A stretch of DNA of 64,000 nt from Gammaproteobacteria bacterium (GTDB lineage: Bacteria; Pseudomonadota; Gammaproteobacteria; CAIRSR01), in the NCBI GenBank assembly GCA_963575655.1, contig CAUYTY010000184.1, forward strand, positions 1 through 64,000, given 5' to 3'. The position numbers and the translations under genes were made by a program. The notes beneath the pieces were generated by a model, which saw only the letters and a list, made by a program, of their open reading frames with translations, had not been told where the DNA came from and did no database searches. Of the stretch, positions 1-64,000 are shown one piece after another (position 1 is the stretch's first letter; each line of letters begins with the position of its first letter).

Positions 1-136
1 GAATGTGATGAGATGTTTAACAAATCCCTGATTGCTTACGTCGAACTCAGGTTAGCCTAAGTTGCTATGGTGAATGATGAGATTATTTTGTTCAGAGCAC
101 CATCCAGAGAAACCAAACAAACCATCAACACGTAGC

Positions 137-168
137 AAAAAAGAGGGGGACCTATGCAGGCCCCCCTC
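137..168 (-). terminator. Rho-independent terminator of the leftward gene block
   Basis: Read on the minus strand, a GC-rich stem (GGGGG-CCT paired with AGG-CCCCC around a GCAT loop) is followed directly by a run of six T. It lies about 60 bases past the stop of the last gene of the leftward block and would close a transcript coming from 4620. Confidence 0.75.
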
Positions 169-227
169 CCCCTCTCTTCGTTTGTTGCTGCTGGCACGGT
201 GTTTAACGCGGTATTATTCAACCGCTG

Positions 228-674
228 TTAGGGAGTTACGCGTTTTGCGATCTCGGCAGAGACGCCGGGAACGCGATTATTCTTGCGGTACATGTAGTCA
301 CCCACCAGACCACCTACCACGGCACTGGTCATCATAGGAAATTGACTAGTTGCCACAGTGCGGACGATGACTGTAGTCCCTACCCTGCCCACAGCCCTAC
401 CTACAACTCCAGGTACGGCCCGGCTCATTACTGCGCTGCCTGGTAATAGGTTGTAAACCAAAACGCCCGCAAGGGTACCCAATCCGATGGATAATGCTCG
501 GTTGTCAAAGAGTGCAACATCCGTATTTTCAGACGCTTGATTCACAACATCAATGGCTTGCATCGCCGCACGGGGTACGGCCTGGGGAGCCAGCGCTGGC
601 ACCGGATCAGCGAGGGCAGATCCAGCGAAGATGAGGGACAGGGCAGCAAAGGTCAGCCTCTTAGTTGGCTTCAT
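228..674 (-). CDS. small exported protein of unknown function
   Basis: The 148-residue product has a clear signal peptide (Lys/Arg start, hydrophobic stretch, cleavage likely after SALA near residue 22). The mature part holds two hydrophobic Gly/Ala-rich stretches (about residues 64-80 and 113-130) that could insert in or lie on a membrane, somewhat like glycine-zipper proteins. I recognise no family. It is the last gene of the leftward block 4620-228 and is followed by a strong terminator, but a 349-base gap separates it from the gene upstream, so it may have its own promoter. Its presence beside mitofilin-like and Mla-like genes suggests an envelope role; this is inference only. Confidence 0.6.
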   Translation of the reverse strand: MKPTKRLTFAALSLIFAGSALADPVPALAPQAVPRAAMQAIDVVNQASENTDVALFDNRALSIGLGTLAGVLVYNLLPGSAVMSRAVPGVVGRAVGRVGTTVIVRTVATSQFPMMTSAVVGGLVGDYMYRKNNRVPGVSAEIAKRVTP

Positions 675-1023
675 CGGTTACATTCTCCAGTTGGTTGGTA
701 ACAGAACATCACCAGGTCTCCGAGAAGCCCCTGCCTTTGGGCACGGGGAAGAAGGGAGACGTTAAATTTACCGGTCTTTCCCGGCTGTCAGCCGCAAAGG
801 CGCTCGCGACTTACGCCGGCGATGTGTTCTTCGACGATTAATCCTGTCGTACAGCACACCTATCGTCGCCTCCCTGCTTCAACAACAGCAGCAGAGCTAA
901 GAATGGGAAAGTATCCGTAGATGCCGACATCACCCAAACACAGCTCACTCATTTGCCTAAACTTTCAAAAGTATTTCCATCAACAGCGCCTCACAAGTTA
1001 TCAACGCTGGCTGGATAGATTAA
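675..1023. other. intergenic, no gene recognised
   Basis: This 349-base gap lies between two minus-strand genes. I see no convincing open reading frame, RNA gene or repeat in it. It presumably holds a promoter for the gene at 228-674. Confidence 0.4.
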
Positions 1024-1899
1024 CTATGGCGTATGACTAAGTAGTGCTACCACAACTCCAGATAGGTCATTATAGGCAGCATTCACGACCAAGCGCGCAT
1101 TAGCCTCCTTCAACCAACGGGTAACAACAGCGGTGGCAGGACCATCAATTTTCGTAATCTGCTCCACTGCACCGCGCAGATCGTCCTCGGTCAATCGATC
1201 GACAACAGAGATGACCAACTGCTGCCGAGGAGTGGGTTTCACTAGCGATGAAGTGAACGGAGCGACGGCCACATTTAACCAACTAAATGCCCAATCGGTC
1301 CAGGTTTGGTCACCTTCCTCCAGCAAGGGTTGAAGCTTGGGAAGCAGGATAAGTCCAAAACTGTCCCGAAGTTCGGATATTGTGGCGACACCCACCGCTG
1401 CATAGGGTTCAAGAGTCGCCACTACTCCGGATAACTCCGTCTCCCCCCGCTCTAAGTGACGAACGAGAGTCAACTCTGGTTCGAAGGGAAGGTGAGTCTG
1501 GCTGGCAATACGGAGTTGGAGCAGAGCCAGTGCGAGACGACTCTCCCGAAGTTGAACAGAAATTGCCCCTTGCGGGGTCGCTGGTTCACCCGTTCGCACC
1601 CCCCCGATGGACTTAAGGCTCGCCAGGGCCTGCTCGGCCAGAGCGAGTCGTTCGTCGGTCACGTGGCCAGCCGCCTCCAGGGCATCAATCCGTTGAGACA
1701 GTTCTGCGATGGAGGCAGGTGATGATGGACTACCACCTTCCTGCAAGGCAAGGGTCACACCACCCACCATCAAGGAGACGACCAGTGCTCCCGTCAGTAT
1801 GGGGCGATACCAACCCTGCCCACCGCGAAGGAAGGCCACCCCTTTAATGCGATGAGCAGAGAAGGGTGAGGAAGGCGGTGGAGAGGGGAATTGCGTCAT
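1024..1899 (-). CDS. mitofilin (Mic60)-like inner-membrane protein
   Basis: The 291-residue product has a short Pro/Ser-rich cytoplasmic start, one transmembrane helix (about 33-51), a predicted coiled coil (about 64-97) and a helical C-terminal part. That part has the layout of bacterial mitofilin proteins (COG4223): a segment with LPFEPEL near 137-143, then LEPYAAVG followed by SELRDSF (163-181), then a terminal helical bundle with DDLRGAVEQI and RWLKEANARL (239-270). Mic60 proteins of alphaproteobacteria bend membranes and hold contact sites with the outer membrane; that role is known for the family and not shown here. In alphaproteobacteria the gene sits beside haem genes, whereas here it sits among unknown envelope genes. 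A remote HemX relative is the main alternative, but no methyltransferase domain is present. Confidence 0.65.
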   Translation of the reverse strand: MTQFPSPPPSSPFSAHRIKGVAFLRGGQGWYRPILTGALVVSLMVGGVTLALQEGGSPSSPASIAELSQRIDALEAAGHVTDERLALAEQALASLKSIGGVRTGEPATPQGAISVQLRESRLALALLQLRIASQTHLPFEPELTLVRHLERGETELSGVVATLEPYAAVGVATISELRDSFGLILLPKLQPLLEEGDQTWTDWAFSWLNVAVAPFTSSLVKPTPRQQLVISVVDRLTEDDLRGAVEQITKIDGPATAVVTRWLKEANARLVVNAAYNDLSGVVVALLSHTP

Positions 1900-1939
1900 T
1901 AGTATCGTTGACCCAGGATTCCATCAGCAAAATAGTACA

Positions 1940-2647
1940 CTATTTTTTAGACTCTTTCTCAAGTGCTCGTATGCTACGGTCTACCCGCTGGATGGCACGC
2001 ATCAAGGTGCTGCTCTCTTCTCCGAGAAAAGTTTGCCTGGGCGACATGACGAAGGCCACATCTGGCAGCGGCAGAAGAATTACCTTGAGGGTAGAAACCT
2101 GATAATCGCCACTGAGATTGACGGTCATTACGGTTTTTATGATCTTACGCTGCAGAGATGAATACATCCCTGGACTCTTTTGCTCCCACTCTTCCACCTG
2201 AGATTCAAGGTACTCGTAGTCGGCCTCACTGAGTTCACGTGCCTGGCCAAATTTGAAGCTCAGACCCGGGATAATACCCACATCAGTATTGATTTCCTTG
2301 AGTTTGTAGCCAGCATAGGACAACAGCTTAAAGAGCTGAACCGCATCTTGCTTGGATACTGAAGCCAGGCTGCTGGGGGTAGGAGGCGTTATCCAGTAAA
2401 AAACGTTGTCACGCAGGGTACTCCAAACCCATCCCACGGTCTGCGTCGAATAATTCCAGACGGTGCCCACTAGCGTCGGGCGTTCATCGACCATATCGGT
2501 AGGATAAGAGACCACCGCTTCAACCATGCCACCAGTTGGAGGGGGAGGGGTCGCACTAGTAGCGGTAAGCGGTACAGCAAGCAAAGCGATAACCAACATC
2601 GTTCCCGCTAGGCGACGAGTAAATAAGTTGCTATTCATTTTGTTCAA
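1940..2647 (-). CDS. exported protein of unknown function
   Basis: The 235-residue product starts with a typical signal peptide (positive start, hydrophobic core near residues 14-26, cleavage after an Ala-rich site near 32). The mature chain has a Trp-rich region near 63-87 and ends in a charged, probably helical segment (about 213-235). I do not recognise the family. It lies 21 bases past the stop of the PstS-like gene and 40 bases before the mitofilin-like gene, all on the same strand, so the three are probably one transcript. A periplasmic place next to the mitofilin-like protein is plausible, since mitofilin C-termini are periplasmic. Confidence 0.6.
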   Translation of the reverse strand: MNKMNSNLFTRRLAGTMLVIALLAVPLTATSATPPPPTGGMVEAVVSYPTDMVDERPTLVGTVWNYSTQTVGWVWSTLRDNVFYWITPPTPSSLASVSKQDAVQLFKLLSYAGYKLKEINTDVGIIPGLSFKFGQARELSEADYEYLESQVEEWEQKSPGMYSSLQRKIIKTVMTVNLSGDYQVSTLKVILLPLPDVAFVMSPRQTFLGEESSTLMRAIQRVDRSIRALEKESKK

Positions 2648-2668
2648 TCCTCTCTATGAAGTAACTCG

Positions 2669-3775
2669 TCAGCGGTCGATAATACTAAGCCGCAAACTGG
2701 CCTCGCGAATGCTGTTACGCCTTTCCTCCTCGACGGGGAATACGCCAATTTTGGACAGATAGCCACTTGGTCCAATGGTGGATTCGCGGGTAACCTCGGT
2801 AATGAATTCCCTTAGGCCAGACACCATGCCTTTGCCTCGATAGTTTTTGATGTGGGCCTTTTTGACCAAAAAGTAGAGATACCTGATAAAGGGATACCGA
2901 TGATTGGATACCGTCTCATAGTTTGGCACCACTCCATCAAATGCCTGTACCTTAAGAAATTCTTGGTGTTCGGTAGCGAAGCGCAGAGGGAGTACCGCCA
3001 GGGTCCCGAGGGGAGATGCAGCCAGGGTTTGTACTACGTTTCGATCGTAGGGGGTGTCCAGCTCAACAATACGACCGTCACTACGCAGGGAGACACATTG
3101 TTTTACCCGATCCTCCGCGCCAAAGATGGTTTTGATCTCGAGGATGCCGCGACAGGCTCCCTGTAAAATCCGATCATCCATAAAGCCACGTCCACCCAAG
3201 CTGGAAACGGGAATGATCATGCGAATTTCAGTGTTTGGTAGATTGGGATCCACCTCGTGCCAGCGGTTATAACGATTAAGAACGAAGTCATTCACGTCTC
3301 TTGGCAGTTCGGCGGCGATGGCTCGATACAGGGAGTTTAGAGTTAAAGGGTAATCCTGGTCGTCACGGCGTGAGACAAAACCACTTGCTTCGTAGCCTAC
3401 TAGGATCTCAACGATATCGTTCACCCCATGGGCACGACAGGCATCAAGCTCAGTGGAGCGAATGCGACGAGAGACTGCCACAATGTCGGGGGTATCCAAC
3501 CCGATACCGGCACAAAAAGCCTCGATACCCCGAGCCGAACCCCGATTGGCGATGATCGCCGGCGGAAGTCCCGCATTTTTGGCCAAATGCTCCATCACCG
3601 CCGCAGTGTAGTTCTTCATCAGCGTTGAACCGATGATGTACATAACTTGACCGGTTGTTCGCTCCGGTGGGAGCCCCTGAGACTCTACCGCCCACCCAGG
3701 GAAGGAGGGAAGCACCATCGAGAGGATTGCTCCCGCTAACCACTTGGTACCTGTCAATCGCCTACTCTGTATCAT
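2669..3775 (-). CDS. PstS-like periplasmic substrate-binding protein
   Basis: The 368-residue product has a signal peptide (hydrophobic 13-29, cleavage near 30) and the fold markers of PstS-type phosphate-binding proteins: GSTLMKNY near residue 49, RGSARG near 78, and PDIVAVSRRIRSTE near 96-109, which matches the region where PstS proteins mark the ligand-bound domain. The total length is usual for the family. No pstC, pstA or pstB is in the window, so a phosphate-import role is not supported by context. Orphan PstS-like proteins can act in envelope sensing or adhesion. It is the second gene of the leftward block, and its neighbours suggest the ligand may differ from phosphate. Confidence 0.65.
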   Translation of the reverse strand: MIQSRRLTGTKWLAGAILSMVLPSFPGWAVESQGLPPERTTGQVMYIIGSTLMKNYTAAVMEHLAKNAGLPPAIIANRGSARGIEAFCAGIGLDTPDIVAVSRRIRSTELDACRAHGVNDIVEILVGYEASGFVSRRDDQDYPLTLNSLYRAIAAELPRDVNDFVLNRYNRWHEVDPNLPNTEIRMIIPVSSLGGRGFMDDRILQGACRGILEIKTIFGAEDRVKQCVSLRSDGRIVELDTPYDRNVVQTLAASPLGTLAVLPLRFATEHQEFLKVQAFDGVVPNYETVSNHRYPFIRYLYFLVKKAHIKNYRGKGMVSGLREFITEVTRESTIGPSGYLSKIGVFPVEEERRNSIREASLRLSIIDR

Positions 3776-3996
3776 GTTAATACCTCTTAAACAATTTGGT
3801 AAATAGCTGCCTACCTACTCTAACTCAAGCGGCTACCTGGTGAACCACTATTTCGGTAGGGAATGCCGGCGCGACAAGTTACGAGCGGCAACTGGGGTTA
3901 ACTACCCCCTCCCCCCTCCGCACGATCTTATAGTAAGGTTACTTTGATCGCTTTACTTCGCATAATACTTTATAATACCTCTGTAACCTGTTGAAC

Positions 3997-4620
3997 TTAT
4001 ATAATAGGGGCTCCTCTTGCGGGGGGGGTCCCAATGGGGCGTTGCATCGCAGGTGCCCGTGCCGCTGCCCGCGCTGCTGCAGCCGCCCGTGCTGCTGCGG
4101 CCTGTGCCGCTGCAGCACGGGCGGCTGCAGCACGGGCGCGTTGCGCCGCCCGCCGAGCAGCACGAATGGCTGCGTACTTCTTCTTCTTTTTCTCGGCCTT
4201 GCCGTGGTAGACGAGGTAACGTTTTTCGATTTGACCAGTGAGACGCGTTCTGAGGTGCGGCCAGGAAAGGCCTGCCGCTAAAACGGTGGCCAACAAGAAT
4301 TGGACAACGATCTGCCTAAGCATAAAGGATTCTGGAGGGATCCACTTGAGAACCTCGTAGGCAGTTAGGCCCCAGATGGCCGCACCAGCAACCAGCCCTA
4401 TTCGCCCCACTGAGGAAATAATCCACCACAGCGTAAAGGTTTGGACGAACAGCAACGCTAACCCTCCAAGGACCTTGAGGACGCCCGATCCCTCTGGAGA
4501 CATCACCCAATGGTAATAGGAGTGTCCAAAGGGGTTGTAGGTCATCATAACCAGCGCCGCGCTTGTCAGCCAATGTATCAAATAGCGGCGAGGGGTGAAG
4601 TCGGTAAATACCATTGCCAT
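3997..4620 (-). CDS. DUF6524-like membrane protein with Ala/Arg-rich tail
   Basis: The 207-residue product has four likely transmembrane helices in its first 120 residues and the sequence TYNPFGHSYYHW near 28-39, which I associate with the DUF6524 family (unknown function). After the membrane part comes a lysine run (KKKKK near 144-148) and a tail of about 45 residues made almost only of Ala and Arg, coded by GC-rich repeats at about 4060-4150. Such tails resemble histone-H1-like or nucleic-acid-binding tails, and this one is predicted to face the cytoplasm. A paralogue without the tail is coded divergently at 4993. The family is named from memory; the kinship of the two proteins is visible directly. 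Confidence 0.65.
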   Translation of the reverse strand: MAMVFTDFTPRRYLIHWLTSAALVMMTYNPFGHSYYHWVMSPEGSGVLKVLGGLALLFVQTFTLWWIISSVGRIGLVAGAAIWGLTAYEVLKWIPPESFMLRQIVVQFLLATVLAAGLSWPHLRTRLTGQIEKRYLVYHGKAEKKKKKYAAIRAARRAAQRARAAAARAAAAQAAAARAAAAARAAARAPAMQRPIGTPPARGAPII

Positions 4621-4831
4621 CGGCGGGTAATACCTCTTAGTCCAAGGGTTAGTGAACGCCGTAGGGTTGCAGTTGTCTACGGGAAGTGGCAGTTACGGAG
4701 ACAGGAAGGGATTTTACGCTATCCTTCCCGCTTTCCAACAGGCACCGAGAAGGCTTAGGATTCGTCCCACAGTTTTGTAATTCGTATTATCATTCTCCAC
4801 CGAATCATGGTCGCTGCATGGGGGGCAAGCG

Positions 4832-4990
4832 ATGAAAAAACCAGGGGTGTACGATAGCGGCATGGGCCGCAGGGGGGCCTATCAGTTACTTGGGGTTTTG
4901 ACCTCGGGTGAGGGATTGGGTCGAGTGTTAGTCATGGTGCTGGCAGGGCCGATTGTCGGTGGCTCCAGCGCCAAGGGTAGTGAGGGGTAG
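4832..4990 (+). CDS. possible small membrane protein (52 residues)
   Basis: A 53-codon reading frame starts with ATG AAA AAA behind a G-rich stretch and stops two bases before the GTG of the next gene. The product would hold one weakly hydrophobic segment (RVLVMVLAGPIVGG, about residues 31-44). The close spacing to the DUF6524-like gene suggests coupling, but there is no family match. It could be a leader or chance reading frame. Confidence 0.35.
   Translation: MKKPGVYDSGMGRRGAYQLLGVLTSGEGLGRVLVMVLAGPIVGGSSAKGSEG
4982..4987 (+). promoter_or_regulatory. ribosome binding site GAGGGG
   Basis: GAGGGG lies five bases before the GTG at 4993 and supports that codon as the start of the second DUF6524-like protein. 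Confidence 0.5.
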
Positions 4991-4992
4991 CG

Positions 4993-5412
4993 GTGAGCGG
5001 ACCGGCCTTTGGTATTCCCAGCTTGGCCGTGCGTTGGCTGGGCGCTCTGTTTGCGGTACTTGCCACCTACAATCCAAGTGGCAGTTCCTATGTCCACTGG
5101 CTCGTGGACCTCTCTGATCATCGTTGGTCGCTAAAGGCGTTGGTGGGCATCATGCTGGTGGTCATAAACATGACCTTCTACTACGCTAGCATGCGTTCCC
5201 TGCGGAGCAGTGGGATGTTCGCTGCCATCATCTTTTGCATCACTGCGGTGTGGACGTTATTGGACTATGGCTATTTGCAGACTCTTACCTTCCAGACGTG
5301 GATCACGGTGATCCTGGTGCTGTCGGGTAGCATACTGGCGCTGGGCATGTCCTGGTCCCATATCCGTGGCCGTCTTTCCGGACAGTCCGACTCCAATGAC
5401 GTTACCCTCTAA
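4993..5412 (+). CDS. DUF6524-like membrane protein, tail-less paralogue
   Basis: The 139-residue product is nearly all membrane: four hydrophobic helices at about 12-28, 44-64, 72-92 and 102-122. It shares ATYNPSGSSYVHW (31-43) and the closing SWSHIRGRLSGQ with the protein coded at 3997-4620, so the two are paralogues read divergently from a common 0.4-kb region. The GTG start is backed by a GAGGGG site. The stop codon is followed with no gap by the ATG of the next gene, so the two are almost surely co-translated. The function is unknown. Confidence 0.7.
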   Translation: MSGPAFGIPSLAVRWLGALFAVLATYNPSGSSYVHWLVDLSDHRWSLKALVGIMLVVINMTFYYASMRSLRSSGMFAAIIFCITAVWTLLDYGYLQTLTFQTWITVILVLSGSILALGMSWSHIRGRLSGQSDSNDVTL

Positions 5413-6648
5413 ATGAGTTCTTTTTCTCACTGGCTTGGCCGTATGCTCAGAAAAGTGGTGCGGTTTCTGGGGGCGCGGCTTGATGCGTGGGCGGTGGGGC
5501 TGCATAGACGGTTTACCGCATGGCTAACGGTGATAAGGCTGCGGTTTGCCGCCTGGGCATCGTGGCGCCATCCGGTGTGGCTGGTGGCGCTAGCGTTACT
5601 GGTGGCGGTGCTGATCTTGGTGCGCGGCCCCTCCCACCCGGTAGCGCCGGTCCACCGACCGGTGCCGTCTGTCGTTCCCGTTAGCCCCCCCAAGCTCGGC
5701 ACCGGGATGGATGCCGCCATTGTTGCAGCCTTGGCTGGTGCACGGCAGGAAGCTGTTGGCCTGGGGCAACGTCGGGTCGCGGCGCTGGTAGGCACGCTTG
5801 CACAACGGGTACAGACCGTGTTCGTGCCCTGGTACCTGTCTTTTGGGCGGCGTAAGTTGGAGGAGATACGCGCCTACAACACCTTCGCCATGAGCTGGAT
5901 AGGGGGTCTTGCCTCGGGAAACTTCCAGGACGAATCGCGTCGAATCCTGGTCAAGACTTTCGAGGATGAGTTTTCGGCACGAGTGCTCACCCCAATGGAG
6001 ACGCGACAGGCCCTCCAGGCCATCGGCCGCGAGGTTGCCCAGGACTATGGATCGCGAGTGACGTTGGCGTTGCAGAACATCCAGGAGCGGCGCGCCATCT
6101 CTTTCCCTAAGTGGCAGAAATACCTTGAAAAGCTTCCGCCGGGGCAACTTTCCCTGGCGGCCAAGCCGATGGTGGTGCCATTGCCCGCGCTGGCTGCTCC
6201 GGATCCGATCCGGGAAGTCCTGGGAGAGGATATTGGAAAGACTCTAGTAGACCGCTTTACCCAGTTTCCTAGTGTCGCTTCCGACCACAGCGACCTCCAG
6301 GTGCGGGATGGCAGGAGCATCTTTGAGGTGGGTAGGAACGCCTGGGCCTACTACGGGTCGTATGTGATCTACTGGATCGTGCTGATTTCTCTGATCCGTA
6401 GCGGATTTATCCCCATTAACCTGTCGGGTGCCTTAGTCGGGTGGTTAATCTGGGAGACCTTCGCCTGGGGCAGTTGGATCACCTGGGAGTCTCTCGATTT
6501 CGAACAAACCCGGCTACAAATGGAGCCCCTTATCGTGCATCATTCGGATAATTATTTCGTCGGAATGCGTGCTACGCTCACTGACCCCGGCCCGGAGGGT
6601 CCGTTTCAGGTACTGCATGTACTGGAACGAAGCTGGGAGGGGGGTTAG
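5413..6648 (+). CDS. membrane protein of unknown function (paralogous helical family, member 1)
   Basis: The 411-residue product has a basic, Trp/Arg-rich N-terminus, one transmembrane helix at about 54-71, a Pro/Val-rich linker, a long helical soluble part (about 98-240) and two more membrane helices at about 311-330 and 335-357. In the helical part, F187 and P194 followed by ETRQAL match the motif seen in three neighbouring proteins. I recognise no known family. The ATG touches the stop of the DUF6524-like gene. The last 71 bases overlap, tail to tail, the gene on the other strand. Confidence 0.65.
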   Translation: MSSFSHWLGRMLRKVVRFLGARLDAWAVGLHRRFTAWLTVIRLRFAAWASWRHPVWLVALALLVAVLILVRGPSHPVAPVHRPVPSVVPVSPPKLGTGMDAAIVAALAGARQEAVGLGQRRVAALVGTLAQRVQTVFVPWYLSFGRRKLEEIRAYNTFAMSWIGGLASGNFQDESRRILVKTFEDEFSARVLTPMETRQALQAIGREVAQDYGSRVTLALQNIQERRAISFPKWQKYLEKLPPGQLSLAAKPMVVPLPALAAPDPIREVLGEDIGKTLVDRFTQFPSVASDHSDLQVRDGRSIFEVGRNAWAYYGSYVIYWIVLISLIRSGFIPINLSGALVGWLIWETFAWGSWITWESLDFEQTRLQMEPLIVHHSDNYFVGMRATLTDPGPEGPFQVLHVLERSWEGG

Positions 6649-7768
6649 CATCTCCAGCGTTGAGCAGGGGGAGGGCTCGTGCCAAACGAGCATCGATCTT
6701 CGCCTGCTCCTCTGCAAGCCAAGTCTTTCGTAGATTCTGGTGCTCATTCTCTAACACCCGATGAACCTCAGCCTCCAGCCCTGCCCTATGGATACTAGCG
6801 TCGGTCTGGCTGATCATGTAATCAATGCTGAGGAAGGCCATCACTGTGGCCGCCAAGGCACTTGCACTTCCTAGCAAGGTTTCCCCCTGATGACCAATCG
6901 CCTCTCCGGCGGCAGTCACTGCTGCGGCAACGGGTGGCCGTATGGTGAGTCGTGCCAGTAGGGGCCGAGCGGCACGGGCTTTGATGGGACCAGTAGTCGT
7001 AGCAATCTCGGCAAGGATGGGGACCTCCTCGGTGGTAGGTAAAGACTCTCCAGGTTCTTCACCCAGTTGCATAGGCAGCGTCCGACCACGCAGGAGCGCT
7101 ACCGTATGCAAGGTATCTGTCACGACGGCATCTACGGTAGGCCGCATCTCTGCAAGCCAACGTTCGTGAGCACTCCGCAACGCGGGGATACCACCGGCAG
7201 GGTGGAGAACAATTTCGTCGAACTTGGTCGCAATCAAATCATCCCAGGCCGAATCAATCCGCTCTAGACGGGGCGACTTAACGAAAGGAAGGGTAATGGC
7301 GGTTAACATTCCCTCTCGAAGAAACCTGTAACCAGTACGCCACCCGAAGGCCCATTCGCCAAAAGCGGGAACCTGGTTGTGGAAATCCGCGAACAAGGGG
7401 TCCAGAACCGCGTCCAGGCGCTCGGCAGCGGTAGCCGCAAGCAAGTGGGTATCACGCTCAACCAAGGTCTGACTGGCGGCGGTAAACCGTTCAGCGGTCG
7501 CGATGGAGACCGCTGCAACCTCCTTGCTGGATTCCCGTGACAGACCAAGCAACACCACAGCAAACAATCCCACGCCGGCCACAGTTGCGACCAAGCGGAA
7601 GGGGGCTAACGATGAAGATAGCCAACCAACTCCTGCGGGTAAGTCAATCAGTTGCGGGAGTGTCGATATTTCAGTACGACTTTGATCGTGAGAGAGTCTC
7701 ATACGGAATCCACGGGAACCACCAGGCTTTAGCCAGGTAGGGAAATTAAGGTGTGACGGTGTAGTCAC
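6578..7768 (-). CDS. membrane-anchored helical protein of unknown function (family member 2)
   Basis: The product is 396 residues from a GTG start; an ATG at residue 23 is an alternative. One transmembrane helix lies at about 57-76. The rest is mostly helical, with a coiled-coil-like charged segment near the C-terminus (about 325-366) and a weak second hydrophobic stretch at 297-315. F183 and P190 followed by a PALRSA helix match the shared motif of this locus, and LDPLF with a following FGEWAFG (122-142) aligns with LQPVF and LFDFG of the protein at 9013. It is the only gene of the central part read leftward, and its 3' end overlaps the gene at 5413 by 71 bases. Confidence 0.6.
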   Translation of the reverse strand: MTTPSHLNFPTWLKPGGSRGFRMRLSHDQSRTEISTLPQLIDLPAGVGWLSSSLAPFRLVATVAGVGLFAVVLLGLSRESSKEVAAVSIATAERFTAASQTLVERDTHLLAATAAERLDAVLDPLFADFHNQVPAFGEWAFGWRTGYRFLREGMLTAITLPFVKSPRLERIDSAWDDLIATKFDEIVLHPAGGIPALRSAHERWLAEMRPTVDAVVTDTLHTVALLRGRTLPMQLGEEPGESLPTTEEVPILAEIATTTGPIKARAARPLLARLTIRPPVAAAVTAAGEAIGHQGETLLGSASALAATVMAFLSIDYMISQTDASIHRAGLEAEVHRVLENEHQNLRKTWLAEEQAKIDARLARALPLLNAGDANPPPSFVPVHAVPETDPPGRGQ

Positions 7769-7781
7769 CTAAGCTTTTCAC

Positions 7782-7827
7782 AACCACACCGACCTGCTGG
7801 CTTTCCACCAGCTCGGGCTTTGTGGTT
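7782..7827. repeat. imperfect palindrome in the divergent gap
   Basis: AACCACA and CCGACCTGCTGG are mirrored by CCACCAGCTCGG and TGTGGTT with two mismatches around a five-base loop. It lies just before the leftward gene at 7768 and could be an operator or an mRNA hairpin. No T run follows on either strand. Confidence 0.4.
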
Positions 7828-8254
7828 TGGCTTAAACAGCAGGACCTAGCAACGCTACCAACGCCTCGCGACACAACATGCCACCCTGTTTGAGCTTATT
7901 TAAACTCCGCAACAACCCATCTCTTTTGGGAAGGTTCAGTGTAGGAAGAGCATGGATACTTTGCAAACAATCCACCTTATAGTAGCTTACCACTTTCGTG
8001 AGAGTGTTCGAGGCGGCGTTGATGGGTAGCGTGCAGGGTGGACGCACCTCGGGTATGCTACGAGCCTTTCGAGCCGATCGATTCAACAGCGGGTGATGTG
8101 TACTGCGATGGTGCCTGCGGGGTGACCATACTCGGACATTTCGCTTTTCTCGGGTCGAACGGATCTGTTATCAACCTTCCCTGCATGTACTGTATCGCTC
8201 CGGCTACCATTCGCCACTGAGGCATGAAAGGGGTCGGGCGGGGGTTCTACGGTC
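7828..8254. other. divergent intergenic region
   Basis: About 430 bases lie between the palindrome and the start of the His-rich protein. Short reading frames exist here but lack ribosome sites and recognisable products. Promoters for both directions are expected; I cannot point to a convincing -35/-10 pair. Confidence 0.35.
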
Positions 8255-9016
8255 ATGGATAAAACACATAAAAGCGGCTTGAGCCGCCTAGTAGCTTGGT
8301 TTCGTCGCTCCGATGATGAGGATGCAGCCATCCCTACGGAAGTCTCGCGGTCTCAGTCACGGGTGCGCCGCCCTTCGCTAGTGGCGGATTCTACGCGTGC
8401 GGGGATCGCCCATGCGGATCGTCCGCATGCCGATCCGATGCATAAGGATCGTCCTCACGCTGATCCAATGCGCAAGGAACGCCCTCGTGCGGAACCTGTG
8501 CAAGTCGAGCATCCCGAAGGCAAGCAAGTGCCGGCTGAGCACGTGCATTCGGCGCCTCCCGTCCATGCGGAGCATGGACACGGGGAGGCAGTTCCCCTGG
8601 AGCACGGCTCCATGGCCCACGCGGACCATCGACATGGGAACGGACATGGACACGGGCATGGTCACCACGATGTGCTGGTGGCGAAGGGCACAGGAGGACG
8701 GCTGGAACTGCACGGAAATACCCTGCACCTGACCAAAGGGGGGCTTTTTGGTTTCTTCGTGACCCTACTTGGTCTCCACGGGGGACATGCCCACCAGACC
8801 ATCAGAGTCAGTGATATCTCCGCCATCGAGTTCGAGAAACACGGCGTATTTTTTCACTATGTACGCTTCTGCTATCCGGGCGCCCCGCGAGAGAGCGGCA
8901 ATCATCTGCATGACATGATGGCGGACAACGCCCTGCTGATGAGTGTGTTCGACAATCGTGGGCTCTACCGCATCAAGGAACGGATTGAGCAGTCCATGGA
9001 AGCAAAGACATCATGA
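8255..9016 (+). CDS. histidine-rich protein with PH-like C-terminal domain
   Basis: The 253-residue product has a basic amphipathic start (about 5-18), a low-complexity linker with repeated units such as RPHADPM (about 55-80) and a strongly His-rich run (about 94-138, with HGHGHGHH). A compact beta-rich domain follows (about 146-246), holding ELHGNTLHLTKGG, a hydrophobic turn GLFGFFVTLLGL and VSDISAIEFEKHG. This pattern looks like bacterial PH-type domains that bind membranes; the match is by eye only. The His run would bind Ni, Zn, Cu or Co. The stop codon overlaps the next ATG (ATGA), so translation is coupled to the gene at 9013. Confidence 0.6.
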   Translation: MDKTHKSGLSRLVAWFRRSDDEDAAIPTEVSRSQSRVRRPSLVADSTRAGIAHADRPHADPMHKDRPHADPMRKERPRAEPVQVEHPEGKQVPAEHVHSAPPVHAEHGHGEAVPLEHGSMAHADHRHGNGHGHGHGHHDVLVAKGTGGRLELHGNTLHLTKGGLFGFFVTLLGLHGGHAHQTIRVSDISAIEFEKHGVFFHYVRFCYPGAPRESGNHLHDMMADNALLMSVFDNRGLYRIKERIEQSMEAKTS

Positions 9017-10182
9017 GGCTGGCTCACCCCCTGCTGGCGATCGGGGTACTTGTCCTAGAGGCCCTGCTGATCTGGTGGGCGATAGCGCAGATGAGACCGA
9101 TGGAGGCCGCTGCAGGGGATGTGGCGATGGCCGCCGCTGTACCCGTTCCAGCGAAGCGGTGGGTGGTGTGGTACGGGGAGGATGGTCGAGTCCATCGGCA
9201 GCGGGTAGATGCCGACGCCTATGCCGAGTTACAGCACTCCCTGCACCAAGTGCGAGAGGAGGACCTCCACCGCCTGACGAGCCTCGTCGCTGAATATCTG
9301 CGCATTGATTTACAACCTGTCTTTGACGATCTCGCGACACGTCGAGATTCTTTCTTAGTTACCCTGTTTGATTTTGGTACCAGTAGCGCACTGCTGGGGG
9401 CTGCGTTGACTGCCGCCGAAAAAGCGCAGGAGGCCGCTGGTGAAAAAACACCGTTAGATTTAGTACGAGAGGCCGCTGCCGAAGAAGTGATCGACCGATT
9501 TCGTGCCCAGTTGATCGTCCCAGAGGCCACTTTGCGTGCGGTACGGGCTACTGCGGGGCGCTCGTTATCCCTATTGAGGCAAGACTTGCTGCAAGACTGC
9601 GACCGTTACGACCGAGCTTTTCGGAGTTTTGTTTTGGAATCAACCACTACCATGGAAACGCTGGACGCCAGTGCAGGTTGGCAGGTCGACATCGCCTGGC
9701 GGCCCGAGACCGCCACCTTCCGTTCTCTCTGCGCGGGATTGCGTCGTACCGATCCCGGTATCTACCTAGCAGAACCTCTCTTGCAAGAAATCTTCGCCAA
9801 CGCGGAGCCCCCTCTGCGGGGTGAGGCGTTGGATCTGGTCCGTCCCATTGCGGAAACCGCTCTAGAAATAACCAAATACGGTGAAGATACTGCTACGTCC
9901 TTCAGCAAATGGGGGTTACCCCGGAGCTGGGCGCATCCGCCCGCGGTGTTCATGAGTTACGTCGCCAATACGCGAGTTCTGGCGCGTCGGGTGGGTGAGC
10001 GGTTGGATGTGCGTCGTTCGCGTCCACGTTTTCGGGTGGTATTGCAACAAACCCTGGATGAACTTCAGGCCAGTTTTACGGATCGCCTAAAACGTATCTG
10101 TAACGAATTCATCATCGCCGAATTGGAGCGCATTGAATTGGGACTGGCGGCGCGTGGTGAAGGTGTATGGAGTACTCCGTGA
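9013..10182 (+). CDS. membrane-anchored helical protein of unknown function (family member 3)
   Basis: The 389-residue product has one N-terminal transmembrane helix (about 6-26) and then a long, mostly helical domain rich in Arg, Glu and Leu, most likely in the periplasm. LQPVFDD (100-106) and LFDFG (118-122) align with the protein at 6578. F163 and P170 followed by EATLRAVRA carry the motif shared across this locus. No known family is recognised. The ATG overlaps the stop of the His-rich gene by four bases, and its own end overlaps the next start by 16 bases, so the three are a coupled operon. Confidence 0.65.
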   Translation: MRLAHPLLAIGVLVLEALLIWWAIAQMRPMEAAAGDVAMAAAVPVPAKRWVVWYGEDGRVHRQRVDADAYAELQHSLHQVREEDLHRLTSLVAEYLRIDLQPVFDDLATRRDSFLVTLFDFGTSSALLGAALTAAEKAQEAAGEKTPLDLVREAAAEEVIDRFRAQLIVPEATLRAVRATAGRSLSLLRQDLLQDCDRYDRAFRSFVLESTTTMETLDASAGWQVDIAWRPETATFRSLCAGLRRTDPGIYLAEPLLQEIFANAEPPLRGEALDLVRPIAETALEITKYGEDTATSFSKWGLPRSWAHPPAVFMSYVANTRVLARRVGERLDVRRSRPRFRVVLQQTLDELQASFTDRLKRICNEFIIAELERIELGLAARGEGVWSTP

Positions 10183-11306
10183 GCGGTGATTGGCAAGACC
10201 ATCGCGTGTTGATGGCTTTGGCCAGCCTCGTACTCATGGGAGGGGTGATCGTCGCGGCTTTTAATATTTTGCCTTGGTTCCCAGGCAATCCTGATGCTGC
10301 CTACGTAACCCTAGGAAGCATCAATGCCTACGCAGGAGGGGGACCGGTCTTTGTTCTCGACGACGACCTTTTTCCTCATCAATGTGGTAAGGCCCACCTA
10401 ACCCCGACGGGTGGATTAGATCTCTTCGCGTATGCTGACCCGGTTTGCCGTAATGGTGTTGCCACGTTGCGCCCCTATTTGATGGCGGCGGATCTGAGGG
10501 TCCCTTGGGCAGTGGTACCCAAGCTTGAGCGCAAAGATCTGAGCCATCTAGCGGGTCAGGTCATCGCACAGTGGGAGGAGGTGGGCTACCGGCTCATCCA
10601 TAGCTCGTTCTTCGAACAATCCTATGCCCCAGTCATCAAAGACATCCTGCGTGGCGCTTTCCGTCAGGCATGGGTCTCCCCTGCCACTAGTCAGGCCCTG
10701 GCTCGAGCTGCGGAGACCTTCGACCGACGCCAGGTGGACCGCGTAATCGAGGGGATTATCCCGGTTTTCCTGGAAAAAGCGAAAAAGAACCTCTGGCAAA
10801 CCCTGCGTAGCTATACCGAGGCCGTACTTAGTGGCGAAGACAAGGCCAATCAGGACGCGATGGCGCAGCTCGGGGCTGAAGTATTTGCCGATCCACGGGT
10901 TCATGCCCATTTGGCACAGACCTTTCCGCCCCTTTTGACCAGCCGAGAGGTGATGATCGTCGGTGCGGTAATGGCGAAGGAGTCGGGAAAGGCCATCTTC
11001 GATGACTCTCGGACCTTGCCTCTGTTGGGTCGATTACTGACGGATCAGCACTTTCTAAGCCTTCAACCATTCTCAGTCGAGGCCGAACACCTCGTCCGAG
11101 TTTTACCGGTGCGCCTCATGCGGTTGCGTCATCGGCTCGACCATAATCCCCTGGCGACTTATGTGTTACGTGCTATGGTGCGTGCCCGTCGAGATTTTCT
11201 CGTCCTTTTGTTGAGCCCACAACAGGAACGGCAGTTAGCCGACAGCGATCTACCACCGGGACCCGCATTGAGAAGAATAGAGCCGCCAATCACTCCACGG
11301 CGATAA
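10167..11306 (+). CDS. membrane-anchored helical protein of unknown function (family member 4)
   Basis: The 379-residue product has one N-terminal transmembrane helix (about 13-36), an insertion with three cysteines (C73, C94 and nearby) typical of an oxidising compartment, then a long helical domain. F165 and P172 followed by ATSQALARA match the shared motif, with the Pro-helix one residue shorter than in the other three. The ATG start overlaps the previous gene; a GTG at 10179 giving a GTGA overlap is a good alternative because GGAG lies six bases before it. Function is unknown. Confidence 0.65.
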   Translation: MEYSVSGDWQDHRVLMALASLVLMGGVIVAAFNILPWFPGNPDAAYVTLGSINAYAGGGPVFVLDDDLFPHQCGKAHLTPTGGLDLFAYADPVCRNGVATLRPYLMAADLRVPWAVVPKLERKDLSHLAGQVIAQWEEVGYRLIHSSFFEQSYAPVIKDILRGAFRQAWVSPATSQALARAAETFDRRQVDRVIEGIIPVFLEKAKKNLWQTLRSYTEAVLSGEDKANQDAMAQLGAEVFADPRVHAHLAQTFPPLLTSREVMIVGAVMAKESGKAIFDDSRTLPLLGRLLTDQHFLSLQPFSVEAEHLVRVLPVRLMRLRHRLDHNPLATYVLRAMVRARRDFLVLLLSPQQERQLADSDLPPGPALRRIEPPITPRR

Positions 11307-11488
11307 TGTTGGGGGAGATTGAAAGAAGTCGACGGCAACCCACCGTAACCCAAAGTATCGAACTGCATCGTAGCGAGGAAGTCCTGTATTAGCCCCTTCA
11401 AAGGTGAACTGCGGGGAAAGCTCGATACTTAACTTGTGATTAAAAAACTCTCTCCTATCTTGGAGGCAGAGGTTTTTCGGAGACTTTG

Positions 11489-13021
11489 ATGAATGCCTCA
11501 CCGGGCCTCACTGTTGAGGGCCTTACAATCGTCACTCCCACGGGCAAGGTATTGGTGGAAGATGCCAAATTCAGCCTTGCTGAGGGTGCGGTGGTATTGC
11601 TGGTAGGACCAAGCGGCAGTGGCAAATCCACTATCATCAAACTCCTCAGCGGATTACTGGAGGACGAGGGAAAGCCATGGCACATCGAGGGCACACTGAT
11701 TCACGGTGGGCAAATCCATGACCTCGCTCACGAGCGTTGTGACATTGGGGGATTGGTATTTCAGAATTACGCCCTCTTCGATGACCTTACGGCGCAGGAA
11801 AATCTAGGTATCGCCCTGGATCATGCCGAGCATTCCGACCCGGCCCTGATGGAATATTTGCTGGATCTGCTCACCGATATTGAACCTCATCAGACCATCG
11901 CCTCTTCCAGCGGAGGACAGCGCCAGCGGCTTGCCATCGCACGGACTCTATTGGCCAACCGGCCGCTACTGTTGTTCGATGAGCCCAACTCTGGCCTCGA
12001 CCCGTCCACAGCCCAGCGCCTCGGGGTGCTCATCCAAGACCTGTGTCGGCGGATGGGACGACCGGCGTTGATCGTTGCACACCACGTAGACGACATCCTG
12101 CCACTGGCGGACGCTGTCTACCTGCTAGATGTCCGAACCCGGACGCTACGCCCCCTACCTCTCGACCGAGAAGCGGTCGATGAGGCATTGCTGGCCGTGG
12201 GAGAGGAGGAAGAAAAGGTAGTTTCTTCGCTAGAGGCAACATCGAAATCGTCAGCGTCGACTACATCGGAGATCACTGATCGTTGGCGTCGGCGTCTAAA
12301 GTCACATCCTCCCCAGCGTTGGTTTTTTCGCTACCTCCACGAATACTTCTGGATCCTTTGGGGTTCACCTTTGATGCTGCTCTATATTTTTTCCGGGGCA
12401 GCCATCGTAGGTTTCGTTACTCTGTGGTTCGGTTTCAACTACGAATTATTGGGTGACGCGATCCGCTCCTTTATCCACGATGAATCCTTGGCGGGTATAG
12501 GATTTATCGAGGGCTACATTGGAGTGCCTCTAATCACATGTATCCTCATGGTGGCACGCAACAATGCCATCATTACTGCGGATGTAGGAAATCGTGTCCT
12601 TTCTGCCCAGTTTCTAGCGATGCGCAATCTCCACATTCCGGGGCGGCGTTATCTTACGGCGGCGATATTAATCAATACTCTAGCAGGAACACTGGTATTG
12701 GTTAGTGCTTCGTTGGTGGTTGCGGGCTGGACCTCGTTCAAAACTTGGCAGTTTCTATTTAATGAACAACCTTTTGAACTGTGGCAAGAAAATTTCTTTC
12801 ACATACTATTGCGTGATTCAGCCGCTACTTGGCGTAACTTATTCTGGGTGGTGATGAAGATCTTGTTGAGTGGGGCTTGCGGTTCGTGGTTGGCGATCCG
12901 TGCCGGATTTTCTCGTAAAAATTCGGTGATCGCCGTGAATTACGCTATTGCTCGTTCCATCGTCATGGGAGTAACGGTAACCCTGCTGATCCATGCAGGT
13001 ATTGCCGTGATGGTGTACTAA
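11489..13021 (+). CDS. MlaF-MlaE fusion: ABC ATPase joined to lipid-type permease
   Basis: The 510-residue product begins with a complete ABC ATPase: Walker A GPSGSGKST (about 40-48), Q-loop VFQNY, signature SSSGGQRQRLA (139-149), Walker B LLLFDEPNSGLD and an H-loop with AHH. After a Ser/Glu-rich linker (about 238-262) comes a permease of the MlaE type (about 280-510) with the conserved core region GVPLITCILMVARNNAI and TADVGNR and a closing helical pair typical of MlaE. MlaFE moves phospholipids between the membranes, normally from two genes and with an MCE protein MlaD. Here both are one chain and no MCE gene is seen. The ATG is preceded by GGAG at good spacing. Confidence 0.8.
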   Translation: MNASPGLTVEGLTIVTPTGKVLVEDAKFSLAEGAVVLLVGPSGSGKSTIIKLLSGLLEDEGKPWHIEGTLIHGGQIHDLAHERCDIGGLVFQNYALFDDLTAQENLGIALDHAEHSDPALMEYLLDLLTDIEPHQTIASSSGGQRQRLAIARTLLANRPLLLFDEPNSGLDPSTAQRLGVLIQDLCRRMGRPALIVAHHVDDILPLADAVYLLDVRTRTLRPLPLDREAVDEALLAVGEEEEKVVSSLEATSKSSASTTSEITDRWRRRLKSHPPQRWFFRYLHEYFWILWGSPLMLLYIFSGAAIVGFVTLWFGFNYELLGDAIRSFIHDESLAGIGFIEGYIGVPLITCILMVARNNAIITADVGNRVLSAQFLAMRNLHIPGRRYLTAAILINTLAGTLVLVSASLVVAGWTSFKTWQFLFNEQPFELWQENFFHILLRDSAATWRNLFWVVMKILLSGACGSWLAIRAGFSRKNSVIAVNYAIARSIVMGVTVTLLIHAGIAVMVY

Positions 13022-13247
13022 TGGCTTTATTAACAATAACTTGGGTTGTTCGCACGTAACCGTTTATACCTCCAGATTCTGATGTGCTTTATCTGGGCTC
13101 TGGCGAGGTGAGCGGTTACACTCGCGCATAACAACTTGTAACGCTTGGATAGTTAGTTTCAGTTCATCGCCACCCCGTGGCGGTGATCCTTGGGGACACT
13201 CTATACTTGCGCCTTCTTGCATTCCGGGCTGTGGCCACGAGGTGGTA

Positions 13248-14435
13248 GTGGAGGACAATAGACTCAAGCATCGTTTGGTAGGGGCCACCGTGCTCGTTGC
13301 CCTAGGGGTGGTGTTCTTTCCCTTGTGGTTGGATATGCGTCCTGGTCCGGGTACTCGCCTGGAGAAGACCAACATCCCTGCCAGACCCCAGTGGCACTTC
13401 TTCAAGTCGGAGGAGGCGGAGCATCAAGCGATCGTTCCGCCACAACAGGTAACTGCGCCGGAATCCTCCGCTACGGCAGACGCATCTGTAGAGACGCCTC
13501 CCGCCGCCACTCCAGAATCGTCTACCCCAGCGGAAGAGCAACCTCCTTCCGTATCGGCCAAGGCGCAGCCTCCGCCCCCTCCTTCGTCGTCACCGCGATC
13601 CGCTGGCACCTATATCACCGGAATCAAGGAGGGTATTTCCCTCTATGGTGTATTTGCTAAGGCCAACCTAGGGGCCGATCAGGTGCGGGCATTGCTCAGA
13701 TTAGGGACGCCGGTAAAAAGCCTGGAAGCTCTTCAGTCCGGGCGCAACCTGTGGATCAAGGCGGGTCCTCAAAAGGAACTCCAGGAACTGATCTACTACG
13801 GCCCTGGGCACAAGGTATTCGCACACGTGATACGTCGTGGCGGACATCTGCAAATGGCCGATTCTGCCTCTGCGATTCGCACGTTAACGGATCAAGGCGA
13901 CGCTACGGCGGAACGAGTTACGCCCGAGGTCGCAGAACGACCGGCTCCAGCGGTGACTCAGGCCCGCCAACCGGTTGCTCCGCCAATTTCTCGCACCACT
14001 CCTGCTAAACCATCGACCAGCCCCCAAGAGGCTGCTCGCCGCTCCCCTCCGGAAACGGTCCGTCCTCTCGCAGAGACACGTCGGACAGAAGCTCTGCCGC
14101 CCACGCCACCGTTGGCGCCCGTGGTACGCCCGCAGGAACCCAGTTACCTCCCAACACACACCGCGCCGCTGCCGCCGCCATCTCATCCAAGTGCCACTGC
14201 CGGTGCCTGGGTGGTCCAGATTGCGAGCCTCAAACGCGAAGAGAGCGCCCGTGCCCTTCGTGACAATTTGCGCAGTAAGGGGTTCCCTGCCTTTCTGGAG
14301 AGTCTCTATGACGGCCCCAACAAACAGTGGCGGGTACGTGTCGGACCTAGTACGGAACGTTCGGAAGTAGATAGCCTACGAACTCGTTTAGAGCGAGATG
14401 CCCACCTGCCCGGCCAGGTGTTGCCGTATCCTTAG
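13248..14435 (+). CDS. dedD: DedD-like SPOR-domain cell-division protein
   Basis: The product has a short cytoplasmic start, one membrane helix (LVGATVLVALGVVFFPLWL), a long Pro/Ala/Ser-rich periplasmic linker, and a C-terminal SPOR domain (WVVQIASL near the start, then FPAFLES and WRVRVGP). SPOR domains bind denuded glycan strands at the division septum. The GTG at 13248 is chosen because GAGG lies five bases before it; a GTG at 13242 is also in frame. The order dedD-cvpA-purF is the usual gammaproteobacterial order, but folC and accD, which normally precede dedD, are absent. Confidence 0.85.
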   Translation: MEDNRLKHRLVGATVLVALGVVFFPLWLDMRPGPGTRLEKTNIPARPQWHFFKSEEAEHQAIVPPQQVTAPESSATADASVETPPAATPESSTPAEEQPPSVSAKAQPPPPPSSSPRSAGTYITGIKEGISLYGVFAKANLGADQVRALLRLGTPVKSLEALQSGRNLWIKAGPQKELQELIYYGPGHKVFAHVIRRGGHLQMADSASAIRTLTDQGDATAERVTPEVAERPAPAVTQARQPVAPPISRTTPAKPSTSPQEAARRSPPETVRPLAETRRTEALPPTPPLAPVVRPQEPSYLPTHTAPLPPPSHPSATAGAWVVQIASLKREESARALRDNLRSKGFPAFLESLYDGPNKQWRVRVGPSTERSEVDSLRTRLERDAHLPGQVLPYP

Positions 14436-14448
14436 CGGAATGACTTCC

Positions 14449-14943
14449 ATGAATTTGCTTGATTACGCTATTTTTGGCTTTATTGTATTTTCCACCCTCA
14501 TTGGTCTATATCGCGGATTGGTGCGGGAGATATTGTCCATTGTCGCATTGGGCGCATCCTTTTGGGTCGCATTCGTGTTCAATGACGATGTCGCAGCGAT
14601 GCTCCAGAATTACATCACGCTCCCTTCCATGCGCCAAGTTGCAGCCTTTGCCGTACTATTTTTTGTCATGTTGTTGGCGATGGCGCTACTGAATTACATT
14701 TTGGTCACAGTAATATCCTTGACCGATATGAGTGGTACGGATCGTTTACTAGGAATGCTTTTCGGAGTGGCGCGGGGGGTAGTCATGATCGTGGTATTAG
14801 TTTTTCTGGTAGGGTTTACCCCCTTCCCCAAGGATCCCTGGTGGAAAGATTCACAGGCGATTATTCAATTCCAGGATATGGCGCATTGGAGTTGTCAATT
14901 CCTGCCCTTAGAACTACACAAACTCAACGTTTTCTGTAGCTAG
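14449..14943 (+). CDS. cvpA: CvpA family membrane protein
   Basis: The product of about 164 residues has four membrane helices and opens with [19 protein letters not shown], followed by RGLVREILS, closely matching the start of CvpA (colicin V production). CvpA is an inner-membrane protein needed in some species for envelope integrity under bile stress. The ATG at 14449 is chosen because it matches the family start; an ATG at 14440 is in frame just after the dedD stop. The gene lies between dedD and purF as usual. Confidence 0.85.
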
Positions 14944-14953
14944 GAAGCCGTTT

Positions 14954-16468
14954 ATGTGCGGTATCGTGGGAATTGTCGCCCGACAACCAGTGAACCAGGC
15001 CCTCTATGATGGCCTGACCACCCTCCAGCACCGTGGGCAGGATGCTGCCGGCATTGTTACTTATGCTGACGATCGTCTGTTCTTACGTAAGAACACGGGA
15101 TTGACGCGCGATGTGTTTCACACTCGACACATGATCCGTCTACGGGGTACTTTGGGCATCGGTCATGTACGCTATCCCACCGCGGGTTGTTCCAGCGCCG
15201 CCGAGGCGCAGCCCTTTTATGTTAATTCTCCCTACGGTATTGCCCTAGCCCACAACGGCAATCTGACCAACGCCGAAGAACTCAAGCGTGATCTGTTTCG
15301 GGAAGACCTCCGCCATCTAAATACCGATTCGGACTCCGAGGTGCTGCTCAATATCTTTGCTCACGAATTACACTCTGCCGGTAAAGGCAAACTGCGTATT
15401 GACGAGCAGGACATCTTTGATGCTGTGCGGCGAGTCCATCAGCGTATTCGCGGTGCCTATGCGGTAGTTGCGATGATCATCGGTTATGGAATCATCGCCT
15501 TTCGCGATCCTTATGGTATTCGTCCCTTGATCTTTGGGCAGCGCGACACCCCCGACGGACCGGAGTGGATTATTGCCTCGGAGAGCGTGGTCATCGATGC
15601 GTTGGGCTACCAAAAGGGGCGCGACGTGCAACCCGGAGAGGCCATATTCGTGACGGCCAACGGTGAATTCCATGCCCGTCAGTGCGCAGAGAATACAATT
15701 ACTGCGCCGTGTATCTTCGAATATGTCTACTTTGCCCGCCCGGATTCGATCATGGATGGCATCTCGGTGTACAAGGCGCGGTTGCGAATGGGTGTTAACC
15801 TTGCCCACAAGATCCTGCGGATACGTCCTCAACACGATATCGATGTCGTGATTCCCATCCCTGATACCAGTCGTACCGCAGCTCTACAGCTTGCCTATGA
15901 ATTGCGGGTGGTCTATCGCGAGGGTTTCATCAAGAATCGCTACATTGGACGTACTTTCATTATGCCCGGACAAAAGGAACGCTCCCGTTCGGTGCGTCAG
16001 AAACTCAATGCTATCGACCTGGAATTCCGTGACAAGAATGTCCTGTTGGTGGACGATTCCATTGTGCGCGGTACCACTTCTGCCCAAATTATCCAAATGG
16101 CCCGAGACGCGGGAGCGCGTAAGGTTTATTTTGCCTCTGCTGCCCCTCCGGTACGTTATCCCAACGTCTACGGTATCGATATGCCTTCTTCCGATGAACT
16201 GGTGGCCTATGGGCGCACCGAGGAAGAAGTGGCAACACTAATCGGGGCTGACTGGCTGATCTATCAAGATCTCGACGATCTTGTTTCAGCCGTGGGAAGG
16301 GGGAATCCTGCCATTACTCGCTTCGACACCTCCTGTTTTACCGGTAACTATGTAACCGGTGACGTAACGGCAGAGTACCTGACCCAAATATCAGACATAC
16401 GTTCCGATAGTGCCAAACAGCAACGGGAAGGCGCTAATAAGATGAACGACTTGGTAACTAAGCCCTGA
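14954..16468 (+). CDS. purF: amidophosphoribosyltransferase
   Basis: The 504-residue enzyme makes phosphoribosylamine from PRPP and glutamine, the first committed step of purine synthesis. The chain begins MCGIVGI, so the nucleophile Cys2 is present after Met removal. The glutaminase domain ([19 protein letters not shown]) fills the first half. The phosphoribosyltransferase domain carries the PRPP loop [14 protein letters not shown] near residue 366. The length matches E. coli PurF (505). It lies 10 bases after cvpA and is probably co-transcribed with it. Confidence 0.97.
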
Positions 16469-16588
16469 AAAGTCACATTAGCAAATCACCAATTCTGTAA
16501 CCAACGCACAGATTAATATGGCTTAGTTATTCTTTTTTACGCCCTAAATGCCTAGCATGTTACGGTATCCTGTTTCTGTATATCTTGT

Positions 16589-16695
16589 AGCGCGTAGATT
16601 GGGCTGAACGTTTTTTCGCGAAGCCCAACTTCGAAACAATAAGCAATTCTCGGGAAGTGATGTTGGGCTTTCTTCGTCAGCCCAACCTACGCGCT
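16589..16695. repeat. 107-base inverted-repeat element (family C), full copy
   Basis: The ends AGCGCGTAGATTGGGCTGA and its complement with one change bound the element. Inside are further copies of GCCCAA/TTGGGC that allow a branched hairpin. A second full copy of nearly the same length lies at 28412-28517, and a left half at about 16829. Confidence 0.75.
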
Positions 16696-16828
16696 AACTG
16701 ACGCTACCGTTATGTGGGCAGAGGAATTTCCACTCATGGGGGCAAATTGTGAGATACCTCATACGGGAACCCACAAACCAGCCAGAACTTGCAGAGCAAC
16801 TATTTTCTCATCCCAATTGAGGTCAGCA

Positions 16829-16890
16829 CGTAGGTTGAGTTGAGCATCTTTTTGCGAAGCCCAATGGCGGTTTCGCCCTAGAAACTCGAA
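16829..16890. repeat. partial copy of the family C element
   Basis: The stretch starts AGCACGTAGGTTGAGTTGAG and keeps the GCGAAGCCCAA inner motif, but the right end is missing. Confidence 0.5.
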
Positions 16891-16963
16891 ACCCGCCTTG
16901 TCATCGCTGCCCCCCCCCAGTACCATGCAGCGTTACCTTACATTTCTGCGGAGTAACGACATA

Positions 16964-17839
16964 ATGTTCCATGGCAGTATGGTTGCCATCGTGACCCCCA
17001 TGGGGGCAGATGGTGCTGTTGACTACGAGGTCCTGCGGCGGTTGGTCGAGCGTCATATCGAACAGGGAACCAACGCCATTATCGCGGTGGGTACCACCGG
17101 GGAATCTCCAACTCTTACCATGGAAGAACACGGTGAAGTCATCCGTACCGTGGTGGAGCAGTGTCGAGGCCGGATACCGGTCATCGCGGGTACTGGCTCC
17201 AACTCTACGCGCGAGGCCATCGAACTGACCCGGTACGCATACGAGGTGCACGCCGATGCCTGTTTATTGGTAACGCCCTACTACAACAAGCCAACGCAGG
17301 AAGGGCTGTACCAGCACTTCAAGGCCTGTGCCGAGGCCGTCCCCGTGCCTCAGATCCTCTACAACGTCCCAGGCCGCACGGCGGTAGACCTACTCCCCGA
17401 AACGGTGGCGCGGCTCTCTCACGTCGCCAATATCGTTGGCATCAAGGAGGCTACCGGGAAGCTGGAACGAGTCACCGCGATTCGGGAACTTTGCGACGAC
17501 CGCTTGGATATCTACAGCGGCGACGACGCCACGGCGTGCGAAGCCATATTATTGGGGGCTAAGGGCGATATCTCGGTGACAGCCAATGTCGCGCCACGCC
17601 TGATGCAGGAGATGTGTGCCCTTGCCCTCGCGGGTAACCGCGAACAAGCTGCGGCGATTGATGCGCGACTTGCCCCGCTTCACAAGCATTTATTTGTTGA
17701 GGCGAATCCGATCCCGGTCAAGTGGGCTCTCCATGAATTGGGGATCATCCCACCGGGTATTCGTCTACCGCTCACTGTTCTCTCCGAACATCACCACGAA
17801 ACTATTCGCTCCGCCCTTCGTGCGGCCGGCGTGTTTTGA
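16964..17839 (+). CDS. dapA: 4-hydroxy-tetrahydrodipicolinate synthase
   Basis: The enzyme condenses aspartate semialdehyde with pyruvate in lysine and meso-diaminopimelate synthesis. From the ATG at 16964 the chain reads [13 protein letters not shown], which matches E. coli DapA, and is 291 residues long against 292. The substrate-binding GTTGES, the Tyr of YYNKPTQEG and ILYNVPGRT, and the Schiff-base lysine of IVGIKEATG are all present. Upstream in-frame ATG codons would add a non-family leader. bamC follows after 14 bases, as in many gammaproteobacteria. Confidence 0.96.
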
Positions 17840-17853
17840 CCGGAAACCTTCCC

Positions 17854-18984
17854 ATGTTTCGCATCACTCCCCTTCGGGCGATTTTTCTATCGTGGCTTGC
17901 GCTTTGCGTTGCTGCATGTAGCGCCTTCAAAGACACCTTTCCTGATAAACGGGTGGAATACGAAAAGGCCACCAGCCTTCCCTCTCTGGAGATACCGCCC
18001 GATCTCGCGGCTCCTGGCAAGGACGATGAGATGGCTATCCCCAGTGCACGTCCTCGCGATGTGGTCACCCGTTACTCCGACTACACCGCCGTCACGGCCG
18101 AGCAACGTGCGGCGGCGACTGCTCCCCTAGTGCTACCCTCCCCGGATGACATCAAGGTGGTGCGTGAGGCGGGTAAACGTTGGTTAGTGGTGCGGAATAC
18201 TCCCGAGCAGATCTGGGGCAAGGTCCATGATTTCTGGTTGGATCAGGGCTTTCTCCTCAAGGTCGATGACCCGAAAACCGGAGTTTTGGAGACTGATTGG
18301 CTAGAGAATCGCGCCAATATCCCCCAGAGTGGCGTCCGTGCGCTCTTTGGTAAGGTTCTGGATGGCCTCTACGATTCCTCTACCCGTGACCGCTTCCGGG
18401 TGCGCCTGGAACGGGGTGAGGCACCAGATACCACCGAGATCTACATCTCCCACTTGGGTGCCGAGGAGGTGACCAAGGGCGATAGCACGGCGTGGCAGAT
18501 GCGATCCAACGACCCAGAGCTGGAGGCGGTAATGCTCCAGCGATTGGTGGTGTTTATGGGGGTTCAGGAAAACAAGGCTAAAACGCTGTTGGCCGTACCC
18601 GAAAATCGGGGAGATCGGGCACAATTGATCTCAGAAGGTGGATCCTCTGTGCTGATGGTCGATGAAGATTTCGCTCGTACCTGGCGTCATGCCGGTCTTG
18701 CCCTGGATCAAGTGGGTTTCACCGTGGAAGACCGTAACCGCAACAGCGGTGTTTACTACGTGCGCTACAACGACCCACTCAAGGATTCCAACAATAACAA
18801 GGGTTTCCTTTCCAAACTTGCCTTTTGGAGCAGTGACACACCTTCCAGCGCCGAGCAGTATCAGATCCACCTTCAGGAACGCGATAAGCGGACCGAGGTG
18901 ACGGTATTAACCAAGGATGGTACCCGTGATACCTCACCCACCGGACAACGTATTTTGACCCTGCTTCGCGAACGACTTCGTTAG
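17854..18984 (+). CDS. bamC: outer-membrane assembly lipoprotein BamC
   Basis: BamC is an accessory lipoprotein of the BAM complex that inserts beta-barrel proteins in the outer membrane. The chain from the ATG at 17854 starts with a lipoprotein signal ending LCVAAC, the Cys being lipidated, then the unstructured DKRVEYEKATSLPSLEIPPDL region that binds BamD. Two helix-grip domains follow, as in E. coli NlpB. The total length is about 376 residues, near the family norm. It follows dapA with 14 bases between, the usual dapA-bamC pair. Confidence 0.93.
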   Translation: MFRITPLRAIFLSWLALCVAACSAFKDTFPDKRVEYEKATSLPSLEIPPDLAAPGKDDEMAIPSARPRDVVTRYSDYTAVTAEQRAAATAPLVLPSPDDIKVVREAGKRWLVVRNTPEQIWGKVHDFWLDQGFLLKVDDPKTGVLETDWLENRANIPQSGVRALFGKVLDGLYDSSTRDRFRVRLERGEAPDTTEIYISHLGAEEVTKGDSTAWQMRSNDPELEAVMLQRLVVFMGVQENKAKTLLAVPENRGDRAQLISEGGSSVLMVDEDFARTWRHAGLALDQVGFTVEDRNRNSGVYYVRYNDPLKDSNNNKGFLSKLAFWSSDTPSSAEQYQIHLQERDKRTEVTVLTKDGTRDTSPTGQRILTLLRERLR

Positions 18985-19074
18985 CATCGGCTACCCGCTT
19001 ATTACGACCAGCACACCCTCCCGTAGGGTTGAGTTTTATCCACATATCTCTTCCGCGAATCAGGCCACCTAATT

Positions 19075-19105
19075 CGTCATTCCGGCAATCCCTGCCGGAA
19101 TGACG
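19075..19105. repeat. palindrome CGTCATTCCGGCA...TGCCGGAATGACG
   Basis: A perfect 13-base stem with a five-base loop lies 90 bases past bamC. It could act as its terminator in part. Degenerate copies of the same motif occur near 19154, 28917, 35500, 37888 and 58309, so it is a dispersed repeat. The rest of the 18985-19292 gap shows nothing else. Confidence 0.7.
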
Positions 19106-19292
19106 ATTGGATTGGACCATAGATAACTCAAGTTGCTACCCATAATCCGTTACATCGTCATTCCGGTAGGGATTACCGAAATTCAGCACACAGGGACGTG
19201 AGGGTGATTCCGTAATGAAACGGATGACCGCATCATAGCCAATACAACGAATTAGAAATTCATCCCAACCTCTTTCCCGGATCTAATCTCCC

Positions 19293-20642
19293 ATGTTTGA
19301 GAATCTTACCCAACGCTTGGAACGTACCCTACGCACCCTGCGGGGCCAGGGAAGACTCACGGAAGACAATATCAAGGAGACGCTGCGCGAAGTACGGATG
19401 GCACTATTGGAAGCCGATGTGGCCTTACCCGTAATTCGCGATTTTATTGAGCAGGTCAAAACCCGAGCGGTGGGTCAGGAGGTAATGCAAAGTCTTACTC
19501 CTGGTCAGGCGCTTATCAAAGTGGTACATGACGAATTAATTGTCATTATGGGAGAGGCCAATCAAGACCTTAACCTCGTGGCCCGCCCCCCCGCGGTGGT
19601 ATTGATGGCAGGTCTACAGGGATCCGGAAAAACTACCACAGTGGCTAAACTCGCTCGTTTACTGAAGGAGCGGAGAAAGAAATCGGTTCTGGTTGCGAGT
19701 TGTGATATCTACCGCCCTGCGGCTATTGATCAACTCCGAACTCTAGCCGTTGAGGTGGGTTGTGAATTCTTTCCGAGTACCCCAAAGGATGACCCGATAA
19801 ATATCGCCCGCAATGCTTTAGACCAGGCCCGTAAACGCCATATCGATGTCGTTATCATTGATACGGCTGGACGCCTCCATGTAGACACGGAAATGATGGG
19901 GGAGATCAAACGCATCCACGCCGCACTCGACCCCATCGAGACGCTATTTGTCGTAGATAGCATGACCGGTCAGGACGCCGCTAATTCTGCCCGCGCCTTT
20001 CATGAGGCATTGCCTCTTACCGGGGTGGTGCTAACCAAGACCGATGGCGATGCCCGCGGTGGCGCCGCGCTTTCCATTCGTCATATCACGGGTAAACCGA
20101 TCAAATTTCTGGGCGTGGGCGAAAAAATCGACGCCCTCGAACCTTTTCACCCGGATCGCGTCGCATCACGTATCTTGGGAATGGGTGATGTTCTCACCCT
20201 AATCGAAGAGGCGAGTCGCAATATCGACCAGGAAAAAGCCTTACAGATGGTCGAAAAACTCAAAAAGGGCAAAGGTTTCGACCTTGAAGATATGCGCGAC
20301 CAGGTACGCCAGATGAAAAAAATGGGCGGCATGGCGGGGATCATGGAAAAAATTCCAGGCATGAGCAGCGTCCCTACCAAAATTAAAGACAAGATCGACG
20401 ACAAAGAGTTTATCCGCACCGAGGCGATCATCAATTCGATGACTCCTCAAGAACGTCGCTCCCCCGATATCATCAAGGGGTCACGTAAGCGACGTATTGC
20501 GGCGGGTTCTGGTACTCAGGTCCAAGATGTTAACCGACTGCTTAAACAATTCATGCAAGCTCAGAAAATGATGAAGCAATTAAGTAAAAAGGGAGGGATT
20601 ATGAATATTCTGCGCTCCATGGGTGGGCAGATGCCGTTTTAA
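19293..20642 (+). CDS. ffh: signal recognition particle protein Ffh
   Basis: The 449-residue GTPase binds signal sequences and 4.5S RNA and brings ribosomes to FtsY at the inner membrane. An N-terminal helical bundle is followed by the G domain with GLQGSGKTTT (about 107-116), DTAGRLHVD (G3) and TKTDGDARGG (G4). The methionine-rich M domain ends the chain, with the GSRKRRIAAGSG RNA-binding helix and a run of Met residues. The length equals the family norm (453 in E. coli). Confidence 0.98.
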   Translation: MFENLTQRLERTLRTLRGQGRLTEDNIKETLREVRMALLEADVALPVIRDFIEQVKTRAVGQEVMQSLTPGQALIKVVHDELIVIMGEANQDLNLVARPPAVVLMAGLQGSGKTTTVAKLARLLKERRKKSVLVASCDIYRPAAIDQLRTLAVEVGCEFFPSTPKDDPINIARNALDQARKRHIDVVIIDTAGRLHVDTEMMGEIKRIHAALDPIETLFVVDSMTGQDAANSARAFHEALPLTGVVLTKTDGDARGGAALSIRHITGKPIKFLGVGEKIDALEPFHPDRVASRILGMGDVLTLIEEASRNIDQEKALQMVEKLKKGKGFDLEDMRDQVRQMKKMGGMAGIMEKIPGMSSVPTKIKDKIDDKEFIRTEAIINSMTPQERRSPDIIKGSRKRRIAAGSGTQVQDVNRLLKQFMQAQKMMKQLSKKGGIMNILRSMGGQMPF

Positions 20643-20647
20643 TTAAC

Positions 20648-20680
20648 GGGGTCAGAGTAAACTTAAATTCTGACCCCTTT
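20648..20680. terminator. bidirectional hairpin between ffh and the convergent gene
   Basis: GGGGTCAGA pairs perfectly with TCTGACCCC and is followed by TTT on the plus strand, six bases after the ffh stop. It can close ffh and also the leftward gene that ends at 20684. Confidence 0.7.
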
Positions 20681-20683
20681 GCT

Positions 20684-21097
20684 CTAGTAGCTGCCATTCT
20701 TAATGCAGTCGGTGACAGTTGTTTCGCAAATCGTACCACCCGCCCCTGCATTTTGTTCTTTCCATGTGATGAAGGCATAATCAAAAGATTCTGGGTAAAC
20801 TGCCCCCTTGGTTAGAGGTTTTACAACGCTGGCGGTTAGCGCGGTTTTAGTAATTGCCATGTGTTTTACTAGACGCTCAATTTTCCATGCGGGGGCGGAC
20901 CTGTCCTTTGCGATGACTTCGAGATGATATATTCCCGTATCTTTCGCTGCGGTTAGATTATGAATAATTACCCAACGGAGTTGGTGTGCGGTTCCGGCAA
21001 TAGACCAAATACCAATTGAGTGCGCAGACAGGTCGATTTCAGAGCAAGAAACGTCTAGCGGTAATAGTATTGTGGTCAAGAGTAGAACGACCTTCAT
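20684..21097 (-). CDS. small exported protein of unknown function
   Basis: The 137-residue product has a signal peptide (hydrophobic 3-15, cleavage near 18) and a mature part with HSIGIWSIAG, IYHLEVIAKD and KPLTKGAVYPES. These phrases recall a small family of periplasmic proteins (possibly DUF5086), but I name it only tentatively. Two cysteines near the C-terminus (C124, C131) could form a disulfide. It runs against ffh and ends in the shared hairpin. It lies 36 bases past the stop of the chemoreceptor gene. Confidence 0.6.
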   Translation of the reverse strand: MKVVLLLTTILLPLDVSCSEIDLSAHSIGIWSIAGTAHQLRWVIIHNLTAAKDTGIYHLEVIAKDRSAPAWKIERLVKHMAITKTALTASVVKPLTKGAVYPESFDYAFITWKEQNAGAGGTICETTVTDCIKNGSY

Positions 21098-21133
21098 TAT
21101 GCCTAGCCTCTAATGGCGGTAGTGAAGGTATTC

Positions 21134-22810
21134 TCACAATTGGTATCCGCTCACGGTATGGGTCAACTGCTGACTGAGAACATTAAGGTTGGCGGCCGCT
21201 CCATCTAATTGGCGGGTAGTATCGGCGGTTTGCTTGCTGGCTTGACGGATGTTTTGAAGCGCTACCATGACTTGCTCCAAACCAATCTGGTGCTGATTGG
21301 TGGCGGCGACGATCTGCTGAAAGGTCTGGACACTCTCACGGATATTGCCGCTCATTTCTTGGATATTCCGCTGAGTGGCGTCCGTGTGTTCCTTACCAAA
21401 GGCAATACGCTTGACGGCCTCTTCGGTGAGCATGACCGAAGAATTAATCCCACGCTGAATATCCCCAAGGATGGTCCGTACCTGGGCGGTTGCCTCTTTG
21501 GCCTGATCCGCAAGATTTTTGATCTCGGTCGCCACTACCGAGAATCTGCGACCGTGTTCCCCAGCGGCTACCGCTTCAATCGCTGCGTTTAGGGCTAGAA
21601 GATGCGAACGTTCGGCAATGTCATTTACGGAAATAATGATCTCGCCAACTGCCTGGGTCTTCTCACTGAGCACAACAATGTTCTCGGCCACTGATTCCGC
21701 TTGCTCACGAATCGCGTCCATGGCGTGGGTGGTATCCTCGACCGCGTGTAGTCCGGCCTGACTCGATACCATCGCAGCGTCAGCAGAAACGGCTACCTCT
21801 TTGGCTCGTCGTGAGATCTGAACCCCCGATTGGGTAATCTCATCGAGCGTCGCGGAGGTCTGTTGGACTGCGGCCAATTGTTCTTCCACACCAGCGGCCT
21901 GTTCTTGGGTGGAGGCGCGAATCTGAATCGTCGCGGCATTTAGATTTTCAGTTGCGCTACGGGTCTGTTCCGCTACTTCACGCAAGCCAGCGACCATTTG
22001 ATTGAGATGCGCACCAAGTCGACCGATCTCGTCACCTCGCGTAATGGTGACACGCCCTGTCAGGTCACCACGGCCAATCTGCTCAATAAATGTCATAAAA
22101 CTGCGCAAAGGATGAGCGATAGATCGCTGTAAGAGCAATACGAAAATGATACCGGCGATAAGAAGTCCCGCGAATGCCAACGTATAGGATTGGCGGACAG
22201 CATTATAGGTTGCTTCAGAATTTTCATGACTGGCGGCGAGCAGTCCATCGGATAAGTCCCAGACGTGTTTCATATTCTTGCTGATATCTGCAAATAATAG
22301 CGTCACCTTGGCGTATTGTTCAGCGTCGCTAGTAGGGTCTGTGTCATCGATAATTTTAAAGAGAACTTCCGTCTCGTGTTCGATTTTGTTCAAATCCTCG
22401 GCGACATGCTGTAGATCAGTAATCATTTCACGAAAGGCTTTAATGCGCTCTGCCGATCCCTGGGTGTGGGTATATGCCTCCATATCTGTAAATATGGAAC
22501 GAAGGCGATCACGGGCCTCCGTAAACTGCTCTTGATAGGCATTCTTTAGCGCAGCCGGGTCCTGATTGGATATCTTTAGATTGATAGATAGATGTCGAAT
22601 CAATGCCTCTGCACACAAAAACTGTAAACTTTTTTGGTTATCTGCCAGGTGTTGTAATTGATCTAGTGTTCTAATGTCTTGGGACACCACGGTGGTATTG
22701 ATCTCTCTCAATATTTGAAGCTGATCCAGCTGATAGGTTCCCAAGGCGGCGATTAACAAAAGAAAGCTGCCGAAAACGGCGAGTATTTTCTGTCCAATGC
22801 TTAGGCTCAT
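21134..22810 (-). CDS. methyl-accepting chemotaxis protein
   Basis: The 558-residue receptor has a membrane helix at about 7-25, a periplasmic helical sensor of the four-helix-bundle type (about 26-208), a second membrane helix (about 209-228), a HAMP linker (about 229-282) and the cytoplasmic signalling rod. The hairpin tip carries the conserved IAERSHLLALNAAIEAVAAG. It relays ligand binding to CheA through CheW. Nothing in the sequence gives the ligand. A cheW-like gene lies nine bases upstream and is surely co-transcribed. There is no CheB/CheR-docking pentapeptide at the C-terminus. Confidence 0.93.
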   Translation of the reverse strand: MSLSIGQKILAVFGSFLLLIAALGTYQLDQLQILREINTTVVSQDIRTLDQLQHLADNQKSLQFLCAEALIRHLSINLKISNQDPAALKNAYQEQFTEARDRLRSIFTDMEAYTHTQGSAERIKAFREMITDLQHVAEDLNKIEHETEVLFKIIDDTDPTSDAEQYAKVTLLFADISKNMKHVWDLSDGLLAASHENSEATYNAVRQSYTLAFAGLLIAGIIFVLLLQRSIAHPLRSFMTFIEQIGRGDLTGRVTITRGDEIGRLGAHLNQMVAGLREVAEQTRSATENLNAATIQIRASTQEQAAGVEEQLAAVQQTSATLDEITQSGVQISRRAKEVAVSADAAMVSSQAGLHAVEDTTHAMDAIREQAESVAENIVVLSEKTQAVGEIIISVNDIAERSHLLALNAAIEAVAAGEHGRRFSVVATEIKNLADQAKEATAQVRTILGDIQRGINSSVMLTEEAVKRIAFGKEHTDATQRNIQEMSGNIRESVQTFQQIVAATNQHQIGLEQVMVALQNIRQASKQTADTTRQLDGAAANLNVLSQQLTHTVSGYQL

Positions 22811-22819
22811 ATTGTTACC

Positions 22820-23437
22820 TTATCTGTCAAGGTCAGCGAAATAGTTTGTGATGGCTTCCAGGTCAAGGATCTGAATACCATCGATCAAGCCAAGAGTCCA
22901 GCGGGTTGTGCGATCCGTTGAACGACCGGACTCAAGTCGTTCGGCATCGATTTCGGTGATGCGTTCGGCGCGGTCTACCCGCAATCCGGTCGGATAGGCA
23001 AAGTGGCGCAGAATGAGAACGTGTCCACCGGTCTCAGTATTCCCCGTGTCACCAATCATGCGGCGAAGATCAAAGATACGGTGAATGATGCCATGGAGAT
23101 TCATCGCCCCAATCAACGCCAACGGAGCGCGCGGTGGCATAGTCAGACTCCCGAGAGGGGCCACGGCGCTTACCGCATCCAGCGGCAACGCATAATCCTC
23201 AGCAGCGTTTCTACAGATGAGAATGGGCGTTCGTCGTTTGACCTGAGTATCTTGCAGTGGGGCCGCGAGCCACTGAGTCCGTTTTGCGAGCAATACTCGA
23301 AAACGCTCGCTCTCTAATTCCGTTCCCGTGGCGATAGCCTGCCGACTCTGCTCCAAACGCCGACGTAGGTCGGTCCAATCGAAGCTACGCGGGTGGGCGG
23401 ATTTTTTGGAAATACGTGTAGTTCGGGTGATCGTCAT
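22820..23437 (-). CDS. CheW-like coupling protein
   Basis: The product has an N-terminal Arg-rich helical part and a C-terminal CheW domain (ILICRNAAEDYALPLDAVSAVAPLG, then GAMNLHGIIHRIFDLRRMIG). CheW couples chemoreceptors to the CheA kinase. The domain is divergent from core CheW, and the gene stands alone with a receptor gene, so it probably serves that receptor as a dedicated coupler. Start choice is uncertain: ATG codons at 23449 and 23437 both lie near an AAGG; I use 23437. A longer upstream frame looks non-coding. Confidence 0.8.
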   Translation of the reverse strand: MTITRTTRISKKSAHPRSFDWTDLRRRLEQSRQAIATGTELESERFRVLLAKRTQWLAAPLQDTQVKRRTPILICRNAAEDYALPLDAVSAVAPLGSLTMPPRAPLALIGAMNLHGIIHRIFDLRRMIGDTGNTETGGHVLILRHFAYPTGLRVDRAERITEIDAERLESGRSTDRTTRWTLGLIDGIQILDLEAITNYFADLDR

Positions 23438-23548
23438 GGTAACAACCATCCTTGATGATCGCGGGTCATACGATCGCAAAGCATCGAACGATTCGCAAGC
23501 GCAGAACCTAGCCAAGGGCCAGGAAATGAATTTGAGGATTGAATCATC

Positions 23549-23595
23549 GGTAATCATTCGCCCATTCTCATTGGGAGAAGGAATGAACGATTACC
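23549..23595. repeat. palindrome ending GGTAATCATTCG / CGATTACC
   Basis: An inverted repeat of about 47 bases upstream of the cheW-like gene and past trpC. Related ends (GTAACCGTTCGCC) bound hairpins at 30735 and 39328 and the larger array at 24477-24924. Confidence 0.6.
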
Positions 23596-23644
23596 ATCAT
23601 CTCACTCTCGTGGTGCAGAGTCATATCCCGATTGGGTTAAATTA

Positions 23645-24451
23645 CTACGTTCCAAACAATACCGTCAGACATTCGCCAGGGTCAGGGGCACGCATCAATG
23701 CCTCGCCCACCAGAAAGGCATGTACCCCCTGCTGGCGCATTACGGCTACGTCGCTAGCGGAGAGGATGCCACTTTCGGTGACTATGGTAGACCCCGCAGG
23801 TATTTGAGGCAGGAGGTCGAGCGTGGTCTGTAGACTTACGTGAAAGGTACGTAGGTTACGATTATTGATACCGAGTAGCAGGGTTGCCAGGTCTAATTCC
23901 AACGCACGGGACAATTCTTCGCTGTCGTGGACCTCCACCAACACGTCCATGCCGAGGTCTTCCGCGAGATAGGCCAATTCGCGCAGTTGCGGATCCCCCA
24001 AGGCCGCCACGATGAGTAGGATAGCGTCCGCCCCCAGGCAGCGTGCCTCATAAACTTGATAGGGGTCGATAATGAAATCCTTACGCAATACCGGCAGCGT
24101 GCAGGCCGAACGGGCCTGTTGGAGGTATTCGTCGGAACCCTGAAAGAAACCGCGGTCGGTTAATACGGAGAGACAGGCCGCTCCATTTCGTTCATAGGAA
24201 GCGGCAATTGTGGCGGGATGAAAATCTTCGCGGAGCACGCCCTTGCTGGGCGATGCTTTTTTAATTTCTGCGATAACCGCAGACTGCCCAGCGGAAATAC
24301 GTTCGTGTAGGGCAGCCGCAAAATCACGTATCTCTGGGGCCGCTGCTACTTGATTACCTAGGGCACGAAGCGGTAATCGCTGTGCCCGCTCCATCACTTC
24401 CTCGATCTTGCGAGCCAGGATGCGTCGGAGAATGTCAGGAATATCGCCCAT
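23645..24451 (-). CDS. trpC: indole-3-glycerol-phosphate synthase
   Basis: The 268-residue TIM-barrel enzyme closes the indole ring in tryptophan synthesis. It has [12 protein letters not shown] near residue 60 with the catalytic lysine, LRKDFI near 122-127 with the second lysine, the phosphate-binding GINNRNL and TESGI near the end. The length and the free-standing form (not fused to TrpF) fit non-enteric gammaproteobacteria. No trpD or trpG is beside it here, unlike the common trpGDC order. Confidence 0.96.
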
Positions 24452-24476
24452 TGGGACTTTTCCTATTGCTCTGCGC

Positions 24477-24924
24477 GGTAATCATTCACCCCCTCCCAAC
24501 GGGAGGGGGGCAGGGGGAGGGCGATCAAAAAAATACAGCGAATAATTACATCGTTCCCACGCTCCGCATGGGAATCCATCCCGCGACGCTCCTGCGTCGC
24601 GGGTCTCGAAACACGGCACATCCATTGTGGTGATTCCGTTCCATGCGGTCATATACAACAATGACTTCCGGCTTGTCCGTGATCCCCACCAATACGCGAC
24701 GCAGGAGCGTCGCGGGATGCATTCCCACGCGGAGCGTGGGAACGATGTAACAGAATTGGTAACTGTTTGTTAGAAAACAGAATTCCTTAACTTAATGGCC
24801 GTGGGGGCAGGGGGAGGGCGATCAAAAACAAAATACAGCGAATAATCATCTGGTTGGATTACTAATTTTTTGATCGCCCTCCCCCTAATCCCCTCCCGTT
24901 GGGAGGGGGAGTGAACGGTTACAG
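24477..24924. repeat. composite palindromic array
   Basis: The 450-base stretch is bounded by inverted copies of a motif (GTAATCATTCACCCCC then CCTCCCAACGGGAGG on the left, its complement ending GTGAACGGTTAC on the right). Inside lie three copies of GGGCGATCAAAAA with AATACAGCGAATAAT and a 201-base inverted-repeat element. No gene is coded in the whole 24452-25334 gap; 24925-25334 shows nothing I can name. Confidence 0.65.
24548..24748. repeat. 201-base element with about 55-base inverted ends
   Basis: The ends pair ACATCGTTCCCACGCTCCGC with GCGGAGCGTGGGAACGATGT and continue through CGCGACGCTCCTGCGTCGCG, itself palindromic. The core of about 90 bases is unrelated to any gene. This has the form of a non-autonomous MITE inserted in the larger array. 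Confidence 0.7.
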
Positions 24925-25334
24925 ATATCGACCATGACCGCAGGACTTTCGGAATCATGTCACCCAAAAATCAGCCCAGACGACAGTCCCTCATGAATTG
25001 CGGGGGCGGGTATGAAAAATGGTTGGGATTCAATCCAGCGACGACCAACGGGACATCTCTTAATGAGACGGAGACAATCAAAGGAATTCGTCGAGCACGC
25101 CCCGCGCACCAAATACGCGAACGACAGCGAAGGTCCACAACACGCTCGACTACTAGCGACGCACGCCGACGGTAAAACAATCGGGTGCGTCTATAGAGGG
25201 GGCCAGATAAATCGACACTTCTCTGCGGGAATTGGGCTTTGGTGGTTGCGGATGTTTTAACGCCACATTCCAAAGCTTCAACCACCGCCCGATGATCCAG
25301 CACATTCAGAAATGTGCCTCTAACCTACTGATTT

Positions 25335-25411
25335 TGGCGCGCCCGGAGAGATTCGAACTCCCGACCACCTAGTTCGTAGCCAGGTACTCTATCCAGCTGA
25401 GCTACGGGCGC
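25335..25411 (-). tRNA. tRNA-Arg (anticodon ACG)
   Basis: The 77-base gene folds into a full cloverleaf: acceptor GCGCCCG/CGGGCGC, D arm GCTCAGCTGGATAGAGT, anticodon loop CTACGAA, and T arm GGGAGTTCGAATCTCTC. The 3' CCA is encoded. The ACG anticodon (A34 read as inosine) decodes CGU, CGC and CGA. It lies beside the transposon-rich stretch, a common place for insertions. Confidence 0.95.
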
Positions 25412-25588
25412 TAGTAAAGAAACGGGATTCTGCAAAATACCGCCCATCCTTGTCAAGTGGTGCGTTGAAAATTTGAAAATATTGAGAACGACTGAACTCG
25501 TCTGGGGTGGTAGTCTGTCCGGTTTTCATGATTCTGGTGTGGGTATAGTGAAGTGGCGAAGCAGCCAGGTGGCCGCAGGAGGTTTCTC

Positions 25589-25894
25589 CTAGGCCGTTGG
25601 AGATTGCTGAGGCCGCGAACCCAATTCTTCCCGTACCTTTTCCGGCGACCAGCGCCAGGCGATCCAGCGACGGTAGAGGGGGACGACGAAGCGATAAGAC
25701 CCCCCATCGTTTCGTAGTACTTCCTCTTCCACCAACCGCTCCAAGACGCCGAAGAGTTGCGACCGTTCCAGGCTGAGGCGTTGATCGTCGAGGGTTGCCA
25801 TCATTCCATCGAGAGAAAGGCTAGGGTGGTGTTTCAGACCTGGATATTGCGGTAGCCATTCTTCAAACATGGGTATCGGGTGACTTTCTGCCAT
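25589..25894 (-). pseudogene. C-terminal remnant of an ATPase-like gene cut by IS1
   Basis: About 78 residues of an older protein remain (from SLSLDGMM to the stop). They look like the winged-helix end of AAA/STAND-type ATPases, with YRFVVPLYRRWIAW near the end. The first 23 residues, including the start codon, are coded by the left end of the IS1 element, since the same bases occur in inverted form at 26751-26872. The upstream part of the gene is not found in the window. The ATPase assignment is tentative. Confidence 0.55.
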
Positions 25895-26750
25895 AATTTT
25901 GAAGTATTATCGTGCGCAACGAGAACTTTACTTGGAAAGAACCTCCAATGGCTAACAGAGCTGTTTTGTGTCCATGCTGTAAATGTGATCATGTCGTTAA
26001 ACGCGGCAAGACGGAACTTGGAAAACAACGCTATCTCTGCCTGAAGCCGGAATGTGGTAGGAAGACATTCATTTTAGATTATACCTACCAGGGGTATTTG
26101 CCAGAAGTCAAGGAGCAGATCATCGACATGGCAATGAACGGCAGCGGGATCCGTGATACTGCGCGGGTATTGGGAATTAGTCCAGGGACGGTTATTAGCA
26201 AAATAAAAGAAACAAGAACCCTATATGGAACCAGTCAATCGGTCACTACTGGAAAGACTGAATTCAGATGACATTCTTTCTGATATTCAGAAAGTTGAAG
26301 GTGCTGAAGTGGATGATAATGTGGAGCTATGTCGGCAACAAGGAAAATCAACGCTGGCTTTGGCATGCTATTGACCATGCTACGGGAAATGTTCTTGCGT
26401 ATGTGTTTGGCAAAAGGAAAGATTCGGTATTTTTGTCCTTAAAAGAACTCCTCAAGCCGTTTGGGATTTCTCGATTTTATACTGACGATTGGGGGGCTTA
26501 TGAACGGAATTTACCAGTCGAACAACAAATCATTAGCAAGAAGAATACTCAAAAAATCGAGAGGAAACATTTAATGTTACGGACACGTATCAAACGGCTT
26601 GCCCGGAAAACCATTTGCTTCTCCAAACTTGAGAAAATGCATGATATTGTGATTGGTCTCTTCATAAATCGCTATGAATTTGGCGTCTTAGTCTGAAAAA
26701 TATCTAAATTATGGAACATTACTGGCCATATCCAGGTCTGGAACACCACC
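25825..26750 (+). mobile_element. IS1-family insertion sequence
   Basis: The 926-base element is bounded by matching ends, GGTGGTGTTTCAGACCTGG on the left and the inverse of GGTGGTGTTCCAGACCTGG on the right. It carries an InsA-like and InsB-like transposase. No target duplication can be seen because an inverted copy of its own left end follows directly on the right. Confidence 0.8.
25948..26696 (+). pseudogene. IS1-family transposase, frame-broken
   Basis: The first part (from the ATG at 25948) has an InsA-type zinc finger (CPCCKCDH and CLKPEC) and a helix-turn-helix (ARVLGISPGTVISK). It runs out of frame at about 26205-26215. A second frame holds LLERLNSDDILSDIQKVE and EVDD, and a third frame from MWSYVG (about 26315) to 26696 holds the DDE domain (QRWLWHAIDHATG, FYTDDWGAY, IERKHLMLRTRIKRL). 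IS1 elements use one programmed -1 shift, but here two +1 changes are needed, and the second separates the first catalytic Asp from the rest. The copy is therefore probably inactive. Confidence 0.75.
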
Positions 26751-26872
26751 GGAGGTTCTTTCCAAGTAAAGTTCTCGTTGCGCACGATAATACTTCAAAA
26801 TTATGGCAGAAAGTCACCCGATACCCATGTTTGAAGAATGGCTACCGCAATATCCAGGTCTGAAACACCACC
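26751..26872. repeat. inverted copy of the IS1 left end
   Basis: These 122 bases are the reverse complement of 25825-25946, ending in the IS1 terminal repeat. Together with 27175-27285 it shows a second, rearranged IS1 copy. Confidence 0.8.
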
Positions 26873-27174
26873 CCATATTCCTCTTGGGAACGTGGCGCCA
26901 ATGAGAATATGAATGGACTAATCCGCCAGTTCTTTCCAAAGAAGATGAGTCTTAAATTCATCCCTGAAAAACTTATCCAGAGGGCAAAGGATTTCCTAAA
27001 TCACCGGCCACGGAAATGCCTCGGGTTCAAAACTCCTTTTGAAGTGTTCAATAATGAGTTACAATCGATTAACCCACCCGTTGCACTTCAAGGTTGAATC
27101 CGCCGCTTAAGATAGAATAGTGTATAATTTTCAATCGATTATAGCAAGAATCAAAATAGACCAGTGCCATATTG
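26872..27174 (+). repeat. 303-base duplicate of the IS30-like fragment
   Basis: The stretch looks identical to 28052-28354 (offset 1180). It codes for the C-terminal end of an IS30-type transposase (NENMNGLIRQFFPKK to the stop at 27097) plus about 75 bases past it. It is flanked by IS1 ends on both sides. Confidence 0.85.
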
Positions 27175-27285
27175 GGTGGTGTTCCAGACCTGGATATGGC
27201 CAGTAATGTTCCATAATTTAGATATTTTTCAGACTAAGACGCCAAATTCATAGCGATTTATGAAGAGACCAATCACAATATCATG
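27175..27285. repeat. inverted copy of the IS1 right end
   Basis: These 111 bases are the reverse complement of about 26640-26750, starting with the IS1 terminal repeat. They hold the last codons of the InsB-like frame on the minus strand. Confidence 0.8.
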
Positions 27286-27345
27286 GGGACTGGTTCAGTC
27301 TGATTCCATCCTAACTGACTGATTATTATTGTGGGAGTCGATCCA

Positions 27346-27610
27346 TTAGGCGGTTTTCTGGATCATTAAAATCTGCTCCCAGGAAAATCTTTTTTCTATA
27401 ACACCTAAAGAAACCGCAGGAACTTGTTTAGTGGTGAAATGTATCCGGATAAAGTTATGGACAATCCAAACACCATCCAATACCCGCTGGAGGCCTGATT
27501 TATTTTTTGCATACATATTCGTCCTGCGTCGGTAAGCGGAACAGCGCCTCCTTATGGAGGAATTAAATGCCTCGGCATGATTGGCGTGGGTTTCCTTATT
27601 GGTAATATAG
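27346..27610 (-). pseudogene. transposase C-terminal fragment
   Basis: An open frame on the minus strand without a start reads HANHAEAFNSSIRRRCSAYR, then GLQRVLDGVWIVHNFIR and a stop at 27346. This is the C-terminal end of a DDE transposase whose family I recognise by this His-Glu-Arg-rich end but cannot name surely. Its front half is missing where the IS630 fragment joins. Confidence 0.6.
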
Positions 27611-27629
27611 CAAAGCCACCATAAAATGA

Positions 27630-27785
27630 TTACGCATAATTTGCGAAGACTTCCTCGGTAGTACGGCGTTCTCTTTTGTCAATCGCCTTTAATTGCGCCC
27701 ACTTATGTTCGATGGGATTGAAATCTGGTGAATAAGGGGGTAAATATTCCAGAATATGGCCCGCATTTTTGATGGCTTGTTGAAT
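27630..27785 (-). pseudogene. IS630-family transposase fragment
   Basis: The frame reads AIKNAGHILEYLPPYSPDFN followed by PIEHKWAQLK, the third-acid (Glu) region typical of IS630 transposases. The open frame extends to 27836, but codons upstream of about 27785 come from a MITE-like element and not from the transposase. Both ends of the IS are lost. Confidence 0.75.
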
Positions 27786-27887
27786 AGACCTTATCGGAAA
27801 CCCCCTACCTAGCTCTGCCGGACAACGCAACCTCATGATTTATATTGACTGTGGTGGGTGATGAGGAGGTTTCCGATAAGGTCTATT
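27783..27887. repeat. MITE-like element, family A (105 bases)
   Basis: Perfect 20-base ends AATAGACCTTATCGGAAACC and its complement bound 65 bases of unrelated sequence. It joins an IS630 fragment on its left to an IS30 fragment on its right. Related elements lie at 28956-29034 and 39577-39750, with single ends near 37935 and 49602. Confidence 0.75.
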
Positions 27888-28277
27888 GCCCATGTGGCTA
27901 GCAAAGAGGCCGCTGTTGTGGCGGACACGATGATTTCCTTACTCAAGCCTTTCGCTGATCATGTTCACACTATCACGACCGACAACGGCAAGGAGTTTTC
28001 TCAACATCAACGAATCGCCAAGGAACTGAATGCGGGGTTCTATTTCGCACACCCATATTCCTCTTGGGAACGTGGCGCCAATGAGAATATGAATGGACTA
28101 ATCCGCCAGTTCTTTCCAAAGAAGATGAGTCTTAAATTCATCCCTGAAAAACTTATCCAGAGGGCAAAGGATTTCCTAAATCACCGGCCACGGAAATGCC
28201 TCGGGTTCAAAACTCCTTTTGAAGTGTTCAATAATGAGTTACAATCGATTAACCCACCCGTTGCACTTCAAGGTTGA
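27888..28277 (+). pseudogene. IS30-family transposase fragment
   Basis: The C-terminal half of an IS30-type DDE transposase: TITTDNGKEFSQH (second Asp), HPYSSWERGANENMNGLIRQ (the Glu region) and HRPRKCLGFKTPFEVF. The first catalytic Asp and the DNA-binding part are missing. The open frame begins at 27858 within the MITE-like repeat, which is not part of the transposase. The last 226 coding bases also occur at 26872-27097. Confidence 0.8.
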
Positions 28278-28411
28278 ATCCGCCGCTTAAGATAGAATAG
28301 TGTATAATTTTCAATCGATTATAGCAAGAATCAAAATAGACCAGTGCCATATTGTTCGCGGGAGATTCTATGAAAATCACTGAGGCCATAAGGAAATCGC
28401 ATGGAGCACCT

Positions 28412-28517
28412 AGCACGTAGATTGGGCCGAACGTCTTTTTGTGAAGCCCAACTTTAAAACATAAGCAATTCGTGGAAAGTTAGATTGGGCTTCCTTCGTC
28501 AGCCCAACCTACACGCT
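28412..28517. repeat. 106-base inverted-repeat element (family C), second copy
   Basis: It begins AGCACGTAGATTGGGCCGA and ends AGCCCAACCTACACGCT, with the same inner GAAGCCCAACTTTAAAAC and TTCCTTCGTC motifs as the copy at 16589. A possible small frame that starts just upstream is interrupted by it. Confidence 0.75.
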
Positions 28518-28955
28518 TACTCCCCCTATCCACGGAGGCGGTGAACGGTCACTGGAGGACATCCTAGCCGCCGTGCAACCCTTACTCAAGCCGTCATTTT
28601 TAGAGAACCCGAAATGACCGACCACATCAGTACACAATACACTGCCCCGCTCCCTCTAATTCACCACGACCACAAAGGCACCATCGATTTCCAAATTTTC
28701 TTGCAACTCGTTTGGTATTAATGTAGTTTCTAACTGTCCCTCCCTAGGATCAGTCTCTTCCTGTTAAGGGGGGAACCTCCCGTTAAGAGAAGGAAACAGC
28801 AAAAGATTTCCAAGCAATTACGCAAATGGAACTTTCAGGAGGAGATTTTATCGGAGGGTTCGTCGGGATCTCCTGACGTGTTGGAACTCATGTAACACAA
28901 GTTGCCACATCTGTCATTTTGGCAGGGAATGCCAGAATTCAGAAACCGTAGAGGA

Positions 28956-29034
28956 AATAGACATTACTCGAAACCGATCTGCTCCCCTCTCTCAAAGGGA
29001 GAGGGGAGCAGATCGGTTTCGAATAATGTCTATT
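28956..29034. repeat. MITE-like element, family A (79 bases)
   Basis: A near-perfect palindrome: AATAGACATTACTCGAAACC on the left and its complement with one change on the right, with CCCCTCT-CTCAAAGG-GAGAGGGG at the centre. It lies 27 bases before the deacetylase start, so its hairpin may affect that gene. Confidence 0.7.
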
Positions 29035-29060
29035 GAAGTCATAATTCACGATGGGGGTTC

Positions 29061-30731
29061 ATGATGGTAGGTTTGGCGCTGCATTGGGCGGTACGTTGGA
29101 GAACCATGGTATTGGGGATGCTCGCGTTTCTTGGAGGGGTAACGCCATTGATGGCGGATGAAGGGCCGACCACGGTGGTAGAACGCTTCTACCAAGCCCT
29201 GCAAGTAAAAAACTGCGCCGAAGCGATACGGCTGCGTCCTGGCTATCGGGAAAATCAGTGTCAAAAGGTCAGCGAGGTCGGAAAACCCGAGGTGACTGTA
29301 CAGCACTCAGGAAATCGGGTGACGGTAATGCGACTCAGGGTGGGTTATCGTCTCGACGGTGTGCCCAATACTTTCAATGGATATGTAACAGCGCTAGAAC
29401 GCAAGAGCGGCGTTTGGACCATTGCCGAAGGTTCCTTTCGAGAGACCTCGAATTTGGAGGCATATCTGCGTAGCCCGGAATTCATTCGGCTTCGGACATT
29501 TACCAACCAGACGATAGGGACACTACCTCCACCGGCATTAGTACCAACACCAGCGACCAGTACGGTAGCAGAGGCCCGGCAGACACTCCGCCTCCCGCCA
29601 TCTAGCGCAGTGATTGCCGCTAATGGGACGGCTGGACCTACCTCTACCCGATTGCCGAGTGTTGCAGGCAAACCAACACCAGTCCCTACCTACCGTCGTC
29701 CTCCGGCACGCGACCTCACTAACGAGGTCGAACCGTCCCAGGACCCTGCGCTGGACTTGGAATCGGCTCCAGCCTTCCATTCTCCCCCAGCCTCGGAGCC
29801 ACGCACCGGTGCCGATTCGTTGTTGGCAGCCTGTTGGGGACCAGGAGAATTACGTGGGACGATCGAGGATCGCAAGGTTTTTCTGAATCTAACGGCCACT
29901 CATACCCCGCCAGCGCGGACTCAACCACGCCAATCTTCTCCCCCACTACCGGAAAGTTTCGCCCGCTCGATTCGCTACGTCATCCCCAAGCGAGGCGAGA
30001 AACTTATTGCACTCACCTTCGACCTGTGTGAAAAGGCCACTGAGGTTACCGGTTATGACGCCGCATTGATAAACATTCTACGTGCCCAATCCGTCAAGGC
30101 AACCTTTTTCGCGGGAGGTAAGTGGCTACGCACCCATTCAGAAAAAGCCATGCAACTCATCGCTGACCCACTCTTCGAGATCGGAAATCACGCATGGACT
30201 CACGGCAACCTGCGAGTATTGCGCGGACAGGAATTGTTGGATCAGATCCGTTGGACCCAGGCCCAGTATGAATTGCTCCGCGAGCGTCTATTGGCCCTAC
30301 CTTGTGCGGCCTCCGCCGCCCCCTCCGTAATAGCGAGTATTCCCGAAATCCCCGCCGTTTTTCGTTTTCCTTACGGGGCTTGTGATGCCTCGGCCCTGGA
30401 TGCGGTAACAAAAGCGGGACTCTATCCGATTCAGTGGGACGTGGTCGCCGGGGATCCATCTCGCGATCAGACAGCGGGGCGGATCATTCACACTATCCTT
30501 AGCCAAATTCATCCTGGGGCTATTATCGTGGCTCATGCCAATGGTCGCGGTTGGCATACGGCAGAGGCGCTTTCTACACTTATCCCGGAATTGCGCGCCC
30601 GTGGTTATCGTTTCGTTACGGTGAGCGAACTATTATCCGCAGGTCAACCCGCTGCCGTTGAAAGTTGTTATGAAAACCGACCCGGAGACACCCTTCGTTA
30701 TGACCAAATGTTTGGTCGTGGCACGGAATAA
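29061..30731 (+). CDS. exported NodB-type polysaccharide deacetylase
   Basis: The 556-residue product has a signal peptide (about 1-31), an NTF2-like domain (about 33-140), a Pro/Thr-rich linker (about 150-300) and a C-terminal CE4 deacetylase domain (305-545). CE4 motifs: TFDLCE (319-324) in place of the usual TFDDGP, HAWTH (377-381) with both metal-binding His, RFPYG (435-439), WD (459-460) and VAH near 490. The TFDLCE form is known in one CE4 subfamily. It likely removes acetyl groups from a glycan in the periplasm. It stands alone and ends in a hairpin shared with mshI. Confidence 0.85.
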   Translation: MMVGLALHWAVRWRTMVLGMLAFLGGVTPLMADEGPTTVVERFYQALQVKNCAEAIRLRPGYRENQCQKVSEVGKPEVTVQHSGNRVTVMRLRVGYRLDGVPNTFNGYVTALERKSGVWTIAEGSFRETSNLEAYLRSPEFIRLRTFTNQTIGTLPPPALVPTPATSTVAEARQTLRLPPSSAVIAANGTAGPTSTRLPSVAGKPTPVPTYRRPPARDLTNEVEPSQDPALDLESAPAFHSPPASEPRTGADSLLAACWGPGELRGTIEDRKVFLNLTATHTPPARTQPRQSSPPLPESFARSIRYVIPKRGEKLIALTFDLCEKATEVTGYDAALINILRAQSVKATFFAGGKWLRTHSEKAMQLIADPLFEIGNHAWTHGNLRVLRGQELLDQIRWTQAQYELLRERLLALPCAASAAPSVIASIPEIPAVFRFPYGACDASALDAVTKAGLYPIQWDVVAGDPSRDQTAGRIIHTILSQIHPGAIIVAHANGRGWHTAEALSTLIPELRARGYRFVTVSELLSAGQPAAVESCYENRPGDTLRYDQMFGRGTE

Positions 30732-30734
30732 TTT

Positions 30735-30778
30735 GTAACCGTTCGCCCCCTTTCTAATGAGAGGAGGCGAACGGTTAC
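30735..30778. terminator. hairpin between convergent genes
   Basis: GTAACCGTTCGCC pairs perfectly with GGCGAACGGTTAC around an 18-base loop, just past the deacetylase stop and 53 bases before the end of mshI. It may terminate both, but lacks a T run. The same ends occur in other intergenic repeats of this window. Confidence 0.5.
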
Positions 30779-30830
30779 CATAAGGTTTGATGAGAAGACG
30801 GCGTTGTGAATTCTGGAGGGAGTGGCGAAT

Positions 30831-31781
30831 TTAACCAGCCGCCCGCAAGGCGGCCCCTAACGTCAATAAGCACTCGGCCTGTTGTTCCACCGTACTTAAT
30901 TCAGGGAGTTCAACGACCCCACTGAGATCAAAAAATACATCCATAGAGGCCGTCATTACTGGCAGCGATAGATTATTTACCAGATGGGCCTCCAGGCCAC
31001 ACTCCGGGGGAAGCAGGGAAAGCACTAAACGACTCAGCGCGATGGAGCGAAATTGCCGATCGAAGTGGTCGATGGTCCGCTGTACATCTAACGCGAGTCG
31101 ATCAAACATACGCGTTTGTTGATCCGGATTTTTGGTGAGAATCTGTTGGAGACTTACATCGGTACGCCGCGCAAGATAGAGTTCACCGTTACAGGTAAAG
31201 GTCAAGAGACCACCAGAGGCATCGAAACTGAGCAACGCGAGCCCTCGCTCTGGTTCTTCCAAAAGGGCGGCAAGATTGCGCTGGGCAAGTTCAGGAATAT
31301 CAATGACTGATAGCGGAAATCGCGCATCCTCGAGCAACAATTGCCGTTCGGCAATTAGCGTGTTTTGTGCCGTCACAACATACAGATTGGCCGCGCGGGT
31401 CGGAGTGGAACGATCCGACGGTACTGGTAAAACATCGAGAGTGGCCGCGTCGACGAGATAATCGAGCTGATCCTTGATACGCCAGCGCACCGCTGATCGT
31501 AATTCGTTCGCTGGGACATTGGGGGCCTCAACGAGTAAGAATTGATATTCGCCTGTGTTGAGCAGACATAACACCTGATGACGGCTGGCAGAAATCTCGC
31601 GGGCCAGTGATTTCAGAATACCCGCCGCCCCTCCTGCCCCTTCAATATTGCGCATACGACACAGCGTCACACAGGGTTTCTCACCGCTCATCGTGGCGAC
31701 TTGGGCTACGCAAATCCGATCCGGCCATACCCGGACCGCGAGCCAACCTTTTGGTACTACTGTTCGCGAGCGCCAACCCAT
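30831..31781 (-). CDS. mshI: MSHA biogenesis protein MshI-like
   Basis: The 316-residue product has the actin-like PilM/MshI layout: WLAVRVWPDRICVAQV at the start, a Cys-Leu-Leu strand, LRSAVRWRIKDQLDY (about 105-119) and a second half with LLSFDASGGLLTF. MshI helps to set the inner-membrane platform of type IV-like MSHA pili. It has no clear membrane helix, as expected. Its start codon overlaps the region where the pseudopilin gene on the other strand begins, so the two are divergent with no promoter gap. Confidence 0.75.
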   Translation of the reverse strand: MGWRSRTVVPKGWLAVRVWPDRICVAQVATMSGEKPCVTLCRMRNIEGAGGAAGILKSLAREISASRHQVLCLLNTGEYQFLLVEAPNVPANELRSAVRWRIKDQLDYLVDAATLDVLPVPSDRSTPTRAANLYVVTAQNTLIAERQLLLEDARFPLSVIDIPELAQRNLAALLEEPERGLALLSFDASGGLLTFTCNGELYLARRTDVSLQQILTKNPDQQTRMFDRLALDVQRTIDHFDRQFRSIALSRLVLSLLPPECGLEAHLVNNLSLPVMTASMDVFFDLSGVVELPELSTVEQQAECLLTLGAALRAAG

Positions 31782-31791
31782 GGTTCACCTA

Positions 31792-32262
31792 ATGAAGGAA
31801 AAGTCGATAAATAAAAGCTGGTCGATACCTCCGACTGCCCCCCTCGGATTCACCTTGATCGAATTGATCATGATCATCGTGATCCTCGCTGTTCTTGCGA
31901 TAATGGTAATGCCGCGCTTTGCCGATAAGGACATATTTGAAACGCACGGCTTTCGTGAAGAAATAATGTCGCTCCTCCATTATGCCCAGAAAACGGCTGT
32001 TGCCCAACGTCGTACGGTATGCGTAAATCTGAATCCCAGGGTCACCCTAGCCATTGCCAGCGCCCCCCCACCTTCGACAACGTGTAATCTTCCATTGGTT
32101 GTACCCGCCACCCCCAATACCCAGCGAGTATTAACTGCGAATCAAGCCAGTTTCAATTTCCTAGCCTCGGGGGGGACCGATCAGGCGGCAAATGTATTGA
32201 TCACTATTGTCGGTGGTAGCAACGGTATTACTATTGATGCGGTAACCGGCAATGTCTACTAA
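31792..32262 (+). CDS. type IV pseudopilin (MshC/GspH-like)
   Basis: The product of about 156 residues has a type III signal sequence: a short basic leader ending in G, then FTLIELIMIIVILAVLAIMV, cut by prepilin peptidase before Phe with Glu at +5. The rest matches GspH-like pseudopilins (REEIMSLLHYAQKTAVAQRR). Two cysteines frame a loop. An ATG at 31792 is used; 31780 is in frame. It is the first of four overlapping pilin-like genes, the place of mshC in msh clusters. Confidence 0.8.
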   Translation: MKEKSINKSWSIPPTAPLGFTLIELIMIIVILAVLAIMVMPRFADKDIFETHGFREEIMSLLHYAQKTAVAQRRTVCVNLNPRVTLAIASAPPPSTTCNLPLVVPATPNTQRVLTANQASFNFLASGGTDQAANVLITIVGGSNGITIDAVTGNVY

Positions 32263-32743
32263 AATCACTTCGCATCGCTGGTTGGCAAAGGGAATGACGC
32301 TCATCGAACTGATTATGGCGATTATTATTATCAGCGCCGGAGTCATCGGCATTTTGTCGGTATTAAGTTTCACAGCAAAGTCGAGCGCCGATCCCATCCG
32401 ATATAAGCAAGCCATGGCGATGGCCGAGGCGATTATGGAGGAAGTCATGGCAAAAGAACTTGTCAATCCCGTTGGTGGTTTTGTAGAGACCAGCCCTCAA
32501 ACCTGCGCAGGTCGCTTATTTTATGACGATCTGAATGATTATGATTGTTTTGATGGAAGTTCCTCGACCAAATTCATCAGGAGTGATATTACACTGGCCG
32601 GTACTAGCTCACCACTCCTAAACTATACCGCTACGGTCACAGTATCAGTCGTTACTGTCAGCGCTATTCCCATGAGCAGAGTCAGCGTAACGGTGACCAG
32701 CGGCAATGTGACTGTCTCACTAAATGGCTACCGTGCGATCTGA
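32252..32743 (+). CDS. mshD: MshD-like minor pseudopilin
   Basis: The 163-residue product has leader MSTKITSHRWLAKG, then MTLIELIMAIIIISAGVIGI, a prepilin with Met at +1 and Glu at +5. The AMAMAEAIMEEVMAKEL stretch after it is typical of MshD/PilV-like minor pilins. It overlaps the previous gene by 11 bases and the next begins three bases after it, so all are one translational chain. Confidence 0.8.
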   Translation: MSTKITSHRWLAKGMTLIELIMAIIIISAGVIGILSVLSFTAKSSADPIRYKQAMAMAEAIMEEVMAKELVNPVGGFVETSPQTCAGRLFYDDLNDYDCFDGSSSTKFIRSDITLAGTSSPLLNYTATVTVSVVTVSAIPMSRVSVTVTSGNVTVSLNGYRAI

Positions 32744-32745
32744 AC

Positions 32746-33657
32746 ATGCCCAACCCACACCTGCCATCGTTCCATCGCGGATTCACCTTAATCGAAGCGA
32801 TCATGGTAATTGTCATTACCGGCATCATTGCTAGCATGATCGCGGTGTTTATTAAAATTCCCGCAGATGGTTATATCAGCGCTACTCGTCGAGCAGAATT
32901 AAGCGACATCGCCGACACGACTGTGCGACGCATCGCACGTGACCTTCGGCTTGCCTTACCGAATACGGTACGCAATCCCAGTAATGGGTCTGATCAGTGC
33001 ATCGAATTTATTCCGACTAAGGTGGGAGGACGTTACCGAGCAGCGGCGGATAATGTTGGTGCTATTGGTGGAGATATTCTCGACTTTACCGCAGTGGATA
33101 ATAGTTTCGATATGCTCTGGACCATCGCTAACTTACCAGCGGCGTATCGGATCGTTGCTGGTGACATTATTGTGGTATACAACGACGGCACCACCAACGG
33201 GAATGCCTATCTGGGGACAAATGCTATTCAGGTAGCCAGCGTAGCGCCTGCAGTCTCTCCAAATAGCACCACCATTACCTTTGTCGGACCAGGCGCAGTC
33301 GCGGCTATCCCTTTTAATGGAAAACAACTACCAAGTGCATCCCCCACTCATCGATTCCAGGTAATTCCCGTAAACCAACACGTAATGGCCTATGGTTGTA
33401 CCAATGGCACACTGCGTCGTTATGTGCGCACCTTGGGTGCCCCCTGGGCACAACCCGCTAATTGTGCAGCTATGATCGGGGGTGCTATTTATTCCCAACT
33501 GGCCCAGAATATCGCTACTTGTAATCTCAAATACGAACAACCTGGTGTCAACACCGGCCTGGGCCGCCTCGGAATTGTGTCAATCTCGCTCGGAATAGAC
33601 CAATCCGGTGAAAGTGTAAATCTCTACCACCAGATTCACATAGACACTACGCCATGA
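32746..33657 (+). CDS. mshO: MshO-like minor pseudopilin
   Basis: The 303-residue product has a prepilin leader ending HRG, then FTLIEAIMVIVITGIIASMI, followed by a MshO-type region (ADGYISATRRAELSDIADTT with RRIARDLRLALPN). Its size is near the family norm. It belongs to the chain of pilin-like genes and overlaps the next gene by four bases (ATGA). Confidence 0.82.
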   Translation: MPNPHLPSFHRGFTLIEAIMVIVITGIIASMIAVFIKIPADGYISATRRAELSDIADTTVRRIARDLRLALPNTVRNPSNGSDQCIEFIPTKVGGRYRAAADNVGAIGGDILDFTAVDNSFDMLWTIANLPAAYRIVAGDIIVVYNDGTTNGNAYLGTNAIQVASVAPAVSPNSTTITFVGPGAVAAIPFNGKQLPSASPTHRFQVIPVNQHVMAYGCTNGTLRRYVRTLGAPWAQPANCAAMIGGAIYSQLAQNIATCNLKYEQPGVNTGLGRLGIVSISLGIDQSGESVNLYHQIHIDTTP

Positions 33658-34127
33658 ATCCGCAGACTTCTTTCCTAAGGCTATTTCCAGAATTGAGACA
33701 GAGGCCCAGCAGCCCCCCTCGCCGATCAGGCCCACAATACCGGCGGAGAAAAGAAGAAGGATTCGCTTTGGCCTCAGCAATTTTCTTGTTGGTGGTTCTG
33801 GCCACCTTAGGGGCATTTATCTTGAGCGTATCGAACATACAGCACCTCACTTCAGCACAGGATATCCAAGGGTCACGCGCCTATTGGGCGGCTAAGGCGG
33901 GTATCCAATGGATGGCCGCGATGCTAAATGCTAATGGGGCATGTCCCGGAACACAAGTTATTAGCCTGGAGGGTTTTTCTATTTCCATTACCTGTACCTC
34001 CAATGCCTATACCGAGGGTAACAACCCCACGGTCATCTATTGGGTAACTTCTACGGCGACCAGTGGAGGGGGTATCGGTGGAATCAGCTATACCGAGAGG
34101 ATGGTCGATTCTTTTATCGAGTTCTAA
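33654..34127 (+). CDS. mshP: MshP-like pilus biogenesis protein
   Basis: The 157-residue product has an unusually long, basic, Pro-rich leader (about 33 residues) and then EGFALASAIFLLVVLATLGAF, the PilX/MshP-type hydrophobic helix that has no Glu at +5. The SRAYWAAKAGIQWMAA stretch is typical of PilX-like proteins. It closes the pilin-like chain and runs against mshG, with 40 bases between. Confidence 0.78.
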   Translation: MNPQTSFLRLFPELRQRPSSPPRRSGPQYRRRKEEGFALASAIFLLVVLATLGAFILSVSNIQHLTSAQDIQGSRAYWAAKAGIQWMAAMLNANGACPGTQVISLEGFSISITCTSNAYTEGNNPTVIYWVTSTATSGGGIGGISYTERMVDSFIEF

Positions 34128-34167
34128 ATTCTCAATACGATTATTGCGATCTTCGTTTTAATCAGTG

Positions 34168-35394
34168 TCAATGGTGCATCATCGACTGCCCGAAGTTCCA
34201 GAGTGGTAGAAATACCCCCAAGGCCAGGATCAAAACCAGAACCCCGAGCCCCACCAGGAGGATGGGTTCAATACGATCGTTAAGATTTTTCACTTCATAT
34301 TCAACCTCACGATCGTACATATCGGCGATTTCTTGCATCAAATTATCGATTTCGCCAGTCTCCTCGCCTACCGCGATCATTTGCAACACCACCGGCGTAA
34401 AGATCTTGGCTGCAACGGCGGTACGTAGGATCGTTTCTCCCCGTTCGATACTCTCGCGCATCTGCTCAATTCGTTGGCTGACGAAGCTATTATCCACTGT
34501 CTGGGCGACTACCCCCAGGGCTTGGATAATCGGCACCCCGCTCTTGGCCGCCAGAGAAAAACTACGGGCGAAGCGTGCCAGCGTCGCCTTTTCGACAATA
34601 CCCCCCACGATGGGAATGCGTAATTTGATAGTATCCCAGCGCAAGCGACCAGACGTAGTGCGCACGTAGGATCGAAGTAGGACAATCAACATAATTAACA
34701 CGAGCAGCAGTACTGGCCAGAAGCGAACGGTAAACGTAGAAAAGGCGATGAGCCACTGAGTGATGCTTGGCAATTCCGTATGCATCGAGGCGTACACTTG
34801 GGCAAAGGTAGGGATAACAAAGATATTGATAACCGCGATTGCGACCGCCATGGCGATGACCACAAAACTGGGATAGCGTAATGCCGATTTGATCTGATCC
34901 TTGGTACGCTTTTCAAATTCCAGGTGATAAAACAAATACAGGAAGACGTTATCCAGCCCTCCGGTCATCTCACCCACTCGCATCATGCTGAGATAAAACG
35001 AAGAAAATACCTGGGGGTGGCGATGCATGGCTGCGGAAAGCTCCCGTCCGCTATCGAGATCGCTGGACACTTCTTTGAGGATGCCCGCAAAGGTAGGATT
35101 GTGGGTCGCTTCCTGTAACCCTGCCAGACCACGCAGAATAGGTACGCCCGCCTTGAGCAGGGTGTGCATTTGGCGGCTGAACAACATCAAGTCGATCGTT
35201 TCGACCTTTGGTTGGAATAATCGTTGTAATCCACCTTTGCCAACGACTGTCGCCCTCGTGGTGGGACGAATATTGACGGGAGTAATACCGCCATTCAGCA
35301 ATTGCTGGGCGCACGCATCCTGGTCGGTACTCTCCAGTACCCCACTAACGGAATCCCCCTGGCTATTGCGGCCAGTGTACGAAAAATAGGGCAT
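34168..35394 (-). CDS. mshG: MshG-like inner-membrane platform protein (GspF family)
   Basis: The 408-residue product has a short N-terminal PilC/GspF-type start (PYFSYTGRNSQGDSVSG) and two T2SS-F domains, each with a GVPI or GGL(D/A) motif and hydrophobic helices (about 172-194, 218-242 and 378-400). It is the inner-membrane base that couples the ATPase to pilin loading. In msh clusters it lies next to mshE, as here (169 bases apart, same strand). Confidence 0.88.
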   Translation of the reverse strand: MPYFSYTGRNSQGDSVSGVLESTDQDACAQQLLNGGITPVNIRPTTRATVVGKGGLQRLFQPKVETIDLMLFSRQMHTLLKAGVPILRGLAGLQEATHNPTFAGILKEVSSDLDSGRELSAAMHRHPQVFSSFYLSMMRVGEMTGGLDNVFLYLFYHLEFEKRTKDQIKSALRYPSFVVIAMAVAIAVINIFVIPTFAQVYASMHTELPSITQWLIAFSTFTVRFWPVLLLVLIMLIVLLRSYVRTTSGRLRWDTIKLRIPIVGGIVEKATLARFARSFSLAAKSGVPIIQALGVVAQTVDNSFVSQRIEQMRESIERGETILRTAVAAKIFTPVVLQMIAVGEETGEIDNLMQEIADMYDREVEYEVKNLNDRIEPILLVGLGVLVLILALGVFLPLWNFGQSMMHH

Positions 35395-35471
35395 AAGACT
35401 CTGTCAGGCAATAGAGAAGGATTCAAAAACCGTATGACCGCGCCCAAAATAAAAATCAAAGATTCTTCTTT

Positions 35472-35552
35472 AATTTAAGTCGCTACCTATGGCTCAGTTA
35501 TCATTCCGGCAATCCCTGTCAGAGTAACGAATAGGCAGTCTGGGTTGTTTAA
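35472..35552. repeat. degenerate copy of the family B element
   Basis: The left end AATTTAAGTCGCTACCTAT and the right end near GGCAGTCTGGGTTG are worn versions of the TAACCCAAGTTGCCACCTA ends, with a CATTCCGGCAATCCCTG motif inside. It lies in the gap between mshE and mshG. Confidence 0.4.
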
Positions 35553-35563
35553 TAATCAACCGC

Positions 35564-37297
35564 TTAGGTAATATCACCCATATCATTACTCAAACGCATG
35601 GCATCGGTAACCATCGCACGTCCCTGCATAACTAATTCGACCGCACGATGGCGTAAGGTTTGACCAGCCAATTGCTGGCCTGCCCGCGCGACAAATTGGT
35701 GTACGTCTTGCCGAGTGACCGCTTCCACCAGGGCTGGGGTCATTTCTAACAGTTCATAGATACCAATTCGACCTCGATAGCCCGTACCGTTGCAATGCGA
35801 ACAACCTCGTCCTTGGACATAACGGGGCTCAACGGTCTGCTTACCCATACCATAACGCAACCATTCTTCCTCGTAGGACTTGAGCGTGTAAGGTTCGGCA
35901 CAGGTCTCGCAAACGAGTCGCAATAGGCGCTGGGCCAAAACGACACGTAGCGACGAGGCGATCATAAAGGCGGGGATATTCATATCAAGCAGGCGAACCG
36001 GTGTAGTAGCCGCATCATTGGTGTGCAAAGTAGACAACACCAAGTGACCGGTAAGCGCGGCACGTAGCGCAATTTCGGCGGTTTCTTGGTCGCGGACCTC
36101 GCCCACCAGGATGATGTCTGGGTCTTGGCGAAGGGCCGAACGCAAAACGCGAGAGAAGGTGAGTTCGATCTTGTCGTTTACTTGGACCTGATTGATCCCC
36201 GGCAGACGATACTCCACCGGATCTTCGACCGTGATCACCTTATTGGCTATAGAGTTAATTTCACTCAGGGCGGCATACAGCGTGGTGGTCTTACCACTAC
36301 CGGTAGGACCGGTCACCAGTACCATACCGCTGGCATGTTGCATGGCCTGACGAAATCGCTGTAAGAGGAGCGGTGGCATACCCAGACGTTCGAGTTTGAG
36401 CAGTCCCATTTGCTGATTGAGTAGGCGCATCACCACCGATTCACCGTACTGGGTGGGCAGGGTCGAGACGCGTACGTCAATCATTTGGCCACCGATCCGA
36501 ACATTGAAACGCCCATCTTGGGGGAGACGTTTCTCGGAGATATCGAGGCCCGACACCAACTTCAGCCGCAAAACTAGGGCCTGGGCAATACGAGTATCCG
36601 TCTCGGTCTGGAGGTGCAATACCCCATCAATGCGAAAGCGGATCTGAAGTTTGGCCTCCTGTGGCTCGATATGAACATCGGAGGCGTGGACCTGCGAGGC
36701 ATCCTCGAAGATAGTTTGGAGTAATCGCGCCACCGGGGCTTCATCCCCTCCCTGAACTCCCCCGATACCGAAATCGATGGAACTATCGCCAATCTCGGCG
36801 GTTAGCTCTTGCGCCAGTCCTTTGATCTCATCGGTTCGTCGATAGAATCGGTCAATCGCCTGAAGTAGTTGGTCCTCACTCACTACTGCCAGGTCGATAT
36901 CGCACCGCAACAGGCGCGAAATTTCATCATAGGCAAACAGATCAGTAGGGTCGGCCATCCCGACCAATACACGATTGTTTCGGTCTTCCAATACCAATAC
37001 CCGCCAACGCCGCGCCTGGGTTTCAGGCAGTCGTTGTACCTGTTGTGAGGTCAATTGGTAGTATTTGATATTGATGTAGGGAATTTTGAGCTGACGCGCC
37101 AAAGCCTGCGCGATCTGTTCCTCGGTGAGATAACCGCGCTCCACGAATAATCGACCCAAGCGACGTCCACTGCGCTGCTGCTCGTCCAACGAACTTCGGA
37201 GCTGTTCCACCGTAATTAGGTTCTGTTGGACTAGGATGTCACCTAGACGAATCTTTTCTGGTTTTGTTTTCGTTGCCGTTACCCTTTGAAGAAACAA
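35564..37297 (-). CDS. mshE: MshE-like pilus extension ATPase with c-di-GMP sensor
   Basis: The 577-residue product has an N-terminal MshEN domain with both tandem c-di-GMP-binding motifs, RLGDILVQQNLITVEQL (about 18-40) and RLGRLFVERGYLTEEQI (about 47-70). A GspE/PilB ATPase follows, with Walker A GPTGSGKTT near 330, an Asp box (ITVEDPVE), Walker B (ILVGEVRD) and a C-terminal zinc motif (CETC and CSHC). It powers pilus extension and should respond to c-di-GMP. The only in-frame start is a TTG at 37297 with a poor ribosome site, so weak translation or a sequencing slip is possible. Confidence 0.9.
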   Translation of the reverse strand: MFLQRVTATKTKPEKIRLGDILVQQNLITVEQLRSSLDEQQRSGRRLGRLFVERGYLTEEQIAQALARQLKIPYINIKYYQLTSQQVQRLPETQARRWRVLVLEDRNNRVLVGMADPTDLFAYDEISRLLRCDIDLAVVSEDQLLQAIDRFYRRTDEIKGLAQELTAEIGDSSIDFGIGGVQGGDEAPVARLLQTIFEDASQVHASDVHIEPQEAKLQIRFRIDGVLHLQTETDTRIAQALVLRLKLVSGLDISEKRLPQDGRFNVRIGGQMIDVRVSTLPTQYGESVVMRLLNQQMGLLKLERLGMPPLLLQRFRQAMQHASGMVLVTGPTGSGKTTTLYAALSEINSIANKVITVEDPVEYRLPGINQVQVNDKIELTFSRVLRSALRQDPDIILVGEVRDQETAEIALRAALTGHLVLSTLHTNDAATTPVRLLDMNIPAFMIASSLRVVLAQRLLRLVCETCAEPYTLKSYEEEWLRYGMGKQTVEPRYVQGRGCSHCNGTGYRGRIGIYELLEMTPALVEAVTRQDVHQFVARAGQQLAGQTLRHRAVELVMQGRAMVTDAMRLSNDMGDIT

Positions 37298-37537
37298 CCA
37301 TTAAAGAACAAACAATGCGACTGTTCAGATCTAATCGGCCACTTCCCTGGAAATACAGGCACCCCACCCCCTTTTGCGCGGCCAAAAGGGTCGTAATTCT
37401 AGGGGGAGGTTGAAACAGCTACATTAAAACAGATATTCCTCGGATATTTTATCTTGCAATCGTCGGTATTATCGTTCCGGTTTCTGGTACAATCTATCCC
37501 AGGTTTCACCAATCGCAATTATTCAGAGGAGCGTATC

Positions 37538-37747
37538 ATGGACACTAACGCTATTGCCAGTGCCTCCACCAGCATGGCGTCGTCACGTACCCAAGACGCA
37601 GTTCGTACGACCGTGCTAAAGAAAAGCATGGACATTGAGCGTCAAAGCGCTGCGGCCATCATCAATTCCGTCAGCGGGACATCGGGTAACGTTGCCAGTC
37701 CCTATCCCATTAGCAACGTCGGTCAGAATATCAACACCACCGCCTGA
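37538..37747 (+). CDS. YjfB-like putative motility protein
   Basis: The 69-residue product reads MDTNAIASASTSMASSRTQD, then VRTTVLKKSMDIERQSAA, matching the YjfB_motility family (small proteins found near flagellar or motility genes, role unknown). The ATG is set by GAGGAG seven bases before it. A TACAAT at 37488 may be its -10 box. A clear terminator follows at 37786. It lies divergent to mshE. Confidence 0.75.
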   Translation: MDTNAIASASTSMASSRTQDAVRTTVLKKSMDIERQSAAAIINSVSGTSGNVASPYPISNVGQNINTTA

Positions 37748-37785
37748 CCACGAAATACCATCAAATCGTTATGAAGATCCTCCCA

Positions 37786-37820
37786 TTTGCCCCGGCATGA
37801 AAACCGGGGCAAATTCTTTG
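37786..37820 (+). terminator. terminator of the YjfB-like gene
   Basis: TTTGCCCCGG pairs perfectly with CCGGGGCAAA across eight bases, followed by TTCTTT. Confidence 0.75.
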
Positions 37821-37941
37821 GGAAATATCGCGAAAGACATGGATCCGTTTATTGGGATAGATAATCCACTACGCAATCACTCCGTCGTTCCGGCAGAATA
37901 CCAAAATGACGGCTAGCTGCTGAGAGCATTTTCGATAATGT

Positions 37942-39276
<1,335 letters not shown>

Positions 39277-39401
39277 CTAAGACCACCGCATGAACTATAC
39301 GTACACCCCAAAACTAGAAATTTCCCATAATCGTTCGCCCCTTCCGTTGAGAGGGGAAGTGAACGCTTACCATTTCTCTTCTCAAACCAAAACTTTTTCT
39401 A

Positions 39402-39554
39402 ATTAATCCAAGTTGCTACCTACAGTCTCAATCTGTAATTCTTTCCAAACAGGCGATTTTTTGATCGCCCTCCCCCCACTCCCCTCCCAACGGGAGGGGA
39501 GTGGGGGGAGGGCGATCAAAAAATTACTTAATGTAGGTAGCAACTTGGGTTAAT
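39402..39554. repeat. MITE-like element, family B (153 bases), with a nested palindrome
   Basis: The ends are AATTAATCCAAGTTGCTACC and its near-perfect complement. Inside, at about 39459-39527, lies a second almost perfect palindrome with TTTTTTGATCGCCCTCCCCC ends around CCCAACGGG; the same arms occur near 24508, 24805 and 24864. Confidence 0.75.
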
Positions 39555-39576
39555 TACTTTTGTTTTGAATATTGAA

Positions 39577-39750
39577 TATTAGACATTATCGGAAACCCAA
39601 AACCTCACCCCCCGCCCCCCTCTCCTTAACAGGAGAGGGGGAGATTTTTTGCCTGTTCCGTTCAGGAGTTAAGCATAACAACGGAATAATTCTCCCCCTC
39701 TCCTGTTAAGGAGAGGGGGGCGGGGGGTGAGGTTTCCGATAATGTCTATT
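39577..39750. repeat. MITE-like element, family A (about 174 bases)
   Basis: The ends are ATTAGACATTATCGGAAACC and GGTTTCCGATAATGTCTATT. Within them a second inverted repeat (CCTCACCCCCCGCCCCCCTC and its complement) makes the element an almost complete long hairpin. Confidence 0.75.
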
Positions 39751-39911
39751 GAACATTGCAAAAATCAAGTCGCTCGCAGTTATCCAAACTTCCCTTGCTG
39801 AGATTAGAACAACAACAATCTCCCCACACCTCTTGGGCGGTAGTCAGTAATTGGCGGTGGTCATTAGAGGTAGTACGGCGTACTTTTTAGAATTTCTTCA
39901 GAACCAGTCAC

Positions 39912-39974
39912 CATCATCACCCCACCGGAGACAATATCACCGACATCGTCTCCGGCGGTTAGGATGGTGTGATG
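39912..39974. repeat. palindrome past hflC
   Basis: CATCATCACC and CCGGAGAC are mirrored by GTCTCCGG and GGTGTGATG. It lies 38 bases past the hflC stop and may end that transcript or protect its 3' end. Confidence 0.45.
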
Positions 39975-40011
39975 ACCGCGAGCTTGGGGCAATCAACGCA
40001 CCGCGCGGGTG

Positions 40012-40899
40012 CTATTTGCCCTCTGGCGGAATCCCTCCATGGGAGTCCTGAAGAAAACGGAAGAAAGGCGTATTCGGGGACAGAATCAGCACGTCCTTGC
40101 CATCTTTGAAAGTTGCCCGATAAGCAGCCAAGCTACGGTAGAAACTGAAGAATTTCTGATCGCGGCCATAGGCGCGGGCATAGATTTCGGTAGCGGTAGC
40201 GTCGCCCTCGCCGCGAATTAACTCAGCGTCTCGAAATGCCTCCGCAAGAATCACCTCACGCTGGCGATCGGCATCCGCACGAATACGCTCGGCCGCCTCG
40301 GCACCGCGTGAACGTAATTCTTTGGCCACTCGCTCACGCTCAGCTTCCATGCGCCGGTAAACAGAACTGCTCACCTCACGGGGCAAGTCAATGCGCTTAA
40401 TGCGGACATCCACCACATCGATACCAAAATCGTGGGCCACCTTATTCGCTTCGGTAGAGAGCACTGCCATAATCTGCGTACGCTCACCAGAGACGACATC
40501 TTGAATGGTGCGTTTACCAAATTCGCCGCGCAGACTGTCCTTGATAATCTGTAGGAGGCGAACATTGGCGGCCGTTTCATCGCCCCCAACCGCAGTGTAG
40601 TAACGCTGCACATCGGCAATCCGCCACTTGACGAAGGAATCGACGATGACATTCTTTTTTTCGCTGGTTAGGTAACGCTCCGGCTCCGCGTCCAAACTTA
40701 GGATACGCCCGTCAAAATAATAAACAGTATTAACAAACGGGAGCTTTAGGTAGAGGCCAGGGCTGGTAATGACTCGTTGAACCTCACCAAATTGTAAAAC
40801 TAGGACGCGCTGCGACTGTTGAACCACGAACAGCGAAAAGAACAAAAATCCGACGATGGCCATAGCCACCACAACGAGAGCATTTCTAGCTTGTCCCAT
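40012..40899 (-). CDS. hflC: HflC, regulator of FtsH protease
   Basis: The 295-residue SPFH/prohibitin-type protein has one N-terminal membrane helix (about 7-25) and a periplasmic SPFH domain with a long helical C-terminus. HflC and HflK form a large cage around the FtsH protease. It matches the family in VQQSQRVLVLQFGEVQRVI and DVRIKRIDLPREVSSSVYRR. The start codon overlaps the hflK stop. Confidence 0.95.
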   Translation of the reverse strand: MGQARNALVVVAMAIVGFLFFSLFVVQQSQRVLVLQFGEVQRVITSPGLYLKLPFVNTVYYFDGRILSLDAEPERYLTSEKKNVIVDSFVKWRIADVQRYYTAVGGDETAANVRLLQIIKDSLRGEFGKRTIQDVVSGERTQIMAVLSTEANKVAHDFGIDVVDVRIKRIDLPREVSSSVYRRMEAERERVAKELRSRGAEAAERIRADADRQREVILAEAFRDAELIRGEGDATATEIYARAYGRDQKFFSFYRSLAAYRATFKDGKDVLILSPNTPFFRFLQDSHGGIPPEGK

Positions 40900-42101
40900 C
40901 AGCGTTCTCCACGACTGCGCAGATCATGCCGGCTGCGGGGATCGGTCGTAATAGTAGGGGCGGGGGTATCCTGGTGGGCAAGACCCAGCGCCGCTGCAAC
41001 CGCTTCAGAACGACCGCCGGAACGCTGCCCCACTAATTGATCCAGGGGCAGGTACAGCAAATTATTACCCTCGGTACCGACCAGAACCTTAATACTGCCC
41101 GCCAAGATATCCTCCATACCATCCAAATAGAGTCGCTCGCGGGTTACTTCCGGCGATTTCTCGTATTGCTCCAACACTTTCATAAAACGGTTCGATTCAC
41201 CCTCGGCGCTGGCTACGATTCGCGATCGATAGCCATTGGCCTCCTCCAATTGGCGTGCGGCAGCGCCACGGGCTTTGGGCAGGATATCATTGGAATAAGT
41301 CTCAGCCTCATTCTTAAGCCGCTGCTCGTCTTCTCGGGCTTTTACTGCGTCGGCAAAGGCGGCCTGGACCTCTTCCGGTGGCTGGGCGTCCTGCATATTG
41401 ACACTGGTCACATCAATGCCCGCCTGATAGCGGTCCAGAATATCCTGAATCAAGTGCCGCGCACGGTCGACAATCTCTCCGCGCCCTTCCGTAAGGACAA
41501 AGTCCATTTTGCTCTTGCCAATTACCTCACGCACTGCGCTTTCGGTAACTTGTTGCAAGGTTGCGGTCGGCTCTTTGACGTTGTAGAGAAAATCCCGGGC
41601 ATCCTTGACACGATATTGAACGGCGAACTTAATATCGATGATATTCTCATCCTGAGTAAGCATGAGCGATTCTGCCGGTACCGAACCCATTGGCTGGTGC
41701 CCAACGCTGGTGCTGCGGTAGCCGATCTCAACGTTACGAATCTGTTCGGTGTTGACGATCTGGACCGACTCGATTGGATAGGGCCAATGCCAGCGCAGAC
41801 CCGGTAGGGTCGTCGTAGCAAAACGTCCGAAGAGTAATACCACTCCTCGTTCTGCCTGATCTACCACGTAGATGCCCGTAAGCATCCAGATAATCAGGAG
41901 CAAGAAGAGAACGATGCCTAGCTTTCTCGAGTGGGCACCCGTCGGACGACTACCACCGTCGGAACCTCCAAAGAGTCCGCCGAGGCGTTCCTGCATCTTA
42001 CGTACGACCTCATCGAGGTCGGGCGGGCCTTGATCGTTATCGTTATTGCGCCCGCTCCAGGGGTCACGCCCCCGGGAGCCACCTGGTTCATTCCAGGCCA
42101 T
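40899..42101 (-). CDS. hflK: HflK, regulator of FtsH protease
   Basis: The product of about 400 residues starts MAWNEPGGSRGRDPWSG, the typical HflK opening, which sets the ATG at 42101. A Gly-rich cytoplasmic start is followed by one membrane helix (IVLFLLLIIWMLTGIYVV) and the SPFH domain with DVTSVNMQDAQPPEEVQ. It partners HflC. It lies 90 bases past hfq; the hflX GTPase gene that often lies between is absent. Confidence 0.95.
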   Translation of the reverse strand: MAWNEPGGSRGRDPWSGRNNDNDQGPPDLDEVVRKMQERLGGLFGGSDGGSRPTGAHSRKLGIVLFLLLIIWMLTGIYVVDQAERGVVLLFGRFATTTLPGLRWHWPYPIESVQIVNTEQIRNVEIGYRSTSVGHQPMGSVPAESLMLTQDENIIDIKFAVQYRVKDARDFLYNVKEPTATLQQVTESAVREVIGKSKMDFVLTEGRGEIVDRARHLIQDILDRYQAGIDVTSVNMQDAQPPEEVQAAFADAVKAREDEQRLKNEAETYSNDILPKARGAAARQLEEANGYRSRIVASAEGESNRFMKVLEQYEKSPEVTRERLYLDGMEDILAGSIKVLVGTEGNNLLYLPLDQLVGQRSGGRSEAVAAALGLAHQDTPAPTITTDPRSRHDLRSRGER

Positions 42102-42191
42102 TGCGTGCTCCGGTGGATTACAAGGAAGGGAACAAATGGAATCGCAGCCCCCTTTAGGGGAAAACCACGACAGCATGACCTAATCATCTAC

Positions 42192-42446
42192 TCAAGCTGG
42201 GTCCGACTCGGGAGCGTCCACCTCTTCGCTGGTGGGCAGTCGCACATTGCGCACCGGTACAACGGTGGAGATGGCGTGCTTGTAGACCATCTGACTCACA
42301 GAATTCTTGAGCAATACCACAAACTGGTCAAAGGACTCGATCTGGCCCTGGAGCTTAATCCCATTTACCAGGTAAATCGAAACCGGTACCCTTTCTTTGC
42401 GTAGGGCATTCAAGTAAGGGTCTTGTAGAGATTGCCCCTTGCTCAT
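42192..42446 (-). CDS. hfq: RNA chaperone Hfq
   Basis: The 84-residue product forms hexamers that pair small RNAs with mRNAs. It has the Sm1 motif ([20 protein letters not shown]) and Sm2 YKHAIST. The proximal-face Gln8 and Phe42 equivalents ([14 protein letters not shown]) are present. The C-terminal tail is short and acidic compared with E. coli. It follows miaA as usual. Confidence 0.97.
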
Positions 42447-42542
42447 CTAGCATACTCCCGTCTTGTTGTTAGAAACTCATTACATAACAAAGCCTTGGGT
42501 CGTGCGCATCCACCCTTGGTAGATCCATCGATCCCTACTCTA

Positions 42543-43490
42543 TCAATAACCTGGGAACCCATTCTGCGCCAAGACCCGAAGTGCTTGCCCGACAATTCCG
42601 GGGTCCGTGCTTTCGAGCCATTGGGTAGCGGGTTCCGGTCGTAACCAAGTCAACTGGCGTCGTGCCAACTGCCGAGTCGCCACCACCGCCCGTTCCTGCA
42701 TCGTGGCAAAGTCAACAGATCCCGCCAGGTGTTCCCACACCTGACGATACCCTACCGCTCGCAAGGCAGGAGTATGGAGGCCGAGATCTTTTCTATTGTA
42801 AAGGACTTCCACTTCTCCCACCAATCCTTCTCCCAACATTCGGACGAAACGCGCCGCAATACGACGTTGCAGTAGTGGCCGGTCGGCGGGGGAGATTACC
42901 AGTTTAATCAGTCGGTAGGGTAACTTTTGTGGTGCCTCTGAGGCGAATAACTCCGTGGGCGGGCGGCCGGTCAATTCGATAATCTCTAGTGCTCGCTGGA
43001 TACGTTGGGGGTCATTAGGGTGGATGCGTTGCGCCAACACGGGGTCAAGCGTCGCCAGACGTGCGTGCAATGCGGCCCAACCGAGGTGTACCGCCTCTGT
43101 CGCAAGACGCGCCCGAACCTCCGGATCGGCCTCTGGCAACGGTGCCAGCCCTCGTTCTAACGCCCGGAAATAGAGCATGGTTCCCCCCACCAACAGCGGT
43201 ACTCGACCCGCCGCCGTAATGTCCTCCATTTCACGGAGGGCATCACTACGAAACTGTGCGGCGGAATAAGCCTCCGCAGGATCGTGGATATCAATCAAAC
43301 GATGGGGAGCAATCGCTAGCACCTCGGGACCTGGCTTGGCACTACCTATGTCCATTCCCCGGTAGACCATGGTGGAGTCCACACTAATAATCGTGCAGGG
43401 GAGGCGGCGTACCAGCTCCACCGCCAGCTCGGTCTTGCCCGACGCCGTAGGACCCATGAGAAAGATGGCAAGAGGCAGATGGTCAGGCAC
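42543..43490 (-). CDS. miaA: tRNA dimethylallyltransferase
   Basis: The product of about 315 residues adds a dimethylallyl group to A37 of tRNAs that read UNN codons. It has the P-loop FLMGPTASGKTELA, the catalytic Asp and Thr (ISVDSTMVYRGMDIG), GGTMLYF and the C-terminal QLARRQLTWLR. There is no in-frame ATG before the P-loop; the GTG at 43490 gives an N-terminus of usual length (VPDHLPLAIFLMGP). A GTG at 43544 is a second choice. It follows rlmI on the same strand. Confidence 0.93.
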   Translation of the reverse strand: MPDHLPLAIFLMGPTASGKTELAVELVRRLPCTIISVDSTMVYRGMDIGSAKPGPEVLAIAPHRLIDIHDPAEAYSAAQFRSDALREMEDITAAGRVPLLVGGTMLYFRALERGLAPLPEADPEVRARLATEAVHLGWAALHARLATLDPVLAQRIHPNDPQRIQRALEIIELTGRPPTELFASEAPQKLPYRLIKLVISPADRPLLQRRIAARFVRMLGEGLVGEVEVLYNRKDLGLHTPALRAVGYRQVWEHLAGSVDFATMQERAVVATRQLARRQLTWLRPEPATQWLESTDPGIVGQALRVLAQNGFPGY

Positions 43491-43570
43491 AGAATCGGAA
43501 GGCAATACCACAGTGGCGTCAGGAATGTGCAAAAGCGTTGGCACGATAACTAGGGGACGACCTTGGCCGG

Positions 43571-44824
43571 TTACATCCCCACCCGCAACAGAAAAGTCTT
43601 CAGATACTCGCCCTCGGGATGATAAAGGTTGAAGGGATGGTCCAGGGGTTGACTGTAACGGGCAAGGACCTGCACCGACTGATCCGCCTCTCGGGCAGCG
43701 GCATAGAGGATTTTCTGAAACAGGTCCCAATCTACATGTGCCGAGCAAGAGCAAGTAAGCAGCAATCCACCAGGTTCTAACAAACGTAATCCTAGTCGGT
43801 TAATATCCTTATAGGCCCGTGACCCCTGTTCCAGGTGGGTACGATGTTTCACAAAGGCGGGCGGGTCCAAGACCACCAAATCGTAGCGGTCGGTACAGCG
43901 ACGCAGCCAATCGAAGGCATCTGCCGTCTCGAAGCGATGGTCTGCTGGGTCCATACCGTTCAAAACAAAATTCTCCTTGGCCAAGGATTGCGCCGTAGCG
44001 CTGACTTCCACCGAGGTAGTAATCGCCCCCTGCCGTGCCGCGTGGAGACTAAACCCGCCAGTGTAAGAAAAACAATTGAGCAAACGTGCGCCTCTACTGG
44101 CTGCGGCTAGCTCGGCGACGCGACGACGATTGTCACGTTGGTCCAGAAATAACCCAGTCTTCTGGCCCCCCAGTACGTCTACCCAGGTACATACACCATG
44201 CTCAACGACCTCCAGTCGTTTGGGACGATCCGCCCCCTTGCTCTCTATTGTTATTTCGGCGACAGAATAGTGGGGTGAAATATTTCCCCACAGAACACTG
44301 GAAGAAGCAGTCACCCCCTCCTCTTTGAGGGCAGGAGAGCGTTCAACGATGGCGGTGGGTGTAAAAATACGACACAACAGATCCACGATCAGCGGGCGCA
44401 GACGGGTCATTCCTAGGGTATGGAGCTGCACTACCAAGACTGATCCATAGCGGTCAACCACCAGACCAGGTAGCCCGTCTCCTTCGGCATGTACCAGACG
44501 TAGCGCCGTCACCTCAGAACCCAGAAAACGAGAACGAAGCGCCGCCGCCGCCGTCAGGCGAGCGGCCAAGAGGTCCGCGTTGACCGGTTCTGAACCAAAG
44601 GTGAGCAGCCGTAACCGAATCTGGGAATGGGGATTGTAAAATCCACGACCCAGCAAGTGACCGGTGGCGTCGTGGATGGCCACAATACCCCCCGCCTGCG
44701 GATCACCCTCGACTTTCATTACCGCCCCAGAGAAAACCCAGGGATGGCGGTTCAAAAGGGAACGCTCGCGGCCAGACTTAAGTACGACCCGTGCGTGAAG
44801 CTGATCAAGAGGTAATGTGGACAT
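43571..44824 (-). CDS. rlmI: 23S rRNA methyltransferase RlmI-like
   Basis: The 417-residue product has an N-terminal PUA domain (about 10-85, with GRERSLLNRHPWVFSGAV) and a Rossmann methyltransferase domain with GLFLDQRDNRR, LNCFSYTGGFSLHAA for AdoMet and VLDPPAFVKHRTH. RlmI makes m5C1962 in 23S rRNA. The catalytic Cys appears in LTCSCSAHVDW. The next gene starts 80 bases later. Confidence 0.92.
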   Translation of the reverse strand: MSTLPLDQLHARVVLKSGRERSLLNRHPWVFSGAVMKVEGDPQAGGIVAIHDATGHLLGRGFYNPHSQIRLRLLTFGSEPVNADLLAARLTAAAALRSRFLGSEVTALRLVHAEGDGLPGLVVDRYGSVLVVQLHTLGMTRLRPLIVDLLCRIFTPTAIVERSPALKEEGVTASSSVLWGNISPHYSVAEITIESKGADRPKRLEVVEHGVCTWVDVLGGQKTGLFLDQRDNRRRVAELAAASRGARLLNCFSYTGGFSLHAARQGAITTSVEVSATAQSLAKENFVLNGMDPADHRFETADAFDWLRRCTDRYDLVVLDPPAFVKHRTHLEQGSRAYKDINRLGLRLLEPGGLLLTCSCSAHVDWDLFQKILYAAAREADQSVQVLARYSQPLDHPFNLYHPEGEYLKTFLLRVGM

Positions 44825-44882
44825 GGGAGTTTGTTGGTAGTCCTTGTAAATTGATGGATGTTTAAGGGTGTGAAGCCTTGTA

Positions 44883-44982
44883 TTAATAACTCAAGTTGCT
44901 ACCTAGCGCGCTTTTCTCCCCTCTCCCTCCGGGAAAGGGGTTTTTTCGTTTCTCACCGTATAGGTGGCAACTTGGGTTAATA
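44883..44982. repeat. MITE-like element, family B (100 bases)
   Basis: The ends are TAACTCAAGTTGCTACCTAG and TAGGTGGCAACTTGGGTTA. A CCCTCTCCCTCCGGGAAAGG hairpin followed by a T run lies in the centre and may stop transcription. It sits between rlmI and glnE. Confidence 0.75.
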
Positions 44983-45004
44983 CAAAAAGATTTCAACAGT
45001 TATT

Positions 45005-47914
45005 TCATTCTGTCCCGCCCAGCCATTCTTCCCATAACCGTATTACTTCGTGTCGATAATCATTAAGTGATTGGTCGAGTTGTCCAGTGGGGAGGCGGGT
45101 CGATTCGCCCTGAAGGGTCGAGCGATGGACAGCGTGGCGTAAACGTCGGTAGATTTCTTGGAGCGTTGCGGCATCATTGGCAGAGATCAGATTGCAATCG
45201 CGGAGAGTATCGATCTGACGGATATTGTCAGTCCAACGGGTTAATTCTGGATAGGTATGGGCATAGCGAAGCACGGCATATTGGACCAAGAACTCGATAT
45301 CCGCGATGCCGCCTCGATCCTGTTTGAGATCGAATTGTCGGATAGGGTCTTTACTACCCAATTCGGTACGCATCCGCTCGCGCATTTCCCGTACCTCTCG
45401 ACGTAGAACTACGGGATCCCTCTCTCGGCATAAAACCTCGTGACGAATTTTTAGAAAAGATTCCGCCACTGCGGTATCCCCTGCCACCGGGCGCGCCCGA
45501 ACCAGGGCCTGTTGTTCCCAGGTCCACGCGGCTGTGCGCTGATAGCGGGTATAGGCGTCCAGGCTGGTGACCAATAGCCCTGATACACCGCTGGGACGCA
45601 GGCGTAGGTCGATTTCGTAGAGTTTTCCCGCTGGAGTGTGGGTGGTGAGAATGTGGATCATCCGCTGAGCCAGACGAAGGAAAAATACTCCAGTATCAAT
45701 GGGGTGTATCCCGTCCGTGGGGGAGGTTACGTCGCCGCTATGGAGGAAAACGATATCTAGGTCTGACCCGTAGCCAAGCTCGATCCCCCCCAACTTCCCG
45801 TAACCAATGATGCTAAATCCCTTTTCCCCCTCAGAGATCCCGGTTAAACCAATCGGACGTCCGTGTTTCCCCACCAAATTATGCCAGGCCAGGTCCAAGA
45901 CTTCGGCAAGGACCACCTCGGCCAATTCCGTAAGGTGGTCGCTTACCACCATTAAAGGCAACACCCCGGTCACATCCGCTGCGGCTACCCGAAGACTGTT
46001 CCCATGTCGAAAGTGGCGGAGCGCCTCCATTTCGATCTCCAAGTCGTCTTCGGGCAGGCGCACTAGGGTTTGACGTAGGGCATCCGCCAGCGCTGCACGG
46101 TGGGGCGGTGCGTAAAGGGTGCGAGGGTCGATCAATTCATCCAATAACACCGGAAAACGTGCGATCTGTTGGGCAATCCAGGGACTTGCCGCGCACAGAC
46201 GTACCAGTTGGGACAGGGCGAGGGGATTCTCCACCAACAGGGCAACGTAAGCGGTACGTCGGCCGATGGATTCCAACACCGTGACCAGTCGCTCTACGGC
46301 TGCGGTGGGACGAGCCGTTTCTTTTGCGGCCGAGAGTAGCAACGGCATCAATCGATCCAGACGTTCCTGGCCACGCTCGGAAAGGGTGCGCACCGAGGTA
46401 CAGCTACGCAGTCGTGCCAAGGCATCAACAACCGACGGCGCCATCCTCAATTCCGCCAACACCGATGAAACACGCTCTGATTCCAGCAATCCGCGCCAGA
46501 AGGCATGGAGGTCTCCAAGCTCATTTTGGAGAGGAGCCTCATTTTGTGGGGAGGCAAATACTCGCTGAAAATGATCATGGACTCGTGCGAAATGGTGGTC
46601 CAAATCCGACTGAAAGTCTTTCCACGTCGCATAACCCATCGCTAGCGCAAGACGAATACAACCAATTTCATCTTGGGGGAGCGTCTGGGTCTGTTGATCG
46701 GCATATTCCTGAAGGCGGTGTTCTACGTCACGCAGAAATACATAGGCGGTAGCTAATTCACTCACTACGAAATCAGGTAACAAATGCAAATAGTCCAGAA
46801 TCTTTAGTGTGGGTAATAGGCGTGGGTCTTGAAGTTCGGGGGTACGTCCACCACGGGCGAGTTGGAAGCCTTGAACAATGAATTCCACCTCTCGAATTCC
46901 GCCGTAGCCAAGTTTGACATTTCCGGTGAGCCCCTTGCGACGCACCTCAGCGGCGATGAGTTCTTTCATCTCACGCAACGCCTCCAGTGTCCCATAGTCG
47001 AGGTAGCGACGATAGACAAAGGGATGCAAGAGTTTAATCAGTGCCTGTCCCGCGTTTCGATCGCCAGCTACCGGACGCGCTCGAATAAGGGCATAACGCT
47101 CCCATTCCCGACCGTGGGCCTGATAGTAATTCTCCAAGGCATCGAAGCTCGTTGCTAACGGCCCCACCTCACCAAACGGTCGGAGACGCATATCCACCCG
47201 AAAGACAAAACCAAGCGGGGTAACCGTTGATAGTGCTTTTATGAGTCGTTGACCGAGGCGGATAAAGAATTCAGCATTACTCAACGTCCGCCGACCGTTG
47301 GTTTCTCCATCTTCTGGATAAACAAAAAGCAAGTCGATATCCGAAGAGAAATTGAGTTCTGCAGCCCCCAATTTTCCCAAAGCCAGGACGACCAGGGATT
47401 GAGGTACGCCGGCGGGTGAGTGAGGAATTCCCAGTTCGCGGCGTAACCAAGCCTCTAGGTAGGTAAGGGCCGCGTCAATGGTGGCATCGGCAAAGGCCGA
47501 TAACTCCGCCACCGTGGTGTGGTAATCGGCACGTTTGGCAAGGTCGCGCCAGGCAATTCGCACCATCTCGCGGCGTCGTAATCGACGCAACTGCATCCCG
47601 AGTGCTGCCTCATTACTCACCCCGGCCAGCGCCGTTGTCAGTCGTCGTGGATATTCATCTGCATCGTAGGCGCGATCCAGATCGCCGCTATTGGTAAGGT
47701 CGGTAAGTAGTGCGGGATCAACTATACAAAGCCGCGCGATAAATTCACTTGCTGCCCACACACGAGGCAATTCAGCAAGCAATGCGGGTTCACTGAGCGG
47801 GGTTACCTGATGAGCAGCAGTAGCGGCTAGATATTGATCGAAGCTACGGGCAACGGCCTCACGTAAGAGGGTAGGCAATGTGCCTAAGTCGAGGACGGAA
47901 GATGCAGAACACAT
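45005..47914 (-). CDS. glnE: glutamine synthetase adenylyltransferase/adenylyl-removing enzyme
   Basis: The 969-residue bifunctional enzyme adds and removes AMP on glutamine synthetase under PII control. Two nucleotidyltransferase-type domains are seen, each with a metal-binding pair: GKLGAAELNFSSDIDLLFVY near 188 in the N-terminal (removing) half and GKLGGIELGYGSDLDIVFLH near 705 in the C-terminal (adding) half. The length matches the family (946 in E. coli). Its first 31 bases overlap the methyltransferase gene. Confidence 0.96.
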   Translation of the reverse strand: MCSASSVLDLGTLPTLLREAVARSFDQYLAATAAHQVTPLSEPALLAELPRVWAASEFIARLCIVDPALLTDLTNSGDLDRAYDADEYPRRLTTALAGVSNEAALGMQLRRLRRREMVRIAWRDLAKRADYHTTVAELSAFADATIDAALTYLEAWLRRELGIPHSPAGVPQSLVVLALGKLGAAELNFSSDIDLLFVYPEDGETNGRRTLSNAEFFIRLGQRLIKALSTVTPLGFVFRVDMRLRPFGEVGPLATSFDALENYYQAHGREWERYALIRARPVAGDRNAGQALIKLLHPFVYRRYLDYGTLEALREMKELIAAEVRRKGLTGNVKLGYGGIREVEFIVQGFQLARGGRTPELQDPRLLPTLKILDYLHLLPDFVVSELATAYVFLRDVEHRLQEYADQQTQTLPQDEIGCIRLALAMGYATWKDFQSDLDHHFARVHDHFQRVFASPQNEAPLQNELGDLHAFWRGLLESERVSSVLAELRMAPSVVDALARLRSCTSVRTLSERGQERLDRLMPLLLSAAKETARPTAAVERLVTVLESIGRRTAYVALLVENPLALSQLVRLCAASPWIAQQIARFPVLLDELIDPRTLYAPPHRAALADALRQTLVRLPEDDLEIEMEALRHFRHGNSLRVAAADVTGVLPLMVVSDHLTELAEVVLAEVLDLAWHNLVGKHGRPIGLTGISEGEKGFSIIGYGKLGGIELGYGSDLDIVFLHSGDVTSPTDGIHPIDTGVFFLRLAQRMIHILTTHTPAGKLYEIDLRLRPSGVSGLLVTSLDAYTRYQRTAAWTWEQQALVRARPVAGDTAVAESFLKIRHEVLCRERDPVVLRREVREMRERMRTELGSKDPIRQFDLKQDRGGIADIEFLVQYAVLRYAHTYPELTRWTDNIRQIDTLRDCNLISANDAATLQEIYRRLRHAVHRSTLQGESTRLPTGQLDQSLNDYRHEVIRLWEEWLGGTE

Positions 47915-48627
47915 AATAGCGAAACACCCAATGGCAAATTATTTTTTCTCAACAAGAAACGTTCCAACCCAAAAAGGTAAGAAAAGATCTTATTGATTGG
48001 TTCAAAAGGGACCTGGGTCCCACTCGCCGCAGAGCTATCCAGCAATTTATCCTTCCACCTCATCATCACCGCAAGCGGGAACAACACGGTATTAAAATAC
48101 GAAATCCTTGTCGGTGTAAAACCAGAGTCACTTACCTTCTGTCGTAGCGCACCATAAGAATAACGCCGTTTGTGATGAAGAAACTCATCGTGAACACTCC
48201 ACAGCCACGGATGAGCAGGGACGGTTACCAATACCCTTCCACCTTCAGCAACCAGCCCCTTTAAAGCCGTTAAGGTTCCGAGATCATCATCGATATGTTC
48301 TAAAACGTCAAATAGGCAAATTAGATCGAATCGTTCAGCAATGAACGGCAGATCAGATGGACAAGAACCCAAACGAATATCAAAGCGATTTCTGGTTCTC
48401 TCTGAGGCTATAGCGCGGGCGCTAGCGTCCATCTCTAGCGCACTAACCTTGCCGAAACTCGCCAACATCTCCAAATTTCCACCAGTTCCCGAACCTATTT
48501 CAAGGATTTTTGCGTTGGGAGGCATGTGTAAGGTATGAATAATCTGCGTTAAAATGACTCGCCTGCCAATAAACCACCAATGTCGGGTCTCGCTATTGGC
48601 CATTTCCAAGTACGCATTAGGATTCAT
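47884..48627 (-). CDS. class I SAM-dependent methyltransferase
   Basis: The product of about 247 residues opens MNPNAYLEMANSETRHWWF and holds the AdoMet loop ILEIGSGTGGNLEML, the acidic LEMDASA and LICLFDVLEHIDDD. A hydrophobic region near the C-terminus may touch the membrane. The HWWF start and the partner gene suggest methylation of a lipid-linked sugar or polyprenyl derivative. It overlaps the glycosyltransferase gene upstream by 11 bases and glnE downstream by 31, so the three are co-translated. Confidence 0.8.
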   Translation of the reverse strand: MNPNAYLEMANSETRHWWFIGRRVILTQIIHTLHMPPNAKILEIGSGTGGNLEMLASFGKVSALEMDASARAIASERTRNRFDIRLGSCPSDLPFIAERFDLICLFDVLEHIDDDLGTLTALKGLVAEGGRVLVTVPAHPWLWSVHDEFLHHKRRYSYGALRQKVSDSGFTPTRISYFNTVLFPLAVMMRWKDKLLDSSAASGTQVPFEPINKIFSYLFGLERFLLRKNNLPLGVSLLCVLHLPSST

Positions 48628-49570
48628 GGTTGTTCTCGTAGCATTTGCGAATAATATAATTGGGTCGTTGTTTGGTTTCCATGTAGATCCGTCCCACATA
48701 TTCACCTAAAACGCCAATACCAATCAGTTGCAGGCTACCAATAAACAAAATGGCTACCAACAGCGACGCATAACCAGGAACATCTTTGCCATAGATTAAT
48801 GTTCTGAAGATGATAATTATCGCGTACAGACTGCTTACTAATGCACCAGAACCACCAATGTAGGTCCAGACCTTGAGTGGTGTAGCGCTAAAACTGGTAA
48901 TACCTTCCAGTGCGAAATTCCAGAGCCTCCATCCAGAAAATTTGGAGGCGCCGACGGCGCGCGGATTCCTAACATAATTGACAGTGACCGTTTTAAAACC
49001 TACCCAGGCAAATAGCCCCTTCATGAAACGCTGACGTTCGGGCAATTTTTTAAGGGAATCCACCACCACCCTATCCATGAGCCGGAAGTCTCCAACGTTT
49101 TCGGGTATTTCTATATGAGAAAGGCGGTTGTGAAATTGATAAAATGCTGCTGCCGTTTTTCGCTTAAGAAATGAATCGGAACTTCTATTGGTTCGATGCG
49201 CGAGGACAACCTCTGCGCCGTTCTGCCATTCTTGAATGAGCGTAGGAATCAATTCTGGCGGATCTTGAAGATCCGCATCGATAGGAATTATCGCATCGCC
49301 ATGCGCTGCATCGATACCCGCCGTCAGCGCCGGTTCTTTACCAAAATTCCTTGAAAATTCAATCACTCGAAAACGCGGATCGAGGTTGACTAGGGCGATC
49401 AACCTCGCCAAGGTGTCGTCGTGGCTACCATCATCGATGCAAACTACTTCGAATCTAACGCTGGGCGTTTGATCGAAAACCGAACAAATCTCCCGATAGA
49501 AGTGATCCACCCCCTCCCCTTCGTTATAGAAAGGGACCACGATTGAAACTAATTTACATTTTTGAGACAT
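48617..49570 (-). CDS. GtrB/DPM1-type family 2 glycosyltransferase
   Basis: The product of about 317 residues has a GT-A domain with SIVVPFYNEG, CIDDGS and a DAD metal motif (IPIDADLQDPPE), and two C-terminal membrane helices (about 228-255 and 266-291) ending LGEYVGRIYMETKQRPNYI, typical of undecaprenyl-phosphate glucosyltransferases such as GtrB or YfdH-like proteins. It likely charges undecaprenyl phosphate with a sugar for later envelope glycan work. The flippase and the acceptor transferase are not in the window. Confidence 0.85.
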   Translation of the reverse strand: MSQKCKLVSIVVPFYNEGEGVDHFYREICSVFDQTPSVRFEVVCIDDGSHDDTLARLIALVNLDPRFRVIEFSRNFGKEPALTAGIDAAHGDAIIPIDADLQDPPELIPTLIQEWQNGAEVVLAHRTNRSSDSFLKRKTAAAFYQFHNRLSHIEIPENVGDFRLMDRVVVDSLKKLPERQRFMKGLFAWVGFKTVTVNYVRNPRAVGASKFSGWRLWNFALEGITSFSATPLKVWTYIGGSGALVSSLYAIIIIFRTLIYGKDVPGYASLLVAILFIGSLQLIGIGVLGEYVGRIYMETKQRPNYIIRKCYENNHES

Positions 49571-49627
49571 CAATAAGCGTTCCAATTTGCTGGTGAGTAG
49601 ACATTATCGGAAAAACCAGAGAAGCTA

Positions 49628-49781
49628 TCCAACCCAAGTTGCCACCTATTCAAAATTCGGGATCGCATCCAATCGTCCCCCCTCAATCCCCCCGTAAACG
49701 GGGTGAGGTCTGCGGCCTACTCCCTCCCCGTTTACGGGGAGGGCTGGGGAGGGGGCAAGTAGGTGGCAACTTGGGTTAGGT
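49628..49781. repeat. MITE-like element, family B (154 bases)
   Basis: The ends CCAACCCAAGTTGCCACCTA and TAGGTGGCAACTTGGGTTAG bound a centre with CCCCGTTTACGGGG and flanking C- and G-runs that pair with each other. It fills most of the 49586-49897 gap. Confidence 0.75.
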
Positions 49782-49897
49782 AGTACCTATCCGAAAACCC
49801 CGGTTTCGGGTTGTGCAAATCTCCGTATCGCAAAATAAAGACAGTTTTTGACTAGGCACTAGCTAGTAACTTTGGTTATTTGGCGTTGAAACAACGG

Positions 49898-50785
49898 TCA
49901 AAGAAAGTTGAACTGGCGGATTCCCATCACCAGCAGATCTGCCAAGGCAATGACATTGGTGTGATGAGCAACACTATCGGTGCTCCAGATCTCATTTATC
50001 CCAGCTTGTTTTAAGCGTTCCGGGCTATTTGTGCAAAATAGGGCATGGGTTATTAATACCGCCACCCGCGCCACTCCACGGGCGTACAGCGCCTCGGCGG
50101 TTTTGGCGAGCGTACAACCAGTACTCGCCACATCATCCACAACCACTACCATTTGGTCTCGATAATCAAGGTCGGGAAGGGTAATACTTACCGCACAATC
50201 ACCGCTGCGCTGTTTGGTGGCTACGGCATGGCGTAGGCCATGGGAATGGGCAATAGCCTCTACCCATTGTTTCGCTTCTTGGTCGGGTCCCAGCAATAGA
50301 GCATTTTCGTACAGCGGCTGATGTTTCAGGAAATCTCCCATAAGGGAGGTCGCCGAAAGGGCAAGAACAAAATGGGCCGGGAGAACTTCCTCTAAGAAAC
50401 GAATGCGATGAAGGTGGGGATCTACGGTAATAACCGCATCGAATAATTCTCCCAATACCCCTCCCACGATCCGCTGGCTTACTATCTCACCGGGGTGGAA
50501 GGCCATATCCTGGCGCATATAGCACAGGTAGGGGGCAATCAAAGTAAGGTGGCGAACCCCCAATTGTCGGGCAGCACGAGCCACAAGGATTAGCTCGACG
50601 AGTTTATTGTTGGGGTGGTCTAGGCTGCGACAGAGAATGACCTCGTCTGGCAGTGTCGGTGGTAGCCGTATTCGACTTTCTCCATCGGGGAAGTGATGGA
50701 TCTCTATCTCCGCCCAAGCGACAGATAACGCCGTTGCCAATGCACGGCCTTGCGGAACATAATCGGGAAAGCTAAGAACAAGCAT
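49898..50785 (-). CDS. PRPP-synthetase paralogue (ribose-phosphate pyrophosphokinase family)
   Basis: The product of about 295 residues has the Prs fold: FPDGESRIRL at the start, ATP-binding LIAPYLCYMRQDM where typical Prs has YARQDR, DPHLHR with the metal His, and the PRPP loop VVVVDDVASTGCT. The catalytic flexible loop reads ATKQRSGD and resembles archaeal forms more than the KRR loop of E. coli. It could make PRPP or use another ribose phosphate. The ATG at 50785 is backed by GAGG. A canonical prs may lie elsewhere in the genome. Confidence 0.8.
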   Translation of the reverse strand: MLVLSFPDYVPQGRALATALSVAWAEIEIHHFPDGESRIRLPPTLPDEVILCRSLDHPNNKLVELILVARAARQLGVRHLTLIAPYLCYMRQDMAFHPGEIVSQRIVGGVLGELFDAVITVDPHLHRIRFLEEVLPAHFVLALSATSLMGDFLKHQPLYENALLLGPDQEAKQWVEAIAHSHGLRHAVATKQRSGDCAVSITLPDLDYRDQMVVVVDDVASTGCTLAKTAEALYARGVARVAVLITHALFCTNSPERLKQAGINEIWSTDSVAHHTNVIALADLLVMGIRQFNFL

Positions 50786-50867
50786 CACCACCTCGCCCCG
50801 GAAGAACAGAAACCATTCGTAGCTGAGTACACAACCATCCAATGCAAGAAATTAAAGACTCTTTCTT

Positions 50868-51761
50868 TTAGTTCATCACGAACCTTCCGGCTTTTGCGAG
50901 AGTTACTCGTTCACGACCCTCTAGGTCGAACCGTGTTTCTAATTCGGTATAATCTCGTTTGGTTAATAATTGACGTACGGATGCTCCCTGATCGTAGCCA
51001 TGCTCCAACAACAACCTACCGCCGGGATATAGATAATCACGAGCGGTTGCAATAATCAGACGAATGGCTGCTAATCCATCAGGACCTGCCGTAAGGGCAA
51101 GTTGTGGTTCGAAACGCAGATCATCAAGATGAGGATCAGCAACGGCCACATAGGGTGGATTGGATAAGATCAGATTGAAACACTGCCCTGCTAGCGGGGC
51201 ACACCAATCCCCGGTGCGAAATTCCACATTCGCTAATCCCAAACGATGGGCGTTGGCCTGGGCGATGGTTAGGGCAGCGGGACAACAATCGGTGGCGATT
51301 ATCCGACAAGCAGGGCGTTCCGTAGCTACAGCCAGGGCAATGGCACCGCTTCCGGTACCGAGGTCCGCTACAGTCCAAGAGACATCAAGGGGAATCAGGG
51401 CGAGCGCTAATTCCACCAGCAATTCGGTTTCCGGGCGCGGGATAAGTACCGAAGGACTCACCGTCAATTCTAACGACCAGAATTCCCAGCGACCCAACAG
51501 ATAGGGCAATGGTTCGCCTTGGATACGACGCATCAGGAGCGTCTCATAGTGGGCCTGCTGGTCGCTAGTCAACAATTGCTCGGAGTGTGTGAATAATCGG
51601 ATGCGTGGCCAATTAAGGACATAACCGAGCAACCATTCTACCTCTCGTGGTTCACCACGGAGATCTGTCTTTCCACGCGCCAATGCCGATGCCACGGTCG
51701 TCGCGAGGGTGGCATTATTTTGTGTCGCTAATGCGGTTAGTCGGCTAGATAATTCCACCAT
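50868..51761 (-). CDS. prmC: release-factor glutamine methyltransferase
   Basis: The 297-residue enzyme methylates the Gln of the GGQ motif in release factors 1 and 2. It has VADLGTGSGAIALAVA for AdoMet, and the signature NPPYVAVAD that holds the target Gln side chain. It follows prfA on the same strand after 103 bases, the usual prfA-prmC pair. Confidence 0.95.
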   Translation of the reverse strand: MVELSSRLTALATQNNATLATTVASALARGKTDLRGEPREVEWLLGYVLNWPRIRLFTHSEQLLTSDQQAHYETLLMRRIQGEPLPYLLGRWEFWSLELTVSPSVLIPRPETELLVELALALIPLDVSWTVADLGTGSGAIALAVATERPACRIIATDCCPAALTIAQANAHRLGLANVEFRTGDWCAPLAGQCFNLILSNPPYVAVADPHLDDLRFEPQLALTAGPDGLAAIRLIIATARDYLYPGGRLLLEHGYDQGASVRQLLTKRDYTELETRFDLEGRERVTLAKAGRFVMN

Positions 51762-51864
51762 GAAACTATTCGCGACCCGATTACGTGGATAAGACTATTG
51801 GAGGCTTTTACGTTGCTAATTACCTGCGCCCTTTGAGAGAAGGCGTAAACGAATTATTCGTATT

Positions 51865-52956
51865 TCAACGATCAGAATCACTCAATGCCGCGAGTTGGTC
51901 TGCCTGATATTCCTGAATCAAAGGAGCGACTACGAAATCAAGGCTACCCTCCATAATTGTGTCCAGGCGATAGAGTGTCAGATTGATGCGGTGGTCGGTG
52001 ATTCGGTTTTGGGGATAATTGTAGGTACGAATTTTTTCAGAGCGGTCACCGCTCCCCACCAATAGGCGACGTGTGGCGGATTGTTCTGATTGTTGGCGTT
52101 CTTGTTCAACGGAGAGCAACTTGGCCTGGAGGACGGACATCGCGCGGGCACGATTCTTGTGTTGGGAGCGTTCCTCTTGGCATTCCACCACGATGCCGCT
52201 TGGCAGGTGGGTAATACGAATAGCGGATTCGGTCTTGTTTACGTGCTGCCCACCTGCCCCACTGGAGCGGAAGGTATCCACTTTGAGGTCTGCGGGATTA
52301 ATCGGTGTCTCTTCTACCGCGTCCAGTTCCGGTATCACCGCCACGGTGCAGGCCGAAGTGTGGATACGGCCCTGGGCTTCGGTGGCGGGGACACGTTGCA
52401 CACGGTGAGCCCCGGACTCAAACTTGAGTTGCGAGTACGCACCCTGACCAACTATCCGCGTGATCGCCTCCTTGTAGCCGCCGGCCTCTCCGGCACTGGC
52501 GCTCAATATCTCGAATTGCCAGCCGCGACTCTCTGCGTAACGGGTATACATGCGCAGCAGATCCCCTGCGAATAGAGCCGCCTCGTTACCCCCGGTCCCG
52601 GCCCTGATCTCCAGGAACAGGTTACTGTCATCGTGGGGATCGCGGGGCAACATCAGGACCTGCAACGATTTTTCTAGTTCAAGGATTCGTTCTTTGGCAA
52701 CGAGTAACTCATCGTTGGCCAGGGCGCGCAACTCGAGGTCGTCATCACGAAGCAAGGTTTGTGCCGCTTCCTGCTCGGTCAGGGCACCACGCAACTGGGC
52801 GTAGGTCTCCACAACGGGGCCAAGTTGGGCATATTCCACGGACAAAGCACGGAAACGATCCGGTTTGGAGAGGATTTCGCCGTCGGCGAGTAAGGCTGCC
52901 AGTTCTTCGCGGCGTTCCGTCAGGCTGTCGAGTTTGGTTTGGATCGAGGGATTCAC
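51865..52956 (-). CDS. prfA: peptide chain release factor 1
   Basis: The 363-residue protein reads UAA and UAG stop codons. It carries the GGQ motif in [17 protein letters not shown], which drives peptide release, and an N-terminal coiled-coil domain. The tripeptide anticodon region lies near residues 185-190 ([14 protein letters not shown]). hemA, which often precedes prfA, is not upstream here. Confidence 0.97.
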
Positions 52957-53311
52957 GGTAATGGACGCAAGGAGTTTCGGAAAATCAATTTGTTACTGCA
53001 CGAGTATGGCATCCTGGGGGGATGAAGGTGGCAGCCCTGCTAGTCATGACAAAAGGACCAGCATTGTACGCTGTTACCGTTGATTCACGGTAACCCGTTG
53101 ATATTTCGCTCTCCCTATACCAAATTCAGGTACCCTCGTCTTAGAATGGGCAGACGGCGAGTGAATACCTCCACCATTCGCTCAAATCTCCCCAAGGTTT
53201 CATAGATCCACGGTAAACCATTGAAATGAAAGCCGCGCAGTCTACCACAAGAACCACGGAAATGGACGATAAATATTGCCATCATCATTTTTGCGGCAAA
53301 GACCTGTCTAA
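52957..53311. other. intergenic, no gene recognised
   Basis: About 355 bases of divergent gap between prfA and the retropepsin-like gene. A small TACCGTTGATTCACGGTAAC palindrome lies near 53076. Nothing else is recognised. Confidence 0.4.
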
Positions 53312-53840
53312 ATGAACCGCCGCCCTGACCCAGTATTATTATTGCTTGCCTGTTTTTGGTTATTAGTTTTGGGCGGTAGCTGGTGGGTAGCTGATTATTG
53401 GATGAAATCTCAAGCCAACCCCAATCCACGGCCAACGATCACTGCGGTCGGGGAGGTTGTCCTGGAGCGGAATCGCGAGGGGCATTATGTCGTAAGTGGT
53501 GAAATTAACGGCTATCCTGTCACCTTTATGATAGATACCGGCGCAACTGATGTGGCCCTATCCGCACGACTTGCACGTAAACTCGGTCTTGATAGTAATG
53601 AGAAAGTTCTAATCAAGACCGCCAACGGTACGGCAACGGGATTTGTTGTACGCTTGGCAACGGTGCATCTCGGGAACATTGATATGCATAATGTTGATGC
53701 AACGATTCTCAGAATCGATGATGGATAATGTAGTATTGCTCGGGATGAGTTTCCTAAAACATTTAGAATTTACGCAACGCGAGCGACGGCTTTTCTTGCG
53801 TGCCCCGCAGGCAAATGCCGTGCGTTTGCACGAGAAATAA
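53312..53840 (+). pseudogene. retropepsin-like aspartic protease, frameshifted
   Basis: The first frame (53312-53728) has a membrane anchor (about 8-26) and a clan AA aspartic protease domain of the TIGR02281 type with catalytic FMIDTGATDVALS (about 71-83) and ANGTATGFVVRL. It stops early after VDATILRIDDG. The expected C-terminal part (DNVVLLGMSFLKHLEFTQRE) continues in another frame to the stop at 53840. A single base gained or lost near 53712-53725 explains this. It could be a true mutation or a sequence error. The family acts in the periplasm, with poorly known targets. Confidence 0.8.
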
Positions 53841-53901
53841 CAGAAATTACCACATGTCGTTTCGGTAAATCCCCTAGCGTTTTATCTTCCCTTCACACTG
53901 G

Positions 53902-54960
53902 ATGAAACCCATGCCTACGTTATTCGACCCCTTGCCATTAGGTGAGTTACTCCTTCCCAATCGTATCATTATGGCGCCGCTGACGCGCAGCCGTGCCAGT
54001 GCGACGGGTGTACCAAATGCACTGATAGCGGCCTATTATGCCCAGCGAGCGAGTGCGGGGCTAATTATTTCCGAGGCCACCGTGGTTACCCCGATGGGAA
54101 TCGGTTATGCAAATACCCCTGGGATCTGGTCAGATGAACAGGTTGCGGGTTGGCAATTGGTGACGCAGGCGGTACATGCGGCGGGTGGACGTATTTTCCT
54201 GCAATTGTGGCATACCGGCCGCGTTTCGCATCCGCTATTTCTAAACGGTGCGCTACCGGTTGCGCCCAGTGCGATTGCACCCGAGGGGCAGGTGAGCCTA
54301 GTTCGGCCGGAAACCCCTTACGTGGTGCCGCGTGCGTTGGAAATACAGGAGATCCCCGCTATTGTCGCAGCGTATCGGAAAGGCGCGGAAAATGCGCAAA
54401 GCGCCGGTTTTGACGGTGTCGAGATCCATGGCGCGAATGGCTATCTGCTCGATCAGTTTTTGCAGGATAGTTCTAATCGACGCACGGATGACTATGGTGG
54501 GTCTATGGAGAATCGTGCACGGTTAATGTTGGAGGTCATTGATTCTGCAATTGCGGTATGGGGTGCGGGTCGGGTTGGGTTGCATCTTGCGCCACGTGGT
54601 GATGCCCACAGTATGGGCGATTCCAATCCTCTGGCGACCTTTGGCTACGTTGCAAAAGAGGCTACTCGACGCGGAATTGCCTTCCTTTGTGTGCGCGAGC
54701 ACGACGGCCCCGACCGGATAGGACCGCAGATCAAACGAGAGTTTGGTGCGGTCTATATTGCTAACGAAGGTTTTGTGCAAGAGACCGCTGAGCAATTGCT
54801 TGTCAATGGCGATGCGGATGCAGTTGCGTTTGGTCGGTTATATATCTCCAATCCTGATTTACCAAGGCGTTTTGCGTCGAATGCCTCCCTCAATGAACCC
54901 AATCCAGCAATGTTTTTCGGTGGCGGTGCGGAGGGGTATACCGATTATCCTACGCTGTAA
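53902..54960 (+). CDS. Old Yellow Enzyme-type alkene reductase
   Basis: The 352-residue FMN protein belongs to the NemA/OYE family that reduces activated C=C bonds with NAD(P)H. It shows NRIIMAPLTRSRA at the start, LQLWHTGRVSHP, VEIHGANGYLLDQFLQ followed by NRRTDDYGGS (FMN and substrate His-Asn), and VAFGRLYISNPDLP near the end. The length is usual. No repressor such as nemR is beside it. Confidence 0.93.
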   Translation: MKPMPTLFDPLPLGELLLPNRIIMAPLTRSRASATGVPNALIAAYYAQRASAGLIISEATVVTPMGIGYANTPGIWSDEQVAGWQLVTQAVHAAGGRIFLQLWHTGRVSHPLFLNGALPVAPSAIAPEGQVSLVRPETPYVVPRALEIQEIPAIVAAYRKGAENAQSAGFDGVEIHGANGYLLDQFLQDSSNRRTDDYGGSMENRARLMLEVIDSAIAVWGAGRVGLHLAPRGDAHSMGDSNPLATFGYVAKEATRRGIAFLCVREHDGPDRIGPQIKREFGAVYIANEGFVQETAEQLLVNGDADAVAFGRLYISNPDLPRRFASNASLNEPNPAMFFGGGAEGYTDYPTL

Positions 54961-55188
54961 AATATCGGTCTTGGTCATCGTTTCGTCAGGTTACGGTCAA
55001 TTGCTCCGAAGAAGCGTAATGAGATAGCCTGTGGGCTACGTGGGGGCGTCGCACTCGCTACGCTTCTCTGTGATTCTCTGTCAATGCGTAAGTTCTATGT
55101 TTGGTCGAAAACCCTCTTGATTTTGCAACCCAGAGGGTTGCGAAACACAAAATCGGGGTTTTCGGCCAAGCACTACTTAGCAAACGGT

Positions 55189-55713
55189 TTACTCCATATC
55201 CGTAGGGACGAACAAGATTGAGGTCAAAGTAAAGGAAAGGACTAGATAGAAGAGGCTCAATCCTGTCGCCAACGTTGGGGAGGTATCCAAGGCATGGCGC
55301 AGGATATGACTCAATACGGTCAAGCTCCAGACCAGGAGACCCAACATCACCAGAAAGGGGAGCTGATCAATGTTTTGGTCCGCGTGCTCTAGTGCGGCGT
55401 ACCAGGCATTCAGGGGCAAGGCCACGACCGTAAGCAACCCGAGCGCCCCAAGAACCGCTGTCAGGGTTTGAGCGATGCGATGCTCAAAGCGCCACACACG
55501 CAAAGTTATCCACACCAGCGAGACCAGTAGAAAGGTGTCTACCACTGAGATCCCTACCGACGGTAGGGGAGGAAAATTGGTCAGGGAAACTAATATCCCT
55601 GCCAAGAAGTAGAGCAATAAAGATACTTGGAGCAGAAAACGCGAGGAGGGAACATCCTGGGGACCCGCTTGGAGCAAGAGGATGTTTATAAATAGCTTAA
55701 GTATGATAGACAT
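55189..55713 (-). CDS. multipass membrane protein of unknown function
   Basis: The product of about 174 residues, from the ATG at 55713, has five hydrophobic helices and short loops (SRFLLQVSLLLYFLAGILVS, then VDTFLLVSLVWITLRVW, and others). I recognise no family. It begins five bases past the stop of the methionine synthase activation-domain gene, so the two are co-transcribed and may be linked in function, though the sequence does not tell how. Confidence 0.6.
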   Translation of the reverse strand: MSIILKLFINILLLQAGPQDVPSSRFLLQVSLLLYFLAGILVSLTNFPPLPSVGISVVDTFLLVSLVWITLRVWRFEHRIAQTLTAVLGALGLLTVVALPLNAWYAALEHADQNIDQLPFLVMLGLLVWSLTVLSHILRHALDTSPTLATGLSLFYLVLSFTLTSILFVPTDME

Positions 55714-55718
55714 AAGTC

Positions 55719-56555
55719 TCAGACACCGAAATATTTGGCCATTGGATGATGAACAACGATGGCAGAGGTAGATTCTTCGGGCCAAAGCTGGTCCTCCTCC
55801 CCGAGGACGACGCCGATACGCTGTGCATCCAACAATTCCAAGATCTTATCCTGGTCGGCGAGGTTGGGGCAGGCGGGATAGCCAAAGGAATAACGCGATC
55901 CACGGTAGTGCTGTTTGATCATTTCGTGAAGGTCTCGGGAATCCTCATGGCCAAATCCCAGTTCGGTACGGATGCGTTTATGGACCCACTCTGCCAGCCC
56001 TTCCACCCCCTCAACGTTGATTCCATGCCAGTACAGGTATTCCTGATAGCGATCAGAGGAAAATAAGATGCGGGCGTGATCCGCAGCGCGCTGACCGACT
56101 GTCACGAGTTGGAAGGCAACGACATCCACCTCCTCCGTTGTTACGCTCCGAAAGAAGTCGGCGATGCACAGCCCCCGTGCGGTGGTCTGACGCGGAAAAG
56201 TGAACCGCAACCGCTCGCGACGCCCCTGAAAATCTTCGTAGACGATAAGGTCATTACCCTGTGACTGGCACGGGAAATAACCATAAAGCGCCGCAGGTTG
56301 TAAGATGTTTGCGGCCTCACTCTCCTGCACCAAACGGGCGAGGATGGGGTCCACTTCACGGCGAATCCAAGCAGCGTATTCCGCAGGGGTGCGTCCTCCG
56401 CTCTTGAATCCCCACTGAAATTTGTAGAGGGCAGTACGATTGATGTAGGGCACTACCGTGCCGAGGGGGATACGTTCGAGACAGCGGGTACCGACAAAAG
56501 GGGGGGTGGGTACAGGATTGTTTTGTGAAACGACGGGAGGGATCGTGGTCGTCAA
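55719..56555 (-). CDS. free-standing methionine synthase reactivation domain
   Basis: The 278-residue product matches the C-terminal AdoMet-binding activation domain of cobalamin-dependent methionine synthase MetH. It has PFVGTRCLERIPLGTVVPYI at the start, YGYFPCQSQGND near 91-102, and the AdoMet-binding RYSFGYPACP (221-230), and ends VHHPMAKYFGV. In E. coli this domain is the last third of one 1227-residue chain that restores oxidised cob(II)alamin. Here it is a separate gene with its own start, so the synthase is split or the rest lies elsewhere. No homocysteine, folate or B12-binding domain is in the window. gpmI lies 63 bases upstream. Confidence 0.85.
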   Translation of the reverse strand: MTTTIPPVVSQNNPVPTPPFVGTRCLERIPLGTVVPYINRTALYKFQWGFKSGGRTPAEYAAWIRREVDPILARLVQESEAANILQPAALYGYFPCQSQGNDLIVYEDFQGRRERLRFTFPRQTTARGLCIADFFRSVTTEEVDVVAFQLVTVGQRAADHARILFSSDRYQEYLYWHGINVEGVEGLAEWVHKRIRTELGFGHEDSRDLHEMIKQHYRGSRYSFGYPACPNLADQDKILELLDAQRIGVVLGEEDQLWPEESTSAIVVHHPMAKYFGV

Positions 56556-56617
56556 GGACGGCTCCTAAAAGGACATTCCTGCGCACGGCAAAGCGAAAAT
56601 GGCGCGAAGATGCGATA

Positions 56618-58192
56618 TCACTGGGGATATTTTACAGTAACGATCTGAGGATCCAGAAGCAAAGAGCGTTTTTCCATGCCTGGCGCTGGGGGTAAACCAA
56701 GGAGCTTGAGGATGGTGGGTGCGACAGCCGAGAGACCGGCCCCTGTTGCCAACTGCCAGGGGACATCATCAATTACTAAGCAGGGTACCGGATAAAGGGT
56801 GTGCTGTGTGTGGGGCTGACCGGTAATCGGGTCTACCATTTCTTCGCAATTACCATGGTCAGCCGTGAGCACAACGGAATAACCGTGACTCACTGCGGTG
56901 TCCAATACTCTCCCAACCTCGCGGTCCAAGACCTCTACTGCCCGAATTACCGCCTCCCGTATTGCCGTGTGTCCCACCATATCACCGTTGGCGAAATTGA
57001 CGACGATGAAGGGATACTCCCCACTCTGAATAGCTCCAATTACCGTATCTGCAACCTGAGCGGCACTCATTTCAGGTTGTTGATCGTAACTGGCCACACG
57101 GGGGGACGGTAACATCACACGTTCCTCTCCCGGAAAAGACTCCTCATTCCCTCCATTAAAAAAGAAGGTGACGTGGGCGTATTTTTCGGTTTCGGCGCAA
57201 TGGAACTGACGTAACCCCGCGTGACTCACCTCTGCGCTCAAGAGATTTTTCACCACATCGGTGGTAAAGGCCACGGGTAAGTTAAAGGTCGAATCGTATT
57301 CGGTCATGCAGGTGACACGTACCGAACAATAATCCGACCCCCGCTCAAAGGAAAAGAATTCCTTGCCACTCAGGGCTAACGTAAATTGACGAACGCGGTC
57401 GCTACGAAAGTTGAAAAATATAACCTCGTCACCAGGGACAATAGCCTGAAAGTGTGGCAAGAGTGTCGGTCGGATGAATTCGTCACCTTCCTCTCGGGCA
57501 TAGGCGGCCTCGACAGCGGCTTGGTAGTCCTCAGCGTATTCGCCAACCCCGTGGATCAGGGCATTCCAGGCGAGTTGGAGACGTTCCCAGCGTTGGTCGC
57601 GGTCCATCGCATAGTAACGACCGCAGATGGAGCCGACATGCCCCCCCACTCGGCCGAGAGCCACCTCCAGCGGAGAGAGGAAGGTCAGAGCAGATCGCGG
57701 TGGCGTATCTCGACCATCAGTAATGGCATGGACTTGAGGTATACAGCCACGGCGGTGACACAACTCAACCAAAGCGAGTAGATGATTGAGGTGGGAGTGG
57801 ATCCCCCCGTCAGAGACTAGACCAACGAGGTGCAGCGGCCGTCCCGTACCACGGGCATTGTCCACGGCCATCGTCAGGGCCGAATTGTCAAAGAAACTAC
57901 CATCCGTGATGGCATCATCGATACGCACCAGGCTTTGACGAAGAATGCAACCAGAACCTAGGGTTAGGTGGCCGACCTCGGAATTGCCCATCTGACCATT
58001 CGGCAGCCCAACCGCCTGACCCGAGGCCTGTAATACGGTGTGAGGGTGGTGAGCGAAGTATTTGTCCAACCGTGGGGTACGAGCCAACGCAACGGCGTTA
58101 TGGGCACGACTGGGATTAAGTCCGAAGCCATCCAGAATTACCAGAAGGGCAGGGCGGCGCGGCGCCCGAAACGCCAGGGTGGGGTTGGGCAT
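56618..58192 (-). CDS. gpmI: cofactor-independent phosphoglycerate mutase
   Basis: The 524-residue Mn-dependent enzyme interconverts 3- and 2-phosphoglycerate. It opens LLVILDGFGLNPSRAHNAV, has the phospho-serine loop NGQMGNSEVGHLTLGSG near 66-82, and metal sites NFANGDMVGHT and LTADHGNCEEM. Length is normal (about 514). Confidence 0.97.
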   Translation of the reverse strand: MPNPTLAFRAPRRPALLVILDGFGLNPSRAHNAVALARTPRLDKYFAHHPHTVLQASGQAVGLPNGQMGNSEVGHLTLGSGCILRQSLVRIDDAITDGSFFDNSALTMAVDNARGTGRPLHLVGLVSDGGIHSHLNHLLALVELCHRRGCIPQVHAITDGRDTPPRSALTFLSPLEVALGRVGGHVGSICGRYYAMDRDQRWERLQLAWNALIHGVGEYAEDYQAAVEAAYAREEGDEFIRPTLLPHFQAIVPGDEVIFFNFRSDRVRQFTLALSGKEFFSFERGSDYCSVRVTCMTEYDSTFNLPVAFTTDVVKNLLSAEVSHAGLRQFHCAETEKYAHVTFFFNGGNEESFPGEERVMLPSPRVASYDQQPEMSAAQVADTVIGAIQSGEYPFIVVNFANGDMVGHTAIREAVIRAVEVLDREVGRVLDTAVSHGYSVVLTADHGNCEEMVDPITGQPHTQHTLYPVPCLVIDDVPWQLATGAGLSAVAPTILKLLGLPPAPGMEKRSLLLDPQIVTVKYPQ

Positions 58193-58418
58193 GAATTACT
58201 CTGAAGTGCATCTGTAGAAAACCAGTGTAATCACTCCCTCCCTCCCTCCCGTGGGGAGGGGGGAATAATTATGGTCGGTGGCTTACATCCCTGCGTTTTG
58301 GGTTCTGGTAATCTCTGCCGGAATGACAAATAGGCGGCAACTTCGGTTAAATAAGTAAACGAAGGGTCGCTGGTTAACTGGATAACCGCAAGATCCATCC
58401 ACGCTGCGGATCGATCGA
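58193..58418. other. intergenic with G/C-rich hairpin and single repeat ends
   Basis: CCCTCCC-GTGG-GGAGGG near 58240-58260 can form a hairpin. The motifs CTGCCGGAATGAC and GGCGGCAACTTCGGTTAA are single ends of the dispersed repeats. No gene is seen. Confidence 0.5.
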
Positions 58419-59429
58419 TTACACCCTTACACCGCTGCTAACGGTATAACTATCTAGCACCTTCAAATAATTTGCGTGTTCAAAGGACGCCGGTACGATG
58501 GCATGAGCCTGCGAAACACCACCCTTCATCTCTGCAAGGGAGCTGTATTCGTTTTGGGTCATCCATTCACTCACTCCAGAAAGAATTTTCGTAATCACGG
58601 AAGGACCATGCTGCAACAACGCGCTACACAACTGAGTGACATCCGCCCCAGCGAGTACCATTTTGAGGACATCCGATGCAGTGTGAACACCTCCCGTGGC
58701 CCCCAACGATAGCTTGACCTGATTGCGAAGGATACCAATCCAACGCATGGCGAGTAGTGATTCCGCCGAGGTTGAGAGGACCAAATTCGGCACCACCTGG
58801 AGCGTTTGTAGGTCGATACTGGGTTGGTAGAACCGATTGAACATTACTACCCCCGCCGCCCCTGCCACTTCGAGACGTTTAACAAAATGGGGGAGAGCAC
58901 TAAATTGTGGACCGATCTTCATCGCAATAGGAAGATTTACCTGGCCACGCAGATCTTCCAATAGTGTCAGGTAATGATCTTCAATCGTTGCTGAAGATTC
59001 CTTGGGATCGGTCGCGATGTGGTAAACATTAAGTTCCAAGGCATCTGCGCCAGCCTCTTGGAGATCCTTGCCGTATTGGACCCAACCACTCCGAGTAACA
59101 CCATTGAGACTGGCGATGACCGGAATATCGAGGCTATTCTTCAGCGCCGCGAGCTGATCGAGGTAACGCTCTACCGCGCTTTTAAAAGCCGCAGGAACCG
59201 GACGATAGCTACTTGCCTCGGGGTCACCGATGTCCTGGTAGAGCAGGAAACGATTCAGTGCCATTTCTTCGTCGATAATCTCTTCTTCGAATAGAGAATA
59301 CATAACGATGGCCGAGGCCCCTGCATCTTCCAGGCGGCGCGCCGTGTCGAGATTGTGCGACAGCGGACCGGCGGAAGGAACGAGAGGATTTTTTAGATTG
59401 AGACCCAGGTAATTGGTGCTGAGATCCAC
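58419..59429 (-). CDS. dihydroorotate dehydrogenase-like flavoprotein
   Basis: The product of about 336 residues, from a GTG at 59429, is a TIM-barrel flavoprotein of the PyrD class 1 type (TNYLGLNLKNPLVPSAGPLS, VIASLNGVTRSGW, ALELNVYHIATDP, MKIGPQFSAL, GGVHTASDVLKMVLAGAD). A catalytic Cys of true class 1 DHODs is not evident at the expected loop. Such proteins often lie next to nifJ, as here. It may pass electrons from ferredoxin and not make pyrimidines; this is inference. A TTG at 59477 is an alternative start. Confidence 0.85.
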   Translation of the reverse strand: MDLSTNYLGLNLKNPLVPSAGPLSHNLDTARRLEDAGASAIVMYSLFEEEIIDEEMALNRFLLYQDIGDPEASSYRPVPAAFKSAVERYLDQLAALKNSLDIPVIASLNGVTRSGWVQYGKDLQEAGADALELNVYHIATDPKESSATIEDHYLTLLEDLRGQVNLPIAMKIGPQFSALPHFVKRLEVAGAAGVVMFNRFYQPSIDLQTLQVVPNLVLSTSAESLLAMRWIGILRNQVKLSLGATGGVHTASDVLKMVLAGADVTQLCSALLQHGPSVITKILSGVSEWMTQNEYSSLAEMKGGVSQAHAIVPASFEHANYLKVLDSYTVSSGVRV

Positions 59430-59601
59430 AGTATCGATTCTCTGGTTCGTGAAATGGACGAAAGGACAGCGTGGCAAGTAACCAAAAGAAAAACCGAAAG
59501 CATTTCACTTTTAGGTACATAGAATATTCCTGATATTCTGAATTTCTTTTGGTTTTATCTGACCACGCTGCTCTTTATCTTTTGTATAACAACGCTAATA
59601 A

Positions 59602-62600
59602 CTAAAGTCCGGCAAGCTGTTCATAGCGGCGAAAGCGAGCCTGAACTTCGGCCTGAGCCTGGACCAAGAAGCGCTCGGCTTCCTCGGGATGGCTACGGAA
59701 CAGCATATTGAAGCGGGCCTCGGTGGTAATAAAGTCCTTGTAGGCAAGGGAGGGCTTCTTGGAATCCAGGGATAGCGGATTTTCTCCCTTGGCCGCACGC
59801 CGCGGATCGTAGCGGAATAGCGGCCAGTGTCCGCTATCTACCGCCAATTCCTGCTGGGTAAGGTTGCGTGCCAGATCCACCCCGTGAGCAATGCAGGGGC
59901 TATAGGCCAAGATCAGGGACGGACCAGGATAGGATTCCGCCTCCAGGAAGGCACGCAGAGTCTGCTGGTCCTTGGCTCCAAAGGCAACCTGGGCGACGTA
60001 GACATGACCATAGGCAATTGCAATGAGGGCGAGATCCTTCTTGGCGGTCTGTTTACCCGAGGCCGCAAACTTGGCCACGGCACCCAATGGGGTAGCTTTC
60101 GAGGTTTGACCTCCGGTATTGGAATAGACCTCGGTGTCGAGTACCAACATATTCACATCCCTTCCCACTGCAAGGACGTGATCGACCCCCCCGAAACCAA
60201 TGTCATAGGCCCAGCCGTCACCCCCAAAGGCCCAAACACTCTTGCGCACCAGAATATCGGCAATGTTCACTAGGTGACGAGCCGTAGGGATATTTACCGT
60301 CGCAAGGGCGGTCTTGAGCGCCTCCACACGTGTACGTTGCTCGTAGATCCCCGCCTCATTGGATTGGTCAGCGTTGAGTAGTGCATCGACCAAAATACCG
60401 CCGATCTGTTCGCGCAGGGTCCTCAGCAATGCCTGTGCCTGTTCTACCTGTTTGTCGATGGCCACCCGTATGCCGAGGGTGAATTCGGCATTATCCTCGA
60501 ACAGCGAATTGTTCCACGCAGGACCACGACCATCGGGATTAACGGTATAGGGGGTGGTGGGTAGGTTGCCGCCGTAGATGGATGAACATCCAGTGGCATT
60601 GCCGATCACCATCCGGTCGCCGAAGAGTTGGGTGGCAAGTTTGACATAAGGCGTCTCGCCACAACCCACGCAGGCCCCAGAGAATTCGAACAACGGCTGA
60701 AGAAGCATGGCCCCCTTGATAGTGGTCTCCTTGACCTTGCGCCGATCGTATTCGGGTAGTCGTAGGAAATAGTCCCAGTACTTCTTCTCGCGCTCACGCA
60801 GCGGCGGCTGGGGCTCCATATTGAGCGCTTTATGCTGAGCATTGGACTTATCACGCACGGGGCAGACCTCAACGCACAGCCCACAACCGGTGCAATCCTC
60901 AGGGGCAACCTGGTAGATAACGTGCAATCCGGCCTCGAACTCCTTCCCTTTGATCGGGACGTGTTTGAAACCTTCAGGGGCATCCGCCAGATCCTCAACG
61001 CGCGCCACCTTACTACGGATGGCGGCGTGGGGGCAGACCAGCGGACACTTACCGCAGTGGATACATAGTTTCTCTTCCCAGATGGGGATCTCCAAGGCCA
61101 GATTGCGTTTTTCCCAGCGTGCCGTATCCACCGGCCAGGTACCGTCGACGGGCAGGCAGGAAACCGGGAGATCGTCACCATGGCCACCGGAAATGGGACC
61201 GATGACACGCTGCACAAATTCCGGCGCCTCCGCCGATATCGTGGGCGCACGTTCCCAACGGCTCGTTACCTCTTTGGGGTGCTCAATTTTGTGCAGCGCC
61301 GCTACCGTTTGGTCGATAGCCGCAAAATTGCTCTCGACTAGGTGCCGCGCACGCTTGCCATAGGTCTTCTCCACCGCTTTCTTGATACGAATAATCGCCT
61401 GTTCCTGCGGCAGCACCCCGGAGATAGCAAAAAAGCAAGTCTGCATGATGGTATTGATCCGTCGCCCCATACCCGACTGTGCTGCTACCCCATAGGCGTC
61501 TACCGCCCAGAGCGCAATATCCTTGTCGATGATGGTTTGTTGCAGGGAACGCGGCAGACTGTCCCACACCTTTTCTGGAGAATAGGGGCTGTTGAGCAGA
61601 AACACTGATCCAGGCGCGGCCTTCTCCAAAACATCGTAGCGTTCCAAGAACACCGGCTGGTGACAACCCACGAATTGGGCCTCGTTGCGACCGATGAGGT
61701 AGGGCGAACGGATGGGGCGTTGCGAAAAACGTAGATGAGAGACCGTGACTGCCCCAGCTTTCTTGGAGTCGTAGACGAAATAGCCCTGAGCGTATTTTTC
61801 CTCAGCGGCATCAAGCACCTTTTCCTCACCGTCGGCGGGCGCCATCGGCTCGCCGAGGATCTTGATGGTGTTTTTATTGGCGCTGACCGTACCATCCGAA
61901 CCCAGGCCGTAGAACACGGCACACACCGCTTCCCGAGAGGTATCGGAGCGGAAACTTGGGTCATAGCTAATGCTGGAACGAGTAACGTCGTCGTTGATAC
62001 CGACCGTAAAGTGGTTCTTGGGCGCAGGCTGTGACAATTCGTCGAATACGCCCTTGACCATGGCCGGGGTAAATTCTTTAGACGATAACCCATACCGTCC
62101 ACCAACAATGCGCGGCAGCTGGGTGAAGTGAGAGACACCACTGGTCCAGGCATCGGTCACGGCGGTGACCACATCTTTGTAGAGGGGTTCGCCGTCGGCC
62201 CCAACCTCTTTGGTGCGATCCAACACGGCTATTTTGGTAGCCGTCGTGGGTAGGGCCGCAAGCAGACCGATAGGGAAGAATGGACGATAGAGGCGTACCC
62301 GAACCATGCCCACTTTTTCTCCACGGGCGGTAAGGTGTTTTACCGTTTCCTCGGCTACCTCTGCGCCAGAACCCATCAGAATGATGACGCGCTCGGCATT
62401 CGCAGCCCCCACGTACTCAAACAACTGATACTTGCGACCCGTCAGGGTAGCGAAGGAGTCCATTGCTTGTTGAACAATAATGGGCATCCGTTCGTACCAG
62501 GGGTTAACGGTTTCCTGGACTTGGAAGGAAACGTCGGGGTTCTGGGAGGTGCCGCGAATGACTGGGTGGTCTGGAGATAGGGCACGCTGCTGATGAGCGA

Positions 62601-63207
62601 GGACCCAGGCATCGTCGATCATCGCACGCACCGTGGCGTGGGAGACCTCTTCGATTTTGGCTACCTCGTGCGAGGTACGAAAGCCATCGAAAAAGTGAAC
62701 GATGGGTACTCGTCCTTCCAGCGTCGCCGCCTGAGAGATGAGGGCAAAATCCATGACCTCCTGCACGGAACACGAACAGAGGAGGGCAAATCCGGTGCTA
62801 CGCACCGCCATTACATCACTGTGATCACCGAAGATAGACAACGCTGCATGGGCAAGTGAACGCGCGGCGACGTGAAAGACAACAGGGGTCAACTCGCCGG
62901 CAACCTTGTACATGGTCGGGATCATCAGGAGCAGACCCTGAGATGCGGTAAAGGTAGTTGCTAGGGTCCCCGCCTGGATTGCTCCGTGAACCGTCGCAGC
63001 GGCCCCGGCTTCGCTCTGCATTTCGACAACCTGGGGGACAGTGCCCCATAGGTTGAGGCGGCCCTGAGAGGACCATTCATCCGCCAGTTCCCCCATCGAC
63101 GACGATGGGGTAATGGGATAGATCGCAATGACCTCGTTAGTTAGGTGTGCGATAGCTGCTGCGGCCTCGTTGCCTTCGAGGGTGATCAAGTTGGGTTGCG
63201 GTGCCAT
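59602..63207 (-). CDS. nifJ: pyruvate:ferredoxin (flavodoxin) oxidoreductase
   Basis: The 1201-residue homodimeric enzyme oxidises pyruvate to acetyl-CoA and CO2 and reduces ferredoxin or flavodoxin. An N-terminal TPP pyrimidine-binding half is followed by two 4Fe-4S clusters (CIHCGKCPLVCP near 714 and CTGCGLCVEVCP near 771), a further CVGCGE site and the TPP pyrophosphate-binding region GDGWAYDIGFGG near 996 with EVYSNTGGQTSKATP. All domains are intact. It marks anaerobic or microaerobic carbon flow, possibly with nitrogen fixation. The DHOD-like gene lies 172 bases downstream. Confidence 0.97.
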   Translation of the reverse strand: MAPQPNLITLEGNEAAAAIAHLTNEVIAIYPITPSSSMGELADEWSSQGRLNLWGTVPQVVEMQSEAGAAATVHGAIQAGTLATTFTASQGLLLMIPTMYKVAGELTPVVFHVAARSLAHAALSIFGDHSDVMAVRSTGFALLCSCSVQEVMDFALISQAATLEGRVPIVHFFDGFRTSHEVAKIEEVSHATVRAMIDDAWVLAHQQRALSPDHPVIRGTSQNPDVSFQVQETVNPWYERMPIIVQQAMDSFATLTGRKYQLFEYVGAANAERVIILMGSGAEVAEETVKHLTARGEKVGMVRVRLYRPFFPIGLLAALPTTATKIAVLDRTKEVGADGEPLYKDVVTAVTDAWTSGVSHFTQLPRIVGGRYGLSSKEFTPAMVKGVFDELSQPAPKNHFTVGINDDVTRSSISYDPSFRSDTSREAVCAVFYGLGSDGTVSANKNTIKILGEPMAPADGEEKVLDAAEEKYAQGYFVYDSKKAGAVTVSHLRFSQRPIRSPYLIGRNEAQFVGCHQPVFLERYDVLEKAAPGSVFLLNSPYSPEKVWDSLPRSLQQTIIDKDIALWAVDAYGVAAQSGMGRRINTIMQTCFFAISGVLPQEQAIIRIKKAVEKTYGKRARHLVESNFAAIDQTVAALHKIEHPKEVTSRWERAPTISAEAPEFVQRVIGPISGGHGDDLPVSCLPVDGTWPVDTARWEKRNLALEIPIWEEKLCIHCGKCPLVCPHAAIRSKVARVEDLADAPEGFKHVPIKGKEFEAGLHVIYQVAPEDCTGCGLCVEVCPVRDKSNAQHKALNMEPQPPLREREKKYWDYFLRLPEYDRRKVKETTIKGAMLLQPLFEFSGACVGCGETPYVKLATQLFGDRMVIGNATGCSSIYGGNLPTTPYTVNPDGRGPAWNNSLFEDNAEFTLGIRVAIDKQVEQAQALLRTLREQIGGILVDALLNADQSNEAGIYEQRTRVEALKTALATVNIPTARHLVNIADILVRKSVWAFGGDGWAYDIGFGGVDHVLAVGRDVNMLVLDTEVYSNTGGQTSKATPLGAVAKFAASGKQTAKKDLALIAIAYGHVYVAQVAFGAKDQQTLRAFLEAESYPGPSLILAYSPCIAHGVDLARNLTQQELAVDSGHWPLFRYDPRRAAKGENPLSLDSKKPSLAYKDFITTEARFNMLFRSHPEEAERFLVQAQAEVQARFRRYEQLAGL

Positions 63208-64000
63208 ATGAAACCTTGTGGGTCAGACGAAACCTTGTGGGCCAAACGGATTGCAATCTCAACCATTTAACTCGCTATCCCCACTTCCTTACCTAGGTAG
63301 ATGTGGTGCGGAGACAGGGAACGAAACGGTTACTTGGGATCGGTATCACTCAACAACATCAAGACTCAACAACGAGCGAAACAGATCCGCTGCAATATGC
63401 TGCATTGTTACGGTTGCAGCATAGTGTTAGGCAGGGCCTTGGTAGTTGTTTCGACCACCGACCTCACCTTGCCAGGAAAACCCGACCATTTGCCTAGGTT
63501 GGCGGTGCAGAGTATCCAGTCGGTTAGGCAGATCGGCCAAATCTCGGTAGGGAGGCATCAATTTCTTCCTTGACTTGGCAGATTCCACCCGTTCCCACTT
63601 TATATCCTTGAACTAGGTCCTATGACAACATAATCTATTCCCATTAATAATTTTACCCTCCGTAGCGACAAGGGTAAAGATCGGCTAACCTATTATTAGA
63701 TATCGTTATATTTGCCTAGAATGGCTTATGAGAAAAGTAGCTCTCTCTCCTAGTTTGGGAAAGGAATAAAACTATAACGCGGCAGGATTTCTAAACCACT
63801 GGCCAGATGAGATACTAGCGTCAAGGTCGGGAATCTTAAATGTTCAGAGGCTAAGATAATCATTTAGAAAACTATTTCCGTGTTTCAGGGAAAGTAACAC
63901 AACGATGGCGGTTCAGCACTCCACACCAACACACGCAATATTACAGCTAGGGACATTCGTTTATTGATATGCTGCTTCGCAGCATGATGACTAATGGATC
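63208..64000. other. upstream region of nifJ, no gene recognised
   Basis: About 790 bases to the window edge. A short direct repeat (GAAACCTTGTGGG twice, at about 63211 and 63230) lies just before nifJ. No gene or RNA is convincing. It should hold the nifJ promoter; I find no clear FNR or sigma-54 site by eye. Confidence 0.4.

Follow-up and report, generated by a model that had tools for sequence, protein, structure and literature searches.

A Mic60-type protein and a putative one-chain lipid ABC transporter encoded in a conserved gene block of the gammaproteobacterial order CAIRSR01, with a core also present in Azospirillum

A block of twelve genes in a gammaproteobacterium of the GTDB order CAIRSR01 encodes both a predicted Mic60/mitofilin homologue (B) and a one-chain MlaF-MlaE-type ABC transporter (L), and a core of the same genes is found on a plasmid of the alphaproteobacterium Azospirillum sp. 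B510. Judged from sequence comparison, this core is real and common to two proteobacterial classes, and it seems to be rare. We tentatively read the locus as an inner-membrane machine for lipid transport and membrane shaping, in which an ABC lipid transporter would be coupled to a Mic60-type shaper, and we hold this reading with somewhat less than even confidence. The presence of a Mic60 homologue in a gammaproteobacterial lipid-transporter locus whose core Azospirillum shares suggests a transferable bacterial module for membrane bending and lipid supply.

Results

The window (the whole stretch of 64,000 nucleotides analysed here) is the start of contig C184 within a 4.2-Mb assembly, and the twelve open reading frames occupy positions 228-13021 (Table 1). 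The initial annotation had described two divergent arms; the strands instead define four units, A-E (-), F-G (+), H (-) and I-L (+), after which come dedD, cvpA and purF. The first base of G directly follows the stop codon of F, the pairs I-J and J-K overlap, and K and L, 180 bp apart in the window, overlap in two of the related genomes (G002 and G003). Foreign composition was considered and rejected, the GC content of the block (51-59%) being close to that of its flanks; accD-folC-dedD is the usual gene order. Insertion-sequence transposase remnants, with IS1-like and integrase-like frames named by eye, lie at 25912-28274 of the window.

The block was compared across four genomes of CAIRSR01 (the source genome G000, G001, G002 and G003), which represent one family and two genera. 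Synteny of the whole block, continuing through dedD-cvpA-purF, is found in G002 and G003, and the order is kept across the two genera. In G001, F-L are syntenic on contig C133 behind gyrB, A-D lie on C358 and E is absent; the left arm is separable from the remainder of the block in this one genome, and because it sits there on another contig, B and K-L need not be co-transcribed. In each of the twelve genes, divergence among CAIRSR01 orthologues at codon position 3 greatly exceeds that at positions 1 and 2, and F is the most conserved gene. With coding-type divergence and conservation in four genomes, one of them without E, the twelve-gene block is real. G and H, on opposite strands, share 65-71 bp at their 3' ends in all four genomes (6578-6648 in the window), which is unusually long for a conserved tail-to-tail overlap.

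Table 1. Genes of the block, with window positions, strands and predicted products
Gene	Position	Strand	Product and matches
A	228..674	-	Small exported protein, signal-like N-terminus, Gly-rich hydrophobic stretches; no known family; orthologue on G001:C358
B	1024..1899	-	Predicted Mic60/mitofilin homologue; TM helix at residues 34-52, C-terminal mitofilin-like domain
C	1940..2647	-	Exported, no known family; adjoins D; C-D pair again on Azospirillum pAB510e
D	2669..3775	-	PstS-like periplasmic ligand-binding protein; PF12849 E 4e-23; PDB 9jwy E 1e-43
E	3997..4620	-	DUF6524 membrane protein, Lys/Ala/Arg-rich tail; PF20134 E 3e-22; absent from G001
F	4993..5412	+	DUF6524 membrane protein; PF20134 E 4e-37; 94-96% identity within family
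G	5413..6648	+	Membrane-anchored helical protein, putative remote G/H/J superfamily member
H	6578..7768	-	Membrane-anchored helical protein with hydrophobic hairpin; start uncertain; 98.1% profile match to outside family
I	8255..9016	+	Soluble; His-rich linker; very conserved C-terminal domain; no known family
J	9013..10182	+	Membrane-anchored helical protein, H/J family; 96.9% profile match to outside family
K	10167..11306	+	Membrane-anchored, directly upstream of L; no known family; Azospirillum homologue AZL_RS21555 (E 2e-16)
L	11489..13021	+	Predicted MlaF-MlaE fusion, one-chain ABC lipid-transporter-type protein; 52% identity to AZL_RS33575, full length

L carries an ABC_tran domain (E 8e-25, 88 bits) and an MlaE domain (37.2 bits against a cut-off of 22.5) in a single chain, in agreement with the MlaF-MlaE fusion named by the initial annotation, and Walker A, signature, Walker B and H-loop are recognisable in its sequence. 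With its start probably at ATG 11489, L is, by its domains and motifs, a one-chain MlaF-MlaE-type ABC transporter with an ATPase site of recognisable make-up. Like MlaFEDB (Mla), the locus combines an ABC ATPase with an MlaE-type permease, a gene for a membrane-anchored partner adjoins and, in Azospirillum, MlaA is nearby. Unlike Mla, it has ATPase and permease fused, it is joined with Mic60-like and DUF6524 genes, and it holds no MCE (MlaD) gene, Pfam searches giving no MCE match for any protein of the block; matches to PF02470 (MCE), and other matches to PF02405 (MlaE), lie on other contigs in all four CAIRSR01 genomes. The neighbouring K is only 23% identical to its Azospirillum counterpart and gave no match to MCE-like proteins; its structure model was poor (pLDDT 41) and not usable, and a virus scan with K gave no match. 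The MlaE domain of L found no convincing relative among 365 other Gammaproteobacteria, the one weak match being a frame with stops, and among 72,556 plasmid records relatives of L appeared only on pAB510b at the limits used. The MlaE-domain search is the better negative, as a search with concatenated profiles was shallow, scoring about two candidates per genome, and cannot prove A, B, C, I and K absent from Gammaproteobacteria.

B alone scores 13 bits against Mitofilin (PF09731), a borderline value below the cut-off, but all four B orthologues match this family, two of them above the cut-off (31.0 and 27.8 against 27.4 bits), and hhalign relates B to two annotated Azospirillum mitofilins at 98.4%. 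HemX was rejected as an identity for B (0.1% against E. coli HemX by hhalign). On these profile comparisons B is a Mic60/mitofilin homologue, and the earlier description of a mitofilin-like protein is borne out. As in Mic60/mitofilin, the MICOS core component with an alphaproteobacterial counterpart, an N-terminal TM helix is followed by a helical middle and a C-terminal mitofilin domain; unlike it, B comes from a gammaproteobacterium and is encoded next to a lipid ABC transporter. According to PMC9764997, Mic60 is found in Alphaproteobacteria and mitochondria only.

A tblastn search of plasmids with B gave a match on pAB510b of Azospirillum sp. B510, where the locus AZL_RS21545-RS21565 holds two DUF6524 genes, homologues of K, L (E 1e-178) and B (E 3e-16), and a gene for an MlaA lipoprotein (AZL_RS33570); the genes of the K and L homologues overlap. 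A second gene annotated as mitofilin lies about 20 kb away from this core on the same plasmid. The locus is the only co-occurrence known outside CAIRSR01, and it is of the kind proposed as a check on the block: mitofilin, K-type, MlaFE-fusion and DUF6524 genes stand together again in an alphaproteobacterium. The suggestion of a purely lineage-specific locus is not supported, the core being common to two classes. The pAB510b locus differs from the block in having MlaA and in missing A, C, D, G, H, I and J: a pair homologous to C-D is on pAB510e, a separate plasmid from K-L-B, and A, G, H, I and J were not found in the loci of either plasmid. No published description of the block was found. The idea of a candidate undescribed system is strengthened, though not for the whole block as one unit, given the separable left arm and the five genes not found in the Azospirillum loci.

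D belongs to PBP_like_2 and has paralogues elsewhere in G002 and G003. Unlike PstSCAB, the block has no permease gene to go with it, as was recognised when D was called a PstS-like protein without its transporter. The C-D pair is duplicated by itself on G002:C22, and this second pair lies directly upstream of an 8-kb ORF resembling a peptide synthetase (1-10077 of locus L103). Such a solitary duplication, the separate left arm of G001 and the placement of C-D and K-L-B on different B510 plasmids would fit two or three unrelated operons that adjoin by chance (C-D for ligand binding, K-L for transport, and G/H/J) and share no common task. We regard this as quite unlikely, as the two genera represented by G002, G003 and the window keep the same order, and the majority of the block genes recur in one Azospirillum strain.

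Both E and F match PF20134, as expected for the two DUF6524-like genes first noted. DUF6524 was rejected as a marker of the block: it is common, exceeding the cut-off in 63 of 369 sampled Gammaproteobacteria, with neighbours unrelated to the block, and is therefore not diagnostic. For I, the His-rich linker was confirmed, but not the PH-like domain once suspected there, as I has no Pfam match and its best PDB profile match is no better than E 0.4.

Direct hhalign comparison among G, H, J and K gave only a weak J-H match. After family expansion H and J join an undescribed outside family (Table 1), and G is tied in by a protein from a Microvirga plasmid, to which G and the H/J family both align at 93% by hhalign; the families compared here are small, consist of close relatives and give profiles built from few sequences. 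On such matches G, H and J make up an undescribed superfamily that excludes K, so that of the four membrane-anchored paralogues originally proposed three appear related and K does not. AlphaFold2 (AF2) modelled an outside family member from 36 sequences with a mean pLDDT of 71.6 (above 90 in the helical core); in the model a TM helix and a beta hairpin are accompanied by long helices, a hydrophobic region rich in Gly and, at the end, a helix of 70 residues. Foldseek matches of this model to ClyA, BDLP and ALIX were not significant; unlike bacterial dynamin-like proteins, the 36 H/J-family members have no Pfam match to a dynamin GTPase, and the match to BDLP had E 0.28. A defence-system reading of H and J was discarded: SbcCD-like neighbours occur in Bradyrhizobium and one outside member has a weak LeoBC match, with none for the window proteins. 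In one H/J-family protein (L079:9249-10922) the anchor is preceded by about 160 additional residues that form a further N-terminal domain, which indicates varied domain arrangements in the family.

The H/J family is present in 30 of 43 genomes of another order, inferred to be Beggiatoaceae (cf. PMC5728499). Beggiatoaceae, some of which are vacuolate, store sulfur in pockets of membrane (PMC6995342), and this distribution would suit a system that makes compartments for sulfur globules or vacuoles and not for carbonate, with H/J proteins as scaffolds of the surrounding membrane. We consider such a role very unlikely for the block: the identity of that order as Beggiatoaceae is only inferred, single members of the family turn up in Bradyrhizobium and further unrelated genomes, and near the outside H/J-family genes there is no other block gene, save ABC ATPases caught generically by the L profile. 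At nine of the probable Beggiatoaceae loci (L110, L111, L112, L113, L115, L117, L118, L119 and L125) the H/J-family gene is followed by one for a membrane-anchored protein with a motif resembling, by eye, a DNA/RNA non-specific endonuclease.

Discussion

In the machine that we tentatively favour, L would insert phospholipid into the inner membrane or extract it from there at the expense of ATP, and K, anchored in the inner membrane, would stand where Mla has its MCE ring (MlaD). B would bend the inner membrane and hold it at junctions in the manner of Mic60 in cristae and in alphaproteobacterial intracytoplasmic membranes. G, H and J, with their anchor helix, helical stalk and hydrophobic hairpin, could be order-specific scaffolds, I a cytoplasmic adaptor, and D with C might sense or buffer a periplasmic ligand. 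The initial annotation had suggested a machine that organises membranes or moves lipid between them, and this is strengthened by the mitofilin assignment and the co-occurrence of the core, although not for the whole block as a single unit. Arguing for a machine of transport and shaping are the recurrence of K-L-B and two DUF6524 genes with MlaA on pAB510b, and of C-D on pAB510e; the domains of L and the identity of B; the adjacency and overlap of K and L in G002, G003 and Azospirillum; and the H/J-family model with its TM helix, long helices and Gly-rich hairpin. Against it are the separate left arm of G001, the lack of A, G, H, I and J in the Azospirillum loci, the low identity of K and the failure of K to match MCE-like proteins; nor is Azospirillum sp. 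B510 known as a former of intracellular carbonate.

The same core could instead serve ordinary outer-membrane lipid homeostasis, as a divergent Mla/Pqi-like pathway for phospholipid between inner and outer membranes in which B would be an envelope contact-site anchor with no role in internal compartments. The MlaA lipoprotein gene beside the Azospirillum core, the MlaE-type permease in L and the lack of reported carbonate or magnetosomes in Azospirillum B510 all point this way. The locus has no MCE gene, canonical MlaE and MlaD are already encoded elsewhere in all four genomes and, to our knowledge, no Mic60-type protein is among the parts of the described Mla or Pqi systems; we find this explanation possible but rather doubtful.

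Returning to a machine that transports lipid and shapes membrane, in CAIRSR01 it would most likely supply and shape the membrane from which junctions or compartments of the inner membrane are built or maintained, the leading candidate being the carbonate inclusion. In Alphaproteobacteria, Mic60 deforms membranes and sustains intracytoplasmic ones (PMC12136173), which is in line with such a role. CAIRSR01 comprises, according to PMC11773610, the lake MAGs KR_bin-0880 (CAIJYR010000192) and KR_bin-4016 (CAIRSR010000122), deposited as Thiotrichales, and also morphotype 3 and GRS-1, giant magnetotactic Gammaproteobacteria with intracellular inclusions of amorphous CaCO3 bounded by a lipid bilayer. 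The Azospirillaceae, too, include published magnetotactic carbonate formers; for such bacteria no molecular determinants of intracellular carbonate formation are available, and ccyA is reported absent from them (PMC11773610). All four CAIRSR01 genomes look magnetotactic because MamK exceeds its curated cut-off in each, and this, together with the bilayer-bounded CaCO3 within the order, also favours transport and shaping. The gene order around MamK is mam-like in the two genomes read, and the mam operon is not on the contigs of the block. A second MamK-like gene, just below the cut-off, is found at G001:C244:14219-15214, and a broken-up MamK-like stretch in the source genome at G000:C201:22931-23901.

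By analogy with its relatives, the source species may form carbonate. The block is present in the four genomes analysed from an order with formers of intracellular amorphous carbonate; its core is also in Azospirillum B510, which is not known as a carbonate former. Like the mam genes and cyanobacterial ccyA, the block occurs in bacteria with intracellular minerals; unlike them, it stands apart, with no sequence relation to either seen and with the mam operon on other contigs. A tie of the locus to carbonate or magnetosome compartments is an attractive candidate hypothesis that fits the lineage. The more specific proposal would make the locus the first gene set known to build the membrane compartments of intracellular CaCO3, a MICOS-like machine in which Mic60 is combined with a lipid transporter and which CAIRSR01 and Azospirillaceae, both with magnetotactic bacteria that form bilayer-bounded CaCO3, have exchanged; this seems to us unlikely. 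The locus is a concrete candidate determinant of intracellular carbonate formation, and its core is open to experiment in Azospirillum, which can be cultivated.

About 12-18 kb from the mitofilin gene of pAB510b, behind an IS element, lie genes for a DUF2309 protein, a proton-conducting transporter subunit and a gamma carbonic anhydrase (74053-79723; L161:13054-18724). The first two we take to be a DabAB-like pair for inorganic-carbon uptake. Their position near the core is suggestive in that it fits the carbonate theme, possibly by chance.
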